NCBI GenBank assembly: GCA_038827615.1
Contig: JAWBNK010000001.1
Span: forward strand, 248,290-312,289
DNA length: 64,000 bases
From: Thermosphaera sp.
GTDB lineage: Archaea; Thermoproteota; Thermoprotei_A; Sulfolobales; Desulfurococcaceae
Reading direction: 5' to 3'
Positions 1 to 64,000 of this stretch are shown here, one piece after another. The notes beneath the pieces were generated by a model that saw only the letters and a list, made by a program, of their open reading frames with translations, had not been told where the DNA came from and ran no database searches. Every line of letters starts with the position of its first letter. Within the stretch, counting starts at the first letter, position 1. The translations under genes and the position numbers were made by a program.

Positions 1-672
1 ATCTCCTATGAACGTTTCAGGGCCAGCAACCCATATGGCTTGGTCAATGCCTACTACCACTAATACTGTTATATTCTCGAACCGGGATCCCGCATTCTCA
101 TACATTTGAAACTTCTGTTTTATTTGAGAAACAACTTCTTCCGCCTCAACCTGTTTGTTAAATATTCTTCCAATAAGCAGGATGTCCAGGTAAACCTCTT
201 CAAGACTCCTTGCGCCTCCTCCGTTGAAGTAAACCGCCGTTATATTGTAGCTTTCGAAGAATTCTCTTAATGGCGCGTGTGCTCCCTTATCGACTAGGAC
301 GATATCGGGAGATAGACTAAGGATCTTTTCAAGATTGACGTCGGACCACCAGTAACCTCCGACATCGGTAATATTCCTTTCTATTAGCTTGCTTGATGCG
401 TTTAAGTATGGTGTTTCCCTTAGTGATTGCCCGTCAACGGCGATCAGCAGATGGTCGAGTCCCAATTCAAACATTATTTCAGTTAGCGACGGGCTTAGGG
501 ATACCACTCTTGTAATATTACTTCTAACCGTTATTCTTCTACCCAGGGCATCGCGAATCTCATATGTCTGGGTTGTTTCCTCTTTACTGACCATGTTAGT
601 AACGAGGATAATGCTCGAGGCCACTAGCATTAATGCAAATATTACTACGGTAATCTGAATTAGCTTGGACAT
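1..672 (-). CDS. ABC transporter substrate-binding protein, Fe/cobalamin (BtuF/FepB) type, 3'-truncated by window edge
   Basis: The reverse strand is open from an ATG at 672 to the window edge, giving 224 residues. An N-terminal hydrophobic anchor (about residues 5-23, no lipobox seen) is followed by an extracellular binding-protein domain. The segment DALGRRITV then VVSLSPSLTEI is the typical opening of the TroA/BtuF fold that binds iron complexes or cobalamin. Asn-X-Ser/Thr sites are frequent, as expected for a surface archaeal protein. The permease and ATPase would lie beyond the edge. Ligand unknown. It is a second system of the kind seen complete at 5.4-8.4 kb. Confidence 0.85.
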   Translation of the reverse strand, partial: MSKLIQITVVIFALMLVASSIILVTNMVSKEETTQTYEIRDALGRRITVRSNITRVVSLSPSLTEIMFELGLDHLLIAVDGQSLRETPYLNASSKLIERNITDVGGYWWSDVNLEKILSLSPDIVLVDKGAHAPLREFFESYNITAVYFNGGGARSLEEVYLDILLIGRIFNKQVEAEEVVSQIKQKFQMYENAGSRFENITVLVVVGIDQAIWVAGPETFIGD

Positions 673-717
673 TTTGTCCAACCTAAAAACTATGAAATCG
701 TGGAAGCCTTTAAAACT

Positions 718-1482
718 TTATTCTTCCCGATATCCCCACATACTTATCAAACTCTCGAGTTCTACGGGTTGCGGATCTGAAACGACAACAATGGTGTGTG
801 GAGGCGGAGGATAAGTATATGAAGCCAATCTTGCAAGGACATCCGCTTTCACAAACTCGTCTCTCCATGAGAGGCGGGCGACTCCCAGGGCTATGGTTTT
901 TTCCAACCTGCCTTCTAGTTCCCTATCGAGATCTAAGAGTATTTTGACAGCCTCAGGTATGGTCATCATCCTCCCAGACTCCACCCTCAAGTCGAGGAGA
1001 ACTATTGTATGTAGCCTTCTTTTCAGGTTTTCATAAATGGTCTCAATGGTTGAATAAGGTTTGAAATAATCTGGAAACACTAGAGTTACCGTTTTTCCAA
1101 ATCTGTAAGTCTGTAATCCGAGCCTGCTGTGAATCAAGGTTATGATTGAGACAGAGTTGACGACCCTAACATCCAATCCTTTCTTAACCGCCTCAAGCCT
1201 TAGAGAGTCATGAGTCGTAGCTATAAACGGGTCCCCGGGTATCGCGATTACTATGTTCTTGCGGAATGCCTCGCTTATTATTTTATCCATGCTTTCTCCT
1301 TCTAGATCGTTTCTGGAAGCAAACACTATCTCTGCACTCGTGTATTCTCTCAAACCTTTAAGGTCGTCCTCGTAGAGTGAAGTATAGGTGTCCACGATTA
1401 CCTTGTCCGCCTTTTTCAAGTAGTCAAGAGCCTCCATTGTTAAGTGTTTAAAGGAATACCCTATGCCGATGAAAACTAGCAT
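718..1482 (-). CDS. dphB: diphthine synthase (diphthamide biosynthesis methyltransferase)
   Basis: The protein is 254 residues, the usual family size. It belongs to the tetrapyrrole methylase fold: the N-terminus MLVFIGIGYSFKHLTMEAL and the later GDPFIATTH loop are family hallmarks. DphB uses S-adenosylmethionine to methylate the modified histidine of elongation factor 2 on the way to diphthamide. An in-frame GTG lies four codons upstream at 1494, but the ATG at 1482 matches family starts. The gene follows the GT-C glycosyltransferase gene by a few bases, so the two may share a transcript without a functional link. Confidence 0.93.
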   Translation of the reverse strand: MLVFIGIGYSFKHLTMEALDYLKKADKVIVDTYTSLYEDDLKGLREYTSAEIVFASRNDLEGESMDKIISEAFRKNIVIAIPGDPFIATTHDSLRLEAVKKGLDVRVVNSVSIITLIHSRLGLQTYRFGKTVTLVFPDYFKPYSTIETIYENLKRRLHTIVLLDLRVESGRMMTIPEAVKILLDLDRELEGRLEKTIALGVARLSWRDEFVKADVLARLASYTYPPPPHTIVVVSDPQPVELESLISMWGYREE

Positions 1483-1486
1483 TTTT

Positions 1487-2821
1487 TCACACACTTCTGC
1501 TCAATTTTTTCACTTTGATCCATACATAAGTAAGATATGCATTGTAGATTAATGTGAAAAATATTTGTGAAACAGGCTTGCTCCGGTTCATCATAGAGAA
1601 AAGTATGCTTAGCAATGGATTGGCCCTGCAGGCTTGCACAAGTGAATAAATCAATGAGGATGATCCAGAGCTTCTCAAGATTATTTCTTCGGCTGAAACC
1701 CAATTTAAATCTTCAACTATAAAAACTTCGTCGCTTGCCACCGCAGCTGCGAAGAGCGTTGAAGTGTTATATACGAAGTGTACTATTAACGGAATAGAGA
1801 TGAAAAGGGTTTGAAAGACCCGCATCCCAGGATCTGTTGAACGCCTGGATATGAAAATTATTATGAAAGGTGCTAACCACGTGAAATAGTTGAAACCCCC
1901 TATTTTATTGAAGACTAGTAGTCCCGTTAGAAGGTAGATGAAATACTTCAAGAAGACTTCCTCTCCATATTCCCTCTCCTTTGCGAAGTAGAAGATTGCA
2001 AGGCCAGTGTAGATTGTAAAGGGCAGAATCCATATCCATGTTAGCCATGAAGGTAAAACGTTTACATTATACCATGTTACATATAATGGTATTGCGAACA
2101 AGCTGAGCTCCTGTGGATATCTTGATGCGTGGAAAAACAACACCTTCCCAATGAACGAGTACGGGTCTACAACTAGGAAAGGAAGAACGAATATGGAGCC
2201 TACGACTGCCACGTTTAACGCCATCCTAACCATTTCATCATATCTTTTACTCTTAAGTCTAACAATGAATGGAAGAAGCAGGAAGGGAGCTAGAATTTGC
2301 TTTACAAGAACAGCAAGAGTTAAATAAATGCACGCCTTCTCGAACTTGTTTCTGACTAGTTGGATGAAACCCAGCAGAAGGAATAGCGACGCAATCAAGT
2401 CGAACTGATATCCTATGAGAATTATGTAACCTGTAGCGTTGGCCAACCACAGGACTCCCGCTCTCCTCCCATATTCTCTCCTCAGGATGAAGTAAATCAA
2501 GTTGAATGATATGATCAAAGGTATTTTGTCTATTAACCTAATAATCTCTATATTACTGCTCAGAGTTACTGCCACATGGTGAGTGAAGACAAATAGTAGG
2601 ATTGGAAGAGGAGGATACGCTATTTTATCATAAATCGATGAGCCATAAATATTGAGTATCCTCCCGGAGACGAAATGAGAATACCATTCTAGGAAGTATC
2701 TTACGTCATAGTAATTCCAACTTGAAGCAGCTAGAAACAATGCCACGGTGTTTGCAATAACCAGTTCTGCATGTGTCTTCAAAGACGCTATGACTTTATT
2801 CATCATTTCCCAGTGTGACAC
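1487..2821 (-). CDS. GT-C-type polytopic membrane glycosyltransferase (putative)
   Basis: This is a 444-residue protein with about ten hydrophobic segments. An early luminal-type loop holds the acidic motif WNYYDVRYFLEW (about residues 35-46), followed by KIAYPPLPILLFV, the arrangement seen in polyprenyl-phosphate-sugar-dependent GT-C enzymes such as PIG-M/ALG-like mannosyltransferases. The likely role is adding a sugar to a lipid-linked or surface glycan at the cytoplasmic membrane; the substrate is not readable. The start is GTG at 2821, with ATG codons five and six codons later as alternatives. It is divergent from the isopentenyl phosphate kinase gene. Confidence 0.6.
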   Translation of the reverse strand: MSHWEMMNKVIASLKTHAELVIANTVALFLAASSWNYYDVRYFLEWYSHFVSGRILNIYGSSIYDKIAYPPLPILLFVFTHHVAVTLSSNIEIIRLIDKIPLIISFNLIYFILRREYGRRAGVLWLANATGYIILIGYQFDLIASLFLLLGFIQLVRNKFEKACIYLTLAVLVKQILAPFLLLPFIVRLKSKRYDEMVRMALNVAVVGSIFVLPFLVVDPYSFIGKVLFFHASRYPQELSLFAIPLYVTWYNVNVLPSWLTWIWILPFTIYTGLAIFYFAKEREYGEEVFLKYFIYLLTGLLVFNKIGGFNYFTWLAPFIIIFISRRSTDPGMRVFQTLFISIPLIVHFVYNTSTLFAAAVASDEVFIVEDLNWVSAEEIILRSSGSSSLIYSLVQACRANPLLSILFSMMNRSKPVSQIFFTLIYNAYLTYVWIKVKKLSRSV

Positions 2822-2878
2822 CGCTTAATCTATAAAAACGTAACAATATATTAACCTTCCCTGACGAGGGTATGGTGT

Positions 2879-3673
2879 TTGGAAAAGGATATCGTATTCC
2901 TAAAGGCTGGAGGAAGCCTTATAACATTCAAGGATAGGCCAGTATCGGTGAATTACGAAGCTTTAAAAACCCTGGCGGAGGCCTTGAAAAAAGTGCATGA
3001 AAACGTCACCATTGTCATGGGCAATGGAGGCGGTAGCTTTGCCCATTACACGGTATCTAAGTATGCTTCGGAGTCAATGCTAAAACTACTGGTTAAATGT
3101 CAGCAGTCAACGAGGTTGCTAAACAGGCTTATCGTAGATTATCTCGTGTTCCACGATATCCCGGCCACGGGATTGCAGACAAGCGCTATAATAGGTTATG
3201 GAAAAGAGACGATAAAAGTGTTTACGCCTCCAATAGTCAACTTGCTTAAAAACAACATAATACCCGTACTCTACGGTGAGTGCATCCCAAGCGATAGTGG
3301 ATCGATCGAGATTTTCTCAACCGAAAAAGTATTTGAAGTCCTGAGTAGCGTTCTCAAGCCCTCGAGGATTGTCTTACTAGCAGACGTGGCTGGAGTTTAT
3401 TCTTGTGACCCTAAAAAGTGTTCAAATCCTAAGCTGATCAGGCATATTAATGATAGTAATCTCAACGAAATCTTAAACTCCTTGGAGGAGGAGTTGGGGA
3501 GGGATGCAACTGGAGGCATGTTTTCAAAGGTTAAATCTATGAGCGAGTTATCAAGGAAGACGGGTGTTAAAGTCATATTAACCTCGGGCTTTAATGCCGA
3601 GTATATCGTGGACGCTGTCACCGGGAAGGTGCCGAAGGAGGCCACGGTCATAGAAGTCGGCGTAAGATATTGA
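2879..3673 (+). CDS. ipk: isopentenyl phosphate kinase
   Basis: This 264-residue member of the amino-acid-kinase fold phosphorylates isopentenyl phosphate to isopentenyl diphosphate, the last step of the modified archaeal mevalonate pathway. Seen directly are an N-terminal LKAGGS phosphate-binding segment (residues 8-13), the glycine-rich GNGGGSFAHY (48-57) whose His56 matches the catalytic histidine of the family, and late DVAGVYSCDP and DATGGMFSKV motifs typical of the clan. The start is TTG at 2879; no better in-frame start exists upstream. It would supply precursors for archaeal lipids. Confidence 0.93.
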   Translation: MEKDIVFLKAGGSLITFKDRPVSVNYEALKTLAEALKKVHENVTIVMGNGGGSFAHYTVSKYASESMLKLLVKCQQSTRLLNRLIVDYLVFHDIPATGLQTSAIIGYGKETIKVFTPPIVNLLKNNIIPVLYGECIPSDSGSIEIFSTEKVFEVLSSVLKPSRIVLLADVAGVYSCDPKKCSNPKLIRHINDSNLNEILNSLEEELGRDATGGMFSKVKSMSELSRKTGVKVILTSGFNAEYIVDAVTGKVPKEATVIEVGVRY

Positions 3674-3701
3674 AGCCTTTAGAGCTGATTAATGTAGCTA
3701 T

Positions 3702-4136
3702 TTAAACTACATATATTGTGCAATATTCGTTAGCGGCCTCAGAATAAGCCCCTCGCCCACCTGGGATCTGTATATATGTCGTGTCCTCGCTGATGACGAT
3801 GTAGTCGGCTAGAAAAGCTCCGGGCATCATGATCGTGACGTAGTTTCCAAGAGGGGTTGATGTAGCTTTAATGGCGAATTCTCCAGTATTCATCTCGGTG
3901 GCCGGAACACTACGGCATTGTTCTCCATTAAATAATTGAAGGAATGTGTGAGAGACGTAGATTCCTCTCTTTCTCCCTCTATCAATGGTTGTTACCTTAA
4001 CGCTTAAGCATCCTTTGATGGTTATCGTTCTGGGCCTCACCTCTAGTTCGTAGTTAGAGGCCTTAATTCTCAAGAACCCTGACGAATACTCCATCAATAA
4101 GCAGGATTTATTTTGAACCAAGATAGGCTTCAGCAA
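3702..4136 (-). CDS. hypothetical protein
   Basis: I do not recognise this family. The protein is up to 144 residues and predominantly beta-strand in character, with no membrane segment. It contains short basic (DRGRKRGIY) and glycine-rich (PGGRGAY) loops. Start choice is uncertain: TTG at 4136 gives the longest form, ATG at 4094 removes fourteen residues and leaves more room for the promoter of the divergent gene at 4206. Codon use resembles its neighbours, which supports a real gene. Confidence 0.6.
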   Translation of the reverse strand: MLKPILVQNKSCLLMEYSSGFLRIKASNYELEVRPRTITIKGCLSVKVTTIDRGRKRGIYVSHTFLQLFNGEQCRSVPATEMNTGEFAIKATSTPLGNYVTIMMPGAFLADYIVISEDTTYIQIPGGRGAYSEAANEYCTIYVV

Positions 4137-4205
4137 GCCAAAAACACCTTTTCAACCGAGTTAAAATTAAAATCTCTTCATACACTAATAAGGATTGGTG
4201 ATATC

Positions 4206-4424
4206 ATGCCAAAGAACCCAACAATATTATTATCCGATGAATTGAGCAAGCATGGATTTGAACTGCTTGATGTTTACCACGGGCGCGATGGCGATGTTAT
4301 TAGGGCTCTAGAAAAAACATCTGGGAGAGTTGTGATTTTAAAGAGTAAGATGCCAATATCCTCGGCAACCTCTCGGGAAGAGATATCATCGATTGCCGAA
4401 GAGATTGTAAAGAAGGCGAAGTGA
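4206..4424 (+). CDS. small hypothetical protein (72 aa)
   Basis: This is a small soluble protein beginning MPKNPTILLSDELSKHGFEL. The ATG at 4206 is chosen because a GGTGAT ribosome binding site sits just upstream (about 4197-4202). A longer frame reaching back to 4113 would overlap the divergent gene and lacks such a site. The sequence reads as a compact alpha/beta fold with a charged C-terminal helix. Function unknown. Confidence 0.6.
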   Translation: MPKNPTILLSDELSKHGFELLDVYHGRDGDVIRALEKTSGRVVILKSKMPISSATSREEISSIAEEIVKKAK

Positions 4425-4708
4425 CGTTTTAAAAGGATCATAGTGTTTAAACGCTTCTTTGACAATGCTTTCTCGCCGACTCAGCAAAACTGTATGGATA
4501 ATGATCTGTTCTCACATGAGATCCAAAGCCTATTATTCCCGATATTCTCGAATAACCTTTTCTCGTATGATTTAGTAATTAGCTCTTTCTCTCCGACGTA
4601 AAAGTTTTAACTACTTGAAAGAGCTTCCTACGCATTAGGGAAAAACTTATTAAGCTTTCAGCGTTATGAGTTCAGTTAGTGCACTAATTTATCAAAGAGG
4701 GTGCACCT

Positions 4709-5389
4709 ATGGTTAGCTACGAATTATTAAGTATGGCTGAAAAAATACATGGGCATGTATGCCCATTTCTGGTTTTAGGTTTAAGGGCTTCCGAGATTGC
4801 GTTATCGAGGTTGGGATTGTATAAGCCTGGAGTATACGAGACTATTAATGAGGAGATACTAGCAGTGGTTGAGACGAACAATTGTTTTGCTGACGGAGTT
4901 CAAGTAGCTACAGGATGCACGTTCGGCAATAATTCCCTCATCTATCTCGATCTAGGAAAGAACGCCGTCACGCTAGTTAAGAGAGGATCAAGGAGAGGTG
5001 TTAGGGTTTATATCGACTCCGATAGGATAAAAAGGGATATTCCAGTTGAGGCGCGCGAATTATTTCACAAAGTAGTTGTCGAGAGAAAGGGGACTAGAGA
5101 AGAGGCTGAAAGGCTGAACAAGGTATGGAGGGAGATAGGACTTGGGATGATCGACCTCCCCGAGGAGATGTTCGACGTCATGGAAGTTGAGATCACGGAG
5201 GAGCTTGAGCGTGCCCCAGTATTCGAAAGCGTGAGGTGCAGTAAATGTGGAGAATTAGCAATGTCCACAAGAATAGTTTACGTGGGTGATAAACCATTTT
5301 GCAAGAGTTGCGCGAACGCTGGCGTGAATGCCGTTATTGGTAGGGGAATAGCTGTCAACGCGAGCCTACCCTACCGAATATTGAGGTAG
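4709..5389 (+). CDS. FmdE-family protein with C-terminal zinc ribbon
   Basis: This 226-residue protein has an N-terminal FmdE domain (the fold named after a molybdenum formylmethanofuran dehydrogenase-associated protein) with HGHVCPF at about residues 14-20 and the conserved NNCFADG and GCTFGNN segments (about 70-95). The C-terminus has two CxxC pairs, CSKCGE and CKSCAN, forming a probable treble-clef/zinc ribbon. No methanogenesis genes are visible, so a role in that pathway is not implied. The gene is 18 bp upstream of, and collinear with, a FecCD-type importer, suggesting a shared role in metal or metal-cofactor handling (inference). Confidence 0.85.
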   Translation: MVSYELLSMAEKIHGHVCPFLVLGLRASEIALSRLGLYKPGVYETINEEILAVVETNNCFADGVQVATGCTFGNNSLIYLDLGKNAVTLVKRGSRRGVRVYIDSDRIKRDIPVEARELFHKVVVERKGTREEAERLNKVWREIGLGMIDLPEEMFDVMEVEITEELERAPVFESVRCSKCGELAMSTRIVYVGDKPFCKSCANAGVNAVIGRGIAVNASLPYRILR

Positions 5390-5407
5390 CAGGAGGGATT
5401 AGCAGAG

Positions 5408-6571
5408 TTGACCGGTAAACCTTACGCGTTAATACTATTAATGATAACTCTCGCGTTTTTCGCGGCATTATCAGCAGTGCTACTCTCTTGGGAGAGATTT
5501 TCAACAATGTCGGGAGTAAATGAAGTTGGGGATAAAACAGAGTCTGACTACGTCACAATAGTTGATTCTCTCGGTAGAACCGTTAAGGTGGAAAAGTATC
5601 CTAAAAGAGTAGTAGCCATAGGTCCAGGAACTCTAAGATTGGTCGTGTATTTGAATGCTACCGGCTTACTCGCGGGAGTTGAGGAGGTAGAGTTGTCGTG
5701 GAGTCCCCTGGGCAGAGACTACGCCATGGCCTACGGGGAGTACTTGAAGAGCCTCCCAGTCATTGGGCCGGGAGGCCCGAGAAGCTCGCCAGACCCGGTT
5801 AGGATTAGGAGCGTCAGCCCTGACCTAGTCATAATGAGCTCTCTATACGCTCAATTATACGACCCAGATAGGCTGTCGACGGAGGTAGAAGCCCCCGTCA
5901 TAGTTATTGACTACGGGGGCGCTGGCTACGTGGAGGTCGATGACTTGAAGAAAGCCCTCACGATCCTAGGCGATGTGCTGAATAGGAGTGAAAGAGCGCG
6001 GGAACTCTGCGACTTCATAGACTCGGTCATTAGAGATCTCGATGCACGAACAAGGAATATCACCACTAAGTCAAGCGTTTATGTGGGTGCAATATCGTAT
6101 AAGGGTGCTCAACCCTTCACCTCCTCCCAGGCAAGATTTCCGCCTCTTGTATTGTTGAACACTAACTCGATCGTTGATAATTTAACATCTACTGTCGGAT
6201 ATGTGTCAGTAGATTTTGAATACATCTTGAGTGCACAGCCGAATTACATTTTCATCGACATTAACAATTTCAATATCGTTAAGGACGAGTTCAACAGGGA
6301 TAAAGACAAGTTCTGCGCGCTAATGGCGTTTAAAGAACGAAGAGTCTACTCGGTGCTTCCATTCAACTATTATCATACCAACATAGCGACAAGCCTCGCT
6401 GATGCATACTTTATAGGTAAGATTCTCTACCCGGGCAACTTCGAGGACGTTGATCCAGTGGCGAAAGCAAACGAGATATTTAAAAAATTCCTGGGTAAGG
6501 AGCTCTATTTATTGTTTGAAGAAGGCTACGGGGTCGGGTTCGCTAATTTGTCGAGTGAGCTAGCTTGCTGA
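5408..6571 (+). CDS. ABC transporter substrate-binding protein, Fe/cobalamin type
   Basis: The product is 387 residues, with an N-terminal membrane anchor (about residues 8-28) followed by a TroA-like binding domain. The opening DSLGRTVKVEKYPKRVVAIG is diagnostic of the BtuF/FecB family. The start is TTG at 5408 behind GGAGGGA at about 5391-5397. It is the first transport gene after the FmdE-like gene and sits 15 bp before the permease, so the four genes are very likely one operon. Ligand not determined; iron complexes, cobalamin and oxyanion-type ligands are all possible for this family. Confidence 0.88.
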   Translation: MTGKPYALILLMITLAFFAALSAVLLSWERFSTMSGVNEVGDKTESDYVTIVDSLGRTVKVEKYPKRVVAIGPGTLRLVVYLNATGLLAGVEEVELSWSPLGRDYAMAYGEYLKSLPVIGPGGPRSSPDPVRIRSVSPDLVIMSSLYAQLYDPDRLSTEVEAPVIVIDYGGAGYVEVDDLKKALTILGDVLNRSERARELCDFIDSVIRDLDARTRNITTKSSVYVGAISYKGAQPFTSSQARFPPLVLLNTNSIVDNLTSTVGYVSVDFEYILSAQPNYIFIDINNFNIVKDEFNRDKDKFCALMAFKERRVYSVLPFNYYHTNIATSLADAYFIGKILYPGNFEDVDPVAKANEIFKKFLGKELYLLFEEGYGVGFANLSSELAC

Positions 6572-6586
6572 AATCGGTGCCGCGGA

Positions 6587-7657
6587 ATGAGCTCTCATGT
6601 ACTCTTCTTATCAAAGTTTTTAAGGCGAAAATTGATCATCCTTGCCACTCTCTTATTCATCCTCGTCCTGCTGATTCCATTAGCATCATCTATTGGGTTT
6701 GGAGGGATGGCTTTTCTAGATTTCTGGAGATTGGTTCTTGGACTTGAAGTCGCCGAGCTGGATAGGGTTGTACTCTGGCTTAGGCTCAGGCGTGTTTTAG
6801 TAGGTGTTTTAGTAGGGGGATTATTGGGTGGGGCCGGTGTGATTGCTCAAGCGGTCTATAGAAATCCGTTGGCATCTCCGTTTACTCTTGGAATTTCGCA
6901 TGCGGCTGCGCTGGGTGTAGCAATAGCCTTGATAACTGGTTATGCTGGAAGATCCTATCCATTATTCTATATAGTATCAAGACCTTACATATTGCCAGTT
7001 ATGGCTTTCATCTTTTCCCTGATTCAATCCCTAATAGTCTTGCTTCTTGCATTTAGAGTCGGCTTAACGCCGAACGCCCTTGTACTATCATCTATCGCTT
7101 TATCCTTCCTCTACCAATCACTCCTTTCTCTTATACAATATCTAGTGCTAAATGAGTTACAATTAGCGACAATTGTTTTCTGGAGTTTCGGCGACTTGAG
7201 CAGGCCCGGCGATATTGAACTGCTTATTTTAATCATCGGCTCCATCCCCATCATTCTAGCCTACATGTTGATCCATGTTGACCTAGACATCATCCTGCTG
7301 GGGGACGATTTAGCAATTTCTTCAGGCATAAACCCGAGGACGTTTAGGCTTGTGGCCACTATAACCGCCTCACTCGGAGCCTCCTTGGCAACCTCTTTCG
7401 TAGGGGTATTAGCATTCTTGTGTCTTCTCTCTCCACATATTGCAAGAGGGTTAGTGGGCGGAAGCCATAAGTATCTAATGCCTGCTTCCATAATCACCGG
7501 GTCAATACTAGTGGTTGTAGCAGATTTGTTCTCCCGGATTCTCCTATACCCTATTACACTACCTGTGGGGATAACGTTATCCATGATGGGCGCGCCATTA
7601 CTGATAATACTACTAAGGGGAACTCGGTATGGCGGTCATAAAGATACTTGGAGTTGA
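6587..7657 (+). CDS. ABC transporter permease, FecCD/BtuC family
   Basis: The protein is 356 residues with roughly nine to ten membrane helices. Family signatures include RLRRVLVGVLVGGLLGGAG near residue 65, NPLASPFTLGISHAAALG (about 96-113) and the ATPase-contacting segment GVLAFLCLLSPHIARGLVG near residue 280. It forms the dimeric channel for the binding protein just upstream. The start is ATG at 6587. The 3' end overlaps the start of the ATPase gene by 29 bp, indicating translational coupling. Confidence 0.92.
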   Translation: MSSHVLFLSKFLRRKLIILATLLFILVLLIPLASSIGFGGMAFLDFWRLVLGLEVAELDRVVLWLRLRRVLVGVLVGGLLGGAGVIAQAVYRNPLASPFTLGISHAAALGVAIALITGYAGRSYPLFYIVSRPYILPVMAFIFSLIQSLIVLLLAFRVGLTPNALVLSSIALSFLYQSLLSLIQYLVLNELQLATIVFWSFGDLSRPGDIELLILIIGSIPIILAYMLIHVDLDIILLGDDLAISSGINPRTFRLVATITASLGASLATSFVGVLAFLCLLSPHIARGLVGGSHKYLMPASIITGSILVVVADLFSRILLYPITLPVGITLSMMGAPLLIILLRGTRYGGHKDTWS

Positions 7658-8393
7658 CGTCCACTACGAGGACTATGAAGCTCTAAGCAATATCACGCTA
7701 GACGTTTCTCCGGGGGAAGTAGTATCCATAATTGGTCCTAACGGTAGCGGGAAGACAACCCTCCTTAAAACTATAGATAAGATAGTAAAGCCATTCAAAG
7801 GTTCCATACTGATCGATGGGAAAAATATTAACAAGTTGAATTGGCGCGAGTTAGCTAAGAAAGTTAGCTACTGTCCCCAGAAAGTGAATACTCTGGGAAC
7901 CACTACTGTCATTGATTTCGTGCTTACCGGTCGAAGACCATATGTTAATTTCGCGTATAGTAAGTTGGATTACGAGAAAGCATATGATGCACTACGCATG
8001 GTTAATTGCTGTGAATTAGCATTTAGGAGACTCGACCAGCTTAGTGGTGGGGAGTTGCAAAGGGTTTTGATAGCTAGAGCTATTGTTGCAGAACCGAAAG
8101 TATTATTAATGGATGAGCCAACCTCCAGTCTGGACCCTAGATACCAGGTTGAAATATTAGAGCTTGTTAAAAAATTCTCGAGAACTAGGAACCTCTCCGT
8201 AATAATGTCCCTTCACGATTTAACACACGCCTACAGGTTTTCTGATAAGATCGTCGTGCTTAAGAGAGGTAGAATAATAGCTGCAGGTCGACCGAGCGAA
8301 GTGTTGACCGAAGAGATCATACTTAAAGCGTTCGATGTAAAAGCAAAAGTGCTCGAGGATCTAAAGGTCGTCGTCATTGAAAGCGTTGTATAG
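7629..8393 (+). CDS. ABC transporter ATP-binding protein, FecE/BtuD family
   Basis: The protein is 254 residues with all motifs intact: Walker A GPNGSGKTT (residues 36-44), signature LSGGE, Walker B VLLMDEP, D-loop SSLDP and switch histidine in SLHDL. It energises the FecCD-type importer encoded just upstream and overlaps the permease gene by 29 bp. It is the last gene of the apparent FmdE-binding protein-permease-ATPase operon. About 130 bp of non-coding sequence separates it from the convergent radical SAM gene. Confidence 0.94.
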   Translation: MAVIKILGVDVHYEDYEALSNITLDVSPGEVVSIIGPNGSGKTTLLKTIDKIVKPFKGSILIDGKNINKLNWRELAKKVSYCPQKVNTLGTTTVIDFVLTGRRPYVNFAYSKLDYEKAYDALRMVNCCELAFRRLDQLSGGELQRVLIARAIVAEPKVLLMDEPTSSLDPRYQVEILELVKKFSRTRNLSVIMSLHDLTHAYRFSDKIVVLKRGRIIAAGRPSEVLTEEIILKAFDVKAKVLEDLKVVVIESVV

Positions 8394-8523
8394 CACCATT
8401 ATCACTTATCCTCAATCATCTACGAACCGAAGATACGGCAAAAGATTAGTGCTGTCTCGGGACTTCTCCAATACTGATGTATTAATGGTTGACATATGCC
8501 TGGTCAAATACCTTTGTTCAACA

Positions 8524-9528
8524 TTATGCGCGAGGCCTGTTGCGGCAACCACTGCAGTGTTTCGTAGAACTCTTAATTAGAGATTTCATCCTCCAACACC
8601 CAAGATTGTGTGAGAATGCGTTTGCCATACAAGCAGATGGCAGATATATTAGCTTCTTCTTGCTGGCTTGTTTCTCAATCAAGCTTTTAATATCGGATGT
8701 GTCAACCGTATATTGAACATTATCTTTCAGATCTTTTTCCCTTCCCTTAAGCCTTCTGATAATCTCGGAGGTATCCAAACCTACGTCTGTAAGCCTGTCC
8801 AATATTGACCTAGTAACTCGCAGGGAACCAGCCACCACACCATGGGCACCTGATTCGGCAGCGTATTCCAAGATCTCATCGATTTCCTTGTCAGTTACCC
8901 CTGGAATTATCGGTCGAAGAAAGAGGAAAGGTTTAAACCCGTATAGTCTCAAGAGGCTGATCGTTTCAAACCTTTTCTCAACTGGTGGGGCTAACGGTTC
9001 TAGTAGTTTCTGATGGCTCAATGTCGAAACACTTATTAACGGAGAGATCTCGGGATCAAGGGTTTTCAGCGTTTCAACGTCTCTATGGTCTAGGCTCATT
9101 TTCGTTGAAAACTGAACAGGGTTGCCCAAGTATTTCTTAATAAACTCGATGTACTCGAATGTTTTCTTTTTTGATAGCGGTAGGAAAGGTTCTGTAACGC
9201 TGCCGAGTGCGATCAGTGTTCCGCTCGGACCTGGGATGAAGTTTTCGTTTGAAACAAGCGCGTACACTAACTGTGCTCCGGACAAGGGATAATCTTTGAA
9301 GTTCGGTTTAAAACCCATGCTGTAGATGTAACAGTAGACGCATTGAAGAGGGCATCCAATGCCTGTGTGCACCGTTAATCCGCAGGGGCGAGGAGGCCTC
9401 CTAGCATGCGGGTCACGCAAAGCCTCTTTCAACTCTCTCTGTGTTAGAAACGCTTGAATTTTTTCGAGCAATACTCTCTTATACTTAATTACCTCGCCAA
9501 TGTCTCCGAACTCCATGTTTTTAACCAT
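8524..9528 (-). CDS. radical SAM protein, SplB-like (COG1533-type)
   Basis: This 334-residue protein has the radical SAM cluster motif CPLQCVYC (Cys59, Cys63, Cys66), which binds a 4Fe-4S cluster and S-adenosylmethionine. The surrounding layout (GCPLQCVYCYIYSMGF, later FSTKMSLDHR and RPIIPGVTD) resembles the spore-photolyase-like family whose archaeal substrates are unknown. A second cysteine group near the C-terminus (CMANAF, GCWRMK, HCSGC) may hold another cluster. The start is ATG at 9528; a second ATG lies four codons in. It is convergent with the FecE-type ATPase gene and divergent from the next gene. Confidence 0.8.
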   Translation of the reverse strand: MVKNMEFGDIGEVIKYKRVLLEKIQAFLTQRELKEALRDPHARRPPRPCGLTVHTGIGCPLQCVYCYIYSMGFKPNFKDYPLSGAQLVYALVSNENFIPGPSGTLIALGSVTEPFLPLSKKKTFEYIEFIKKYLGNPVQFSTKMSLDHRDVETLKTLDPEISPLISVSTLSHQKLLEPLAPPVEKRFETISLLRLYGFKPFLFLRPIIPGVTDKEIDEILEYAAESGAHGVVAGSLRVTRSILDRLTDVGLDTSEIIRRLKGREKDLKDNVQYTVDTSDIKSLIEKQASKKKLIYLPSACMANAFSHNLGCWRMKSLIKSSTKHCSGCRNRPRA

Positions 9529-9567
9529 GAATTCATGAATTATTTATAGGGATATAGGTTTAGAAAA

Positions 9568-10464
9568 ATGATTCACCTATTATGTGATGAAGACGATTTG
9601 TTTTGTTGGAGGGTTAGCGAATTCCTCCAAAGATTAGGATTGAATTTTGAGAGGAAGGTTTTGAAAACGCCAATTGCATTAGATAAGTCCTCAGACAATA
9701 TCTCGATTTATGCTGGATCCTTGAATGATGTATTTCTGGACTTTTTAAAATCGTATTTGCAGGTAACAAGTGGAAAAATTCTCGTATTCGTAAAGCCCGT
9801 TGAAAACTACCCCTACCAGGCTTCAAGCAATGTTAAAAAATTCTTGTCGCAGCTCTATAAGAAGAATCATCCAGTAATGTTTGTTGAGACCACGCCGGTG
9901 GAACACTATATAGCTTCATCCCTTTACCCAGAGTTTGAGCACATTATGCTCTCGGTGTTTGATGTGGAGAAAATAATCCTGCGGGATATCCTTCCAAAGG
10001 ATGGAGCTATAGTTGTTAAGCTAGATAGATGCAGGATCTTGGAAGAATTGATCAACGAGCTAAATAAGATCGGGTTCACACCCCTCATGATAAATATCAA
10101 TATCCCGGTTAACGCATGCTTTCATCCATTAATCATTAATGCTTTAGCAGAGAACCCCTTAAGCGTAATGGAAAAATCTATTATGGGGATAGTTGGAGCA
10201 CACGATGCCTTGTCCAATATAGTTTTCCACTCTATGATAAGTGATTCTAGGCCGGTGATAGTTTGCGGCAATCCAACTAGGAATACTAGATATGATGAGA
10301 CGGGATTGGTGTTTAAGATCAATAATTGTGACCCACTCGAATTAGCAAACGCGGTGGTCAGCGTGTACAATAATTTAGAATTGTTTAGGAAGAGAGGGAC
10401 GAGGCGTTTCGAAGACGTATTCTATGAGAAAAGTGTTGAAAGAGTTAAACAATTCATTTCATAA
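9568..10464 (+). CDS. glycosyltransferase-like protein (GT-B C-terminal features), putative
   Basis: This 298-residue soluble protein has a C-terminal stretch, DETGLVFKINNCDPLELANA then LFRKRGTRRFEDVFYEKSVE, with the layout of GT4-type glycosyltransferases, where an E-x7 nucleotide-sugar loop is followed by a per-subunit offset and a terminal helix. The N-terminal half is short and not clearly a full Rossmann domain, so catalytic competence is uncertain. Family assignment is inference from pattern only. The gene is divergent from the radical SAM gene and convergent with cysS, with 15 bp between stops. Confidence 0.45.
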   Translation: MIHLLCDEDDLFCWRVSEFLQRLGLNFERKVLKTPIALDKSSDNISIYAGSLNDVFLDFLKSYLQVTSGKILVFVKPVENYPYQASSNVKKFLSQLYKKNHPVMFVETTPVEHYIASSLYPEFEHIMLSVFDVEKIILRDILPKDGAIVVKLDRCRILEELINELNKIGFTPLMININIPVNACFHPLIINALAENPLSVMEKSIMGIVGAHDALSNIVFHSMISDSRPVIVCGNPTRNTRYDETGLVFKINNCDPLELANAVVSVYNNLELFRKRGTRRFEDVFYEKSVERVKQFIS

Positions 10465-10479
10465 TCGAGCAGCGCGGGT

Positions 10480-11934
10480 TCAGCTCTTCGCTATTTGCTT
10501 CTTTACCCGTATCCATGTGGTCTCAGCACCCTTATCGGAAAGGACTACTCCAAGCTTGCCGAGCTCGCTCCTAATCATATCGGCTAGATCGTATAGCCTC
10601 CTCTCACGCAATTCTCTTCGGACGTCGACGAGTATTCTAATGTAAGAGTCTACATCCTCTTCTCCCGTTACGGCCTCAAATGGGGTTTCAAGGACTCCGA
10701 GAACGCTGTCGAACTCGCTTATGATTCTGAGAGCAGTATTCACAAGGACGTATTTAGGATTGTATTGTATGTCTCTAAACACTATAGTGGTGAATTCGTT
10801 AAGAGATGCTACTGCCTCTGGAGTGTTGAAGTCCTCGCTTAAAGCAGTGTGAAAGTCGTAGTGTATTTTTACGAGCTTCTTCAATATTTTAATGTCTTCA
10901 TCAGATGCCTTGTGCGGGTCTACGGCCTCCTTTCCTAGTTTTTGGAGTAGTGCTGAAGCCTGATTAAGCCTCTTCAACTGTTCACTAGCAATCCTCAACG
11001 ATTCTTCACTGAAGGAGACTGGTTTTCGATAATGACTCATCAAGTACCAGAAGCGTAGAGTTTTACCTCCCCATTTGTTGACGGCTTCTTTGATAGGAAC
11101 AATATTTTTCAAGCTCTTGCTCATCTTGTCAGCGCCCACCATGAGCATTCCGACATGCATCCATATCGACACCCAGGGCCTACTACCTAGTGCCGCCTCA
11201 CTCTGGGCTCTCTCATTCTCGTGGTGAGGAAAGATCAAATCTGTTCCGCCGCCATGGATGTCGAATCTCTCGCCAAGATACTTGGAGCTCATAACGCTGC
11301 ACTCAATATGCCAACCTGGACGCCCCCTCCCCCAGGGGCTCTCCCAATAAGGTTCACCCGGCTTAGCAGCTTTCCACAGAGCGAAATCATAAGGATTCTT
11401 CTTTTCCGAGAGGAAATCGGGCTCTTGGCTCCAGGTCTCCTTTGATAATCTCCCCGATAATCTCCCATAGTCCTCATAAGTGTTAACGTCGAAGTATACG
11501 CTTCCGCTGGGTGCTACGTACGCATAACCTTTCTCAATTAGTTTTTGTATAAACTCGATGATCTCGCTTACGTGTTGAGTGACCCTTGGATGATGATCCA
11601 CTTTAACATTCAAATGGTTTAGAGCTTCCATGTATTCGCGAGTGTAAGTTTCAACGATTTCCAACCAGTCGCGACCCTCCTCTTTAGACCTATTTATGAT
11701 TTTATCATCAATATCCGTAATGTTCATGACGTGAAAAACGTGGTAACCCCTGATATTTAGATACCTTTTGAAAACGTCATACATGACGTAGGCTCTTCCA
11801 TGCCCCACGTGGGTTGAATCGTAGACTGTTGGACCGCAAACGTACATTTTAACTAAGCCGGGTTCTACTGGTGTGATCTTCTCCATTGTCCGAGTCAAAG
11901 TATTATACACTCTAATCTCCGGCAACATGGTCAC
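10480..11934 (-). CDS. cysS: cysteinyl-tRNA synthetase
   Basis: This 484-residue class I synthetase attaches cysteine to tRNA-Cys. It shows the zinc-site cysteine in [10 protein letters not shown], the HIGH-box variant HVGHGRAY (about residues 42-49), the zinc-site [10 protein letters not shown] and [10 protein letters not shown] segments, and the KMSKS loop [10 protein letters not shown] near residue 270. The start ATG at 11934 overlaps the stop of the upstream phosphorylase gene as ATGA. The single tRNA-Cys gene of this window lies at 30 kb. Confidence 0.97.
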
Positions 11935-12665
11935 TCATCACCATAGTGTTTTTCAAATGCTTCCATAATGGCCCGCGCAACTTTGGAGAATGTTTCAGCC
12001 AACTCGGACGTGGTTAGAAAAACCTTTTTAGCATCCTCACCATGAAGGACATCGCTAATTATCACGGCGCACGCGGTCTCCCATCCTCTCATCCATCCCA
12101 GCGCGAATAATCCAGCCGCCTCCATCTCCACCGCTAGGATTCCAAGCTTACTCATCCTCGAAGCCAATTCGGGGTCTTCAGCGTAGAAGGCATCACTGGA
12201 GAACAAAGGTCCCCTCTTATACGGAATTCCATTATTCTCCAGCTCTTCCATAATTCTGTGAGTTAAAACAGGATCGGGAGAGGTTGGAGCACAATATCCC
12301 GGCATGTATTGCCCGAGACCGCATCCTCCCATAGCGTAGATAGCACCTGTTGCAACGATGACATCGCCTATTTGAACACTCTTGTGCATTCCGCCCGCCG
12401 TACCCAGTCTGACTATCCTCTTTGCACCAAGCATTCCGAGCTCTTCAAAGACTATGTTAGCGCTTGGACAACCCATGCCATGCGTCGCTATTGTCACTCT
12501 GGTATTTTTATAATATCCGGTTACTGTTTTCAAGCCTCGATGGGTGTTTACCACGACGGGCTCTTTTAGCAAAGAAGCTAGCAGCTCGACTCTTGCTGGG
12601 TCTCCTACTGCAATGACGTTCTTGCTTACGTCTCCTGGTTTAGCTTTTATATGCGGGAGGCTCAT
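11931..12665 (-). CDS. purine-nucleoside/uridine phosphorylase family protein (PNP_UDP_1)
   Basis: The protein is 244 residues, typical of the hexameric trimer-of-dimers phosphorylases that cleave nucleosides (or methylthioadenosine) with phosphate. Seen are the phosphate-loop GDPARVELL (about residues 22-30), HGMGCPSANI, the RLGTAGG motif and the ribose-binding VEMEAAGLFAL signature. Exact base specificity cannot be read. It is in the middle of a three-gene overlapping unit with an upstream Lys/Arg-tailed protein and downstream cysS (ATGA overlap at both junctions). It may act with the nucleoside-type importer at 39-44 kb (inference). Confidence 0.93.
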   Translation of the reverse strand: MSLPHIKAKPGDVSKNVIAVGDPARVELLASLLKEPVVVNTHRGLKTVTGYYKNTRVTIATHGMGCPSANIVFEELGMLGAKRIVRLGTAGGMHKSVQIGDVIVATGAIYAMGGCGLGQYMPGYCAPTSPDPVLTHRIMEELENNGIPYKRGPLFSSDAFYAEDPELASRMSKLGILAVEMEAAGLFALGWMRGWETACAVIISDVLHGEDAKKVFLTTSELAETFSKVARAIMEAFEKHYGDE

Positions 12666-13300
12666 TTCCTAGTCCTCCTCTTTGCCTTTTTACGCTTACG
12701 ACTTGTTTTGCTCTTTTTCGTTTTTCCAGATTTCTTTGAAGCATACGCCTTCCTCTTCCTAGAGGATTTCCTTGTTCTCTTTTTATCCTTGGATACCTCT
12801 TTAACCGGGGGAAGCATTATTTCACTGGGAAATAAGGGTCTCAAGTCCTCAGCCGTCTCGATCACTATGAAGTCATACTTAATCGATGCTGGTATGGATA
12901 TGTATCCATCGTACACGAAAACTTCTCCCATCGGTTTAAACTCATGGGCTAGTACCGGCCTCCCCTCTGGGGTTATCTGATAGAGTTTAACAGATCTCAG
13001 GGTTGAGGGCTTCGGTGAGATTACGGTTTCAGATGATTCTACTCTCCCCTCCCCCAATGTTAGAAGGAGGCCTGGAGTCTCCACGTTTACGAAAAGGTAA
13101 TTGTTTACCGGGCTGTGTTGCACAATAGTGTTTTGAGCCACCTCTAGCATTTTATTCATGATATTCGAGGCATCAGCCTCATATTCAACTTCATACCAAT
13201 TCTCATTCTCCAGCTTATAAACCCTCAATCTAATCAAGTTGTCGCTAAGATCCACGGGAACTAAACTACTCTGTTTAACGATGAACTTCAAAGAGCACAC
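12662..13300 (-). CDS. hypothetical protein with long Lys/Arg-rich C-terminal tail
   Basis: The product is 212 residues. Residues 1-160 look like a folded, beta-rich domain of unknown family. Roughly residues 162-212 are almost entirely Lys, Arg and Ser (for example KKSGKTKKSKTSRKRKKAK), a histone-tail-like or RNA-binding basic extension. No membrane segment or signal peptide is visible. The last codons overlap the nucleoside phosphorylase start as ATGA, so translation is probably coupled with that gene. Nucleic-acid or ribosome association is plausible but is inference. Confidence 0.75.
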   Translation of the reverse strand: MCSLKFIVKQSSLVPVDLSDNLIRLRVYKLENENWYEVEYEADASNIMNKMLEVAQNTIVQHSPVNNYLFVNVETPGLLLTLGEGRVESSETVISPKPSTLRSVKLYQITPEGRPVLAHEFKPMGEVFVYDGYISIPASIKYDFIVIETAEDLRPLFPSEIMLPPVKEVSKDKKRTRKSSRKRKAYASKKSGKTKKSKTSRKRKKAKRRTRK

Positions 13301-13373
13301 CCACTAGGCAAATATTCCCGCTTTAGCAAATTTTATGAGATTAAAAGTTATTAAGTATGAGAATGGTGGAAGC

Positions 13374-13862
13374 ATGTCCATAAGGCTTGAGCTAGTTTCC
13401 GTGAAAATCCCCGAGGGAGCTAACATTATCGTTGGGAGGAGTCACTTCATAAAGACTGTAGAGGATATTTATGAAGCATTGGTAACTTCTGTCCCCGGGA
13501 TAAAGTTCGGCTTAGCCTTTAATGAGGCAAGTGGTAAGAGGTTGATCAGGTATGAAGGAAACGATCAGGAGCTTATACAGCAAGCCGTGGAGACCGCTAA
13601 GGCGATCGGTGCTGGACACACATTCGTCCTATATATTAGAGGCGCTTACCCGATAAACGTTCTCAACCAGATCAAGAACATCCAAGAAGTTGTGCACTTA
13701 TATGTTGCCACAGCCAACCCTGTTCAAGCAATAGTCGCCGAGACCGATCAGGGAAGAACCGTCCTTGGATTCGTAGATGGATACTCTCCGCTAGGTGTCG
13801 AGGGTGAGGAAGAGAGAAAGGAGAGAAGGGAATTTCTTAGGAAGATAGGTTATAAAAAATGA
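13374..13862 (+). CDS. adenosine-specific kinase family protein (DUF355/COG1839)
   Basis: The protein is 162 residues from ATG 13374, chosen because a GGTGG ribosome binding site precedes it; an upstream in-frame ATG at 13335 lacks one. The sequence ([20 protein letters not shown], later [13 protein letters not shown] and [16 protein letters not shown]) matches the small conserved archaeal family annotated as adenosine-specific kinase from structural work. Its physiological reaction is not firmly established. It is divergent from the three-gene unit that includes the nucleoside phosphorylase, which fits nucleoside metabolism. Confidence 0.85.
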
Positions 13863-13874
13863 TTAATAGAGGTT

Positions 13875-14228
13875 TCAACTGCATTTAATAATGTTTTCCT
13901 CTAGAATCTCTCTAGCACTTTGCCACTCTTTTTCATCGTATTCCTTAAGGTATGCTAGTGATCTATCGCCAGCTTTAATTAAATAGAACAGATACCGAGG
14001 CTCCAAAAGAATTGCTAGCGAGTAGCATTCGACTTCATTTACTTCTTCGTCTTCAAATAGTATTTCATAGTCGTAGGCCTTGACTAGAATGTCTCGGACC
14101 TGCCAAGCGACTTCTCCTTCAACGGGCTCTCCGATTTTTAAAATTCCGGCGATTTCCACTCCCAGGGTTTTTGAGATGGTAAGAAATGGATTTCTTTCTG
14201 CTTTCTCAGTAGGTTTCATCAGCTTCAC
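13875..14228 (-). CDS. conserved hypothetical protein (117 aa)
   Basis: This is a small acidic protein without membrane segments; the sequence alternates short helices and strands (EGEVAWQVRDILVKAYDYEI, then LLEPRYLFYLIKAG). I do not recognise the family. The start at 14228 overlaps the TRAM gene by 23 bp, and an alternative ATG at 14219 shortens the overlap. Tight coupling to a TRAM-domain protein suggests an RNA- or translation-related role, but that is inference. Confidence 0.6.
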   Translation of the reverse strand: MKLMKPTEKAERNPFLTISKTLGVEIAGILKIGEPVEGEVAWQVRDILVKAYDYEILFEDEEVNEVECYSLAILLEPRYLFYLIKAGDRSLAYLKEYDEKEWQSAREILEENIIKCS

Positions 14229-14508
14229 TCAGTGTTTCCACAATTTCAGCATATGCTGTGTCGCCAACAACCCTCGAAACCCTGACCTTAACTTTAGATC
14301 CGAGGCTTGCCCCATACACTATAATTTTCGAATCTCGATACGGGACGACGCCGTTTCCTCTTTGATCCACATCGCTAATATTCACGGTAAGAGTCATTCC
14401 AGGCTTCAACGCGTCATCCTTTGGTTGTTGAATCCTTGGATATATGCTAAATCTTTGAACATCGCTTGTGTATGGATTCCAACTGTGCTTTTTTTGTTGT
14501 CTAGTCAA
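14206..14508 (-). CDS. TRAM-domain protein
   Basis: This 100-residue protein has a C-terminal TRAM domain (about residues 33-95): GMTLTVNISDVDQRGNGVVP followed by a strand-rich segment ending in a VSRVVGDTAYAEIV turn. TRAM is a small beta-barrel that binds RNA; stand-alone archaeal TRAM proteins have been proposed as RNA chaperones. The basic N-terminus (MTRQQKKHSW) fits RNA binding. It is the first gene of a two-gene unit with the overlapping hypothetical gene. Confidence 0.82.
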   Translation of the reverse strand: MTRQQKKHSWNPYTSDVQRFSIYPRIQQPKDDALKPGMTLTVNISDVDQRGNGVVPYRDSKIIVYGASLGSKVKVRVSRVVGDTAYAEIVETLSEADETY

Positions 14509-14590
14509 ACTCTTATCCCATTCTTCAGCTATGAACTATAATGTTTAATGTATTAAAAAGGTTTATAATATTATCTCTTACGGTGGTTCA

Positions 14591-15178
14591 TTGAACATAG
14601 ACTTCACGAGGCACATCGTCAACCCAATCCTGAGTAAGTTCATTGATGTCAAGAAGGGCGAACATGTGAAAATACTGAACGAGATAAGAAAGGTCTTAGG
14701 TGAAATGGAGGATAAATACAAGTTTAGCAGTTTTGGCGGCGAACCCGGTAGACTTTCAGGATTTCTAGCTGGCAGCGACTTCGACCTCTTTGCCAAGATT
14801 TTCAAGACTTATGGGTTACAAGAAGCATTGATTAAAATTCTCGAGGAGACTAAAGAGGCATATAAAAACGACGAAGAAATCGTGAAGGCAACGTCGTTAA
14901 GGCTGTTAGAATTGAAGAGAGATATTGCAAAGGAGGATGCTTCGAGTGAACAAATCCTTAATTTAGACAGGCTCCTAATTATGCTTAAAAACAAAATTCC
15001 GAGCGGAGAGATCACCTCTAAGGGAAACACAATCTCGGTGAAGCGAGGAGACGGCTTCTCTCTTAAGATAAGGTGGGGAAAGAAAGCAATAACTTTAAGC
15101 ATCAAATCTGGGATCAACCCTGAAGACTGTGCCTCAGCCATGGAGAGGATCGAAAAAATCATAGATTGCTTTAAATAA
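14591..15178 (+). CDS. hypothetical protein (195 aa)
   Basis: This soluble, highly charged, mostly helical protein has a C-terminal beta-rich part (SIKSGINPED preceded by lysine-rich strands). The start is TTG at 14591 behind a GGTGG ribosome binding site at 14582-14586. No known motif is recognised. It stands alone between a divergent TRAM unit and the HAD phosphatase gene. Confidence 0.65.
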   Translation: MNIDFTRHIVNPILSKFIDVKKGEHVKILNEIRKVLGEMEDKYKFSSFGGEPGRLSGFLAGSDFDLFAKIFKTYGLQEALIKILEETKEAYKNDEEIVKATSLRLLELKRDIAKEDASSEQILNLDRLLIMLKNKIPSGEITSKGNTISVKRGDGFSLKIRWGKKAITLSIKSGINPEDCASAMERIEKIIDCFK

Positions 15179-15245
15179 TCGCTATGTTTGGATAGTAATG
15201 TAAGCATTGCACGTGTTCAAAGGATTTCAACGAGATGAGTAGAAC

Positions 15246-15899
15246 ATGAAACCGCTGGTAATCTTTGATTGCGATGGTGTATTAACCGAGAACGATAGTA
15301 GCTGGAGAGTTATGCACGAATACTTCGGAAGCAGGGATAATACGTACTTTGCAAGGCTGTATGAGAAGGGCATCATAACTTACTTGGATTGGATGAAAAT
15401 CGATATTGCTTTAATGATCCACAGTTTCGGGTCACCTATAAAAAGGCGACACGTGGAGGAGGCATTTTCGAAGGTGAAGTTGAGGAGTGAGGCTTACAAA
15501 GCGGTTCAAGCACTACTTAGTGAGGGTTTTGAAGTAGCCGTGGTAAGTAGCGGTGTCAACATTCTGGTTGAGAGAGTGTGCTCAGAGCTCGGCGTGAGAG
15601 ACTGTCTTTATAATGATTTGATCTTCGTTGAAGACGAGCTTATTCCAGGAGGAATAGCTAGGGTTCCCTTGAAGGAAAAGTGGGTTGTCATAAAAGAGCT
15701 TGCAGGCTCGAAAGGGTATGATATGAGTGAGGTTGCTTACGTTGGGGATAGCAAGTGGGATATTATGGTGTTCGAGCATGTGGGAATTCCTATTGCCGTT
15801 AGACCATGTGGTGAAGCGTGTGACTACGCAAAGTACATAGTTGATAATCTTGAAGAAATTACACGGATTCTTGTTGAAGATTTGAGAAAAAATCAGTGA
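15246..15899 (+). CDS. HAD-superfamily phosphatase, SerB-like
   Basis: The protein is 217 residues with the four HAD motifs: FDCDGVLT with nucleophile Asp8 and Asp10, VVSSGVN (motif II), a lysine in the PLKEKW segment (motif III) and GDSKWDIMVF (motif IV). Length, cap position and the EAFSKVKL-type cap fit the phosphoserine phosphatase-like group (HAD-IB), so phosphoserine hydrolysis is possible but other phosphomonoesters are not excluded. If it is SerB, it would complement the SerA/aminotransferase pair at 56-58 kb. The stop overlaps the convergent dehydrogenase gene by 7 bp. Confidence 0.75.
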   Translation: MKPLVIFDCDGVLTENDSSWRVMHEYFGSRDNTYFARLYEKGIITYLDWMKIDIALMIHSFGSPIKRRHVEEAFSKVKLRSEAYKAVQALLSEGFEVAVVSSGVNILVERVCSELGVRDCLYNDLIFVEDELIPGGIARVPLKEKWVVIKELAGSKGYDMSEVAYVGDSKWDIMVFEHVGIPIAVRPCGEACDYAKYIVDNLEEITRILVEDLRKNQ

Positions 15900-16864
15900 A
15901 TGCTCTCTACAATATCCTTCCTACCAATTTTCACGGCAAGCTTTACCAACATGTCTTTGACCATTGCCTCGAAGCTCCAATCAGGACTCCAATTCCACTC
16001 CTCTCTAGCGACTGAGTCGTCTAAACTCTTAGGCCAAGAGTCAGCTATTTTCTGCCTGAAATCGGGCTTATACTCTACTTCTAATTGGGGAACATATTTT
16101 TTAATCTCCGTTTCTAGTTGTTTTGGAGTGAAACTGAACGCAGCTACGTTGTAGCCGCTCATTATTGTTAACCTGTTCCTATCCGCATTCATTAACTGGA
16201 TGGCAGCCTTCACCGCGTCAGGCATGTACATCATGGGGAGCATGGTATCCTCTCGCAGGTAACAAGTGTACTTTTTCCCCTCTAAGGCATGATAGAATAT
16301 CTCTACGGCGTAATCCGTCGTCCCGCCTCCCGGGAGTGCCTCGCTACTTATTATTCCCGGATATCTTACTCCTCGAACGTCGACGTCGAACTTGTAAGCA
16401 TAATACCTTGTCAATAGCTCTCCAGCATATTTAGTGATACCGTACATAGTGGTCGGGTCCATGATTGTCACTTGAGGAGTGTTTACCTTGGGAGAATTAG
16501 GTCCAAATGCGGCGATCGAACTCGGCCAAAATATTCTGAAGCGATACTCTCTAGCTAGTTCCAGCACTATGTATAAGCCATCCATGTTGACTTTCCATGC
16601 CAGCTGAGGGTTTCTTTCCCCAGCCGCTGATAAAATGGCCGCCATGTGGTATACTTCGTTGATATCGTACTTTTTGATTACTTTTTCTACGGAGTTCTTG
16701 TCTAAGACGTCAACATGCTCAACGGGACCGTCGGTGAGAGGTCCTGTCGGCGGCTTGCTATGGTATCCAGCGATAACGTTCTCTTTACCGTAGAGTTTTC
16801 GCAGAGCAGGGACGAGTTCTGTCCCTATTTGACCGGTGGCGCCTATAACTAAGATTCTCTTCAT
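15893..16864 (-). CDS. tdh: L-threonine 3-dehydrogenase, SDR type
   Basis: This 323-residue extended short-chain dehydrogenase has the NAD-binding GATGQIG (residues 8-14) and catalytic Tyr-x3-Lys in YGITKYAG. The segments ILSAAGERNP and GVRYPGIIS are characteristic of the epimerase-like threonine dehydrogenases rather than the zinc-dependent type. It oxidises threonine to 2-amino-3-ketobutyrate. The gene directly follows the 2-amino-3-ketobutyrate CoA ligase gene (9 bp gap), which strongly supports the assignment. Confidence 0.9.
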   Translation of the reverse strand: MKRILVIGATGQIGTELVPALRKLYGKENVIAGYHSKPPTGPLTDGPVEHVDVLDKNSVEKVIKKYDINEVYHMAAILSAAGERNPQLAWKVNMDGLYIVLELAREYRFRIFWPSSIAAFGPNSPKVNTPQVTIMDPTTMYGITKYAGELLTRYYAYKFDVDVRGVRYPGIISSEALPGGGTTDYAVEIFYHALEGKKYTCYLREDTMLPMMYMPDAVKAAIQLMNADRNRLTIMSGYNVAAFSFTPKQLETEIKKYVPQLEVEYKPDFRQKIADSWPKSLDDSVAREEWNWSPDWSFEAMVKDMLVKLAVKIGRKDIVESIH

Positions 16865-16873
16865 GCTCGTCCC

Positions 16874-18058
16874 CTAAATCAAGCCGAGTTTTTTACCAGC
16901 TTTCTCGTATGCTTCTAGAGCCTTATTGAGGTCTTCGATGGTGTGCCCAGCATTGACTTGGTTTCTTATTCTCTCGGTACCCCTTGCGACCATCGGATAT
17001 ACGATAGGCACTACGAAAATGCCTTCATCCCACAGCATTTTCGCAAGCTCTCTAGCCTTCTTAGTGTCGCCAACTATTACTGGGATAATGGGCGTCTGAC
17101 TCTTTCCAGTATTGAAGCCAAGCCTATCTAGCTCTTTTTTGAAATAATCCCTGTTATCCCAGAGCTTCCTGATTCTTTCTTTCTCAGTCATCACGATTTC
17201 AAGTGCTTTCAAGTTCGCGGCCGCCACGGCCGGCGGGAATCCGGTGCTGAGGAGCCACGTCCTAGCCTTATTCCTTATGAACTCTATAACCTCGTAGTCG
17301 CCGCCGATCATTCCGCCAGACGAACCGAGAGCCTTGGAGAACGTTCCAACGTGGAAATCTATTTTCTCGTCGACACCGAAGTGTGCAGGGCTACCATGCC
17401 CTTCTCCCAATACTCCTTCTCCGTGGGCATCGTCAACGTACACCATAGCGTTGAATTCCTCGGCAAGCTTCACTATCTTGTCCAACGGAGCTATGTCTCC
17501 GTCCATAGAGAAGACTCCGTCAGTTACAATTAGAATCTTGTTATACTTGCCGTGAACTTGTCTAAGCTTATCCTCTAAGTCGGAAACATCACAGTGTTTA
17601 TAGACTATTTTCTCAGCCCTCGACAGCCTAATTCCATCTATGATGCTACCGTGGTTCAATTCATCCGATAGGATTACATCACCCTGTTCAACAATAGCGG
17701 GGATTGTTCCCGCGTTAACAGCAAACCCTGTTGGGAAAACCAATCCGGCCTCCGTCTTCTTGAACTCTGCTATCTTCTTGTGGAGTAAATCCAGTAGTTC
17801 GTGATATCCTGCTATAGCCCAGACAGCGCCAGGCCCCCATCCATACTTCTCCATTGCTTCAATAGCGGCCTTTTTCAAACGTGGATCGTTGGCTAGGTTT
17901 AGATAATTGTTCGAAGCCAATATGATCATTTCCCGTCCATTAACGACCGCTCGAGGTCCGGTAGGCCCGTTGAGCCGGCGTATCTCCCATATCTCCCCTC
18001 GCTCGATCATTTCACTGAGTTTTCTTGCATAGAATTCTTTAACCCATTTTCTACCCAT
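16874..18058 (-). CDS. kbl: 2-amino-3-ketobutyrate CoA ligase (glycine C-acetyltransferase)
   Basis: This 394-residue PLP-dependent alpha-oxoamine synthase cleaves 2-amino-3-ketobutyrate with CoA to glycine and acetyl-CoA. Seen are the AsnNY substrate segment ASNNYLNLA, the DDAHGEGVLG cofactor motif and the PLP lysine in HVGTFSKALGSSGG. The ATG at 18058 is chosen because GGTGAT lies just upstream and MGRKWVKEFYARKL looks like a native N-terminus; the longer reading adds 32 unlikely residues. It forms a two-gene threonine degradation operon with tdh. Confidence 0.94.
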   Translation of the reverse strand: MGRKWVKEFYARKLSEMIERGEIWEIRRLNGPTGPRAVVNGREMIILASNNYLNLANDPRLKKAAIEAMEKYGWGPGAVWAIAGYHELLDLLHKKIAEFKKTEAGLVFPTGFAVNAGTIPAIVEQGDVILSDELNHGSIIDGIRLSRAEKIVYKHCDVSDLEDKLRQVHGKYNKILIVTDGVFSMDGDIAPLDKIVKLAEEFNAMVYVDDAHGEGVLGEGHGSPAHFGVDEKIDFHVGTFSKALGSSGGMIGGDYEVIEFIRNKARTWLLSTGFPPAVAAANLKALEIVMTEKERIRKLWDNRDYFKKELDRLGFNTGKSQTPIIPVIVGDTKKARELAKMLWDEGIFVVPIVYPMVARGTERIRNQVNAGHTIEDLNKALEAYEKAGKKLGLI

Positions 18059-18131
18059 ATGTTTATCACCAAATTGTATATAGGTGTATCTAGAGTATAA
18101 AGAATTTTTATTATTAAAGCGAGAGACGGAG

Positions 18132-18470
18132 ATGAATGGTTTCATGGAGAGCACTGATCTAACAACGAGAGAGAGGATTTACGAGTTGTTAAAGAGGTCT
18201 GAGAAACCCCTGACTGTTGATGAGATTATTTCGTTGCTCAACATCCCCGATTTAAATCCTCGGAATGTATACGAACACTTAGAGCATATTGCAAGAAGCG
18301 TTAAAGCCAGGTCAAAAGGGAGAGAATACCTCGCTATGGATCCACCTGTTTGCAGGAAATGCGGCTTCGTCTTTAAAGAGTTAAGGAAGCCGAAGAAGCC
18401 CACCAAATGTCCGAGGTGCAGAAGTGAATGGATAAGCCCTCCAAGATTTCTAATTATGGTAAAAGATTAG
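18132..18470 (+). CDS. winged-HTH protein fused to zinc ribbon (predicted transcription regulator)
   Basis: The product is about 112 residues from ATG 18132 (an ATG at 18144 is also possible). The N-terminal half is a winged helix (RERIYELLKRSEKPLTVDEI) and the C-terminal half a zinc ribbon with CRKCGF and CPRCRSEW pairs. This is the COG3357-like archaeal arrangement. It is transcribed divergently from kbl/tdh, about 70 bp apart, so it could control that operon (inference). The 3' end overlaps the convergent DUF167 gene by 4 bp. Confidence 0.78.
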   Translation: MNGFMESTDLTTRERIYELLKRSEKPLTVDEIISLLNIPDLNPRNVYEHLEHIARSVKARSKGREYLAMDPPVCRKCGFVFKELRKPKKPTKCPRCRSEWISPPRFLIMVKD

Positions 18471-18805
18471 ATGAGGCTGATTACCCTAGCCAACTTTTCA
18501 ATAATCTTGTCAGGCGTTTCATCCATGATTAAAACCTTCTTCAACCTTTCTCTTTGACCATAAATGATATCGATCTTTGAAACAGGAATCCTGAGCTCTC
18601 TGGATAAGTATTTTATCAGAGCGGCATTGGCTCGTCCCCTCTCTGCAGGCTCCCCTGTTTTGAAAACCAATTCATCAGATTCTATGGTGAAACCTTCAGA
18701 ACTAGATCTGGGTTCAACCCTGACTTGAAGAATGATGCCTTTTGAGGATTCAACCATATTTCTCTGCAATATATTTACAACCTGTTGGAGAATAGGATTC
18801 ATCAA
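18467..18805 (-). CDS. DUF167 (YggU-family) protein
   Basis: This is a 112-residue protein. The core ILQVRVEPRSSSEGFTIESD, followed by KTGEPAERGRANAALIKYLS and a strand-helix ending near KVLIMD, is the DUF167 domain, a small conserved alpha/beta fold of unknown function found in all three domains of life. The N-terminal extension of about 20 residues is helical. Convergent with the HTH/zinc-ribbon gene. Confidence 0.85.
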   Translation of the reverse strand: MMNPILQQVVNILQRNMVESSKGIILQVRVEPRSSSEGFTIESDELVFKTGEPAERGRANAALIKYLSRELRIPVSKIDIIYGQRERLKKVLIMDETPDKIIEKLARVISLI

Positions 18806-18877
18806 CCTATCCCAATATTAACTATGTAATGGAGAGTAATAAGTGTTTAAACATCTTTTAACATATAACTCCGTGGT

Positions 18878-18927
18878 GGGGATGAGCTGAATCGTAAGAT
18901 CCGAACTCGTGAGGAAGCCGGGCGCTG
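18878..18927 (+). ncRNA. possible box C/D guide sRNA
   Basis: In order on the plus strand are GGGATGA (C-like, 18878-18884), a 15-nt spacer, CCGA (D'-like, 18901-18904), 4 nt, GTGAGGA (C'-like), 9 nt, then CTGA (D, 18924-18927). A TATA-like TTTAAAC lies about 25-30 nt upstream. The C box departs from RTGATGA at one position and the first spacer is long. GCTGAATCG occurs twice in the element. No target is assigned. Weak candidate. Confidence 0.3.
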
Positions 18928-18944
18928 AATCGACCCTGCGGTTT

Positions 18945-20249
18945 TCAGACTTCATGTATTTTCAATCTAGGATTAATGAACCCCGTCTCGATCAAGTTGA
19001 TAATGCCTTGTGAGATTTTTTCTTGATTGAGCCAGGAACCATACGCCTTTCCAGATCCAACCAGCCTGCTCCAAGCCCTTCTGACCTCAAATGGCAATGG
19101 AGTGGGTTTCCTCAATCCCAGCGGAGTTCCAGGTAGTGGAATATAGTAGTGCAAGTGTATTCTAGCACCTTTTAGAACAAGCTTCTCTGCAAATTGAAGA
19201 GTCATCATCATGTCCTCTCTAGTTTCCCCGGGGAAACCAATTATAAAGTCCACGCTGGGAGTAAACCCCGCGTTCAAGGCATAGTCTACTGCATTCTCAA
19301 CGTCTTCGACTCCATGTCCTCTTTTCACCATGCTCAAAACTCTATCACTCCCGGATTGCCCCCCTATTATTAACTCCTGGTTGGAAACATATCTCCGCAT
19401 CGCCTTGAGCAGGCTATGGTCGGCGTGCTCAGGCCTTATCTCGCTGGGGAAAGACCCGAAAAAGATTCTGCCGCCGAAATCTCTAACTTTTTTGTATAGC
19501 TCATCTAAAAGTGAAATTATTTTTTCAGAGTCAACGGGATCAGTGGTCCTTGATAGACCATACGATAAACTATCTGGTGTTATAAATCGTAGATCCCTAA
19601 CTCCCAGCTTCAAAGACTCTAATGCGTAAAAGATTATTCTATCCAAGCTTCGATGTCTCAAACGGAACCCGTGAACGTATGAGACCTGGCAGTAATGGCA
19701 CCCGTAAGAACAACCTCTCGTTATCTCAATAGGGTTGACTATCCCCTTCCAATAAGGGAATGGATCGTAATCGTCGAGATTGATAGGGCTCTCTCTTCCA
19801 GTGAAGACCAATCTATCCCTCGTCCTATAACCTATTCCTTTCACCGCGTAGACGTCGTCATTGTCCTCGAGGGCTTTGAGGAAGTCTTGAAGCGTCTTCT
19901 CGGCCTCACCTATGAAGGCGAAGTCAACTCCAATACGGTATAATGTTCCGATCGGGTCTCCTGAAACATGTGGCCCGCCTGCAATCGTCACGCAGCCAGC
20001 TTCTCGCATTTTGCGAACGGTTTCGATTAGGCTTACCCTGTAGAAATCGTCGACAAGCATCGTGGTGAGAAGTGATACAGCATACACGCATTTCTCCCCT
20101 GAATTCCTTGCCAAGGTTGCGTATTCAAGAGCCTGTTCGAAAGTTGTCGGCAGGAAAACTTTGGCGACTCCGATCTTTTCTACCGATGCGATCAGAGCAT
20201 TCAAACTGTATTTGACCCTTCCATCATATTGTATCATTAAATTGATCAT
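18945..20249 (-). CDS. B12-binding-domain radical SAM protein
   Basis: The product is about 434 residues from ATG 20249 (a longer reading from 20342 would overlap the divergent gene and looks non-native). The N-terminal part resembles a cobalamin-binding Rossmann domain (VTIAGGPHVSGDP, FAFIGEAEKTL). The radical SAM motif CSYGCHYC follows, then the usual IIGGQSGSDRVL and IIGFPGETREDM segments. This architecture is common in archaeal radical SAM enzymes that act on nucleic acids, lipids or proteins; the substrate is unknown. Confidence 0.85.
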   Translation of the reverse strand: MINLMIQYDGRVKYSLNALIASVEKIGVAKVFLPTTFEQALEYATLARNSGEKCVYAVSLLTTMLVDDFYRVSLIETVRKMREAGCVTIAGGPHVSGDPIGTLYRIGVDFAFIGEAEKTLQDFLKALEDNDDVYAVKGIGYRTRDRLVFTGRESPINLDDYDPFPYWKGIVNPIEITRGCSYGCHYCQVSYVHGFRLRHRSLDRIIFYALESLKLGVRDLRFITPDSLSYGLSRTTDPVDSEKIISLLDELYKKVRDFGGRIFFGSFPSEIRPEHADHSLLKAMRRYVSNQELIIGGQSGSDRVLSMVKRGHGVEDVENAVDYALNAGFTPSVDFIIGFPGETREDMMMTLQFAEKLVLKGARIHLHYYIPLPGTPLGLRKPTPLPFEVRRAWSRLVGSGKAYGSWLNQEKISQGIINLIETGFINPRLKIHEV

Positions 20250-20319
20250 TTCGATCCCGGAGTGATAACATTTATACGGTTGTTTAAGGAATAATTTAAG
20301 TCTGAGACCGTTTAGGATC

Positions 20320-20619
20320 GTGGTGTTGGGATTGGGCAACATTTCAATAACCCAGGAGGAGATTGAAGAACTGGCGCGCCGCGTCCGTTTGAAGATACTT
20401 CATGAAGACGATGACATCGTATTGATGACTGCTCCAAACGAGGATCAGCTTGCTTCAATAATTAAGGAATTGATATCGATTAAACCCTTGAACTTAAGAG
20501 AGATCCACGCGGTCTTATCCGGAATAGCGAGCGAGGATAAGATTAGAAGGGCCCTGAATGATCTGTTAGAGTCAGGCGAGGCATACGTGAACAGCGAGGG
20601 ACGCTACATCAGCACTTGA
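20320..20619 (+). CDS. hypothetical protein (about 99 aa)
   Basis: This small helical protein has a C-terminal region (NLREIHAVLSGIASEDKIRR then LNDLLESGEAYVNSEGRY) that resembles a winged-helix domain, so DNA binding is possible. The start is one of several adjacent GTG/TTG codons from 20320; the best cannot be chosen. It is divergent from the radical SAM gene and its end overlaps the convergent HAD gene by 11 bp. Confidence 0.6.
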   Translation: MVLGLGNISITQEEIEELARRVRLKILHEDDDIVLMTAPNEDQLASIIKELISIKPLNLREIHAVLSGIASEDKIRRALNDLLESGEAYVNSEGRYIST

Positions 20620-21283
20620 GAAATGGTAAGGAAGTTATGTACGAGAAGGCTTCTAGAAGATCCTTTGCCTGAAGTCGAACCCCCTTCCTCATCATTAATT
20701 TTCTTCTGGATTCACTTTGATTTACTCCAATAAAGAATACGCCGCTCTTGGTTGCGCTATAGTAGTCTGTTATGTAGTCTCCGAGAAAAACAGTCTCGCA
20801 GGGTTCAACTCCGTATTTTCTTATAACGTATTTTATGAGCCAGGTCTTGTCGAAAAGGGATTCTTCAACCCCGTTTAATACCTCTAAATCGTGCATAGTA
20901 TATACTTCGTCTACGTACTCGTCAACGCCAAGCCTCCTGAGCTCCATCCATATATAATGGGGGCTCGACTCCCGCCCAGAAATGATGACTACCTTTGCAT
21001 TGAAGAACGTCTTCAAAAATAGTAACAACTCCCTACAACCTCTCTTCAATACTCCATGTCTCGACACGTAAAGCTTCCTGAAGGTCCTCCAAAAATCGGT
21101 TTTTGGAATGCTTTTTGGAATACTGTCCTCAAGAGTATCATTCTCGAGCATGGCAACAAAATCGTTAAATCCTAACGGAGGAAGTCCGTATAGTTTGAGG
21201 GTCTGTGTGTATGCCTCGTAGAAGTCTATATAATTATCCACGAACGTAAGGTCGTAGTCGAATAAAACAAGCCTGAGCCTCAT
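20609..21283 (-). CDS. HAD-superfamily hydrolase
   Basis: This 224-residue protein has motif I FDYDLT (Asp9 nucleophile, Asp11), motif II VVIISGRES, a motif III lysine in the FDKTWLIKYV region and motif IV FLGDYITDYYSA. A helical cap (about residues 18-80) places it among phosphoglycolate phosphatase-like or pyrophosphatase-like hydrolases; the substrate is unknown. The start is ATG at 21283, only about 15 bp from the box C/D sRNA candidate upstream on the same strand. Confidence 0.78.
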   Translation of the reverse strand: MRLRLVLFDYDLTFVDNYIDFYEAYTQTLKLYGLPPLGFNDFVAMLENDTLEDSIPKSIPKTDFWRTFRKLYVSRHGVLKRGCRELLLFLKTFFNAKVVIISGRESSPHYIWMELRRLGVDEYVDEVYTMHDLEVLNGVEESLFDKTWLIKYVIRKYGVEPCETVFLGDYITDYYSATKSGVFFIGVNQSESRRKLMMRKGVRLQAKDLLEAFSYITSLPFLKC

Positions 21284-21294
21284 CTACACCACTT

Positions 21295-21355
21295 CCATCA
21301 GGTTTCGGGAGACACCACATGTGTGATGCTTCGGAAATCGGCAAACTCATCATCT
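21295..21355 (-). ncRNA. box C/D guide sRNA candidate, two guides predicted to 23S rRNA domain IV
   Basis: On the minus strand, in order: C box ATGATGA (21353-21347, perfect), 12-nt guide GTTTGCCGATTT, D' box CCGA (21334-21331), 12-nt spacer, C' box GTGGTGT (21318-21312), 10-nt guide CTCCCGAAAC, D box CTGA (21301-21298, perfect). The guide complements are AAATCGGCAAAC and GTTTCGGGAG. From memory, conserved large-subunit rRNA carries GGCAAA and, some 12-15 nt later, TTCGGGAGAAGG, so both guides would hit one rRNA neighbourhood. This match is recalled, not computed. Confidence 0.55.
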
Positions 21356-21480
21356 GGGAGCGAATACTATTTGCATCCGACGATCCATTTTAACGTAGAT
21401 ATCTTTGGTTAACCTATTAATAATATTTCACTTTCAGTTTAATTGGCTTTTCGAGTAGATATGTATATAGTGGTGATATC

Positions 21481-22200
21481 GTGTTAATAGATATGCATGT
21501 TCACTGCCACGAGCTAGATGTAATTGACTCCTATGCACAAGGTTTCACGCTGGTTTGCGTCGCCGAGGACTTAGCGAGTAGTCGTGCCGTAGTTGAGCTA
21601 GCACGAAAATACAGTTACGTAAAGCCATGCGTTGGAATTCACCCGTGGAAAGTAGAACAGTGCGATTCATACCAGGTGAGGGAGTTACTGGAAACAGCCA
21701 TATCAGAGGGTGTGGAATGCATTGGAGAAGTTGGATTGGACACTAGGTTTATGCCTCAAACTATTACGAGACAAAGAGAGATATTCAATATTTTCCTAGA
21801 GTATGCGAGAGAATATGACCTGATTCTGAACCTGCATACAGCTGGCACTCACAGAGAGGTTTTTCATCTATTAATTGAGAACAAGATTGAGCGAGCATAT
21901 TTTCACTGGTATACTGGTCCGGAAGATATGATTAAACACTTGGTAGAAAACGATTACTTAATGGGTCTAAACCCCTCATGGATGGTTCAAGAAAATCATA
22001 AGAAAATAGTTTCTAAGATACCACTAACTCACGTCTTAACAGAAAGCGATGCGCCCTACGAGTATAGGGGAATGGTCTTAAAACCCGAGCTTATTTCAGA
22101 GTCGATCGATCTTCTCGCCAAGACTCACGGATTGGATAGGGAGTACGTTGAAAAAGCGCTTGAGAAGAATTTCAACAGGGTATTTAAGCAGTTACGCTAG
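21481..22200 (+). CDS. TatD-family metal-dependent hydrolase
   Basis: This 239-residue TIM-barrel hydrolase has the metal-binding HxH near the N-terminus (DMHVHCH, residues 4-10), GEVGLDTRF with the bridging glutamate, LNLHTAG, FHWYTG and the late TESDAPYEYRG aspartate. TatD proteins act as metal-dependent nucleases or related hydrolases; the archaeal substrate is not known. The start is GTG at 21481 behind GGTGAT. The 3' end overlaps the convergent small gene by 17 bp. Confidence 0.87.
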   Translation: MLIDMHVHCHELDVIDSYAQGFTLVCVAEDLASSRAVVELARKYSYVKPCVGIHPWKVEQCDSYQVRELLETAISEGVECIGEVGLDTRFMPQTITRQREIFNIFLEYAREYDLILNLHTAGTHREVFHLLIENKIERAYFHWYTGPEDMIKHLVENDYLMGLNPSWMVQENHKKIVSKIPLTHVLTESDAPYEYRGMVLKPELISESIDLLAKTHGLDREYVEKALEKNFNRVFKQLR

Positions 22201-22477
22201 GGCTCTCAGGACGATTGCTTAAGTGGGCATCCTTCATTGATGCGAAGACTAGAATGAATTTGGGCTTGAACACGATTGTAATTTCGTAGTTAATTGCATC
22301 TAATGATATGCTATGTGGTAGTGATCGTTTGAATCCCTTGGATAGGATAAGGTGTGCCAAGGCAGTGTCTTTTGCAACCTCCAGAATCTCCTCGACCTCG
22401 CCTTTAGAGATGCTGGATAAAGGCAAAACATCGATAGGCTGTCCATCGTAATTAAGACGTGCGATCATAACTCTCAA
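22184..22477 (-). CDS. hypothetical protein (about 97 aa)
   Basis: This small protein has an N-terminal strand-rich segment (MIARLNYDGQPIDVLPLSSI), a helix and a hydrophobic beta-rich middle (INYEITIVFKPKFILVFASM). No family is recognised. A start at the fourth codon (ATG) is equally possible. It lies downstream of the HTH/coiled-coil gene on the same strand, 33 bp away, and may be co-transcribed with it. Confidence 0.55.
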   Translation of the reverse strand: MRVMIARLNYDGQPIDVLPLSSISKGEVEEILEVAKDTALAHLILSKGFKRSLPHSISLDAINYEITIVFKPKFILVFASMKDAHLSNRPESPSVTA

Positions 22478-22510
22478 AATAACCCCTAAGAATTATAGCG
22501 TGCGGGTTCT

Positions 22511-23173
22511 TTAAAAACCGCTGGACTCTAAAAGCCTTTTTATATCAGAGATTATTCGGCCGGCTTTTTCCAACTTAAGCTTCAGCTCATTGTTTTCGGT
22601 TAACAATGAACTATTTTCTTCTCTTAAGGCCTGTATAGCCCTCTCTTTATCTTCAAGCTTCATTTTTAAATCCGTCATAGCCTTTTCCATCTCGCCTAAT
22701 TGAGCCTCAAGCTTTGAACATCTTTCACGAGCTTCCGCTAACTCCTGCTCTAGCTTCTTCACCTTTTCATCCTCCACTTTTAACTCTCTCGCGAAAGGGA
22801 TTGAGAGCATTAGCTGACCATTCTTCATTCTCTCATATGTTTCAATAACTAGCTTGCCGGCCTTAGTTTTACCTGATAGGTGCGCTCTAATCGTGGTTTC
22901 ACTTCTCCCCAGCTCTTCGGCTATCTGGGCGACAGGCATGCCGGACTTGGACCTTGCGAGAGCCCCTGCAGCGATGGCTAGGCTATCAACCCATGTCGCT
23001 TTTTCAATCGGATCTTTCAACAACTCCATGATTTCAGGTCGGTACAACGTCCCAATGATTAGTGCAGCTTCCAGTTGTTGTGTTTCTCGTTTTCCAGTAG
23101 GTTTCAATGGAATCCTCGATAAATCAATCACTATTTCAAATCCCTCGTGCTTCCCTGAGGATTGCTCGCTCAT
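22511..23173 (-). CDS. HTH protein with C-terminal coiled coil (putative regulator)
   Basis: The product is 220 residues. A helix-turn-helix sits near residues 78-104 (GMPVAQIAEELGRSETTIRA then HLSGKTKAGK). From about residue 130 to the end the sequence is a continuous coiled coil with heptads such as KVKKLEQELAEARERCSKLE. The likely architecture is a dimeric DNA-binding regulator; regulated genes are unknown. It is followed by a small unknown gene on the same strand and is divergent from the next small gene. Confidence 0.7.
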   Translation of the reverse strand: MSEQSSGKHEGFEIVIDLSRIPLKPTGKRETQQLEAALIIGTLYRPEIMELLKDPIEKATWVDSLAIAAGALARSKSGMPVAQIAEELGRSETTIRAHLSGKTKAGKLVIETYERMKNGQLMLSIPFARELKVEDEKVKKLEQELAEARERCSKLEAQLGEMEKAMTDLKMKLEDKERAIQALREENSSLLTENNELKLKLEKAGRIISDIKRLLESSGF

Positions 23174-23260
23174 TACACCACCAGGGAATATTTTGTATTT
23201 TAAGAATTAAACCTTTACTTTTTAAACCATCCATGAGGGATTGCAATACGGGTTCGAGGC

Positions 23261-23563
23261 TTGAAAGTGGAGCTCATCATCTCCGAGAACTTTTTATCTT
23301 ACTTTACAGCAGAGATCGCTGAACAAGCCGTGAAAATTGTTGAGAGAAAATATAATACAAAGATAGACTTAAGTATTCTTCGTGACGAGGACGTCAAATA
23401 CCCAGTCATCAAAGTCCCTGAATTTCCACCAATAGTAGTGAAAGCTCCTCCCAGCGTGAGCGAGCTTGTGAACATGATTAGCTTAGCGTTGGACATATCT
23501 AGACTGCTACCTCCAGCGTCACTTGGAGTTAACGATATTGGTAGAGCTGATACTATGGTATGA
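23261..23563 (+). CDS. hypothetical protein (100 aa)
   Basis: This small protein starts at TTG 23261 with an AGG-rich upstream sequence. It is alpha/beta with a proline-rich central segment (VPEFPPIVVKAPPSVSELVN). No family is recognised. It marks the last intact gene before the 2.2 kb decayed stretch that follows. Confidence 0.55.
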   Translation: MKVELIISENFLSYFTAEIAEQAVKIVERKYNTKIDLSILRDEDVKYPVIKVPEFPPIVVKAPPSVSELVNMISLALDISRLLPPASLGVNDIGRADTMV

Positions 23564-23854
23564 CTTCAAGAGTTGGTGTTTCCACGTAATGAACAAAATT
23601 GTTTGAGACATCGGCTCTGAAAAATTACCCGCCTTTGACCACTCTCACAGCAATAGGTTGCGGTTAATCTTTCCGGCTTCTTATTCCATGGGCGCCGACT
23701 CCGGCGTTTTTAGCCTGCACGGTAAACATAGATGCATCAGAATCTTTCGATCCGTGGATCTCCTCTAGATTTGTTTCAACGCGCTTGCACCATCATTTGC
23801 TTGAGCTGAACGCGGTAAAGGAAATATGCTTGAAATGGCTTGGGTTTAAATTAA

Positions 23855-25122
23855 TCAAGATAAACGTTGGTAGTATGCTGTGATATAAAGTAGAGTACTG
23901 GCACAGACCGGTAGTCCTCGGTTAGCGCTCCATACATCGCATGCGCGGTTCCAGAGTACGAGTGCAACCATATGTAGAAGTGGAGTGATTCCACGTTGTT
24001 GTATACAAAGTTCACACCTACTACTAGACCTATAATACTGGCTGCAGTAGCCGCTTTTAATGAGATCCTGCAGCAACCATAGTACGCTGACGAACTTCAG
24101 GGCGTCTATCGCGAAGGACGTATAGCCTAAGTTTGAGAGTGATTCATAGTAGTATGCTATGTAGGGACTTGACGCGTGGAACATTCCTTCGTAGATCCAG
24201 TGTCCACGGGTGGTAGTCGTGCACCGGGCGGTGGTTTAGGTCCACCCGAGATGGTCTCAGGGTAGAAGTCTCTAACGTAGACGTACTCCTCGTAGTAGTC
24301 AATCCTCGTTAAATCGCACCTTCCGTAGACGTGCCACTTCTAGTAGTGGTACCTGAAGTTCATCCAGACGTAGTACTGTTGTCCTGGAGAAAACTGACCG
24401 CCCCAGTTACCACCGGAGTTCTTGATTACTACGAGGAACCCTACGCTAGTCCACTCGGACTCTATAAAAACGCTAATTCTGAATCCTACTTGGCGATTAA
24501 TAGAGTAACCGTAGGCTATAGTTCCCCATGTTATACTATCCGGTTCAACCTTCACGACTATGGTGGGTGCAGTCCACTCGTAGCTATCAACAAAGGTCTT
24601 AGCTATTCAGCAACCATCCAGAGGTTCCGGCTCCACTTCCGCTGGTGAGAGTTCATCTACTGTTGTTTGCCCCCTATTTACGTTGACGTTTCTCAGCGGT
24701 TTCAGTACTACGCTGAGGCTCTTCGGCAGCTCATCCCAGAAGACCTCAACTCCGTGCGCGAAGACCTCCCCTGACCCCGTGAACCCTGCTACAGCGATGA
24801 GGGGCTCAACGGAGGTCCCACTCTTCTCCCGCTCCTTTCTCCAGGCTTCTGAGGCTTAGGACCACCTTCTCCGCGGGCATGTTCTCCGGATCCACGACTG
24901 TTTTGATCACCTGTCTAAGGCCCTCGGGGTACATCAGCGATACGTGGACTTAGGCCTTCTCCCTCGAATCAGAAGGTAACTTGGGTTCGAGCCCAACAAC
25001 GTCCTGTTGCGGGCTTCTTGTAATAGGTCCGGTCGAGTAGCCAGGATGCCGATAAACGCGGCGGTCAGCAGGGGGATGAGAATGCTAGCGGCTAAAAGGA
25101 GAGATGATAATTTAATACCCAC
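23855..25122 (-). pseudogene. decayed gene for a secreted or membrane-anchored protein
   Basis: A GTG at 25122 opens an N-terminus typical of a signal anchor (MGIKLSSLLLAASILIPLLT). Coherent protein-like text then continues in other reverse frames: MYPEGLRQVIKTVVDPEN near 24.9 kb, GFTGSGEVFAHGVEVFWDEL near 24.75 kb, SITWGTIAYGYSINRQVGFR near 24.5 kb, DYYEEYVYVRDFYPETISGG near 24.27 kb and SSPYIAYYYESLSNLGYTSF near 24.15 kb. Text of uniform style (Tyr/Val-rich, beta-type) spread over several frames with intervening stops is best read as one gene that has collected frameshifts. Function unknown; the style suits a surface or binding protein. Confidence 0.55.
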
Positions 25123-25321
25123 GACCTACCCCTATCATTCTCCTTATTAAATAATTAGATATTTCCTTATATTTGATAAAATATTTATTATGTACTTGCG
25201 AGTGTATTGCTGAGCCGCGCTCCCTGCTCAAGCATGTTTTTAAATTCGGAAACAACCCGCAGTTGCGCTTGCACGGTGCTTGAAGCGTGTTATCAAGCAT
25301 GCTACTAGACCACACAACGTT

Positions 25322-25740
25322 TCACTGAGGAGAGTTAATAAGGCTTCTTAGCGTCGCGCTTGATAGCACCCGTGACGGAGAAAAGCATGCCCCGTAGCGC
25401 TCTGCAGTTGTACAGAGTTCCGGGGCAACGTCCTCAATAAAATATATTTTTGAGTATATACCTGCAACTGCTACAGGCTTAACTCTGCTACAAGCTCTCG
25501 GGTTGAGGCTTGCGGACACCATAGTTTCAGCAGGTCCCGCGGATGCTAACTATGTAGTTCGTGTAACCGTGCTACCTGGGTGTACAGGAGTAGAGTAGGC
25601 CAGCAGAGCAGTTCACCTAGTGCGCTTGGTCCAGGGTCCGCGTACTTTACTTCAATTATCCTGTAATGCTTGTTACTTTGTCTATTGTGTAAAGAAGGTG
25701 TTTCAATAGAGTTATAGTCTAAATGAAACGGATTGATCAA
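25322..25740 (-). pseudogene. possible decayed gene remnant with PD-(D/E)XK-like E-x-K segment
   Basis: Two adjacent reverse-strand pieces in different frames read like one broken protein: YRIIEVKYADPGPSALGELL (25.66 kb) followed, after a stop and shift, by AVAGIYSKIYFIEDVAPELC (about 25.4 kb). The IIEVKYADPGPSALGELL text resembles the E-x-K strand and following helix of PD-(D/E)XK nucleases such as Cas4-like or RecB-like proteins. This is suggestive only; no complete domain remains. Confidence 0.3.
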
Positions 25741-25773
25741 GTTACTTGCTTCGTGATTACGATGCAGTGCCTC

Positions 25774-26139
25774 CTATCTACTCACGGATAAGAAAGGGCA
25801 GGTCTTCCACACCTCTACACACCTGGTAACGCTGTTTCTTGGAATGAACTTCTCCACTGCTCTGCAGTATGCAACACATTCTTCTTCGCCGACTCTCTTG
25901 ATCATGAAATTTGGGCACTCGCTAAACGTAGTGCAAGAGATTTTATGGATTATCGGGTAAACTTCTTTAGCCGATTCCTGCTCCGGGGGATCCGCGAAGA
26001 AACTGCATTCTCTGTAATTTCCGGAAACACACAGCTCTTGCTTCACGACAGCACTCGAAGGTCTTCCATAAGCTGAGACAACTGCTGGATTATAACAGCG
26101 CCCGCTGAAGTAAAACGGACAATTCAAATATCTCACCAA
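25774..26139 (-). CDS. cysteine-rich hypothetical protein (121 aa)
   Basis: This small soluble protein has about a dozen cysteines, spaced as CPFYFSGRC near the N-terminus, a central CTTFSEC and C-terminal ECVAYC, RCVEVW, TCPF. The pattern suggests bound zinc or an iron-sulfur cluster. No named family is recognised. The start is ATG at 26139. It lies downstream of the flippase-like gene on the same strand, with a 43-bp gap. Confidence 0.65.
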   Translation of the reverse strand: MVRYLNCPFYFSGRCYNPAVVSAYGRPSSAVVKQELCVSGNYRECSFFADPPEQESAKEVYPIIHKISCTTFSECPNFMIKRVGEEECVAYCRAVEKFIPRNSVTRCVEVWKTCPFLSVSR

Positions 26140-26182
26140 GCTTTCAAATCTGTTAATAATACCTCTAAGTTTTAAACTGTTT

Positions 26183-27094
26183 TCAATCGAGTTCCCGAGC
26201 GAGGATTACGAGACCTATTAGAATCGTTGAATAATAAAACAATGTCCTATAACTTACAACGGTTGAAGGAGGTAAGACAAGGGATAGTGCATATTCTGAT
26301 GAGATACTTCCACCAGGGGTTGGTAAAGACCCCATACTCATCATAAAGTAGTAAGCCATAATGCACTGGAGGATGCTACTAGAATCGGTGAAGAACCACG
26401 CCGCCACCCCCCATAGAGTGTTGTAAGACAGTGTCAACACTGCTATAAGGATTTTTCCATTAAGACTTATCCTTGACGAGATCTCGGCATACCTCGTTGA
26501 AAATTTTAGATATCTCTCCGTGAATTTGGGAAACTTCTTCGATAACCAGCCGATGAATCCTTTAGGGGAATTGTTTGAGGTTTGTTTGATGAAGAAGCCT
26601 ATGTAAATCCATGAGGCAATCATAAAAGAGGAGACAAGCACGACTGGCAGAGAAACCGGTAGGTAGAAAAACGCGGGTATGAACGCCATCATGTTTACCA
26701 AGATTACATCATAGTATACTTCGTAGAGGGATAACGCGTATAATTCCTCAATCCCCCTATCCATCACTTTCCGCAGATAAGCTGCCCTTGCGGGTTCTCC
26801 TCCGATGGCTGATGGCGTAATATTCGCGAGTAATCCACCCAGGAATCTAGCTTTTAACGAGTCGGATAATTTGATCTTAAACCCGTAGACTCTATCTACG
26901 AGTAATCTGAGCCTTATAGCAGAGATAAACCATCCGGCTAGCAGAAACGCTAGGGAAGCGATTGTCCTAGGGGTTAATATGCTGGAGAAACCCTCGTATC
27001 CGCTTGTGAATATGCCGTACGCTACGATTACGATTGTAACGATGATCAAAGTGGCGGCTACTTTTCTCCACTCAATCCCAATAGCTAAAGACAA
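26183..27094 (-). CDS. lysylphosphatidylglycerol synthase transmembrane-like protein (UPF0104)
   Basis: This 303-residue protein has about eight membrane helices. The conserved segment TPSAIGGEPARAAYL (about residues 94-108) is the hallmark of the UPF0104/MprF-flippase-like family. Archaeal members are often linked to lipid or polyprenol-linked glycan translocation; the substrate here is unknown. It is divergent from the aRF1 gene at 27210. Confidence 0.85.
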   Translation of the reverse strand: MSLAIGIEWRKVAATLIIVTIVIVAYGIFTSGYEGFSSILTPRTIASLAFLLAGWFISAIRLRLLVDRVYGFKIKLSDSLKARFLGGLLANITPSAIGGEPARAAYLRKVMDRGIEELYALSLYEVYYDVILVNMMAFIPAFFYLPVSLPVVLVSSFMIASWIYIGFFIKQTSNNSPKGFIGWLSKKFPKFTERYLKFSTRYAEISSRISLNGKILIAVLTLSYNTLWGVAAWFFTDSSSILQCIMAYYFMMSMGSLPTPGGSISSEYALSLVLPPSTVVSYRTLFYYSTILIGLVILARELD

Positions 27095-27209
27095 CGGTCA
27101 ACCCTTCTACGTTATCATTATCGTTATGTATTTAAAACCTGAAATATATACGTGGATTAGGTGTAAAAAGGGATGAGTCTTTAGCTACAATGAAGAACAG
27201 CTTGAATCA

Positions 27210-28301
27210 ATGCGTGTTGACAGGCAAAGGCTCAGGGAAATTATTAGAGAGCTCAAAAAATGGAGGGCACATGCTACTATCTTATTGAGCCTTTACATAC
27301 CTCCTGGGCGACCGGTAAGCGATGTTTTAAACATGCTGAGGCAGGAGCTATCCATTACAGACAACATCAAGCTCAAGAAAACTAAATCTGCAGTTCAGAG
27401 AGCTCTGACGATGGCGATAGATCGGTTGAGCAAGGTTCCCAAGGTTCCCGATAAGGGATTGGTATTATTTGCGGGAGAAAACCCTGATACTGGAGAGTCG
27501 ATTTTAGTAATGCTTATTCCGCCCGAGGAAGTTCCCGTATACTTTTACAGGACAGATAAGTATTTTCACACGGAATTCCTTGAAGAAATGGTTAGCGAAT
27601 CCAACACGATCGGACTCTTGATTATCGAGAGAGATGCTGCCACGATAGGAATGTTGAAGGGGAATAGGCTGAAGATTGTTGAAGAGCTGGAAGATTATAT
27701 CCCTGGGAAGCATGAGAAGGGTGGGCAAAGCCAGCGAAGATATGATAGGATTATTGAGCAAATGGTGGACGAGTTCTACAAGAGGGTTGGAGAACACGCG
27801 AACAGGGTGTTTCTACCTCTTTACGAGCAAGGGAAGTTGAAAGGGATTCTTATAGGAGGCCCCGCCTATGCAAAGTATGATTTCCTCGAAAAAGACAATT
27901 TAGATTATAGGTTGAAGAAGATTGTTCTGCCGGAGCTCATCGACGTTGGTTATCAAGGTGAGGCAGGGTTAAGGGAGATGATATTGAAGGCTGGAGACCT
28001 TCTGAAGGAGCAAGAATATGCTGAGGTGTTGAAGTATATGGAGGAGTTTAAACTTCACATGGCGAAGGATGATGGAATGATAGTGTACGGTGAGGAAGAA
28101 GTTAAGAATGCTCTTGAGATGGGAATGGTTTCGATCCTATTCATAAGCGAGGAGCGCGAGGATGTTGAGAGATGGCTTGACCTAGCAAAGAAAAGTGGAG
28201 CAAAAACTCTCGTAATAAGCAACGATGTCCCGGAGGCGGAATGGTTTAGTAAAACGTTTAACGGTCTTGCAGGGATTCTTAGAGCGAGGATTTACGGTTA
28301 G
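27210..28301 (+). CDS. prf1: peptide chain release factor aRF1
   Basis: This 363-residue class I release factor recognises all three stop codons and triggers peptide release. The catalytic GGQ is in GKHEKGGQSQRRYDR (about residues 169-183). The stop-codon recognition NIKS region reads DNIKLKKTKS, with Leu in place of the usual Ser at the fourth position. The C-terminal domain ends with the aL30-like segment that contacts the GTPase partner. ATG 27210 is the first start in frame after a stop. It is divergent from the UPF0104 gene. Confidence 0.94.
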   Translation: MRVDRQRLREIIRELKKWRAHATILLSLYIPPGRPVSDVLNMLRQELSITDNIKLKKTKSAVQRALTMAIDRLSKVPKVPDKGLVLFAGENPDTGESILVMLIPPEEVPVYFYRTDKYFHTEFLEEMVSESNTIGLLIIERDAATIGMLKGNRLKIVEELEDYIPGKHEKGGQSQRRYDRIIEQMVDEFYKRVGEHANRVFLPLYEQGKLKGILIGGPAYAKYDFLEKDNLDYRLKKIVLPELIDVGYQGEAGLREMILKAGDLLKEQEYAEVLKYMEEFKLHMAKDDGMIVYGEEEVKNALEMGMVSILFISEEREDVERWLDLAKKSGAKTLVISNDVPEAEWFSKTFNGLAGILRARIYG

Positions 28302-28355
28302 CGCATGGTATTACGAATTCGATAATGTTATTAAGTTTTTCAATCAAATATAATT

Positions 28356-28640
28356 TTGGTGTCTTCTACATTGGGTGAATTACGGCTCGATCCTTCGATG
28401 AAAAGAGAATTGATCTCTCTCATAATAAACGCTGGATTGGAAGAGGATTTTATTGAGTGGTTAAAAATCCAGGGGAGAACTCATATAATTGGAAAAATGG
28501 ATAATGTCCCCGATGAATTAATTTTAACGTACGTTAAAGAAAAGAAGCTGGTAGTCGAAGATGAATTAATTCTTCCAGAGACAATCGAAATGGGTCCAGG
28601 CGAAGACATTTATGTCAAAAGCAGAGCAACGAGAAAATAG
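28356..28640 (+). CDS. hypothetical protein (about 94 aa)
   Basis: This small acidic protein has a helical N-terminal half and a strand-rich C-terminus (EDELILPETIEMGPGEDIYV). The start is TTG 28356 or GTG 28359 with no clear ribosome binding site, and an AT-rich tract about 25 bp upstream, so it may be leaderless. No family recognised. It follows prf1 by 54 bp. Confidence 0.5.
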   Translation: MVSSTLGELRLDPSMKRELISLIINAGLEEDFIEWLKIQGRTHIIGKMDNVPDELILTYVKEKKLVVEDELILPETIEMGPGEDIYVKSRATRK

Positions 28641-28650
28641 GCTTGGATAG

Positions 28651-28659
28651 ATTTTATGT
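28651..28659 (+). promoter_or_regulatory. TATA-like element upstream of hairpin RNA candidate
   Basis: ATTTTATGT lies about 22-28 nt before the GC-rich structured element at 28671-28745, the usual archaeal spacing from TATA to transcription start. Confidence 0.4.
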
Positions 28660-28670
28660 ACAAGGAATGC

Positions 28671-28745
28671 GGCCGGGAGTGACCCGACCCATGCTCACTC
28701 TTCCCCCGGTACTCGGGGATGTTGCATGGGCACCGGGGTCACGCG
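28671..28745 (+). ncRNA. GC-rich structured RNA candidate of unknown class
   Basis: Between two convergent genes lies a GC-rich island with three nested perfect helices: GTGACCC (28679-28685) with GGGTCAC (28736-28742), CCCATGC (28688-28694) with GCATGGG (28724-28730), and CCCCG (28704-28708) with CGGGG (28714-28718) closing a 5-nt loop. Asymmetric internal loops separate them. The surroundings are AT-rich and a TATA-like element sits at the right distance. The large internal loop recalls an H/ACA pocket, but no ACA tail is seen. It could also be a bidirectional terminator. Confidence 0.5.
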
Positions 28746-28778
28746 TTTCAAAAATAATTAGATTTGGGAAATATAAAT

Positions 28779-29816
28779 TTACTTAACCTCGATTTCAGCT
28801 GACTTAGATGCCTTGATGTTTAACGAAGCTTCAGCTATTCCATTAGAGTATCTTACGATCCTTCTCAAGCTGTCGCAAACCATAACTAGAAATGCCTTCT
28901 CTCTATCGTCTATTTTCGCTGGAATTAATTTTTGATATAATACTCTATCTATCTCGTCGACAGTATCCTTAGCGCCTTGAATAACTTCTTCTGCCTCTCT
29001 TCTACTTTGACTATAGAGGGCATCCATCGATTTATTGAATATTTCAAGAGCTCTCTGCGCCAAGGTGATAACTAATTCTACGTTACTTATGTTATTATCT
29101 ATTTTCATTAACCGTTTGGCAATATTCGTCGCATGGTCGGCGATTCTCTCGAGGTTTCTAGCGATTATTCTGTAGTTCATGGCTTCTATTATGTTGGAGA
29201 GGCCGAGCTCGTGTTGTATTCTAACATCAATTAAAGCCATTGAAAGCTCACGCACGATCATGTGGTGAAATCTGTCTGCTTCATCATCTCTCTGAATAAC
29301 CGCCTCAGCCAGGTTTCTATTATTGGATGTTAAAGCCTCTACGACGTCGTTGAGCATATTATTTACTATTAAGTGGAGCCTTCTGAGGGCACTAACTATT
29401 GGGAGCTCCTTGATATTTAACAATATCTTGAAAGTTACCGTGTTGTAAGATTCTTCAACCACTTCTACGCCGGCGAGTTTAACCCTGGCCAGGTTTTTGA
29501 TGTCACTTACTCTCTTGGCCAAATTAGATAGGCTGGGGTCGAATGTAATGGTGATGTTGGTATAGCCTGATAAGTAGGCTGCAACCAGCATTCTAAATAC
29601 CTGCTCAGTTGACAGGTCGGAAGACACCTTAATATTGGATTGGGTCTGAAGCATTTCCATTTCTGGTGGGATTATTACAAGTTTTCCTTCGTATTCATAA
29701 ACGTATACGTGGTCCCCACTCTTTAGTTTAACAGCGTCAACCCATTCTTTTGGTAAAGTAATTATGAAAGATGATGATCCTGTTTTTTGAACCTTTCTTC
29801 TCTCTATACTGGGCAT
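28779..29816 (-). CDS. phosphate-signalling regulator: AbrB-like domain plus PhoU domain
   Basis: The protein is 345 residues. An N-terminal SpoVT/AbrB DNA-binding swapped hairpin (VQKTGSSSFIITLPKEWV, residues 9-26) precedes a tandem helical PhoU domain (about 120-330) with conserved acidic triads such as QRDDEADRFHHM. This archaeal arrangement is a presumed phosphate-dependent transcription regulator. It is not next to a Pst system; a PiT-type transporter with its DUF47 partner lies at 51-53 kb. Confidence 0.88.
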   Translation of the reverse strand: MPSIERRKVQKTGSSSFIITLPKEWVDAVKLKSGDHVYVYEYEGKLVIIPPEMEMLQTQSNIKVSSDLSTEQVFRMLVAAYLSGYTNITITFDPSLSNLAKRVSDIKNLARVKLAGVEVVEESYNTVTFKILLNIKELPIVSALRRLHLIVNNMLNDVVEALTSNNRNLAEAVIQRDDEADRFHHMIVRELSMALIDVRIQHELGLSNIIEAMNYRIIARNLERIADHATNIAKRLMKIDNNISNVELVITLAQRALEIFNKSMDALYSQSRREAEEVIQGAKDTVDEIDRVLYQKLIPAKIDDREKAFLVMVCDSLRRIVRYSNGIAEASLNIKASKSAEIEVK

Positions 29817-30000
29817 AAATATATCACCACTTTTTTCATCCTAATTATCTTTATATCACAATATTTACATTATATACAGGAGGCTTTTATATACTTACAT
29901 GCACTTTTATCGCAGTATAAATTTGAGACTTATCGTATGGTCGAGCAGTTAAATTGTGAGATAAAGGTTAATTAATCCTTTAAGAATAAACTCTTAGTGA

Positions 30001-30103
30001 GCCGGGGTGGCCGAGCGGTCTAAGGCGGCGGGCTGCAGGGCTTTGTGTATCCAAGGGTTCACGGAGACCCGTTTATTCGCGGGTTCGAATCCCGCCCCCG
30101 GCT
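30001..30103 (+). tRNA. tRNA-Cys (GCA) with 28-nt intron at 37/38
   Basis: The acceptor GCCGGGG (30001-30007) pairs with CCCCGGC (30096-30102). The D stem is GCC/GGC, the anticodon stem GCGGG with CCCGT, and the T arm GCGGG-TTCGAAT-CCCGC. The loop reads CT-GCA-G plus A38 after removal of about 30039-30066. Anticodon GCA is at 30035-30037. Discriminator T at 30103 and the short variable loop are as expected for tRNA-Cys. Confidence 0.9.
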
Positions 30104-31287
30104 CTCCTCTTTTTAGCCGTCTCAACTTCTGTTGAATATGTGTTTATCGACGTGTTAAAGACCATTTTTGTTAAGATAGATGCTGTAAGGAAGCTTAATG
30201 ATACTAGTGTAAGATAAGTATTAGATTTTTCGATGTCGAGTAAGGTGTTCAATATCAAAATGACAACTCCTGAGATACTTGATATAGTCGATAGAAAGCC
30301 GGATACGGATGCTTCATAACCAGTCGTACCCCTGGAGACCATTGCATAGAGGCTTGTATCAAAAAATGGATATACGGGGAGTATCCACAATAGGAAAAAT
30401 ATCAATGGTGGTGTGAAAGGGAGAACGACGAATAGGATCAAATAGGATAATAGTGCCGCTAGAAAAGCCTCTCTGGCCTTCCCATAGTCTACTATTCTTC
30501 CAATGAACGGTCTCAGCGGGGTGCCTGCAAGTACGGGGAGGAATCCATATAGTACTCCGTAAAGAAACCTTCTGTGTGTGGCATCAAGCGAGTTGTTTAT
30601 GATGGCGGTAATTTTTTTATCCATTAATATTGAATTATAGGTCCCTCCTATCGTTAATCCAATATAAGATAGGAGGATTATTGGGATTAAAGAGCGCAGG
30701 TTGTTTATTGTTGCCGATAACCCTTTCATAATGGCTTGGGCTTGCTCCCTCTCTTTTCCAGAGTATCCGGTTATTAGGAAAATTATTCCAGCAGCGTACA
30801 TTATCGATACAAAACTTGGGAAACCACTCATCGATAGCAATGATAGAAGGGGCCAGGCAATAAGGGAGCCGATTCCCCACCCGAGGCCAGAGGCAACTCC
30901 AACTTTTGAGTACTTCCTACCCACGTTTGCTCGGTCCTCGATAACGTAGCTTAAGCCTATTGTGATAGCTAAAGTATGCGTAAAAGAATACAAGAACACA
31001 AACACTATCTTGAATATCCAGTTTTCGATTTGAAACAACATGAAGATGAAAAACGCACCCATTATGGAGACCGACATAACCCTTCTTCTTCCAATCGCAT
31101 CGCTCAAGCTTCCCAGGGCAAAGGCCATTAGCGAGGGGGTGTACTCAGCACTAACGAGATAGAACACGAACCATTCTCCATAAACATCTGCACCATATAG
31201 AGGACGAGATACTACTACATACATTGAATAAACAATATTGAGTAAGCAAATACCTGCAAGGTATTGAAATCTAAGCCCCGATGTCAT
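30073..31287 (-). CDS. MFS transporter
   Basis: This 404-residue protein has about twelve membrane helices and the MFS loop 2-3 motif in GSLSDAIGRRRV (about residues 60-71). A second-half counterpart RPFIGRIVDYGKARE is also present. Substrate unknown. The last nine residues (GGGIRTRE region) are encoded by the antisense strand of the tRNA-Cys gene: the native stop seems lost or displaced and the frame closes on TAA at 30073-30075 inside the tRNA. The gene is otherwise intact. Confidence 0.85.
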   Translation of the reverse strand: MTSGLRFQYLAGICLLNIVYSMYVVVSRPLYGADVYGEWFVFYLVSAEYTPSLMAFALGSLSDAIGRRRVMSVSIMGAFFIFMLFQIENWIFKIVFVFLYSFTHTLAITIGLSYVIEDRANVGRKYSKVGVASGLGWGIGSLIAWPLLSLLSMSGFPSFVSIMYAAGIIFLITGYSGKEREQAQAIMKGLSATINNLRSLIPIILLSYIGLTIGGTYNSILMDKKITAIINNSLDATHRRFLYGVLYGFLPVLAGTPLRPFIGRIVDYGKAREAFLAALLSYLILFVVLPFTPPLIFFLLWILPVYPFFDTSLYAMVSRGTTGYEASVSGFLSTISSISGVVILILNTLLDIEKSNTYLTLVSLSFLTASILTKMVFNTSINTYSTEVETAKKRRAGGGIRTRE

Positions 31288-31376
31288 GCGTGAGGCGCCG
31301 AGAGAAAAAAATGCTAAAATGAGAATTTAAAAGTGCACATCTTTTACTAGCATGGTTCACTAAACTCTGTGGGCGA

Positions 31377-32786
31377 TTACCTGTATTCTTGAATTATCTC
31401 CCATTGCTTCTGTGCAATTATATCGAGGGCTTCAGCAGGGGCGATCTCGCCCGCTACTGCCTTGTTCAGGTAAAGTTGTTGTTGTTCCAATAGTCTACCG
31501 TAATAGGGGACATTCCAGAAGTCCTTCGCGTATTTCACAGCCTCCGTGAATACCGGGGCCCATGGTTTAGAGTTCAGGAACTCAGGGTCCTGTGCCACGG
31601 ACTTTCTAGCAGTGAATCCAACCCTGAGCGAATAGTCCTTGTAAGCAACCGTATAGAACCATTTCAGGAACAGCTTTGCCTCCTCTTTGTTTCTAGAGTA
31701 AGCGCTTATGACTAATGGTTGTCCCCCTAGAGTGGTGTATCGCGTGCCATTGTGGTGCGGCTGAATAGCAACTCCTGTAACATTAAATACTCTTGAAGTA
31801 TTCGGATCGAATAGGGCAGGAGCCATGGAGGGCCACAGTATCGTCATCGCTACCTTGCCCTGAGCATACAACGTTATAACTTTATCATAGTCGAACGTTG
31901 CCGGGCCTGGAGGCATATAGTTAGTCAAGCCAACAAAGAAAGTCAAGGCTTCCTTAGCCCTTGAGCTGTTTATGTAATTTATCGGGTTCTTAGTGGCGGG
32001 ATCCCATAATTCGGCTCCCCAGCTCCAGAATACGCTGAGGAAGAAACATGAGATATAGTCGTAATCTCTTGAGAGAACTAGAGCAAGCCCATAAAAGTCC
32101 TCAGTCAAGACTTGCCCAGCTAGAGTTTGACCAGCTCTTCTAGTGAAGAACTCTGCTATATCTTTGAACTGCAACCAGTCTAGGTTCTTCCACTCCTCTA
32201 ATGTTCTGGGTAAATCATACCCATACCTCTCCCTAAAAGCGGCTCTTTCCTCCGGGTGATTGAATAAATCTGTCCTAAAGTATACCAATGGAGTTGCATC
32301 TGCGTATCCGGGGATTGCAACGTAATTATCGCTTCCCTGCGGATAAGCTGTGTAGAAGTACACTAGGTTCTCAAAGGTATCGTTCAATACCGCATATCTG
32401 AGGTCGGGGTCATTCAGTATGAAGTCCTTGAGCGAAATGATATGTCCTCCCTCATACAATTCTCCCAGCCACTGACTATCTGCAAATATAATGTCGACTT
32501 CGCTGCTCTTAGCTGTCACCACGCTTGTTACCCTAGTGTAGTATGTTCCCCATGGAGTGAAATCGAACTTAACGTTGACTTTATATCCGAGTTTTTCCTG
32601 GGCATACTTAGTGAAATCAGATGCCATTTGCTCCATAATTTTACCAGGCTCCCATTCTGGGCTTAATATCACAATTGTAACTTCTTTTGCAGGGGGTTGC
32701 ATCAGAAAATATGCCGCTACACCAACGATTATTGCGATGATTATTAGAAGTCCCACTAGTAGAGTTTTATTCAATATACTCACCAA
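31377..32786 (-). CDS. ABC transporter sugar-binding protein (family 1 extracellular)
   Basis: This protein of about 469 residues has an N-terminal membrane anchor (about residues 8-30, no lipobox) and then a type-1 solute-binding fold (EVTIVILSPEWEPGKIMEQM opening, later ALTFFVGLTNYMPPGP and GQPLVISAYSRNKEEAKLFL). It would capture a sugar or oligosaccharide for the divergent permease/ATPase operon at 32.9-37 kb. Start choice is open: TTG 32786, GTG 32783, or TTG 32774 behind GGTGAG. Confidence 0.88.
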   Translation of the reverse strand: MVSILNKTLLVGLLIIIAIIVGVAAYFLMQPPAKEVTIVILSPEWEPGKIMEQMASDFTKYAQEKLGYKVNVKFDFTPWGTYYTRVTSVVTAKSSEVDIIFADSQWLGELYEGGHIISLKDFILNDPDLRYAVLNDTFENLVYFYTAYPQGSDNYVAIPGYADATPLVYFRTDLFNHPEERAAFRERYGYDLPRTLEEWKNLDWLQFKDIAEFFTRRAGQTLAGQVLTEDFYGLALVLSRDYDYISCFFLSVFWSWGAELWDPATKNPINYINSSRAKEALTFFVGLTNYMPPGPATFDYDKVITLYAQGKVAMTILWPSMAPALFDPNTSRVFNVTGVAIQPHHNGTRYTTLGGQPLVISAYSRNKEEAKLFLKWFYTVAYKDYSLRVGFTARKSVAQDPEFLNSKPWAPVFTEAVKYAKDFWNVPYYGRLLEQQQLYLNKAVAGEIAPAEALDIIAQKQWEIIQEYR

Positions 32787-32896
32787 TATAGATTAGTGTA
32801 TTAAGAAGTATATATATTTATCAAGATGATAATTTTATTAAACGATTCAGTAATAAATAATTTTCAGGTCCTGAAGATTAAAGAGGTGTCTTAATT

Positions 32897-33799
32897 GTGA
32901 AGTCTTCAATTAGACGAGGTAAAATAATCAACCCTTGGGTTCTCATTTTGCCATCTTTCCTGATACTTTTGGTATTTAATATTTTCCCACTCATATGGAG
33001 CCTTGGTATATCATTTCACAGATTTTCAATTATAATTAGGGAGACGCCGAGATATGTTGGAGGTTACAATTACATAACAATCTTATCCAGTCCAGAGGCT
33101 TGGGACCGTATAATACGTACCGGCTCATTCCTGATTTACTCCCTTCTCTTCCAATTCAGCATCGCGCTGGTCGTTGCACTGTTGATGTTTGAAGATTTCA
33201 AGGGCAAGAGGATCATGCTGACGGTTTTCATGATTCCACTAATGATAGCTCCAATCGCGTCTGCCCTTTTCTTTAGATACTTGTTTGATGAAAATCTTGG
33301 ACCAGTCAACAATTTCCTTCAATCAATTCTCGGAACCCGAGTTCTGTGGTTCAGCAATGAGATAAGTCCCCTAGGTATTCCCTATTCCCTGCTCACTGTG
33401 ATATTGGTGGAAACGTGGATTTGGACTCCGTTCATTACTTTCCTCTTGGTGGCTGGGATAAGCTCTATACCACACGATTTAATAGAACAAAGCCGGGTTG
33501 ACTCGCTTAAATTCATTCATAAATTTAGGTACGTAATTCTTCCATACATCAAACCTATGCTTGCGATAGCGCTGATATTCAGATTCATGGATGCGTTGAA
33601 AACTTTCGACTCAGTATATGTTTTAACGGCAGGAGGACCTGGCTCAACAACAGAGCTGATCTCGGTATACATCTACAAGCTTGCCTTTGAGAGGTGGGAT
33701 TTTGGATCAGCCACTGCTATGAGCTATCTCGTATTAGTTGTGGTCATATTCATGACGAATGTCTTCATGAGGTACGTGCTAGGAGGTGAGAGGGAATGA
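32897..33799 (+). CDS. sugar ABC transporter permease, MalF/UgpA-like
   Basis: The protein is 300 residues with six membrane helices and the binding-protein-dependent transport EAA loop near residues 195-225 (EQSRVDSLKFIHKFRYVILP). The start is GTG 32897 behind GAGGTG at 32883-32888. It overlaps the next permease gene by 4 bp (ATGA). It forms the heterodimeric channel with that gene product. Divergent promoters to the binding-protein gene lie in the AT-rich 110 bp upstream. Confidence 0.92.
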   Translation: MKSSIRRGKIINPWVLILPSFLILLVFNIFPLIWSLGISFHRFSIIIRETPRYVGGYNYITILSSPEAWDRIIRTGSFLIYSLLFQFSIALVVALLMFEDFKGKRIMLTVFMIPLMIAPIASALFFRYLFDENLGPVNNFLQSILGTRVLWFSNEISPLGIPYSLLTVILVETWIWTPFITFLLVAGISSIPHDLIEQSRVDSLKFIHKFRYVILPYIKPMLAIALIFRFMDALKTFDSVYVLTAGGPGSTTELISVYIYKLAFERWDFGSATAMSYLVLVVVIFMTNVFMRYVLGGERE

Positions 33800-34635
33800 A
33801 GAACTATAGAAGGGACACGCTCATTTACAGGTTGAAGAGATTTCTGAAAATGAGTGTACTAATAGCGATCATTGCAGTATACATCATGCCAATTTATGGT
33901 ATGTTCAACCTAGCCTTCCGCTCCAGGGCCGAGATGTTTGCAAACTTCTTCCTAATTACACAACCTACTTTGGAAAACTTTGTAGAGGCTTATCAGTATG
34001 GTGCGTACTCCGCCATTGTAAACTCTATTGTGATCACGGCAGGAGGAGTGGGCTTAGCTCTCGGGTTATCAATTCTAGCGGCTTATGCCTTTTCCAGATT
34101 CAATATAAAAGGGAAAAACCTGCTAATGTTCTACATTCTTTCAACGAGAATGATGCCTCCAATTACACTGATCATACCCATATTCATAATGTATTATACC
34201 TTAGGATTGAAGGGAACTTACGTGGGCTTAATCCTAGTATATGGAATGATGGCTCTTCCATTGTCCGTTTGGATGACGAAGAGCTTCATAGATGATATTC
34301 CAAAGGATATCGATGATGCAGCAGTATTGGATGGTCATTCAACGATGTATATATTATTTAAAATAGTTTTACCGATGGTTGTCCCTGGGATTGCTGCTTC
34401 AGCGGCCTTCGCCGCGATTACGATATGGAATGAGTTCCTTTTTGCACTACTACTCAGCGGAATAGATACAAAGCCGACATCGGTGTTGTTGAGCAGTATT
34501 AGGGGGGAGAGAGGCTTCAATTGGGGAAGAGTAGCGGCGATCGAAGTAATATACATTCTCCCGATCATAATTCTAGTATTTTGGCTTCAAAAACACATGT
34601 TGCGGGGATTGACTTTTGGGACTGTGAGGAGGTAA
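33796..34635 (+). CDS. sugar ABC transporter permease, MalG/UgpE-like
   Basis: The protein is 279 residues with six membrane helices and a conserved EAA loop reading DAAVLDGHSTMYILFKIVLP. The ATG at 33796 overlaps the stop of the MalF-like gene. The two permeases and two ATPases that follow are closely spaced in one direction and so make a complete inner-membrane importer with the divergently encoded binding protein. Confidence 0.92.
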   Translation: MKNYRRDTLIYRLKRFLKMSVLIAIIAVYIMPIYGMFNLAFRSRAEMFANFFLITQPTLENFVEAYQYGAYSAIVNSIVITAGGVGLALGLSILAAYAFSRFNIKGKNLLMFYILSTRMMPPITLIIPIFIMYYTLGLKGTYVGLILVYGMMALPLSVWMTKSFIDDIPKDIDDAAVLDGHSTMYILFKIVLPMVVPGIAASAAFAAITIWNEFLFALLLSGIDTKPTSVLLSSIRGERGFNWGRVAAIEVIYILPIIILVFWLQKHMLRGLTFGTVRR

Positions 34636-34640
34636 TTTCA

Positions 34641-35738
34641 TTGGAGAAATCGATCATGGTTACCAATATTTCTAAAGAGATAAGGCGGAAGAAAATTCTA
34701 GACGGTGTATCTTTCGAAGCGAAAAAGGGCGAGCTAATAGTTATCCTGGGTCCACCCGGGTCTGGAAAAACGACCCTACTGAAGATCATAGCTGGTCTCG
34801 AGAAACAAGATGCTGGAAGTGTTTTCATCAATGGAGTCAAAGTGGATGAATTACCACCCTATGAAAGGAAAATATCCATGGTTTTCGAGACCTTGGCACT
34901 GTACTCCAATATGACAGTCTTCGACAATATCGCTTCGCCCTTGATAGCTGAGAAAAAACCCAAAGAGTATATTGAGAAGAGGGTCCTTGAAATAGCAAGG
35001 ATACTTAAAATAGAAAACCTTCTTAACAGGAGGGCTGACAAGCTCAGTGGGGGAGAAAGGCAGAGAGTTGCAATTGCAAGAGCCCTGGCCAAAGAAGCCG
35101 AAATTTACCTTTTAGACGAACCATTCTCAAACCTCGACGCGAAAATAAGGTACGCTCTTAGAACCGAGTTTAAGAAACTGAAAACGATCTTGGGTAAGAC
35201 TCTTGTTCTTGCCACTTCAGACCCTCTTGATGCTTTAGCGTTAGGGGATATGGTCGTGTTTATTGATCAGGGAAGAGTCGTCCAAGTAGGTTCTCCAAGG
35301 GATGTGTATTATAAGCCGGTTAGATTAGATATTGCACGATACATGACTGGAAAAATACTCAATGAAGTAATATTATCCAAGAGATTCGAAAATGGGGGTG
35401 TAGCCGTTACCAGCGACGTTGACGCATCGCTGTCGCAAAGCGTCTACACAACCATCCTAAGCGTTCCGGCTGAAAAAGTAGTAGTAACATCCTACCCTGA
35501 TTCTACGATTATAGGGAAAACGGTGGGAGAGTGTTCTGGAATAAAGCTCAAAGGAAGGTACTTAGGGTACGAGTACAGGGGTAGCGAGTACCTCGTTTTC
35601 GCGGAGAATAAAGGACTTTTGTTCAAGTCCTTAATGTATGAGAAACCCTTGCTGGATTTCAATGAGCCTGTTGAAGTTTGCATCAGTGGTGGGGAATACT
35701 CAATTTACGACTACGATAACGGAGAATTGTTGAGGTGA
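34641..35738 (+). CDS. sugar ABC transporter ATPase A (MalK/UgpC-like, altered Q-loop and H-loop)
   Basis: The product is 365 residues from TTG 34641, five bases after the permease stop and behind GGAGG at 34627-34631. A longer in-frame reading from 34521 lies inside the permease gene. Walker A GPPGSGKTT, signature LSGGERQ and Walker B YLLDEP are intact. The Q-loop position reads MVFETLAL (Glu for Gln) and the H-loop reads LATSDPLDA (Ser for the switch His). The C-terminal OB-type regulatory domain is present. It pairs with ATPase B just downstream. Confidence 0.88.
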   Translation: MEKSIMVTNISKEIRRKKILDGVSFEAKKGELIVILGPPGSGKTTLLKIIAGLEKQDAGSVFINGVKVDELPPYERKISMVFETLALYSNMTVFDNIASPLIAEKKPKEYIEKRVLEIARILKIENLLNRRADKLSGGERQRVAIARALAKEAEIYLLDEPFSNLDAKIRYALRTEFKKLKTILGKTLVLATSDPLDALALGDMVVFIDQGRVVQVGSPRDVYYKPVRLDIARYMTGKILNEVILSKRFENGGVAVTSDVDASLSQSVYTTILSVPAEKVVVTSYPDSTIIGKTVGECSGIKLKGRYLGYEYRGSEYLVFAENKGLLFKSLMYEKPLLDFNEPVEVCISGGEYSIYDYDNGELLR

Positions 35739-35743
35739 GATAA

Positions 35744-36865
35744 TTGGTCAGCGTGAAAGTAGATAGTGTTTCAAAATCGTTTGGAAACGTTCAAGCCTTG
35801 AAAAATGTTTCCCTTGATATAAAAAACGGAGAATTCTTCGCAATACTTGGGCCGAGCGGTTGCGGCAAGACCACTCTTCTAAGGATAATAGCAGGACTCG
35901 AGAAGCCTACGAAGGGAAGGATTTTCTTCGATGACTATGATGTAACTGATGTGCCAGCTGAAATCCGCGACGTCTCGATGGTTTTCCAGTTCTATGCTCT
36001 TTATCCTACTAGTGTTTACAATAATATTGTTCTACCGCTGAAATCCAGGGGATATAGTAGTGGAGAAGCACACAGACGAACTATTGAAATTGCAGAACTC
36101 CTTGGCATCGAACACTTGTTGAATACTCATATTGACAAGCTGAGTGTGGCGGAAAAACAAAAAGTAGCTCTTGCCCGAGCCATAGCTAAGGAGCCTCAGC
36201 TATATCTGCTCGATGAACCCCTCACCATATTAGACCCGGTCTCCAGGGTGATCATGAGGGCAGAGTTGAAAAGGATTCAGAGAGAGCTTCATCAAACGAT
36301 AATCTATGTTACTCATGATCAGATCGAGGCATTAACCCTTGCTGATAGAATTGCCGTAATGAATTTCGGAGTTGTGGAACAAGTAGGTTCACCATATGAT
36401 GTTTACAATTATCCTGGTTCGGTTTTTGTTGGATGGTTCTTAGGGGAGCCTGGCATGAATTTCGTGGAAGCCAAGATAGAGGGCGAATACTTGAAGGTAG
36501 CTGGTAAATCAATAATGAAGGATGGAAGTCTTGAAAAGCTATCTGCGAAGTATGGCTACGAAAGTGTTTTACTCGGTTTTAGAGCGGAGCATGCGAAGAT
36601 TCTAAAACACCCCGTAGAGATTCCGAGTGAAAAATTTGTTTTGATCGAAGGAGTGGTCAGAGTTCTGGAGTTCATGGGAACTTATTATGTCGTCGACATA
36701 GAGTCTAACGATGCTGAGTTTAAAGTGAAGATCGATCCTAAGGGGTTCAATGAGTTATCGTTGAATGAGGGATCTCGGGTCTGGTGTATTATCCCTAAAG
36801 AAAGAGTATTACTGTTCGATCCGCACTCAAACAGAAGGTTGGAGCTGGGTGATTGGGTTGGTTAA
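35744..36865 (+). CDS. sugar ABC transporter ATPase B (MalK/UgpC-like, degenerate signature)
   Basis: The product is 373 residues from TTG 35744 behind GAGGTGAG. Walker A GPSGCGKTT, the Q-loop MVFQFYALYP, Walker B YLLDEP and the H-loop VTHDQIEA are normal. The signature motif, usually LSGGQQQ, reads LSVAEKQ. A C-terminal TOBE-like domain follows (about residues 240-370). With ATPase A it would form one consensus and one degenerate composite ATP site. It overlaps the next small gene by 17 bp. Confidence 0.88.
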   Translation: MVSVKVDSVSKSFGNVQALKNVSLDIKNGEFFAILGPSGCGKTTLLRIIAGLEKPTKGRIFFDDYDVTDVPAEIRDVSMVFQFYALYPTSVYNNIVLPLKSRGYSSGEAHRRTIEIAELLGIEHLLNTHIDKLSVAEKQKVALARAIAKEPQLYLLDEPLTILDPVSRVIMRAELKRIQRELHQTIIYVTHDQIEALTLADRIAVMNFGVVEQVGSPYDVYNYPGSVFVGWFLGEPGMNFVEAKIEGEYLKVAGKSIMKDGSLEKLSAKYGYESVLLGFRAEHAKILKHPVEIPSEKFVLIEGVVRVLEFMGTYYVVDIESNDAEFKVKIDPKGFNELSLNEGSRVWCIIPKERVLLFDPHSNRRLELGDWVG

Positions 36866-37139
36866 GCTCACTAGGAGAATTATTGAGGAATTTCTGATAC
36901 TGTTGGGACTACTCGCTCTTATCTTCATATTCCAGCCTTTTAGCTTGATAATTTACACTGTAGGCTGGATGATGATATTGATATGTACTCTTGTCTACGT
37001 TATACTAACGCTTGTTCCAAGTCATGTGAACTCGAGAAAGGAACTCTTTAAAATGTATTTCAGGACTCTTGTGATCGTGGTGGGAGTGGTGCTGGTGTTT
37101 CTGGTAGTATCAATAGCTCTAACACCGTATCTCGTGTGA
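36849..37139 (+). CDS. small membrane protein (about 96 aa)
   Basis: This is a short protein with two to three hydrophobic helices (FLILLGLLALIFIF, IIYTVGWMMILICTLVYVIL, LVIVVGVVLVFLVV). The start is uncertain: GTG 36849 after GGAG, or TTG 36858 after GGTGAT; a longer reading from 36765 lies in the ATPase B gene. It is the last gene before the oxidoreductase gene and is probably part of the sugar transport operon. Role unknown. Confidence 0.55.
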   Translation: MIGLVKLTRRIIEEFLILLGLLALIFIFQPFSLIIYTVGWMMILICTLVYVILTLVPSHVNSRKELFKMYFRTLVIVVGVVLVFLVVSIALTPYLV

Positions 37140-37185
37140 GAACGCATCAAGGTTTTATAGTTTATTCACGAATATATATTTTGGG

Positions 37186-38424
37186 ATGGCAATGAGTGGG
37201 AATAATATTCTTAGAATAGGGTTTCTTGGCTCGGGCTTTGTATCAAAATTCCATGCGCGAGCATTGAAGATGGTGAGAGGTGCCGAAATCGTAGCGGTGT
37301 ATTCTAGAAGACTTGAGTCAGCAAAAAATCTATCCTCTTTCATAGAGTCGTTGGGTTTTAAGAAGCCTAGAGTTTACAATGAGATAACTGATTTCGTTTC
37401 CGATAAAGAATTAGACGCCGTATGGATAATGCTTCCTAATAATCTCCATCTCGAAGCCACTAGGATCATAGTGGAAGAAGTATTGCAAGGTAAATCCAAC
37501 ATAAGAGCGATCGCCATTGAAAAACCGCTCGCGCGAAACGTTATGGAGGCGAACGAGATGGTTAAACTTGTTGAAAAAGCAGGCTTATTACACGGATACT
37601 TGGAGAATCAAGTGTTCATGCCCTCGGTTGTCAGAGCTAAAGACGTGGTGTGGAATATAGGCGCCAAGTATTCTGGAAGACCATACCTCTCAAGGGCTGC
37701 TGAGGAACATTCTGGCCCGCATAATGCTTGGTTCTGGGTTCCTAGCATTTCTGGTGGTGGAGTTTTAATAGATATGGCGTGTCACAGTATAGAAGCATCT
37801 AGGTATTTACTGCTGGACCCTAAGTCTCCAAAGAATTCCCTAAGACCTGTTGAGATATTCGGGGAGACAGCATTCCTGAAATGGGTGAAGGAGGAATATC
37901 GTGAAGAACTCCGCAGGAGATTCAACATAGACTTTTCAAAGGAGCCTGCCGAGGATTATGCATTAACTATTGTAAAATATGAGGATGAAACCGGCGACAT
38001 TGTCGTTAGTGAGGCGAGGACTTCCTGGTCTTTTGTGGGAGCGGGTTTAAGGCTCACGTTTGAGATTCTGGGACCAGAATACAGTGCTTCAATTAATACT
38101 CTGCAACCCGAGTTATTCACTTTTATAAGCAGGAACATTAGGATACCAGCAAGCGAAGAATTTGTGGAGAAGCAGAATGCTGAACAAGGCTTAATGCCAG
38201 TCCTCCCTGATGAAGCTTTCACATACGGTTACCAGGCCGAGGATGCTCACATGGTTGAGTCTTTTCTAGCTGGTAAACTACCTTTTGAAAACTGGTATGA
38301 CGGTAAGCTTGTGGTTGAGTTAATGATGCACGCGTATCTCTCTGCTGAGAAGGGCGGTAAAGTCCGGTATGATCCGCAACAAGTTGAAAACTATACTCCA
38401 CTCGTAGCTAGGAGGAAGGTTTAA
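37186..38424 (+). CDS. Gfo/Idh/MocA-family oxidoreductase
   Basis: The protein is 412 residues. An N-terminal Rossmann fold has RIGFLGSGFVSKFHARAL (about residues 8-25) for NAD(P), with the conserved AIEKPLARNVMEA lysine segment. The C-terminal domain carries GGGVLIDMACHSIEASRY, whose His is the usual catalytic residue. Family members oxidise or epimerise sugars and sugar derivatives. It is 46 bp after the sugar ABC operon, on the same strand, and probably acts on the imported sugar (inference). The start is ATG 37186 or 37192. Confidence 0.85.
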   Translation: MAMSGNNILRIGFLGSGFVSKFHARALKMVRGAEIVAVYSRRLESAKNLSSFIESLGFKKPRVYNEITDFVSDKELDAVWIMLPNNLHLEATRIIVEEVLQGKSNIRAIAIEKPLARNVMEANEMVKLVEKAGLLHGYLENQVFMPSVVRAKDVVWNIGAKYSGRPYLSRAAEEHSGPHNAWFWVPSISGGGVLIDMACHSIEASRYLLLDPKSPKNSLRPVEIFGETAFLKWVKEEYREELRRRFNIDFSKEPAEDYALTIVKYEDETGDIVVSEARTSWSFVGAGLRLTFEILGPEYSASINTLQPELFTFISRNIRIPASEEFVEKQNAEQGLMPVLPDEAFTYGYQAEDAHMVESFLAGKLPFENWYDGKLVVELMMHAYLSAEKGGKVRYDPQQVENYTPLVARRKV

Positions 38425-38435
38425 ACCCATACTTT

Positions 38436-39659
38436 TTAAAAAGAGCTTATTTTTAAATCCAGCATATTCCCTACTGCTTCGAGTTCCCTGCTATGATCTC
38501 CAATCAATAATGCGTAGTGATTCCCTATCGGTTCTTTAACCAACATCGTAGGATCCTTAACTTCGACCTTTATTTGAGTCCGACATAGAGAGCGACTCCA
38601 CTCGTGTGAAGCGATTCTCCCCACACCTATTCTAAGCTCCTTTAAGTCGGAGTCTATTCTAAATATAGTGGCCGGAGCGCCGACTGGGAACTCCACTCTA
38701 ATACCAACCCCCTCATTCGATTCAAAATGGGTGAACAACTCGAAAGGACCTATTAAGGGGGAAGAACAGTGAGCTATGATCAAACTTCGCCCCTCTATAC
38801 TTGAAGGATTCCCCATGAATACTGGTTTACCGGTAACCCACGTTCCTATCGCCATTGAAATCAGCAGTGGCACGTCTCCCTCGCAAGATGCTGGGAAACC
38901 TTGGGAATTAAGTAGCGATACTGCGAGGCAAGCAGTGGTTCCCGTCGGCTTAATTATATCGAAGCATTTAATACTGAGAGCTTTCAATCCATGATTACTA
39001 ATGATCCTGTTTAGAGCAACGTAGAGCCTACCTGCTTTCCTGACTTCGCTTACTGGAACATTAACTCTTAGCGCCTTACTCAATAAGTTCTCAACCTCTC
39101 CTGCTTCCAAAGTCTTCTCATACTCTTGAATCAACTCGCCGGCCGGGATCTCAACGATTTCTGAACCCAATCTCTCCCTGAGAAGGTTTGGGTCGACCCT
39201 ACTGTAGACAAGCCAGTCGCTTACTCCTCCGATGAGACCGAACCTCGCTCCTCTAAGTAATTCCAAGACTCTCCCGGCTTTAACGTATGTCTCAACATAA
39301 TTCACTACTTCGTCAAGAGAGTTAGCCGTCTTTAAGATGTATCTTAATCCAAGTTTTCTAAGATATGATGCGGTTTCAATTGCTGCTGGAAGACTGTTGT
39401 ATTGATTATGGGATACCAGGATTGCCTTTCTCGTTTTCTCCGCTATTTTCGCTATCGCGTTCTCCGTTCCACCGGTTGCTATTATAATTATCCTAGTGGA
39501 ACACGTGCCGAGGTTTTCAACACTGTCTGCATCTATTATCCCCTCATATTTCAATGTGGTAAGCGAATTTTTCAGACCCTCGTGTAGACGATTCTCGATT
39601 GATTCTGCATAAGATCTACCAAGGACTGATGATGCTACAGTTAGACAAAGATCGGCCAA
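38436..39659 (-). CDS. L-fucose/L-arabinose isomerase-like protein
   Basis: The product is 407 residues from TTG 39659, chosen because GAGGGA sits seven bases before it and three bases separate it from the permease stop; a longer in-frame reading would run back into the permease gene. The C-terminal part has CEGDVPLLISMAIGTWVTG and later RSLIIAHCSSPL, matching the FucI/AraA-like isomerase fold. The central ATGGTENAIAKIAEK segment also fits. The reaction is not certain. It closes the nucleoside-type importer operon and so probably handles an imported pentose-containing compound (inference). Confidence 0.72.
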   Translation of the reverse strand: MADLCLTVASSVLGRSYAESIENRLHEGLKNSLTTLKYEGIIDADSVENLGTCSTRIIIIATGGTENAIAKIAEKTRKAILVSHNQYNSLPAAIETASYLRKLGLRYILKTANSLDEVVNYVETYVKAGRVLELLRGARFGLIGGVSDWLVYSRVDPNLLRERLGSEIVEIPAGELIQEYEKTLEAGEVENLLSKALRVNVPVSEVRKAGRLYVALNRIISNHGLKALSIKCFDIIKPTGTTACLAVSLLNSQGFPASCEGDVPLLISMAIGTWVTGKPVFMGNPSSIEGRSLIIAHCSSPLIGPFELFTHFESNEGVGIRVEFPVGAPATIFRIDSDLKELRIGVGRIASHEWSRSLCRTQIKVEVKDPTMLVKEPIGNHYALLIGDHSRELEAVGNMLDLKISSF

Positions 39660-39661
39660 CG

Positions 39662-40561
39662 CTATTCCCTCTTGTAAGTCTTGCCTACAAACCTTGGAGG
39701 TCTCGCTCTTCCGATTACTCCGGCTGTCACGGCTAGGGTGGCTATGTAGGGGAAGGTCTCCATTAAAGGCAATGGTATGATTTCCTTGAGGGGGCTTAAC
39801 TTTAGCCAACCGATTAGAACCCAGAAGAATCCGAAAAGATAGCTTCCTGCGACTCCCAGGATAGGATTCCAATTTGCAAAATTAACTATGGCAAGCGCAA
39901 TGAAGCCCCTTCCAGCCGGAAGATTTTTGGTGATAGAAGATAACCAATCAATGGCGAGGAAAGCCCCGGCCAGACCCGTGAAGAGTCCAGTTATTATCGA
40001 TGCGAGAGTTTGAGTCATCTCGATTCTGATGCCGGCCGACTCTGCGGCTCTGGGTTCCTCGCCGCATGCACGAAGCATTAAACCGTAAGGAGTCTTAAAC
40101 ATTACCAAATACGTAATCAGTGCAAGAGCTATACTGGTTATGAAAAGGGGCGATAAATCGGTCCCTGGGATTTTTGGCACCTTCAAGCTTGCTGGTATGG
40201 TGAAATATCCCCTAACTCCCCAAACAGCTTCGATTCCATATGGTACAAAGCCTGCGGCAAACAGGTTTATACCGATTCCACTGATCACATGGTCTCCCTT
40301 CAGGTAAGTTGCTATAATGGCGTGAAGCAGTCCGATTACTCCTCCGATCAATATTCCGCCAATGACGCCTATGAATGGTGATTGAAACGTATATGCGAGA
40401 ACGATTGATACAAAGCCCGATATTAACATTATTCCCTCTAAACCAATGTTGACGATGCCGGCTCTTTCACCCACTATCTCTCCTACAGAGGCCAGTAATA
40501 ATGGGGTAGCAGCGTAAGATGTTTGAACTAAGATATTAATAATCATTTGCGCATCCATCAT
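39662..40561 (-). CDS. BMP-type ABC transporter permease (NupQ/COG1079-like)
   Basis: This 299-residue polytopic protein of the branched-chain permease superfamily has VGERAGIVNIGLEGIMLISG near residue 28 and PYGLMLRACGEEPRAAESAG later, both signatures of the simple-sugar/nucleoside permease family. It overlaps the partner permease by 4 bp (ATGA). It forms the channel of the importer with the next gene product. Confidence 0.9.
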   Translation of the reverse strand: MMDAQMIINILVQTSYAATPLLLASVGEIVGERAGIVNIGLEGIMLISGFVSIVLAYTFQSPFIGVIGGILIGGVIGLLHAIIATYLKGDHVISGIGINLFAAGFVPYGIEAVWGVRGYFTIPASLKVPKIPGTDLSPLFITSIALALITYLVMFKTPYGLMLRACGEEPRAAESAGIRIEMTQTLASIITGLFTGLAGAFLAIDWLSSITKNLPAGRGFIALAIVNFANWNPILGVAGSYLFGFFWVLIGWLKLSPLKEIIPLPLMETFPYIATLAVTAGVIGRARPPRFVGKTYKRE

Positions 40562-41625
40562 TTCTTCTCCCTCCAGGCTTTCAATATTCTAACTAGTCCT
40601 GGGATGGCGAGAACCATAATAATTATACCCTGAACAGCCTTAACCATTTCAAGAGGGACCCCGCTTTCTATCTGCATCCCGCGCGAACCCGCAGTCAAAG
40701 CTCCAACGAAAATCGCCGCGGGGATTATCGCCAGGGGATGGTTTCGGCCAATCAATGATACAGCCAATCCATCGAACCCCAGCCCTACGAGGTTCGATGC
40801 ACCGGTTGTTATGGCGTAGTGGGGAGGCCTCCCTGAAACCTCCATTACACCTGCCAGTCCCGCTAATGCTCCAGCGATGAAGAAGGAGTACAGCGTTGAC
40901 TTCTTAACGTTGATTCCACCATATCTCGCGGCAATGGGGTTCATACCTGTCACTCTTATCTCATATCCTATGCTAGTATGCCACATGATCACATATACGA
41001 TGAATGTGGCGATGATCGATATTATTATGCCTGCGTATAACTCGGTGCCCGGGACGAGTAGGGGTAGTCGCCCCTCCACGGGGATTTTGATCGTCCTCTG
41101 AGGCTCCAAACGGTCGAAGTAAACATAAGTCCTAGCATACTCTACTATCCAGAAGCCAATCCAGTTAAGCATTATAGTCGATACTACCTCGTTCACTCCT
41201 CTTTGTGATTTGAGGATCCCAGCTATTGAAGCCCATATGACGGCTAGAGAAACCCCGAGGACAAACTCTGCAAGCAAGTACAAGCCTTCGGGGAGAGGCA
41301 GTGAAGCAGCCATGATCGCCCCGAGCGCTGCCATGTAAACTTGCCCCTCTGCCCCTATGTTGAAGACCCCTGCTCTCACGCTCACGGCGAAGGCAAGCCC
41401 TGTCAGCAATAATGGTGTTGCAAAACTAAGGGTCGTTGAAATACCGTATAAGTCTCCGAAAGCGCTTTTAAACAATGAAATATAAGCCCGTAGAGGATCG
41501 TATCCTCCTAAGACCATTAACGCTCCTGAAATCAGAAATCCCGTTAAAACCGCTATTACGACTTCAACTATATCGTTCTCAACTCTACTTAAATCAGCGT
41601 TTTTAAACAAGGATTTAATTCCCAT
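40558..41625 (-). CDS. BMP-type ABC transporter permease (NupP/COG4603-like)
   Basis: This 355-residue polytopic permease has AVSVRAGVFNIGAEGQVYMA near residue 82 and GYEIRVTGMNPIAARYGGIN near residue 225, as in nucleoside permeases. The start overlaps the upstream ATPase gene by 11 bp. Gene order binding protein, ATPase, permease, permease is the classic Nup/Rbs-like arrangement. Confidence 0.9.
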   Translation of the reverse strand: MGIKSLFKNADLSRVENDIVEVVIAVLTGFLISGALMVLGGYDPLRAYISLFKSAFGDLYGISTTLSFATPLLLTGLAFAVSVRAGVFNIGAEGQVYMAALGAIMAASLPLPEGLYLLAEFVLGVSLAVIWASIAGILKSQRGVNEVVSTIMLNWIGFWIVEYARTYVYFDRLEPQRTIKIPVEGRLPLLVPGTELYAGIIISIIATFIVYVIMWHTSIGYEIRVTGMNPIAARYGGINVKKSTLYSFFIAGALAGLAGVMEVSGRPPHYAITTGASNLVGLGFDGLAVSLIGRNHPLAIIPAAIFVGALTAGSRGMQIESGVPLEMVKAVQGIIIMVLAIPGLVRILKAWREKK

Positions 41626-43141
41626 CGCCTCGCACCTCGCTCAACCTGTATCCTCCCATCATTAAGCCAAGCTCCTTTAGGGAAACCTCCTCAGGCCTAA
41701 CTATACCCATGAGTTCTCCCTTATACATGACAGCAATCCTGTCGCTCAGATCTAGGACCTCGTCGAGATCACTTGAAACTAGAAGGATGGCTTTGCCCTC
41801 GTCTCGAAGTTGCAAAAGTAATTTGCGAATATATTCGGTAGCTGCAACGTCTAATCCTCGTGTAGGCTGATTGGCTACTATCAGAGTCGGCGTTTTCGAG
41901 AGCTCGCGAGCTAAAACGAGTTTCTGTTGATTTCCCCCACTCAGACTACGAACAGGGGTATAAATGCTTGGAGCAACTATTTCAAACTCGCTTATGATCT
42001 TACCTACGTAAGCGAATATTCTGGGATAATTGAAGATGTTGAAAGCTCTATTGTAATCTCTCCTCTTGTGCAATCCGAGAATACTATTTTCCCATAAGTT
42101 CATGTCGAGTATCAAACCCATCTTCTGACGGTCCTCAGGTATGTGAGCAAGTCCCATGTTGTACAACTCCAGCGGGTCGGGAGCTAGCAATTCTACCCCC
42201 TTGAAAACGATCCTTCCTTTCAAAGGCTTCCTCAAACCGGTTAATGCTTCAACCAATTCTACCTGACCATTACCTTCTACTCCGGCTATTCCAAAAACCT
42301 CACCTTCGTGGACTGTGAAGTTAACTCCCTTTACGGCCTCAAGCCCAAGATCGCTTAAGACCCATAAGTCTTCAACTTGCAGTAGAGGCTCTCCCCGCTC
42401 TCGCTTACTTTTTTCAATTTTGAGGAAAATTTCACGTCCAACCATTAAACGAGCAAGTTCTTCGGGGGTAGTAGTCTTTGTCTCAACCTCGCCAGCTACC
42501 TTTCCTCTTCTCAAGACAGTTACTCTGTCCGTTATACTCAATACTTCTTTGAGCTTGTGTGAAATAAAAACGATGGTCTTACCGATTTGCTTTAGTTTAA
42601 TCAAACTTTTAAACAGTTCCTCAGTTTCCAAGGGAGTCATATTCGTAGTTGGTTCATCTAGAATTAAAACATCGACTCCACGATATAACATCTTCACTAT
42701 TTCAACCTTCTGTCTTAATCCCAGTGACAAGTTTTCAACTTTCACATCAAGGGGTACTGTGAGACCGGAGTTTTTCATGACCTCTTCAAGTCTTTCCTCA
42801 TCGATCATTTTGGATTTCAAGCCTAGGAATATGTTTTCTCTAACCGTGAAGACCGGGACTAGCGCTGGATGCTGGTGAACCATTCCAATACCAACGGATA
42901 AAGCTTCTGCGGAATTTTTAAACGAAACTCTCTTGCCTCTCACTATTATGGCTCCATGAGACGGCTTTATGAGTCCCGATAAGATTCTCATTAACGTAGT
43001 TTTTCCCGCACCATTCTCTCCTAAAAGCCCATGGATCTCGCCAGGTCTAAGCTTTATGCTTACTCCTTCTAAAGCCCTCACGCCGTCTGGATAAGTCTTC
43101 CAAATATCTATCATTTCAACAATATATTCTTGGCTTGACAT
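41615..43141 (-). CDS. double-domain ABC ATPase (NupO/RbsA-like, COG3845)
   Basis: This 508-residue protein has two ATPase domains. The first has GLLGENGAGKTTLMRIL, a variant signature LSLGLRQ and VLILDEPT. The second has GIAGVEGNGQVELVEAL (a degenerate Walker A with no lysine, as in RbsA), signature LSGGNQQ and a Walker B TLIVANQPT in which the usual Asp-Glu is replaced by Ala-Asn. This agrees with one active and one degenerate half in the family. It powers the nucleoside-type importer. Confidence 0.93.
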   Translation of the reverse strand: MSSQEYIVEMIDIWKTYPDGVRALEGVSIKLRPGEIHGLLGENGAGKTTLMRILSGLIKPSHGAIIVRGKRVSFKNSAEALSVGIGMVHQHPALVPVFTVRENIFLGLKSKMIDEERLEEVMKNSGLTVPLDVKVENLSLGLRQKVEIVKMLYRGVDVLILDEPTTNMTPLETEELFKSLIKLKQIGKTIVFISHKLKEVLSITDRVTVLRRGKVAGEVETKTTTPEELARLMVGREIFLKIEKSKRERGEPLLQVEDLWVLSDLGLEAVKGVNFTVHEGEVFGIAGVEGNGQVELVEALTGLRKPLKGRIVFKGVELLAPDPLELYNMGLAHIPEDRQKMGLILDMNLWENSILGLHKRRDYNRAFNIFNYPRIFAYVGKIISEFEIVAPSIYTPVRSLSGGNQQKLVLARELSKTPTLIVANQPTRGLDVAATEYIRKLLLQLRDEGKAILLVSSDLDEVLDLSDRIAVMYKGELMGIVRPEEVSLKELGLMMGGYRLSEVRGDGN

Positions 43142-43195
43142 GGAAACACCGTTGTGAAATCAAATTAAACTTAGAAGGTTAGATTAAAAAAAGAT

Positions 43196-44434
43196 TTAGG
43201 CTCCGAGGGCTTGTCTAAATTGTTGAATCTCGGTGGAGTCTAAGGGTATTGCCTTCTCTATGTCTGAGAACTTAACCCCCCTCACTTCTATATCCTTGTT
43301 GGTTTTCAACTGGGTTGCCAAGTTTGCGACTTCCTCCCAGATCCAAGAGGGTATTGAGTCTCGCATCGCCTGAACCTTGTTAACTATGTCTGTCTTGTTA
43401 ACGGTTCTTCCAGCTTGCTCAGCTATGCTTAAGAATGTATCAAGGTCTTCGATGCTACTTATTCCTACGCCCCCCTCGGCTAAGCCGAGCTCAAGGATGC
43501 CACCGTATGTTTGGATCTTTCCCTCTCTGTAGTCAAGTGCTCTCTTGACGGCTGTGTAAACGCCAACGTCTACTCTTTTCATCATGCTTGCTATTATGAA
43601 GCCTGGTTTAATCCAGTCTTGATCAGCATCTACTCCAATTCCAAACGGGGGTCCTTGCGTAGCTCCACGCGCTACACAATATTCTTCAACGGCTTCAAAG
43701 ATACCTAATCCAGTAGCACCCGCTACATTGTAGACTAGGCCAGCACCCTGTGCAAGCTGTGCTTGAGTCGCCGTCTTTCCTCCAGCGGGGTCGTCGAAGC
43801 GACCCGTGTATGTCCAGAGGATTCTCAGCGGGGTAATATCAGTCCCTGTTCTCTCTGCAAACCGCGTCTCACCGTAACGAATACCCCAGTAGTATCCGGC
43901 TTCGAACTTGTATAGCACCGGTATTTCCATTCCTAACACTACTCCCACTGCTGAATAATTATGATAGTGGGCAACCATCGCTGCCAACGCTCCAACGAGA
44001 GCGCTTCCCTCGTGCTCCTTGAAGACCACGCTCAGCACATTGGGCTTGTCTACGACGGCGTCTATAATTGCAAACAACTGGTCTGGATACTCGCTTGCAA
44101 CCTGACTTACAGCATCAGCCATTAGAAATCCAACTGCAACGATCACGACGTACTCGCCGGTCTTAGCTAGGTTTCTGAGGTTCGGCAAGTAGTCAGACTC
44201 ACTCTTACTCTGAACCTCAACAAGCTTCAACCCGAAGTCTTTCGCTGCCCTATTGCCGCCTAGGTACGCCATATCGTTGAAGCTGAGGTCTCCCCTTCCA
44301 CCAATATCGTATACTATCCCGATCTTTAACTCTGGACCCACCTGAGTCGTATAATAGTAGTATATTCCCCCTGCTACTACTGCTACAATTACGAGGATCA
44401 ATAGAAGGGTTGTTCGCGCAATCGCCTTCAACAC
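43196..44434 (-). CDS. BMP-family substrate-binding protein (nucleoside-type ABC importer)
   Basis: This 412-residue protein has an N-terminal membrane anchor (about residues 9-27) and then the BMP/Med domain: LKIGIVYDIGGRGDLSFNDM, later NRAAKDFGLKLVEVQSKSE and GVDADQDWIKPGFIIASM. Relatives bind purine nucleosides. The start is TTG 44434 behind GGTGAG. It is the first gene of the 44.4-38.4 kb operon, with its promoter in the short gap next to tRNA-Met. Confidence 0.9.
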   Translation of the reverse strand: MLKAIARTTLLLILVIVAVVAGGIYYYYTTQVGPELKIGIVYDIGGRGDLSFNDMAYLGGNRAAKDFGLKLVEVQSKSESDYLPNLRNLAKTGEYVVIVAVGFLMADAVSQVASEYPDQLFAIIDAVVDKPNVLSVVFKEHEGSALVGALAAMVAHYHNYSAVGVVLGMEIPVLYKFEAGYYWGIRYGETRFAERTGTDITPLRILWTYTGRFDDPAGGKTATQAQLAQGAGLVYNVAGATGLGIFEAVEEYCVARGATQGPPFGIGVDADQDWIKPGFIIASMMKRVDVGVYTAVKRALDYREGKIQTYGGILELGLAEGGVGISSIEDLDTFLSIAEQAGRTVNKTDIVNKVQAMRDSIPSWIWEEVANLATQLKTNKDIEVRGVKFSDIEKAIPLDSTEIQQFRQALGA

Positions 44435-44489
44435 GACTCACCATGATATAATGTTATCTCCCTCTGGTATAAAACTGTATCTATAGAAA

Positions 44490-44603
44490 TGCCGCCGCCG
44501 GGATTTGAACCCGGGGCAACCGGATCTCCCCTGGGCTACTCGACCACGGATCTGCGGAAACCCGTATGAGTCCGGCGCTCTAGCCGAGCTGAGCTACGGC
44601 GGC
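44490..44603 (-). tRNA. tRNA-Met (CAT, elongator type) with 39-nt intron at 37/38
   Basis: On the minus strand the acceptor GCCGCCG pairs with CGGCGGC, with discriminator A at 44490. The anticodon stem is CCGGA/TCCGG and the loop CT-CAT-AA after removal of 44526-44564. The T arm is CCGGG-TTCAAAT-CCCGG. Anticodon at 44568-44566. The G1-C72 pair argues against initiator. A tRNA-Ile precursor with modified CAT cannot be excluded. The intron joins by a CTCA/GGGG helix also seen at the split initiator junction. Confidence 0.9.
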
Positions 44604-44715
44604 CTCAATCCTTATAATCTGAACCCAGCACCTTATAAATTTCAATCAAAAGGATTTCTCGATTCTCAATCAGTAAGATTAAGAAGCTATATAAACCATG
44701 TGGTATGTATAAGTA

Positions 44716-45357
44716 TTGGTGTTGAAAGTGGAGGTTCCCACGTCCCAAAATCCTTTGGAAGCTTTCAAAAGGATGAGGGAAGGAGTAAGGCAAATAATAC
44801 TTGGATGGGTGGTATTGGGCATCTCCCTGTTAGTATTCTTGATCGCAGTCGTTGGAGCTGGATACGGGGGAGTTAACGGGGGTGGAATTCTAGCTGGGCT
44901 CATATTAATGATTGTATTAATGATAGTTGGAGGATTAATCAGCTTGATCGGGCTCTATGGGAAGTTTATTCCCGGAGCGGGCGAGCTAGCGAGAATTGAC
45001 CAGAGATATTCAACTGGTGTCTCCTTCATGAGAATCGGACTAGTATGGGGTCTCATTCTACTGATATTGGGGGCCATACTGACCCTGCTCGTAATTGGCA
45101 TTCTCCTAGTACTCGCAGGATACATATTGTTGATCATAGGTTACATTGGACTAGTTATCTTATCCTTTAATCTAAATAGTCTTGAGGGGAATTCCAACTT
45201 CATGATCGCAGGCATATTTTATATTATAGGAATATTGATTCCAATCTTCACTATCATAGCATGGCTCCTCCTATATGCTGGATTAGGGGATTGTGTGAAG
45301 AAATACTCGCAGGCCCCGCCGTCACCCGCATCCCCTCTGCCTCTACCTCCTGTGTAA
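44716..45357 (+). CDS. DUF973-family membrane protein
   Basis: This protein of about 213 residues has five to six hydrophobic helices and Gly-rich turns (GAGYGGVNGGGILAGLIL), and a proline-rich cytoplasmic tail (PPSPASPLPLPPV). The layout fits the crenarchaeal DUF973 membrane family, of unknown function. The start is TTG 44716 or a nearby GTG/TTG. It precedes the ABC-2 exporter genes by about 180 bp. Confidence 0.7.
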   Translation: MVLKVEVPTSQNPLEAFKRMREGVRQIILGWVVLGISLLVFLIAVVGAGYGGVNGGGILAGLILMIVLMIVGGLISLIGLYGKFIPGAGELARIDQRYSTGVSFMRIGLVWGLILLILGAILTLLVIGILLVLAGYILLIIGYIGLVILSFNLNSLEGNSNFMIAGIFYIIGILIPIFTIIAWLLLYAGLGDCVKKYSQAPPSPASPLPLPPV

Positions 45358-45537
45358 ATTTTCTCAAACCCCTTCATTTCATCAAACGATTTTTATACAC
45401 TGTTTCCAAATAATAGTGCCCGAGCTACTTTCATTAACCATCTTAGTAAACCCCCTTCATTCTTCGGATACACCCTTCTAACACTCTGTTGTAAAATTTT
45501 ATTAGGATGGCGTTTAATTTGAAAACTAAGATGGTTG

Positions 45538-46494
45538 ATGAAGATAGCTGTTAAGGTAAGCGGATTAACGAAAAGATTCGGCGAAAAAATTACAGTTAAT
45601 AATGTCAGTTTCGACGTAAAATTCGGCGAGGTTTACGGCCTTCTAGGACCAAATGGTGCCGGGAAGTCAACCCTTCTTTCAATCATAATTGGTGTGTTAG
45701 AGGCTGATGAGGGGGTCGTTGAAATACTCGGTGGTGAGGCGAAAAACCCGGAAATTAGGTCTAGGATTAATTACTGTCCACAGGAACCCGCTCTTTACGA
45801 TTCTCTAACTGGCATAGAGAATCTTATGTTTTACTCTGGACTGTATGGAATAACTGGGAGGAGGGCGGTTGAGAGAGCTAGGTATTTAATAAAGAGGGTT
45901 GGGCTGGAAGAGTACGCGAACAAGCCGGTAAAAACTTATTCTGGTGGGATGAAGAAAAGGCTGAATCTCGCTGCCGCGTTAGTAAATGATCCAAGTATCC
46001 TTATTTTGGATGAACCTACAACAGGAATGGATCCGCAGGTGAGGAGAGAGGTTTGGCAACTACTAAATGAAATCAAGGCCTCAGATAGGGCGATAATATT
46101 TTCGACGCATTATATGGATGAGGCAGAGATTTTATCCGATAGAGTAGCAATTATGAATTCCGGCAGAATAATCGCTGAGGGCCGGGCTGAGGACTTAAAG
46201 AAGCGTTATGCTCCTAAGCCCGTGATAAGCATTGAGCTTTTCAACCCGAGCGACCAGGATAAGGCAAGAAGTGTGCTGGATAAGTATCTCGAACCGAGAG
46301 ACATCGTAGTAGTTGACTCCTCTATAAGAGTGTACCATGAGGATCCAGATATCCTCCTACCCCAGATATCTCTAGACTTCTTCAAGAATGGAATCAGAAT
46401 AGTCTCCGTTAAAATCAATAAGCCAACACTCGAAGATGTTTTCTTAAAGTTAACTGGTAGGAGGATTGATGGAAATGAAGACCAGCGTGATTAA
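45538..46494 (+). CDS. ABC-2-type exporter ATPase (DrrA/CcmA-like)
   Basis: This 318-residue ATPase has Walker A GPNGAGKS, signature YSGGMKKR, Walker B LILDEPT and H-loop FSTHYMDEAE. A C-terminal extension of about 90 residues follows, as in multidrug or antibiotic ABC-2 ATPases. ATG 45538 is preferred over the TTG just before it. It overlaps the permease gene by 26 bp. Substrate unknown. Confidence 0.92.
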   Translation: MKIAVKVSGLTKRFGEKITVNNVSFDVKFGEVYGLLGPNGAGKSTLLSIIIGVLEADEGVVEILGGEAKNPEIRSRINYCPQEPALYDSLTGIENLMFYSGLYGITGRRAVERARYLIKRVGLEEYANKPVKTYSGGMKKRLNLAAALVNDPSILILDEPTTGMDPQVRREVWQLLNEIKASDRAIIFSTHYMDEAEILSDRVAIMNSGRIIAEGRAEDLKKRYAPKPVISIELFNPSDQDKARSVLDKYLEPRDIVVVDSSIRVYHEDPDILLPQISLDFFKNGIRIVSVKINKPTLEDVFLKLTGRRIDGNEDQRD

Positions 46495-47728
46495 AGCGAT
46501 TATTGTGAAAGATTTGAAGGAGACTTTTAGAGACAAGACTTTTGTCTTCTGGATGATTGCCTGGCCGCTAATATGGCTGGCTATAACAGCCTACGTTTTC
46601 ATTCCCCCTGGAGTAGACCAGCCTATGACTATGAGTATTGGACTAGTTAATTACGATACATCCTCAGGTTTTCCAGTCAATGGCTCGATGCTTGTTGAGG
46701 CCCTGAAAGAGGCCCAGTATAAGGATGTAAAACTCTTTAATGTGAGAATATATGATAACAAGGTTTCCCTGCTCGAGGACATCAAGAGGGGAAGAATCGA
46801 CGCGGGCATTATAATACCAGAGGGTTTTAGTGAACTCTTAACGATAGGACAGGCGACTCTAGAGGTTTATGTTGGCGCAAGGAGTGCGCAGTCCACCCAA
46901 ATCAACCGCTACATGCTGGAAAAGTTTATAGAGGAATTTAGCAAGGCTTCTTCTGAGGAGAAGATCGCCTGGGTTATGAGTTATATTCCAGAGGAATACG
47001 CTCACTCAGAGATCGTTGAAAGATTTTTGAAGGGACTGGCGAACCCAATAAATGCGTCCTTCACTGAAGTTTTGCCTGAGGCCTTAATCTCTAGAGAAGC
47101 TTGGATCGGCTGGTATACTATCGGAGCCATAGGAATGACTTTTCTTTACAGCGGATTAGCCATGGGTTCCTCTGCGCTTCTAGAGGAAAAGCAGAAAGGT
47201 TGCTTGCGCAAGATACTTGCATCGCCGATCACACCATCTGAGTTAATACTTGGAAAGGTTTTATCTAACATTTTATCCCTGTCGATCACATCAATCGTCA
47301 TAATCATCTCTGGCGTGTTCTTCTGCGGAGCGAAAATTTATTGGAGCCCATTCCGCATAGAACATTGGATAGTGCCAGCGATGTTCTTAGTTCTAGCCTT
47401 GTTATCCCTTGGAATGGGCTCAATATTGTCATTAGGGGTTAAGAGCGCTAGAGGAGCTTCAAATCTAGGCGTGTCTCTAGGTTTAATATTAGCTTTTCTA
47501 ACGGGAATATGGTTTCCCAGAGAATGGTTTCCGGAATGGATGCGTGTATTGGCACATTACAGTCCGGCCACTTGGGCTGTAGACGTCGTAAGGTATGTGA
47601 TTGTCTTTGAGGCCGAGCCAGGGGAGGTTATCCACTACATTATTGGAGCTGTGCTAGCAGCGGTTGCAGTCCTGTTAATTGGTATAGTAGTTTATGATAG
47701 GTCGTTGAGAAAATATCTAGAAAGATAA
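46469..47728 (+). CDS. ABC-2-type exporter permease
   Basis: This protein of about 419 residues has one N-terminal membrane helix (FVFWMIAWPLIWLAI), a large extracytoplasmic domain (about residues 55-220) and five C-terminal helices containing GMGSILSLGVKSARGASNLG and PREWFPEWMRVLAHYSPATW, typical of ABC-2 permeases. The start is ATG 46469 behind GGAGG; ATG 46475 is possible. It works with the ATPase just upstream. Confidence 0.9.
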   Translation: MEMKTSVIKAIIVKDLKETFRDKTFVFWMIAWPLIWLAITAYVFIPPGVDQPMTMSIGLVNYDTSSGFPVNGSMLVEALKEAQYKDVKLFNVRIYDNKVSLLEDIKRGRIDAGIIIPEGFSELLTIGQATLEVYVGARSAQSTQINRYMLEKFIEEFSKASSEEKIAWVMSYIPEEYAHSEIVERFLKGLANPINASFTEVLPEALISREAWIGWYTIGAIGMTFLYSGLAMGSSALLEEKQKGCLRKILASPITPSELILGKVLSNILSLSITSIVIIISGVFFCGAKIYWSPFRIEHWIVPAMFLVLALLSLGMGSILSLGVKSARGASNLGVSLGLILAFLTGIWFPREWFPEWMRVLAHYSPATWAVDVVRYVIVFEAEPGEVIHYIIGAVLAAVAVLLIGIVVYDRSLRKYLER

Positions 47729-48306
47729 CTAGCAGGATGCTCAATTAAATTGTTTTAGTTGATGAGATGAAAGGGGTAAAAACTTTGGAAGTCCCTGAAA
47801 ACTATGGATTTGGTTGAAATGTAACCTGCAAAGGGTTGATGGACTACTCCGAAGCCCTGAGAGATCGGCGTCCAATAGTTTTGGATTGATGAGCTAAGCA
47901 ACAACTCTACCTTATCTACGATCATTGAGCGAGAAGTGCTGAGGGTATTAAGCCCAGCTTGAAACAGTGTTAGTATCTTGAAAGATGACTTCGCATTGGT
48001 ATGTACTTGGAGATACAGGTATCCATGAGGAGGATAATCGGGGGAGGGGTGTGAGCAGAAAACATCTGAAGCACTGGAGGTGCAATAAGGTTTTTGGTGC
48101 AGAAACAGTAGGAGAATATGGCGCTTTTTTCAAGGTGAAAACCACATCGCCGTTGCCTGGTCTACGTGAATTGGGGGTAAGGCGACTGGGAGCGGGTGGA
48201 GAGTTGAACCTAGCATGCGAAGGGAGTTTAGCCCTTAATCTCCCCGGAATCCTTTGCACTAAGGAGAGGTGAATAATCTCGGAGGATAGTGAAAATAAAC
48301 AGTAAG
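47729..48306 (+). pseudogene. degenerate 0.58 kb spacer with a possible transposase (TnpB-like) tail
   Basis: No intact gene is seen. Stops occur in all frames, but the last 230 bp read in one frame as RKHLKHWRCNKVFGAETVGE and later LRELGVRRLGAGGELNLACE. The CNKV-x-AETVGEYGAFF part faintly recalls the final C-x-C-x-x-D-x-D-T-x-G-A-x-N segment of IS200/IS605 TnpB, and the tRNA-His gene beside it is a typical integration site. The match is weak, and the stretch may just be decayed spacer. Confidence 0.25.
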
Positions 48307-48408
48307 GGCCCGGGCCGGGATTTGAACCCGGGACCTCCGGGTCTCTGCAAGCCCTTCATCGCGGGCTTCCACAGCCCGGCGCTCTATCCAGGCTGAGCTA
48401 CCCGGGCC
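48307..48408 (-). tRNA. tRNA-His (GTG) with 26-nt intron at 37/38
   Basis: On the minus strand the acceptor GCCCGGG pairs with CCCGGGC, with C73 at 48307 and an encoded G(-1) at 48408, diagnostic of tRNA-His. The anticodon stem is CCGGG/CCCGG and the loop CT-GTG-GA after removal of 48343-48368. The intron ends form a CTGT/GCAG central helix with two 3-nt bulges, a canonical BHB. The T arm is CCGGG-TTCAAAT-CCCGG. Confidence 0.93.
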
Positions 48409-48482
48409 ACTTTTAACAGGTGCGTGGCCTGGGATCATCATTGCCTACGGCTCTATGCTCGGGCCCTTCATGAGTATGAAGG

Positions 48483-49391
48483 TTGAAAAGGGCTTATATC
48501 TTTATTTATTTCCTCTTAAATCAACTATATAGAGATCGGGTCTGCGGGTGTTACAGAATTACGGACTCATTACTTCCCCGTGTAATCGGGGTCATCCACT
48601 TACCAAGGCTTCCTTATACCACGGTTAAAACCCAGGTCGATGTTTCATGGATGGCCGAATTAGCGTCTTCTGAGGCCAGGGCCCTTGAAAGAATCGGTTT
48701 TGAAGGAGTTCTAGTTGAGAATTTCGGGGATAAGCCTTACTTAAAGCGGGTTTTAGATCCGCTTGCTCTTTCCGCTATGACTGTCATCGTGAAAAGAGTT
48801 GTGGACTCTGTGAAGATCCCCGTAGGATTGAACATACTGAGGAATTCCGGGAGGGAGGCGTACTCGATTGCGTTGACCACTGGTGCCAAGTTTATAAGGG
48901 TGAACGCGCTCTCCGAGACAATAATCTCTGACTCCGGCGTGATAGAGCCTGAGGCACCGTTCATGAGGGATGTTCGATTAAACTACCCAGGCGTAATGAT
49001 ATTTGCTGATGTTCTCGTCAAACATGCTGGAAGTTTAACGATTTTGTCATTGAGGGCCAAAGAAACCATTAGGAGTCGTTCTCTCACTACTGCGTTAAAG
49101 GATATACTCGAGGATACCGTAGAGAGAGGAGGGGCAGACTCGGTCATAGTTACTGGAGAGAGGACTGGGAAACCTCCTAGCGTTGAAGTCCTTAAGATAA
49201 TTAAGAAGTATTCTCCGGCTCCTGTATATGTGGGGAGTGGTGCATCAACGCACAATATAAAGTCTCTGATGGAAAATGCTGACGGAGTCATTGTAGGATC
49301 ATTTATCAAAAAGAATGGCATTGCGGGAAACCCGTTGGATGAGAAGAGAGCTGAGGACTTCATAAGAGCTTTGAGAGAGGTCTTGAAATGA
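48483..49391 (+). CDS. BtpA/SgcQ-family TIM-barrel protein
   Basis: The homologous part starts at PRVIGVIHLPRLPY and continues as a TIM barrel to GVIVGSFIKKNGIAGNPLDE, the phosphate-site signature of the BtpA/SgcQ family; no reaction is established for it. The start is unresolved: TTG 48483 is the only canonical start in frame, but it lies upstream of a TATA-like TTATATCTTTATT (about 48496). ATT at 48558, behind GGGTG, is the alternative. It overlaps the PfkB gene by 4 bp, so the two products probably act together. Confidence 0.78.
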   Translation: MKRAYIFIYFLLNQLYRDRVCGCYRITDSLLPRVIGVIHLPRLPYTTVKTQVDVSWMAELASSEARALERIGFEGVLVENFGDKPYLKRVLDPLALSAMTVIVKRVVDSVKIPVGLNILRNSGREAYSIALTTGAKFIRVNALSETIISDSGVIEPEAPFMRDVRLNYPGVMIFADVLVKHAGSLTILSLRAKETIRSRSLTTALKDILEDTVERGGADSVIVTGERTGKPPSVEVLKIIKKYSPAPVYVGSGASTHNIKSLMENADGVIVGSFIKKNGIAGNPLDEKRAEDFIRALREVLK

Positions 49392-50335
49392 AAGTTGCTG
49401 TATTGGGTCATGCACTTGTCGACTATGTTTACCTAGTGGAGAGCATATCCACCATTGATGATGAATACAGAATAATTAGGGATGTAAGGTATCCCGGGGG
49501 TTCAGCTTTAAACACGGCTGTGGGCCTTATAAACCTGGGCTCGGAACCTTTGTTGATTGCAAACATAGGAAGCGATGATCGGGGATTGTTCCTCTTAACC
49601 TTTCTCAGAGAAAAGGGAATCTCTCTCAGTGGTGTGAGAACGGTAAAGGGAGAAAGCGGCTACTGCATAGTGATAAGAGACGTGATGGGAAACGTTTTAC
49701 TTTATAGTAAGCTGAATGTCGCGGAGCCTTTGGTTATTGATGATCAAGTAGCATCATTACTGGTTGGCGTTGATCACATTCACGTAACATCTCTTTCAAT
49801 AGCAAGCCTCAGGAACGCGCTGAGGGTAGTAGAAAATATGGGATTAAGGGTCACCATGTCATGGGATATTGGACGCGTGACGGCGAAAGAGGGCTGGGAG
49901 GCCGTTAATCAATATCTTCGATTCTTCGACATAGTCTTTGTGAGTCAGAGGGAACTTGAACATGTTTCTAAAAATATTGGCATAACCGATTTCCTCAAGA
50001 TTATGAGGAACCATTTTAGGGGTGTTCTCATCGTCAAGAAAGGAAGGAGGGGAATAACGGTTTATTCGAGAGAAGGAAGGATTATCGAAGCCTATTTTTC
50101 CCAACCCGTGGTTGTTATAGACTCGTTGGGGGCCGGCGATGCATTTGCATCATGCTATCTTCACCACCGTCTCAAAGGTCTTGATGAAGAAGAAGTAATC
50201 AGGAAATCTGTAATTTTCTCGACGTTAAAGGTGGGTTACGAGGGAGGTAGCACGATGCCATTACTTGACGAGTTCGAAAAAGAGTTTAAAAGCCTAAGCG
50301 GAAAGGTTGTGGTTAAAAACTTCATGGTTGATTGA
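49388..50335 (+). CDS. PfkB-family carbohydrate/nucleoside kinase
   Basis: The protein is 315 residues. The N-terminal GGSALNTAVGLINLGSEPLL (PfkB signature 1) and C-terminal DSLGAGDAFASCYLHH (signature 2, with catalytic Asp in GAGD) are clear. The substrate could be a sugar, a sugar phosphate or a nucleoside. The ATG at 49388 overlaps the BtpA-like gene as ATGA. Coupling with a TIM-barrel partner suggests a short sugar-phosphate pathway (inference). Confidence 0.88.
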   Translation: MKVAVLGHALVDYVYLVESISTIDDEYRIIRDVRYPGGSALNTAVGLINLGSEPLLIANIGSDDRGLFLLTFLREKGISLSGVRTVKGESGYCIVIRDVMGNVLLYSKLNVAEPLVIDDQVASLLVGVDHIHVTSLSIASLRNALRVVENMGLRVTMSWDIGRVTAKEGWEAVNQYLRFFDIVFVSQRELEHVSKNIGITDFLKIMRNHFRGVLIVKKGRRGITVYSREGRIIEAYFSQPVVVIDSLGAGDAFASCYLHHRLKGLDEEEVIRKSVIFSTLKVGYEGGSTMPLLDEFEKEFKSLSGKVVVKNFMVD

Positions 50336-50347
50336 ATTAAATTTAGA

Positions 50348-51253
50348 TCACGCTAGTTCTTTAACGCCCCAGACTCTCACGCTAACCGGCATTCTCGATA
50401 CCAGTGGGATTGTCCGCTCTAGATCAGGTAGCGGGCCTTTCACAGCCTTATTATCAATCATCCCCACGAATCCTAATAGGTCTCCTGTTCTCGACACAGG
50501 GATTGTGAGGCTTATTCTATTTGCAACATCCCTTATAGTGATCAATCCAAGCTTGAATTTAGCGATATCCTTGAGCGAATCCGTTGAAATCTTAACTATC
50601 TCGCTTATACTCCATCCTGGGGATAGATTCTTAGTAGTTATCAAGTCAGATTTGAGCATTAAAATGGCCAAGTATGTCTCATCCAATAGTTTCTCCAACG
50701 GATATTCTTCTTCGGGTTTAATGGGCTGGGGCTTGGGCGGCGGAGCCGGCAACTCGGGTTTTGCAGCTGGAACTGCTGGTACGGGGGTTGGTGCGGGAGC
50801 CGGCATTACCGGGGGTGGTTTAACGGATACTTTAGGCGGCTTCTCAAACAACTCCACCAATCCAGAGTACAATAAGGATATGAAGTTGTTGCATATCCCT
50901 CCTTCCTTTGATTCACAATTTAGATTTACATCGACAATAGAACCCTTGTCTGCAGGTTTGAGGTCAGCCTTCATTACGAAATCGGCTAGTTCACCCACTC
51001 CTTTTATCACTATGCTATTGCGTGTTATTGATTCTACTTTTAAGCTGAGATTAAGCTCGCGATCGAAGCCATGGAAAGTCTTTACTTTTGTTGAAAGCAC
51101 AACGACACCTTCTTTGGTCACGTTGATTTTCACGTTTTTCACGTGCTTGAAGAAAGTTTGAAGATCGTACATGAATCCCAAAAGTGTTGCAGGATCCATT
51201 GAAACATTCGTAGTGAATATGACGTAGGCACCAATGATTGGCATTAGGTCCAC
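50348..51253 (-). CDS. hypothetical protein with SRPBCC-like N-terminal domain and proline-rich linker
   Basis: The protein is 301 residues in three parts. Residues 1-120 resemble a START/SRPBCC-type beta-grasp (MPIIGAYVIFTTNVSMDPA then LLGFMYDLQTFFKHVKNVKI). Residues about 145-180 are a Pro/Ala/Val linker (PAPAPTPVPAVPAAKPELPA). The C-terminal half is a separate alpha/beta domain. No family was recognised for the last part. It is convergent with the PfkB gene, with 12 bp between stops. Confidence 0.6.
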   Translation of the reverse strand: MDLMPIIGAYVIFTTNVSMDPATLLGFMYDLQTFFKHVKNVKINVTKEGVVVLSTKVKTFHGFDRELNLSLKVESITRNSIVIKGVGELADFVMKADLKPADKGSIVDVNLNCESKEGGICNNFISLLYSGLVELFEKPPKVSVKPPPVMPAPAPTPVPAVPAAKPELPAPPPKPQPIKPEEEYPLEKLLDETYLAILMLKSDLITTKNLSPGWSISEIVKISTDSLKDIAKFKLGLITIRDVANRISLTIPVSRTGDLLGFVGMIDNKAVKGPLPDLERTIPLVSRMPVSVRVWGVKELA

Positions 51254-51315
51254 GCTCCAATATAGTTAAATAATTCTCATCAAAGGAATATAAAGGTGTG
51301 AGTGAATGATACTAT

Positions 51316-51984
51316 TTAACTCAATGAGACCGCTATCATTCTAAAGATGTCAGCTACTCTCTCCCCTCTATCAGTAGCCTCCTCTAATGTATCAATGATT
51401 TCCTTGGAGAGAATGCACCATTCTATTGATTTAGAATTGCATTTCTTGAGTATGACTCTATAAGCATCGAGCTTCAAGTCATCGACATCCTCTTCCAGCT
51501 TCTCAATCTCGTTGGCGTATTCTAGTGTTTCTTGAAAACTCCTTCCGAGGCTTTGGAGGGCGGAGACGATGAGTTCCATTATATGCCGTATTTTTGAAGC
51601 CACTGTGGATATGTAGGTCAACATGTATTCATCGATTTCCTCCGAGGCCTCCATTAAAATAAGAATTCTTTTACCTACGGCTTTGCAGTACCCTGCGATT
51701 TGATCAATCTGGAGTATAAGACTCATTAAATACTCTCTATCAACCGGATGGATTAAAATCTGGCTTATTTCCTTCATCAACGTCCTTTTCAAAACATCTG
51801 CTTCTCTTTCTAGAGAAGATATTTTATAGTAATTTCTACGAAATGCGTCAATGTCGAGGCTCTTAATACTAGCTACGGAGTCTTCAAGGGATTGCGCAGT
51901 CTGCAGTACCTTCTGAACATGTGCTAAGTAGTCTTCTATCAACTTTTTCTCTATCTGTTTAGAGGTCCAAAACCAAGTGCTCAT
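51316..51984 (-). CDS. DUF47/PhoU-like phosphate transport regulator
   Basis: This is a protein of about 222 residues, all-helical, with the DUF47 layout (EREADVLKRTLMKEISQILI near residue 54 and EIEKLEEDVDDLKLDAYRVI near residue 157). The ATG at 51984 overlaps the PiT stop as ATGA; a longer reading from 52062 lies inside pit. DUF47 proteins accompany PiT transporters and probably tune phosphate uptake. Confidence 0.88.
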   Translation of the reverse strand: MSTWFWTSKQIEKKLIEDYLAHVQKVLQTAQSLEDSVASIKSLDIDAFRRNYYKISSLEREADVLKRTLMKEISQILIHPVDREYLMSLILQIDQIAGYCKAVGKRILILMEASEEIDEYMLTYISTVASKIRHIMELIVSALQSLGRSFQETLEYANEIEKLEEDVDDLKLDAYRVILKKCNSKSIEWCILSKEIIDTLEEATDRGERVADIFRMIAVSLS

Positions 51985-53018
51985 ATGTACCCCGCTACGA
52001 AGCTTAATATTAGATATGTTAGAATGCCCATTATAATGGTTGTGGGGAGGGTTAGTATCCACGACGTAAATATAGAAATGATCGTTGATTTGTCAATTGA
52101 TGAAACGCTCTTATGCTTAGCTATTCCTACACCTATTATCGAAGATACTGAAGCATGAGTTGTCGATATGGGCATTCCATATCCTATCAGCATAGATGGC
52201 AACGTCGTAAATAACCATACAGTTAATGCGTTGGATACCTCAGCCGTCAGGCCTGATTTGTAATCCAGCTTGGTTATCTTAAACGCAACGGTCTCGATGA
52301 CTCTCCGCCCAATGGTCCATCCTCCAGTTATGATACCGAGCGATCCTATTACGGAGAGGATCAGCATTGACGCGGAGTCTGGAAGACCAAAATATTGGGA
52401 TGTCACTGACAAGTATACGCCGGTTGCATTAGCCACGTCGTTGGCGCCGAATGAGTATGCAGAGAAGAGGAGTGAGGCGATCATGAATATGCGGATGTAT
52501 TTTCTGCCATTTTCCGCCTCCTCCAATCTAGATAGTCTCCTCCAAGTTAAACGATAGAGAGAGTAGGAGACGAATATGGCTGTTAGCGGTGATGATAGCC
52601 AGCTAAGGAATATGTTGGTCAATACTCCCAGTGATAACTGGGAGAATGGGATTTCATTTCTAAGAACCATGCCAAGCCCTACTCCGATCACGCCCCCCGT
52701 GATGCTCTGTGTTGTAGATACTGGCATTCCTTTTATTGTTGCAAGGAGTATCCACGCCCCTCCGGCTATCACTGCGGAGATCGCAGCTATCGCTGTCATA
52801 GACGGTATTATCCCTCTTCCAATTGTTTTAATTACGGAATGACCTTGCAGGACAGAGCCGATGAACACCCCGATAGAAAATAAAAGTAGTGCTTCCTTTA
52901 AGGATAGTACGCCTGAACCCACTGCGGTGTCTACTGGGTTTGCGGCATCGTTACCTCCTATGTTGAAAGCTATAAAAGCCGCAAGTATGTACCCGATGAT
53001 AAGCAATATTACATCCAT
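51981..53018 (-). CDS. pit: PiT-family inorganic phosphate transporter
   Basis: This 345-residue protein has about ten membrane helices in two inverted repeats. Each repeat has the family signature: IGGNDAANPVDTAVGSG in the first and GANDVANATGVYLSVT in the second. It imports phosphate, usually coupled to cation or proton movement. It is translated with the DUF47 partner (ATGA overlap). Possible transcription control by the AbrB-PhoU protein at 28.8 kb is inference only. Confidence 0.93.
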   Translation of the reverse strand: MDVILLIIGYILAAFIAFNIGGNDAANPVDTAVGSGVLSLKEALLLFSIGVFIGSVLQGHSVIKTIGRGIIPSMTAIAAISAVIAGGAWILLATIKGMPVSTTQSITGGVIGVGLGMVLRNEIPFSQLSLGVLTNIFLSWLSSPLTAIFVSYSLYRLTWRRLSRLEEAENGRKYIRIFMIASLLFSAYSFGANDVANATGVYLSVTSQYFGLPDSASMLILSVIGSLGIITGGWTIGRRVIETVAFKITKLDYKSGLTAEVSNALTVWLFTTLPSMLIGYGMPISTTHASVSSIIGVGIAKHKSVSSIDKSTIISIFTSWILTLPTTIIMGILTYLILSFVAGYI

Positions 53019-53117
53019 CGTGCCCTGTTTTCATTATCAAAGGAAAGCTTAAAATGTTTAGCGAGACACTCGGTGAGGTAAATGTTTTTAATCCATATAG
53101 TTTTAAAAGTAAGATAG

Positions 53118-53191
53118 GCCGCCGTAGCTCAGCCTGGTGGAGCGCTGCCCTGGTAAGGCAGAGGTCCCGGGTTCGAATCCCGGCGGCGGCT
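53118..53191 (+). tRNA. tRNA-Thr (GGT)
   Basis: The acceptor GCCGCCG (53118-53124) pairs with CGGCGGC (53184-53190), discriminator T. The anticodon stem is CTGCC/GGCAG and the loop CTGGTAA gives anticodon GGT. The T arm is CCGGG-TTCGAAT-CCCGG. No intron. Confidence 0.95.
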
Positions 53192-53233
53192 TTTCCACGA
53201 ACCTTAGAGTTGACCGGGCCACGGGAGATCCTG

Positions 53234-54037
53234 ATGGAAGAGATTGAAGAATTATTTATGCTTGTAAAAAAAGTTGCAGGAAACCTATCTGGCTTGCTGA
53301 GAGAACATTACGGAGTCTCCTACTTCTCTGAAAAAATAGGCTATGGAGTCACAGGGGATGTCACTAGGCGAATAGACTTGATAGCCGAGGATTATGCGGT
53401 TGAGGAGTTTAGAACTAGTGGTTTGAATGTTTGGGTGGTTAGCGAGGAGAAGGGTCTCTACCGGCTTGTCGAAGAGCCAGAGTATATCGCTCTCATCGAC
53501 CCCTTAGACGGCAGTCTTAATTTCTCGATCGGAGTTCCACTGGCATCAGTTTCTATAGCATTGTTTCCGAGGGAAGGCCTCAAGAGTGCATGCGTCCCAG
53601 AAAAGATGGTGGGGATTGTGGAGAACATTTTCACCGGAGAGTGGTATGGTTTAGCAGGTCGGGAAGTATATGTTAACGGAAAACCACTACCTTCATACCA
53701 TTACGAACCATCCGGGATAGCGTCAGTATACTTCGACTCAGTCGAAGATTTAAGAAACCTCAACGATGTTTTCAGGAATCGTGGATGGCAGCTGAAGCTT
53801 AGGGTATTTGGATCAGCCTCTCTCGAATCCGCGTATGCTTCAGTGGGTAAGATAGAGTATTTCATTTCTCTGACTAGGAAGTTGAGGAATACTGATATAG
53901 CCGTAGGATATGCTATCGCTGAAAGGCTTGGGGCAAGCATATCGGGAGATGCCATACCATCTTCCATCTTCTCAGATAGCGTGACAACTGTTGGAAGAGT
54001 TGTTATATCCCCGCCCAATAAAAAGCTAATGATATAG
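53234..54037 (+). CDS. inositol monophosphatase-family phosphatase
   Basis: The product is 267 residues from ATG 53234 behind GGGAG; longer in-frame readings run through the tRNA-Thr gene and are rejected. Metal-site motifs are VVSEEKG (ExE), IDPLDGSLNF (DPxDGT-like) and NTDIAVGYAIAERLGASISG at the C-terminus. Archaeal members often act as inositol monophosphatase and fructose-1,6-bisphosphatase; which one applies here is open. Confidence 0.85.
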   Translation: MEEIEELFMLVKKVAGNLSGLLREHYGVSYFSEKIGYGVTGDVTRRIDLIAEDYAVEEFRTSGLNVWVVSEEKGLYRLVEEPEYIALIDPLDGSLNFSIGVPLASVSIALFPREGLKSACVPEKMVGIVENIFTGEWYGLAGREVYVNGKPLPSYHYEPSGIASVYFDSVEDLRNLNDVFRNRGWQLKLRVFGSASLESAYASVGKIEYFISLTRKLRNTDIAVGYAIAERLGASISGDAIPSSIFSDSVTTVGRVVISPPNKKLMI

Positions 54038-54039
54038 TG

Positions 54040-55161
54040 TTAGCTGTTTGCCGTAAAGATTAATGGGGTCTTATTCGAGAGAACCACGGCTCCCTTATTA
54101 GTTACCAATACGTCCTCCTCTAGTCTCACTCCGAATTTTCCTGGATAATAGAGTCCTGGTTCGATAGTAAACACCATACCTGGCTCCAAGATTGCATCGC
54201 TGCCTAGTCTTAGGTACGGCGGTTCGTGGACAACAACTCCTAATCCATGCCCAAGCCCGTGGATAAACCTGCTCTTAACTCCATTTTTCTCAAAGAATTC
54301 GACAACCTTCGAGGCAACATCTCCCGCTCTCACTCCTGGCTGTATGGCTTCTATCCCCAGGTAAAGAGCTTGCTCAACAAGCTCGAGGGCCTTTTTTTCC
54401 TCTTTGTTAAGCCTTCCATGCTTGACTATTCTAGTAATGTCACTGCATCTTCCCTCGTATTTAACCCCTACGTCCACTAAAATAATATCGTTTGATGCTA
54501 ACCTCTTGGCCGTCGGAACATTGTGCGGATAGCTATTGTTTGGTTTGAAAGATATAATGGGGTCGAAAGCATACTGAGTTACTCCCTCCTTCCTAACTCT
54601 TCCCTCGAAATAACCAGCCAACTCCGCCTCGCTGACCCCGCTTGTGATCATTGAGACCAGCGTGTGGATGCCTCTGGAGGTAATGTCTAGCGCCTTCTTA
54701 ATTGCGCGCAACTCCTCATCATTCTTGATCATTCTATCCTTCCAAATTCTATTTGAAACATCAACTATTTTCTCGCTTGGGAGGTCGCCAACGATATGAG
54801 CTAGAGGTGATTGAAAAGACCTGTCGAATCCTACTTTCCCTGTCTCCCTGAGAATATCGGCGATGATTTCACGCCAATCTTTATCTGTGACGAGAGCGTC
54901 CTCTGGTTTAATAGATTTGGATACTCCGTAGACTGATGCCTTGTCCCTTAAACCATCACGATACCTATAGTATTCAAGGATCGGAACATACAATCTAAGG
55001 CCTCCTTTTCTCTCGAAATATAGTATTTGAATAGAGTCCGCTATTGTTGGAATCCCCGTATAGTACTGCACGTTATCAGGTGCGGTCAGGACGAGCGCAT
55101 CTATTTTGAATTCCTCGATGATGGCGCTTAGCTTAGACGTGAAATCCAAAGATAACACCAC
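54040..55161 (-). CDS. pepQ: Xaa-Pro dipeptidase/aminopeptidase (M24 family)
   Basis: The protein is 373 residues. The creatinase-type N-terminal domain (YYTGIPTIADS region) is followed by a pita-bread metallopeptidase domain with the metal ligands: LVDVGVKYEGRCSDITR (two Asp), GHGLGVVVHEPPYL (His), FTIEPGLYYPGKFGVRLEED (two Glu). It cleaves X-Pro bonds. The start is GTG 55161. It is convergent with the IMPase gene. Confidence 0.93.
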   Translation of the reverse strand: MVLSLDFTSKLSAIIEEFKIDALVLTAPDNVQYYTGIPTIADSIQILYFERKGGLRLYVPILEYYRYRDGLRDKASVYGVSKSIKPEDALVTDKDWREIIADILRETGKVGFDRSFQSPLAHIVGDLPSEKIVDVSNRIWKDRMIKNDEELRAIKKALDITSRGIHTLVSMITSGVSEAELAGYFEGRVRKEGVTQYAFDPIISFKPNNSYPHNVPTAKRLASNDIILVDVGVKYEGRCSDITRIVKHGRLNKEEKKALELVEQALYLGIEAIQPGVRAGDVASKVVEFFEKNGVKSRFIHGLGHGLGVVVHEPPYLRLGSDAILEPGMVFTIEPGLYYPGKFGVRLEEDVLVTNKGAVVLSNKTPLIFTANS

Positions 55162-55220
55162 TTCTAGTTTAAATCCGACTTATATAAAAAGATAAAGATT
55201 TATTTCAAGATGTAAAAGGG

Positions 55221-55436
55221 GTGGACAACTTGGTAAGGGGTAAGTGCCCTAAGGATGGAAACGAGTTGCAGTTTAACCTAGAGTCTGAGAAGCTAAGTAA
55301 TGGAGTTGTGAGGACAACGCTGATTATGAAGTGCCCAGTGTGCGGGTACAAGATCGTCGTCGAGCGAATAGAAGCTATTCGCGACAAGGACGGGAACATC
55401 ATACTTAAGAGATTCTTTCCACCGGATAAAACTTGA
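55221..55436 (+). CDS. small zinc-ribbon protein
   Basis: This is a protein of about 71 residues with CPKDG and CPVCGYK knuckles separated by about 28 residues, a single zinc ribbon. TTG 55230 behind GGGGTGG may be the true start rather than GTG 55221. The C-terminal part (VVERIEAIRDKDGNIILKRF) is a beta hairpin. Nucleic-acid or protein binding is likely; partner unknown. Confidence 0.65.
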   Translation: MDNLVRGKCPKDGNELQFNLESEKLSNGVVRTTLIMKCPVCGYKIVVERIEAIRDKDGNIILKRFFPPDKT

Positions 55437-55445
55437 GAGAACTTA

Positions 55446-55778
55446 TCACTCTAAAATACTATCCATTAATTCCTTCACATCTTGAAGCTTTATTCCATGG
55501 ACGTCTACCCTATATGTTTCAGGGTCAATAGGAGTTAGAACTATCACAGAGTCCTGGGGATTTTTCCTGTCGAGCAGCTTGATAATGAATTTATTTACTT
55601 TCCCGGATGGCATCGTCAAGGATTCAAACCTCTTATCGTCGATGACCGGCTCCTCCTTCAATGTTTCCCCTACTAAAACGTATCTGGTTGTTTTACGTCC
55701 CCCGCGTATTGTTACTTGTTTAAGTCTATCCCTTACTAATATCCATCTACTGTTTGGAAGCTTCAAGTATATCTTCAC
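55446..55778 (-). CDS. hypothetical protein (about 110 aa)
   Basis: The product is taken from GTG 55778, giving MKIYLKLPNSRWILVRDRLK. A longer frame to 55829 begins inside the TATATAAG promoter-like sequence and is less likely. The protein is basic in its N-terminal half and beta-rich (QVTIRGGRKTTRYVLVGETL). No family recognised. The DNA just upstream also holds a weak C/D RNA candidate on the other strand. Confidence 0.5.
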   Translation of the reverse strand: MKIYLKLPNSRWILVRDRLKQVTIRGGRKTTRYVLVGETLKEEPVIDDKRFESLTMPSGKVNKFIIKLLDRKNPQDSVIVLTPIDPETYRVDVHGIKLQDVKELMDSILE

Positions 55779-55841
55779 AAGTCTTCCCCAGTGGTTAAAT
55801 ACGCTGAGGTTAATAATATCTATATTCAAACTTATATATCA

Positions 55842-55892
55842 GGGATGACCGAGCAGAGACGTGCTGAATAGTGATGTAGGTGGAGCGACTGG
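55842..55892 (+). ncRNA. weak box C/D sRNA candidate
   Basis: In order: GGGATGA (55842-55848), 15 nt, CTGA (55864-55867), 3 nt, GTGATGT (55871-55877), 11 nt, CTGG (55889-55892). The final box is CTGG rather than CTGA and the C box is imperfect. It lies in the promoter gap between two divergent genes. Listed only because order and spacing resemble the candidate at 18.88 kb. Confidence 0.22.
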
Positions 55893-55948
55893 GACCTTCC
55901 CAACCATATTTAAGCCAGGTGTGAAATATTCTAACTAGGTGGGGTATA

Positions 55949-57094
55949 TTGAGGTATATTGACGTAGTGAAGGAAGTCGAAAAAATAGCTTGGCCTAAAC
56001 CGATGAAGTTGTTCACCGCTGGACCCGTTGCATGCTTCCCCGAGGTTCTTGAAGCAATGAAGATACAAATGTTTAGTCATAGGTCCAAGGAGTATCAAGA
56101 GATTCACCGGGATACGGCTCTTAGGCTCGCGAGATTCCTCGAGGCTGAGAAGTCAACCATATTGTTGATTCCCTCAAGTGGAACAGGATTCATGGAGGCC
56201 AGTGTTAGGAACGCTGTCTCCCCTGGCGGAAAAGTATTAGTAACGATTATAGGAGAATTCGGAAACAGGTATAGGGAGGCCGTCGAAAGGAACGGTAGAA
56301 AACCTGTTATACTCGAGAAACCATTGGGAAAACCGGTCCTGCCAGAAGAACTGGATGAAGCATTAAAGAAGAATCCCGATGTCGAAGCAGTTACTATAAC
56401 CTACAACGAGACAAGTACAGGTGTTTTGAACCCACTGCGGGAGCTGGCTAAGGTGGCTAAGGAGAGAGGTAAAATGGTATTCGTGGACGCGGTTTCAGCT
56501 ATGGGTGCTGCTGATATAAAAGTAGATGCATGGGAGATAGACCTGGTATTTTCAAGTAGCCAAAAAGCCTTCGGTGTGCCACCAGGTTTAGCGATGGCTG
56601 CTGTAAGCGAAGGTGTTTTCGAGAAAGCGAAAGCCATACCGGATAGAGGATTATACTTCGACCTTCTAGAGATGAAGGATGTATTGGTGAAGCAATGGTC
56701 AACTCCCACTACGCCTCCTATGCCGCAGATTATTGGATTGAACGTCGTTCTAAGAATAATAGAAAGAATGGGTGGCAAGGACGCCTGGCTGAAAATGTAC
56801 GCCGAGCGAGCAGAGAGAATCAGGAGGGGAGCTCTCGACCTCGGGTTAAGGCTTTTCGCAGAGCCGGGTTACTATAGTCCAACCATCACTGTAATATATA
56901 ATCCACCTGGGATAAAAGGTCCTGTGATATACGAGGAGCTCAGGAAGAGGGGAATAGAGATTGCCAAAGGATACGGGAAAGTCAAAGATGATACTTTCAG
57001 AATAGGTCATATGGGGTACATTACCGATGAAGACATCGAACTTCTATTCTCAACTCTTCGGGAAGTCTTATCCACCATTAAGAGTAAGAGTTGA
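55949..57094 (+). CDS. class V aminotransferase (serine-pyruvate/alanine-glyoxylate type)
   Basis: This 381-residue PLP enzyme has TAGPVACFPEVLEAM near residue 23, a VDAVSAMGAADIKVD cofactor aspartate segment and the PLP lysine in SSSQKAFGVPPG (about residue 200). The start is TTG 55949 behind AGGTGGGG. It is followed closely by serA and serK-like genes, so its physiological role may be transamination of 3-phosphohydroxypyruvate or an analogue to give phosphoserine or serine (inference). Confidence 0.88.
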   Translation: MRYIDVVKEVEKIAWPKPMKLFTAGPVACFPEVLEAMKIQMFSHRSKEYQEIHRDTALRLARFLEAEKSTILLIPSSGTGFMEASVRNAVSPGGKVLVTIIGEFGNRYREAVERNGRKPVILEKPLGKPVLPEELDEALKKNPDVEAVTITYNETSTGVLNPLRELAKVAKERGKMVFVDAVSAMGAADIKVDAWEIDLVFSSSQKAFGVPPGLAMAAVSEGVFEKAKAIPDRGLYFDLLEMKDVLVKQWSTPTTPPMPQIIGLNVVLRIIERMGGKDAWLKMYAERAERIRRGALDLGLRLFAEPGYYSPTITVIYNPPGIKGPVIYEELRKRGIEIAKGYGKVKDDTFRIGHMGYITDEDIELLFSTLREVLSTIKSKS

Positions 57095-57157
57095 GATGTT
57101 CTAAACCTTCAACATATTTTTAATTATACAACATCATAAAAACCAGTGGTGGAGCAG

Positions 57158-58075
57158 ATGAGAGTCCTGGTTGCAAGCCACATCCACGAGAAAGCTCTCC
57201 AGCTCCTAAGGGAAAAGGGGTTCGAGGTCACCTCTGTGGAAGAGCCCTCTGAGGAACAGTTGGCTACAATGATCAAGGGTTACGACGTTCTCATAGTCAG
57301 AAGTAAACCCCTTGTGACGAGGAAAGTTATAGAATCAGCGGATAACCTTAAGGTTATAGCTCGGGCGGGGGTTGGACTAGACAACATAGATGTTGAAGCG
57401 GCTAAGCAGAAAGGTATAGCGTTGATTAATGCTCCCGAATCCTCCACGTTGAGTGTTGCCGAGCTCGCTATTGCCTTAATGCTTGCTGTTGCCAGAAAAA
57501 TAGCTTATAGCGATAGGAGGATGAGGGAGGGGTACTGGGCTAAGAAGGAGGCAATGGGGGTAGAGCTGAGTGGGAAAACCATAGGGATCATTGGCGCAGG
57601 CCGAATTGGGTCTGCCGTGGCGAGAATAGCAAGATACGGATTTAACATGCATGTGTTATATCACGATGTAAGATGTAGCGAGGAGTTAAACAGGGAGCTT
57701 GGAGCCGAGTGTGTGAGCCTAGAGGAAGTGTTGAGGAGATCCGACGTGGTTTCAATACACGTGCCGTTGCTACCTGAGACGAAATACTTGATAAATGAGG
57801 AGAGACTCAAGCTTATGAAGAAAACAGCTATATTAATAAACACTTCAAGAGGGGCTGTAATTGATACAAAGGCTCTCGTAAAGGCTCTCAGAGAGGGGTG
57901 GATAGCCGGAGCTGGTTTAGACGTGTTCGAAGAGGAACCCCTACCGAAGGACCATCCTTTGTTGAGCTTGGATAACGTCGTCCTAACTCCTCATATTGGT
58001 GCTAGTACTAGGGAGGCTCAGGAAAAAGCCGGTATTGAGGTGGCTAGGAAGATAATAGAATATTTCAAAAAGTGA
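57158..58075 (+). CDS. serA: D-3-phosphoglycerate dehydrogenase (short form)
   Basis: This 305-residue NAD-dependent 2-hydroxyacid dehydrogenase oxidises 3-phosphoglycerate in serine biosynthesis. Seen are RAGVGLDNIDVEAAK, the dinucleotide motif GIIGAGRIGSAVAR and LINTSRGAVIDTKALVKALR with the catalytic His in LTPHIGAST. There is no C-terminal ACT domain. ATG 57158 with GGTGG upstream is preferred over GTG 57146. It ends 6 bp before the serine kinase gene. Confidence 0.92.
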   Translation: MRVLVASHIHEKALQLLREKGFEVTSVEEPSEEQLATMIKGYDVLIVRSKPLVTRKVIESADNLKVIARAGVGLDNIDVEAAKQKGIALINAPESSTLSVAELAIALMLAVARKIAYSDRRMREGYWAKKEAMGVELSGKTIGIIGAGRIGSAVARIARYGFNMHVLYHDVRCSEELNRELGAECVSLEEVLRRSDVVSIHVPLLPETKYLINEERLKLMKKTAILINTSRGAVIDTKALVKALREGWIAGAGLDVFEEEPLPKDHPLLSLDNVVLTPHIGASTREAQEKAGIEVARKIIEYFKK

Positions 58076-58081
58076 GCCTGT

Positions 58082-58942
58082 ATGTCGTACTTCGAGATAA
58101 AAACTAAGCACTTGACCTTGAAGATAACGCTCGAAGAAGTGTCCAAACTACATATTCACGAGGAAATCATTCCCGAGATGTATGAAAAGCTTGTTGAAAA
58201 GATAAAGCAAGACGGCTTCTTCAAAGATCCAGTTATCGTCGATGAGAAGACGCTAGTGGTATTAGATGGAATGCATAGAGTGGCGGCGGCTCAAACATTA
58301 AGGTTTCCTTACATGCCGGTATGTCTCATTGACTACGACAACCCTGAGGTAAAGCTTAAATCGTGGTGTAGAGCAGTCGTAAAAGCGTCTGGAAAAATCG
58401 ATGAAGTATTGTCAGCAATAAGGGAGGTTGGATTAGAGGTTGACGGATTAAATGATATTAGTGTTGCGTTTGATTTGTTGAAGTCGAGGAAAATAATTGT
58501 TGCGGTGGTAGACGGTAAAAGCCTATTTGTGGTCAAATCTCCTGTTAATGACATTAAATCAATATACGATTGGATTAAGAGAGTGGAGAACGCTCTAAAA
58601 GACAAGGGTTATGAGGTAAAGTACATTACGGAAGAGGAGGCTTTCGAGCTCGCGAAAAGTGGTCAAGTTGTGGCGTCACTGATAACTCCGGTTATTACGA
58701 AGGAGGAAGTGCGTAGCGTAGCATTGAGGGGGGAGGTATTTATTCATAAAGCTACTCGCCACATAGTTCCCGCTAGACCAATGAATGTAAGGGTGCCCCT
58801 AGAATGGCTTGATGGTTCGATACCGTTAGACAGAGCTAGGAAGCTGTTGACGGATTACCTTGAGAGAAGAAGGATTAGAACCCTGCCACCAGGGACTGTT
58901 CTCGATAGGAGATATGATGAAGAGTTGTTTGTTTTTGAATAG
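58082..58942 (+). CDS. serK: SerK-like free serine kinase (ParB-fold)
   Basis: This 286-residue protein has an N-terminal ParB/sulfiredoxin-like domain with HIHEEIIPEMYEKLVEKIKQ (catalytic glutamate region, about residue 28) and VVLDGMHRVAAAQTL (about 60-75). This matches the archaeal free serine kinase family described from Thermococcus, which phosphorylates serine to O-phosphoserine with ADP or ATP as donor. It is directly after serA and the class V aminotransferase, which fits a phosphoserine/cysteine pathway. The donor nucleotide cannot be told from sequence. Confidence 0.82.
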   Translation: MSYFEIKTKHLTLKITLEEVSKLHIHEEIIPEMYEKLVEKIKQDGFFKDPVIVDEKTLVVLDGMHRVAAAQTLRFPYMPVCLIDYDNPEVKLKSWCRAVVKASGKIDEVLSAIREVGLEVDGLNDISVAFDLLKSRKIIVAVVDGKSLFVVKSPVNDIKSIYDWIKRVENALKDKGYEVKYITEEEAFELAKSGQVVASLITPVITKEEVRSVALRGEVFIHKATRHIVPARPMNVRVPLEWLDGSIPLDRARKLLTDYLERRRIRTLPPGTVLDRRYDEELFVFE

Positions 58943-58991
58943 GTTTTCGTCTTCTATGTAAATCCCTAATACGTGAAACCCTCGTGTTAAT

Positions 58992-59001
58992 CTTTATAAG
59001 G
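58992..59001 (+). promoter_or_regulatory. TATA-like element for the initiator tRNA 5' segment
   Basis: CTTTATAAGG is centred near 58996, about 28-30 nt before the leader GGCGGGGC (59026-59033) that precedes the tRNA 5' end at 59039. Confidence 0.6.
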
Positions 59002-59038
59002 AATGTTTAGTAATCAAATAGAATTGGCGGGGCTAATC

Positions 59039-59100
59039 AGCGGGGTAGGGCAGCCTGGTAGCCCGCGGGAGACAGGCTTAGCCTGTCCGCGAAGCTCATA
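59039..59100 (+). tRNA. tRNA-iMet (CAT), 5' segment, with 24-nt BHB intron at position 30/31
   Basis: AGCGGGG (59039-59045) is followed by TA, the D arm GGGC-AGCCTGGTA-GCCC, G26 and CGGG (27-30). After an interruption (59070-59093) come G31 and CT-CAT-A, with anticodon 59097-59099. The intron has a perfect BHB: central helix CGCG/CGCG (59064-59067 with 59088-59091), 3-nt bulges GGA and AAG, then helix GACAGG/CCTGTC. A1 pairs with T72 of the 3' segment, and three G-C pairs sit in the anticodon stem, as in archaeal initiators. It is followed by sequence complementary to the 3' segment's leader. Confidence 0.88.
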
Positions 59101-59122
59101 AGGCGCCAGGCGGCCCAGCCCA

Positions 59123-59132
59123 TTTCATTTTT
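59123..59132 (+). terminator. possible T-rich terminator after initiator tRNA 5' segment
   Basis: TTTCATTTTT follows directly on the GC-rich arm of the inverted repeat, as expected for an archaeal RNA 3' end. Confidence 0.45.
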
Positions 59133-59299
59133 CCCGGTTGCGCGACACCATATTCCTGGTCAGTATTCAGGTAGGATCGGCGTGAGGATATTGAAACAAG
59201 CTTTTTCAAGACTTGCCACTTTAATCAATTAATCAATTGGGTTCTGACCAGTAGGTAGTTCCTGCAATCGTTTACTCTAACAGAGTCTTCCACGGTAAG

Positions 59300-59309
59300 G
59301 TATTTAAGG
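59300..59309 (+). promoter_or_regulatory. TATA-like element for the initiator tRNA 3' segment
   Basis: GTATTTAAGG, centred near 59304, lies about 27-30 nt before the arm of the inverted repeat that leads the 3' segment. Its presence inside what would otherwise be an intron argues for separate transcription. Confidence 0.55.
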
Positions 59310-59355
59310 ATGTTCAAGTAGTAAATAATGAATGGGCTGGGCCGCTCTCGGGGAA

Positions 59356-59413
59356 ACCCCGAGGTCGGTGGTTCAAAACGGGCTGTGCGCCCGTGAGAGT
59401 CCACCCCCCGCTA
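59356..59413 (+). tRNA. tRNA-iMet (CAT), 3' segment, with 22-nt BHB intron in the T loop at 59/60
   Basis: A38 at 59356 is followed by CCCCG (39-43), AGGTC, T stem GGTGG and loop TTCAAA (59372-59377). An interruption follows (59378-59399), then T60, CCACC, CCCCGCT (59406-59412) and A73. CCCCGCT pairs with AGCGGGG of the 5' segment and CCCCG with CGGGG of the anticodon stem. The T-loop intron BHB has central helix TTCA/TGAG, bulges AAA and AGT, and the internal helix CGGGC/GCCCG. Joined to the 5' segment it gives a complete initiator tRNA. Confidence 0.88.
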
Positions 59414-59445
59414 TCATGCCCGCGTAACAGCGGGCCCCGCCACTT
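59414..59445 (+). other. initiator tRNA 3' trailer complementary to the 5' leader
   Basis: The trailer holds a hairpin CCCGC (59419-59423)/GCGGG (59430-59434), then GCCCCGCC (59434-59441), which is the exact complement of the leader GGCGGGGC (59026-59033) on the other tRNA segment, followed by ACTTATTTT. Confidence 0.7.
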
Positions 59446-59520
59446 ATTTTAGAAGTTTTCTAATTATCAAAGGTAATCGTTTTTATAATTAGCCTCAAAT
59501 AAATTTTAAACGGTGGTTGA

Positions 59521-62127
59521 ATGAGGCGCCTAAGGGTTCTCCTTATACTGTTATTGGTGGTGCCTCTATTAACAGTCTTCGTTGAAAATATGACTCCTAT
59601 ACATGGTCAGTCTGGTGGAGTCATTGTGATCAAAGGGCCAACTCCTATAATGGAGGGTGAAGCCAAGGGTCCTGAAGACGTAACGATAATGAACGAGTAC
59701 TTAGCCGCAGCCTTCGGCATCTCAACGACTCCACCCTGGGGAATCCCGCCTGGACACATTATTGACTTAGCGCCGGTCGCTGCGGGGGCATCTGATGTTC
59801 TAGCTCAGTTCAGTCTGCCCTTGAATGACTGGGCTAACTGGGCTACAATCACCAGTTTTAAAATAGTTGAAAACTCTACGAGCAGGGCAATTATAGAGGC
59901 GATCGGGCAATGGAAGGGTTTGGTGGTTAATTACACCTACATATTAGAGTCGGGCAAACCGTACTTGAGGGTTATCGTCACGGTAACGAACAATGATACG
60001 ATCACTTATTCCAATCATATAATGGGTCCAGCGATATCTTTGAAGAGGGGTTGGGCTTACGCGCCTGGGTTCGGCTCTGGAAGGATAGTAACTGCGCCAA
60101 AGAGTAACTACGGAATAACGGAAGATTGGGTTGCTTCATACCACCAGGATTATGCGCTTGGACTCTACGCTCCAAACTATACTCACATCGCCCTCCACAG
60201 TAGCTTCGTGGATGCATTTTACCAAGTAACACTTGCTCCTGGTGATAGTCGAGTCTTCGATGCCTACATCATAGTCTTTCCAGAGGGCGATTTATGCAAG
60301 ATAGCTGAAACAGTGCAGTCAATAAAGGGAGAGGGGTTGGCTTCGGTGCATGGAAACGTTCTCACGACGACGGGGAACCAGCTTCCCAGCGGGGTAGTAA
60401 TGGTTGAATCACAAGGGAGGCCTTACTGTTGGAGCCTGGTGAGAAACGGCTCTTACAGCTTCTCCCTGCCGGCGCCCCGCTCCTACAGCATTTATGCATT
60501 GGCGAAAGCCCATGCGCCCAGCACTAAAGCGAACTTAACTCTAAACCCCGGTGACGATGTGGAGTATAACTTTACAGACGTCATTCCTCCCGGGAGGATC
60601 ATCTTAAGAGTGTTCAGGAATGATACTGGTGAACCAACCGATGCAAGAATACTTATAAGTGGAGGATATGTCCCGCCCGTGATGTATTTGGCAACGACTA
60701 CAGTATACACCGATGTCTTCAACGTGGGGACAGCCCTCATAGACTTGGCCCCGGGAACATATAACTTGACGGTGGATAAAGGAAGCGGATTCATCAGCAC
60801 TAATAAAACAGTATCAGTAAGCGTAGCTAGCGAGCAGACGCTCGAGATCAACGTTACCGTTGACATTCTCTTCAAACCTTGGGAGCGAGGATGGTATATG
60901 GTTGATCTTCACCATCACTCAGACTGGATGGATGGGAGAACGCCGCCTGACCAGCTAGTAGTTGCTCAACTGGCCTCCGCCCTTGACATACTGTTTGTAA
61001 GCGACCACGATTATGTTGGCAACTGCCCTGTAATCCAAGCTATTGCTCAAGCGAGGAGTGTTCCATTTGTATGCGGCGTCGAGATATCACCCGACTGGGC
61101 TCATTTCAACGTATACCCTATTCTCGATCCCTCGAAGCTCCTATACAGAGGTACCATGAGGGAAATAATTACTTCAGCAAGGGCTGCTGGAGCTATTGTG
61201 GTGAGAGCAAACCACCCGTATATAGGCGGATTGTTCATAGCTCAGGAAATGAATAATATACCCGGCGGCTATTATGAAGACTGGGATGCAGCAGAGATCA
61301 ACGGGCCGTGGGGCAGTAATAATCAGAGAACACTTACTAAGATGTTCACATTATGGGACTTTAACATTAGAAAATATTTAACGGCTGGAAGTGACGTGCA
61401 CGACGTTGTAATGCAAACCTATACGGGTAAACCGAGAGTTGTCGCATACTTGCCCAACGGACCTGATCCGATATCTCTAGCGCTTGCTGAAAAATATGGA
61501 AGGACGTTCATAACCTACGGACCCTTCGTCTTCACAAATCCGCTGCCTGGTTCCACGGTTGGAGCAGTATCGTTGTCGAGCAATATCTCAATAACGGTTG
61601 AACTCTATTCAGCATTAGGATTGAGCAGGTTGGAAGTGTATGGGAAAGGAGGTAGACTCATTCAAAACATACCTCTTGGCGGCGTAGCATCCACCGTGTT
61701 AGACCTATCCATACCGGCATCCACGATAACAAACGGAACGGAGAGCGGCTATATTGTCGTTATAGCATATGATCTATCGGGTAATAGAGCGATAAACAAC
61801 CCGATATGGATCGATGTGAATACCTATCCTGTAACGACTACTGAGAGGATCACGGAGACTGAAACTATTACTCAAACACAAATCTCCACGGTGACCACGA
61901 CGCAGACTGCAACCGTTACTACGACCTCGATCAGGACGGAGACAACTACATTTACCAGCGAGACAACCCTCACTACAACACAAGTATATACTACGACTCA
62001 TACTACAGAGAAAACTGAAACCCTGACGACAACTATCACGCAAACCGACATGCTATCTATAGGAGTCGTAGCCGTCGTATTCTTGGCAACTGGAGTGCTC
62101 GCGAGCAAATTCGTATTGAGAAAATAA
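59521..62127 (+). CDS. surface-anchored PHP-domain protein with Thr-rich stalk
   Basis: The protein is 868 residues: signal peptide (residues 1-30), a large beta-rich extracellular part with many Asn-X-Ser/Thr sites (about 40-455), a PHP-type metal hydrolase domain (VDLHHHSDWMDG, SDHDYVGNC, GVEISPDWAHF, SDVHD; about 460-650), a Thr-rich stalk (about 765-840, e.g. TTTQTATVTTTSIRTETTTF) and a C-terminal membrane helix. It is probably a cell-surface phosphoesterase or carbohydrate-active hydrolase; the substrate is unknown. The start is ATG 59521 behind GGTGG. It follows the split tRNA by about 75 bp. Confidence 0.85.
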   Translation: MRRLRVLLILLLVVPLLTVFVENMTPIHGQSGGVIVIKGPTPIMEGEAKGPEDVTIMNEYLAAAFGISTTPPWGIPPGHIIDLAPVAAGASDVLAQFSLPLNDWANWATITSFKIVENSTSRAIIEAIGQWKGLVVNYTYILESGKPYLRVIVTVTNNDTITYSNHIMGPAISLKRGWAYAPGFGSGRIVTAPKSNYGITEDWVASYHQDYALGLYAPNYTHIALHSSFVDAFYQVTLAPGDSRVFDAYIIVFPEGDLCKIAETVQSIKGEGLASVHGNVLTTTGNQLPSGVVMVESQGRPYCWSLVRNGSYSFSLPAPRSYSIYALAKAHAPSTKANLTLNPGDDVEYNFTDVIPPGRIILRVFRNDTGEPTDARILISGGYVPPVMYLATTTVYTDVFNVGTALIDLAPGTYNLTVDKGSGFISTNKTVSVSVASEQTLEINVTVDILFKPWERGWYMVDLHHHSDWMDGRTPPDQLVVAQLASALDILFVSDHDYVGNCPVIQAIAQARSVPFVCGVEISPDWAHFNVYPILDPSKLLYRGTMREIITSARAAGAIVVRANHPYIGGLFIAQEMNNIPGGYYEDWDAAEINGPWGSNNQRTLTKMFTLWDFNIRKYLTAGSDVHDVVMQTYTGKPRVVAYLPNGPDPISLALAEKYGRTFITYGPFVFTNPLPGSTVGAVSLSSNISITVELYSALGLSRLEVYGKGGRLIQNIPLGGVASTVLDLSIPASTITNGTESGYIVVIAYDLSGNRAINNPIWIDVNTYPVTTTERITETETITQTQISTVTTTQTATVTTTSIRTETTTFTSETTLTTTQVYTTTHTTEKTETLTTTITQTDMLSIGVVAVVFLATGVLASKFVLRK

Positions 62128-62188
62128 TACTTTAATATTTTTTCATCCTCGTTTTTATAAGTCCTGAATAAATAAACTCATATCTGAT

Positions 62189-62273
62189 GCGGGGGTGCCC
62201 GAGCTTGGTCAAAGGGGTCGGGCTTAGGACCCGATGGCGTAGGCCTGCGTGGGTTCAAATCCCACCCCCCGCA
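62189..62273 (+). tRNA. tRNA-Leu (TAG)
   Basis: The acceptor GCGGGGG pairs with CCCCCGC, discriminator A. The anticodon stem is TCGGG/CCCGA, loop CT-TAG-GA, with a long class II variable arm (TGGCGTAGGCCTGC). The T arm is GTGGG-TTCAAAT-CCCAC. No intron. Confidence 0.95.
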
Positions 62274-62581
62274 TCCCCGTTCTCGTAGAAAGTTATCGGC
62301 GATTTACTTGGCTAGTCGATGCAAAACGCGTTTGCTATATTGGTCACACAGATTTGTGCGAGTGTAACGTTAAAAGCTGCCTTGTCAGGTAGGGACGATG
62401 TGGTGATCTCGCCTCATCCGTATGCTGGTATTTGAAGCACGACTTACTCGGTGACCCCGTTGATGCCTTCAATAGTGTCAATAATCTTACTCCTAATGGT
62501 CGTGAAACATGTGTTTAAGCTGTTGGAGAGAATTGTTTAAACTTTTCCCCTCTTCACTCATTATAATTTAAGTGGTGGGGA
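62274..62581. other. 308 bp spacer, nothing recognised
   Basis: The spacer between tRNA-Leu and the next gene has no open frame of note, no perfect C/D boxes and no strong hairpin. A TATA-like TTATAATTTAAG at the right end (about 62560-62572) is likely to serve the next gene. Confidence 0.6.
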
Positions 62582-63562
62582 ATGGTTAGGGAAGCCGTCA
62601 CCGTCTCGGTCTTGCTCATGCTACTTCCCCTCCTTGTCGTAGTGGGGGACGTGGGTCCTGAGAGATATTTAATGCTCCAGTTTCTCAGGTCCCAGTATGT
62701 TGAGGAGGTTGGACTGATCCGAGCTTCCACGGTTTCGTATCCAGATAACACTATATACATAGCAAACGATAACCTGTTGGCCTCACGCGCTCTCGCCGTG
62801 CTGGGAGACCGCGAGTTGTCGAGCAAGATACTTAGTAAGCTTAATAATGAATACAGTGGAGGGTTTAACGGTAAGGTAGAAATACTCTTCGGTGTCGACA
62901 TACCAGACGTATTCTACACTACGAGATACGAGTACATCGGAGAAGTGAACGGATATATAATACTCTATGAGAAGCCTGGGGATCAAGTCATCGATGACTG
63001 GTATGAGTATGCTGACCTCCTGGTTTACAGAGCTCTCGATAGACTGCTCCTGGGTTCTAGGTCGCACGCGGAGCTTTTGTTAATAAACTTGACCATGATG
63101 TGGGATGGTTATGGATTCAGAGACAAGGCTTTTAACGCCACGGGAGTCTACGCTACTTATAAGTGTGCACTATTTATCTATCTTTACCGTGCTCTCGATT
63201 CAGCTGGATCAGATGTTGTCAAAGACTACTCCCGCATCAGAGACAAGTGTCTCGAGATAATAGCATTATCCCAAGACGAGGCAACAGGCGGGATAAGAAC
63301 AGACTATAGAGTCATCGATGGAAGAATAATACCCGAGGGAGACGTGAATGTTGAGACGACTAGCATAACAGTCTTAGCATTATTTTCCGGCTATCCTTTA
63401 ATTATTGCGGGAGAATCCAGAGGCGCGCAGTACACCCCGAATACTCAGGAGTATTCTATCACATTAGTCGTGTTTGGAATGGTAATCGTGATAATCTTAG
63501 TGGTTTTAACGCTTTTGACTGAGAAAATCAAGCTACGCGCTGATAACCCAACCCAGGATTAA
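62582..63562 (+). CDS. secreted/membrane-anchored protein of unknown function
   Basis: The protein is 326 residues with a signal peptide (residues 5-25) and a C-terminal membrane helix (about 292-314) followed by a short charged tail. The middle reads like an alpha/alpha toroid or glycosidase-like scaffold (YKCALFIYLYRALDSAGSDV, LEIIALSQDEATGGIRTDYR), but no family motif is recognised. The start is ATG 62582 behind GGTGGGG. It is the second of two surface proteins at this end of the window. Confidence 0.75.
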   Translation: MVREAVTVSVLLMLLPLLVVVGDVGPERYLMLQFLRSQYVEEVGLIRASTVSYPDNTIYIANDNLLASRALAVLGDRELSSKILSKLNNEYSGGFNGKVEILFGVDIPDVFYTTRYEYIGEVNGYIILYEKPGDQVIDDWYEYADLLVYRALDRLLLGSRSHAELLLINLTMMWDGYGFRDKAFNATGVYATYKCALFIYLYRALDSAGSDVVKDYSRIRDKCLEIIALSQDEATGGIRTDYRVIDGRIIPEGDVNVETTSITVLALFSGYPLIIAGESRGAQYTPNTQEYSITLVVFGMVIVIILVVLTLLTEKIKLRADNPTQD

Positions 63563-63598
63563 AACGAGGAACCAGCCAGACACTTTTATCCTTTAACA

Positions 63599-64000
63599 CT
63601 AGGGAAGCGTAAGCATGATTGGATACTCATTGCCGAGTATAGTGTGAAATCTAATCTCGATGAGGTCTCCCGAGGAATAACCCGCGATCAGTGTTATAAT
63701 CACAACTTTTTCCTCCCCAGACGAGAAAGTCATGGGGTACGAGAGAGATATTGAGGCACCGGCTTTGTCTAATGTTTTACCATTAATTAGGACCTGGTCT
63801 ATAGTCGTGGGCCGATTCATCTTGTTTTTTATTCTAAATTCGATCTTCCAAACTCCAATATGATTTATCTCGGATACTTCAATGTTCAAGTCTTCCATAC
63901 ACGAATATCTAGCGATCTTCACAGAAGTTTTGTGTTTAATGCCCTCGCTCATATGGAATTCCAGGAAGATTTCTTCCCCCTGTTGACGAGTTGTGTTTAA
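63599..64000 (-). CDS. secreted-type protein, C-terminal part (runs off window edge)
   Basis: The reverse frame is open from the stop at 63599 to the window edge (133 residues visible). An internal ATG at 63952 exists, but the upstream text (RQQGEEIFLEFHMSEGIKHK) is coherent, so the gene probably starts outside. The visible part is a beta-sandwich-like fold (WKIEFRIKNKMNRPTTIDQV), reminiscent of archaeal FlaG/pilin-like or CARDB-like modules. Convergent with the gene at 62582. Confidence 0.6.
   Translation of the reverse strand, partial: LNTTRQQGEEIFLEFHMSEGIKHKTSVKIARYSCMEDLNIEVSEINHIGVWKIEFRIKNKMNRPTTIDQVLINGKTLDKAGASISLSYPMTFSSGEEKVVIITLIAGYSSGDLIEIRFHTILGNEYPIMLTLP

What the first reader, a model, noticed from the sequence alone, without database searches (positions are those of the whole stretch)
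59026..59441. Initiator tRNA-Met in two separated segments, probably a trans-spliced split tRNA
The 5' segment (59039-59100) and 3' segment (59356-59413) together make a complete initiator tRNA (A1-T72, CCCCG/CGGGG anticodon stem, CAT anticodon). They are 255 nt apart, far longer than usual archaeal tRNA introns. Each has its own TATA-like element at the right distance, a T-run follows the 5' part, and a perfect 15-bp complement flanks the junction. Split tRNAs are known in Nanoarchaeota and several crenarchaea including Desulfurococcales. The alternative is one transcript with a very long intron.
Basis: partly seen in the sequence, partly recalled or inferred. Interest (0 to 1): 0.9.

Follow-up and report, generated by a model that had tools for sequence, protein, structure and literature searches.

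The report
Split initiator tRNA with its own promoter
The only initiator-tRNA gene of this heat-loving archaeon (Thermosphaera) is cut by a 255-base insert that carries its own promoter, so the two halves are very probably made as separate RNAs and spliced together; dozens of related genes show the same design, often with a mobile-DNA endonuclease gene sitting between the pieces.

Summary
Exons 59039-59069, 59094-59100, 59356-59377 and 59400-59413 join into a 74-nt tRNA-iMet, letter for letter the uninterrupted iMet gene of relatives G021/G042. The 255-nt insert at 37/38 is absent from both congeners, Thermosphaera aggregans and strain 3507, and no second iMet exists in the genome. The split reading is well supported comparatively. 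Among 72 related iMet loci, inserts are either at most 62 nt or at least 139 nt. All 32 long inserts tested, at 30/31, 37/38 or 59/60, have a promoter-like element 34-44 nt before the 3' complementary arm, the spacing of ordinary tRNA promoters (score >=5 in 31/32; at most 9/32 in shuffled sets). The same geometry occurs in two relatives whose pieces lie on opposite strands, and in this genome's own split tRNA-Asp. Aeropyrum pernix tRNA-Asp, shown by northern blot to be two transcripts, is the direct precedent. New here: many of these iMet inserts carry LAGLIDADG endonuclease genes, one family per position. In this window the internal promoter is weak and the central helix imperfect. Separate transcription is inferred, not measured.

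The parts
58987..59002 (+). promoter-like element (BRE/TATA) of the 5' half
   Evidence: PWM score 7.2, 52 nt before tRNA +1 and 39 nt before the leader helix; the same TTAATCTTTATAAG is present in both congeners
59026..59033 (+). leader strand of the leader/trailer helix; predicted start of the 5'-half transcript
   Evidence: GGCGGGGC pairs with 59434-59441; complement of at least 6 bp in 43 of 48 related loci, with changed but still pairing sequences
59039..59069 (+). exon 1, tRNA-iMet positions 1-30
59070..59093 (+). cis intron 1 (24 nt, position 30/31), standard bulge-helix-bulge read by eye (GCC|CGCG|GG^A|GACAGGC .. GCCTGTC|CGCG|AA^G)
   Evidence: sequence; a 29-nt intron at the same position in both congeners
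59094..59100 (+). exon 2, positions 31-37 with anticodon CAT
59101..59355 (+). 255-nt insert at 37/38 separating the halves; absent in T. aggregans (G002) and Thermosphaera 3507 (G001)
59110..59124 (+). 5' complementary arm (15 nt)
   Evidence: perfect complement of 59331-59345
59123..59132 (+). T-rich tract after the 5' arm, probable terminator of the 5' half
   Evidence: TTTCATTTTT; across 32 inserts the 25 nt after the 5' arm are 69% pyrimidine against 47% in the rest
59295..59310 (+). internal promoter-like element for the 3' half (GTAAGGTATTTAAGGA)
   Evidence: score 6.4, 36 nt before the 3' arm
59331..59345 (+). 3' complementary arm; predicted start of the 3'-half transcript
59356..59377 (+). 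exon 3, positions 38-59
59378..59399 (+). cis intron 3 (22 nt, position 59/60 in the T loop), bulge-helix-bulge read by eye (TTCA|AA^A|CGGGC .. GCCCG|TGAG|AG^T)
   Evidence: sequence; same intron in both congeners
59400..59413 (+). exon 4, positions 60-73 (CCA not encoded)
59419..59441 (+). 3' trailer: hairpin CCCGC/GCGGG and trailer strand GCCCCGCC (59434-59441) of the leader/trailer helix
   Evidence: sequence

Best explanation
This is a split (trans-spliced) tRNA-iMet gene whose halves lie side by side on one strand. A 5'-half transcript (start about 59026, end in the T-rich tract near 59123-59132) carries exons 1-2 and a small cis intron. A 3'-half transcript (start about 59331, driven by the TATA-like element at 59295-59310) carries exons 3-4 and another small cis intron. 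The halves anneal through the 15-bp arms and the leader/trailer helix, present a relaxed bulge-helix-bulge at 37/38, and are cut by the tRNA-splicing endonuclease and ligated, as are the two cis introns. Shown here: exon structure, arms, promoter geometry, its recurrence across relatives, absence of another iMet. Inferred: separate transcription, termination, annealing and splicing. The insert belongs to a class of long inserts in iMet genes of this order, many of which carry a LAGLIDADG homing endonuclease gene. The present one is compact and ORF-less: either a derivative that lost its endonuclease gene or an independent splitting event; which of the two is not shown.
For: Spliced product equals the uninterrupted iMet of G021/G042. 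Single iMet in the genome. Insert sizes bimodal: none of 71-130 nt; 30 distinct inserts of at least 139 nt in 27 of 72 loci. In 32/32 long inserts the best promoter score in the 34-44 nt window before the 3' arm is >=3, in 31/32 >=5; the shuffled fraction >=5 is 0.106 and the best of 200 shuffled sets has 9/32; the antisense mirror position has 1/32. The matrix came from other tRNA genes of this genome, so it was not fitted to the inserts. Opposite-strand splits G054 and G037 have complementary arms of 11-12 bp and a TATA element 36-37 nt before the 3' arm (read). This genome's tRNA-Asp is a convergent split with 14-bp arms and a TATA element 39 nt before the arm, as published for T. aggregans (PMC3218864), so the lineage trans-splices. 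A. pernix tRNA-Asp has the same layout (121 nt, 37/38, internal promoter, 14-bp stem), with both half transcripts and no full precursor on the northern blot.
Against: No RNA data. The internal promoter is in the lowest fifth of this genome's tRNA promoters and hits of that strength occur about twice per kb. The 37/38 central helix is only C-G, U-G, C-G with an A-G mismatch, and predicted folding prefers a local hairpin CTCGGGG-AAA-CCCCGAG in the 3' half. Folded as one RNA the 416-nt region is also very stable (z -6.9), so a read-through precursor could be spliced too. The shuffle control keeps composition, not relatedness: some of the 32 inserts are near-copies of each other.
Confidence: 0.84

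Rival explanations
1. One transcript from the upstream promoter with three cis introns, the middle one 255 nt long; the internal TATA-like element is chance or a remnant of a lost endonuclease promoter.
For: Both halves are on one strand in the right order; the whole 416-nt region folds far better than shuffles; the two flanking inserts are clearly cis introns; about two hits of this promoter strength per kb. An A. pernix read-through product was seen by RT-PCR, though not on the northern.
Against: The promoter element is at the same distance from the 3' arm in all 32 long inserts and in opposite-strand splits; inserts of 71-130 nt, too short for arms plus promoter, are absent; a T-rich tract follows the 5' arm.
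Confidence: 0.13
2. Both routes operate: separate halves dominate and a read-through precursor is a minor source, an evolutionary intermediate between intron and split gene.
For: This is what was reported for A. pernix tRNA-Asp; weak internal promoter here.
Against: Not distinguishable without RNA data; it overlaps with the best explanation and its probability is not exclusive of it.
Confidence: 0.3
3. The locus is a dead gene and another iMet serves the cell.
For: None found.
Against: All exons and both cis introns intact; spliced product perfect; no other iMet in a 99.98% complete genome.
Confidence: 0.01

Closest known systems
[quoted passage not shown]
   Same: Adjacent halves on one strand, joined at 37/38, internal BRE/TATA on the same strand, 3'-half start about 20-25 nt before the end of the intervening sequence, 14-bp G/C-rich stem.
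   Different: Different tRNA (iMet), longer intervening sequence (255 against 121 nt), two additional cis introns inside the halves, weaker internal promoter, relaxed rather than standard bulge-helix-bulge; no RNA evidence here.
Split tRNA-Asp(GUC) of Thermosphaera aggregans (same paper), also found here in the window's genome
   Same: Same genus, same junction 37/38, arms plus own promoter 39 nt before the 3' arm.
   Different: Halves convergent on opposite strands; the iMet halves are in line.
Split tRNA-iMet of Nanoarchaeum equitans (listed in PMC3218864 Table 1)
   Same: Same tRNA and same junction 37/38.
   Different: Halves far apart in the genome; no additional cis introns listed; unrelated lineage.
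Archaeal rRNA introns with LAGLIDADG endonucleases (I-DmoI type)
   Same: BHB-type junctions with endonuclease ORFs of the same fold at fixed sites, as in the relatives' long inserts.
   Different: Host is a tRNA gene; the insert also carries a promoter for the downstream exon, which I know of for no rRNA intron. The window's own insert has no ORF. No paper found in the held library describes LAGLIDADG genes inside archaeal tRNA genes.

Membership tests
split (trans-spliced) tRNA gene | Two gene segments that together give exactly one complete tRNA | tested here: met
   Spliced product equals uninterrupted iMet of G021/G042, ARAGORN tRNA-Met(CAT)
split (trans-spliced) tRNA gene | Separate promoter for each segment at the expected distance | tested here: met
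   58987 and 59295 elements; spacing conserved in 32/32 long inserts and in opposite-strand splits; score here modest
split (trans-spliced) tRNA gene | Complementary G/C-rich extensions next to the junction | tested here: met
   15 bp perfect, 59110-59124 / 59331-59345
split (trans-spliced) tRNA gene | Bulge-helix-bulge at the junction | tested here: inconclusive
   Relaxed form only: 3 pairs plus A-G mismatch, bulges UAA and AAA; minimum-energy fold differs
split (trans-spliced) tRNA gene | Halves transcribed separately and joined in vivo | not testable with these tools
   No RNA data
archaeal cis tRNA intron (insert at 37/38) | Short intervening sequence, 11-129 nt in earlier genomes (PMC3218864) | tested here: not met
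   255 nt; related loci have 62 nt or less, or 139 nt or more
archaeal cis tRNA intron (inserts at 30/31 and 59/60) | Short insert with BHB that leaves a perfect tRNA when removed | tested here: met
   24 and 22 nt; same positions in both congeners
LAGLIDADG homing-endonuclease insert | Insert encodes a LAGLIDADG protein | tested here: not met
   Longest stop-free stretch in the window's insert is 43 aa, no remnant by tblastn (best E 0.06); met in many relatives' inserts

The most novel reading that the evidence does not exclude
Split tRNA genes in this order are produced by mobile elements: a LAGLIDADG homing element inserts at 30/31, 37/38 or 59/60 of the initiator-tRNA gene, bringing complementary arms, a tRNA-type promoter for the downstream exon and an endonuclease gene, so that the gene is split the moment it is invaded; loss of the endonuclease gene leaves compact split genes such as this one, and inversion leaves opposite-strand halves.
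Probability: 0.5. Interest if true: 0.9.

Novelty: new variant of a known kind. Interest (0 to 1): 0.77.

Why it matters
Where split tRNA genes come from is an old question (primordial halves or recent breakage). Here the same essential gene shows the uninterrupted state, small cis introns, long endonuclease-bearing inserts with a promoter for the downstream exon, compact promoter-only splits and opposite-strand splits among related species, with the split state new within one genus. That makes a specific mobile-element route testable, and means that translation initiation in such cells probably depends on trans-splicing.

Tried and rejected
Homology between the 255-nt insert and endonuclease-bearing 37/38 inserts: no significant tblastn or blastn match; the GGCGGCCC-like arm similarity is not used as evidence because G/C-rich arms may converge. 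A Pfam call with wrong coordinates failed and was repeated with protein letters. PDB sequence profiles gave significant hits only for the 59/60 family (E 5e-8); for the other two, LAGLIDADG membership rests on motif and predicted fold (best Foldseek E 9e-5 and 5e-3), the 30/31 family being the weaker case. My constrained BHB energy contains mis-indexed T-stem pairs, so its value is not used. The exon coordinates printed were off by one or two bases and were corrected. A C/D-box RNA in the insert was looked for by eye only; Rfam has no match there at gathering threshold. The first searches for the tRNA-Asp 3' half failed on the assumed sequence; it was then read directly from the locus.

Full report
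WHERE IT IS. The window is G000:C1:248290-312289 of a 1.36-Mb archaeal genome, 99.98% complete. The two closest genomes, same genus, are G001 (1,305,106 bases, the length published for Thermosphaera sp. 3507) and G002 (tRNA-Asp 5' half starting at 41001, the coordinate published for Thermosphaera aggregans). The window is therefore from a Thermosphaera-like member of the Desulfurococcales.

WHAT IS THERE. Reading 59026-59441 gives four exons: 59039-59069 (positions 1-30), 59094-59100 (31-37), 59356-59377 (38-59) and 59400-59413 (60-73). Joined, they are AGCGGGGTAGGGCAGCCTGGTAGCCCGCGGGGCTCATAACCCCGAGGTCGGTGGTTCAAATCCACCCCCCGCTA, identical to the uninterrupted iMet gene of relatives G021 and G042, and called tRNA-Met(CAT). 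So there are three interruptions, not one: 24 nt at 30/31, 255 nt at 37/38, 22 nt at 59/60. The two small ones form good bulge-helix-bulge motifs, and introns of 29 and 22 nt sit at the same places in both congeners, which lack the 255-nt insert altogether. ARAGORN and the Rfam tRNA model both miss the gene, as expected for a gene in pieces.

NO OTHER iMet. Searches with each half find only this locus at E<=1 in the genome, apart from trivial matches of one arm to the other. The 45 tRNA predictions contain an elongator/isoleucine-type CAT pair (L002, and L026 with an intron) but no iMet.

IN-WINDOW EVIDENCE FOR A SPLIT. The insert begins and ends with 15-bp perfect arms (59110-59124 / 59331-59345). 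A matrix trained on 43 other tRNA promoters of this genome scores 7.2 at 58987 (gene promoter) and 6.4 at 59295, 36 nt before the 3' arm; ordinary tRNA promoters lie mostly 38-42 nt before the tRNA. By itself this is suggestive only: such scores occur about 2.2 times per kb. The T-rich stretch TTTCATTTTT follows the 5' arm.

COMPARATIVE EVIDENCE. An exact-match scan and searches of relatives gave 72 distinct iMet loci. Inserts at these three positions are bimodal in size: up to 62 nt, or 139 nt and more, with none between 71 and 130 nt. I tested 32 long inserts (nine ORF-less, 139-286 nt; the others 0.7-1.6 kb). All have terminal arms (mean 15 bp; 31 of 32 longer than in any of 50 shuffles). 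The best promoter score 34-44 nt before the 3' arm is at least 5 in 31 of 32 and at least 3 in all; shuffled upstream sequence reaches 5 in 10.6% of cases, at most 9 of 32 in 200 shuffled sets, and the mirror-image position on the other strand in 1 of 32. The 25 nt after the 5' arm are 69% pyrimidine against 47% in the rest. Near-identical inserts from sister genomes are included, so the number of independent cases is lower, but the pattern spans Desulfurococcaceae, Acidilobaceae, Aeropyrum and unnamed families.

POSITIVE CONTROLS. In G054 and G037 the 5' piece and the remainder lie on opposite strands, so no single precursor can exist; both have 11-12 bp arms and a TATA element 36-37 nt before the 3' arm (G037's 5' piece lies at a contig end, so an assembly error cannot be excluded there). 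The tRNA-Asp of the window's own genome is a convergent split with 14-bp arms and a TATA element 39 nt before the arm, as published for T. aggregans. In A. pernix tRNA-Asp, the same in-line layout (121 nt) was shown by northern blot to give two half transcripts, with only trace read-through by RT-PCR (PMC3218864).

HOMING ENDONUCLEASES. Many long inserts encode proteins with LAGLIDADG motifs, a separate family at each position: 30/31 (ORF antisense to the tRNA), 37/38 (sense), 59/60 (sense). Support: Pfam PF14528 at 1.3e-13 for 59/60; AlphaFold models whose best PDB matches are LAGLIDADG enzymes, E 8.9e-5 for 37/38 and 5.0e-3 for 30/31 (weaker). Not all long inserts fit: L162 holds a 463-aa ORF without the motif. 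No held paper that I found describes such genes in archaeal tRNA genes; subscription journals and preprints are mostly not in that library. The window's insert has no ORF and no detectable remnant, so its descent from such an element is a hypothesis.

MECHANISM. Most likely two transcripts, annealed by the 15-bp arms (predicted dimer gain -31.5 kcal/mol at 37 C and -17.9 at 80 C) and by the leader/trailer helix, spliced at 37/38 by the tRNA-splicing endonuclease and ligase, with two ordinary cis introns removed as well. Weak points: the 37/38 central helix has only three pairs and an A-G mismatch, the predicted minimum-energy fold is not the spliceable one, and the internal promoter is weak. 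Both transcription modes may coexist.

VERDICT. As a gene it is a new variant of a known kind (in-line split tRNA). The wider pattern, long inserts that carry a promoter for the downstream exon and often a homing endonuclease at three fixed sites of one essential tRNA gene, is the part a specialist would find surprising.

Noticed in passing
L244 (G000:C1 about 1030.75 kb): tRNA-Asp(GTC) of the same genome is a convergent trans-split gene with 14-bp arms GCACGCCCTTCTCC/GGAGAAGGGCGTGC and its own promoter for the 3' half.
   Followed up: yes
window 59026-59033 and 59434-59441; 43 of 48 related loci: The 5' leader and 3' trailer of iMet form a conserved G/C-rich helix whose sequence varies while pairing is kept (GGCGGGGC, GGGGCCGT, GGGAGGC, GGAGGGT), also in uninterrupted genes; role unknown.
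   Followed up: partly
L106, L107, L198, L226: iMet genes with two long inserts each (30/31 plus 59/60, or 37/38 plus 59/60), each insert with arms and promoter-like element: candidate three-piece tRNAs.
   Followed up: partly
L076, L111, L038, L036, L228, L232, L233: 37/38 long inserts are often followed by a further small intron of about 20-30 nt just downstream in the anticodon stem, absent from this window's gene.
   Followed up: no
L162:1837-3225 (-): A 1.6-kb insert at 37/38 holds a 463-aa antisense ORF without LAGLIDADG motif, so other genes can also sit between the halves.
   Followed up: no
G000:C5:1-440: An 11-kb contig carries a second tRNA-Cys (GCA) and a Leu-type tRNA that look foreign to the set on C1/C2; possible binning contaminant.
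   Followed up: no
G000: tRNA-Trp was not among the tRNA predictions at E<=1, so it too may be interrupted by a long insert.
   Followed up: no
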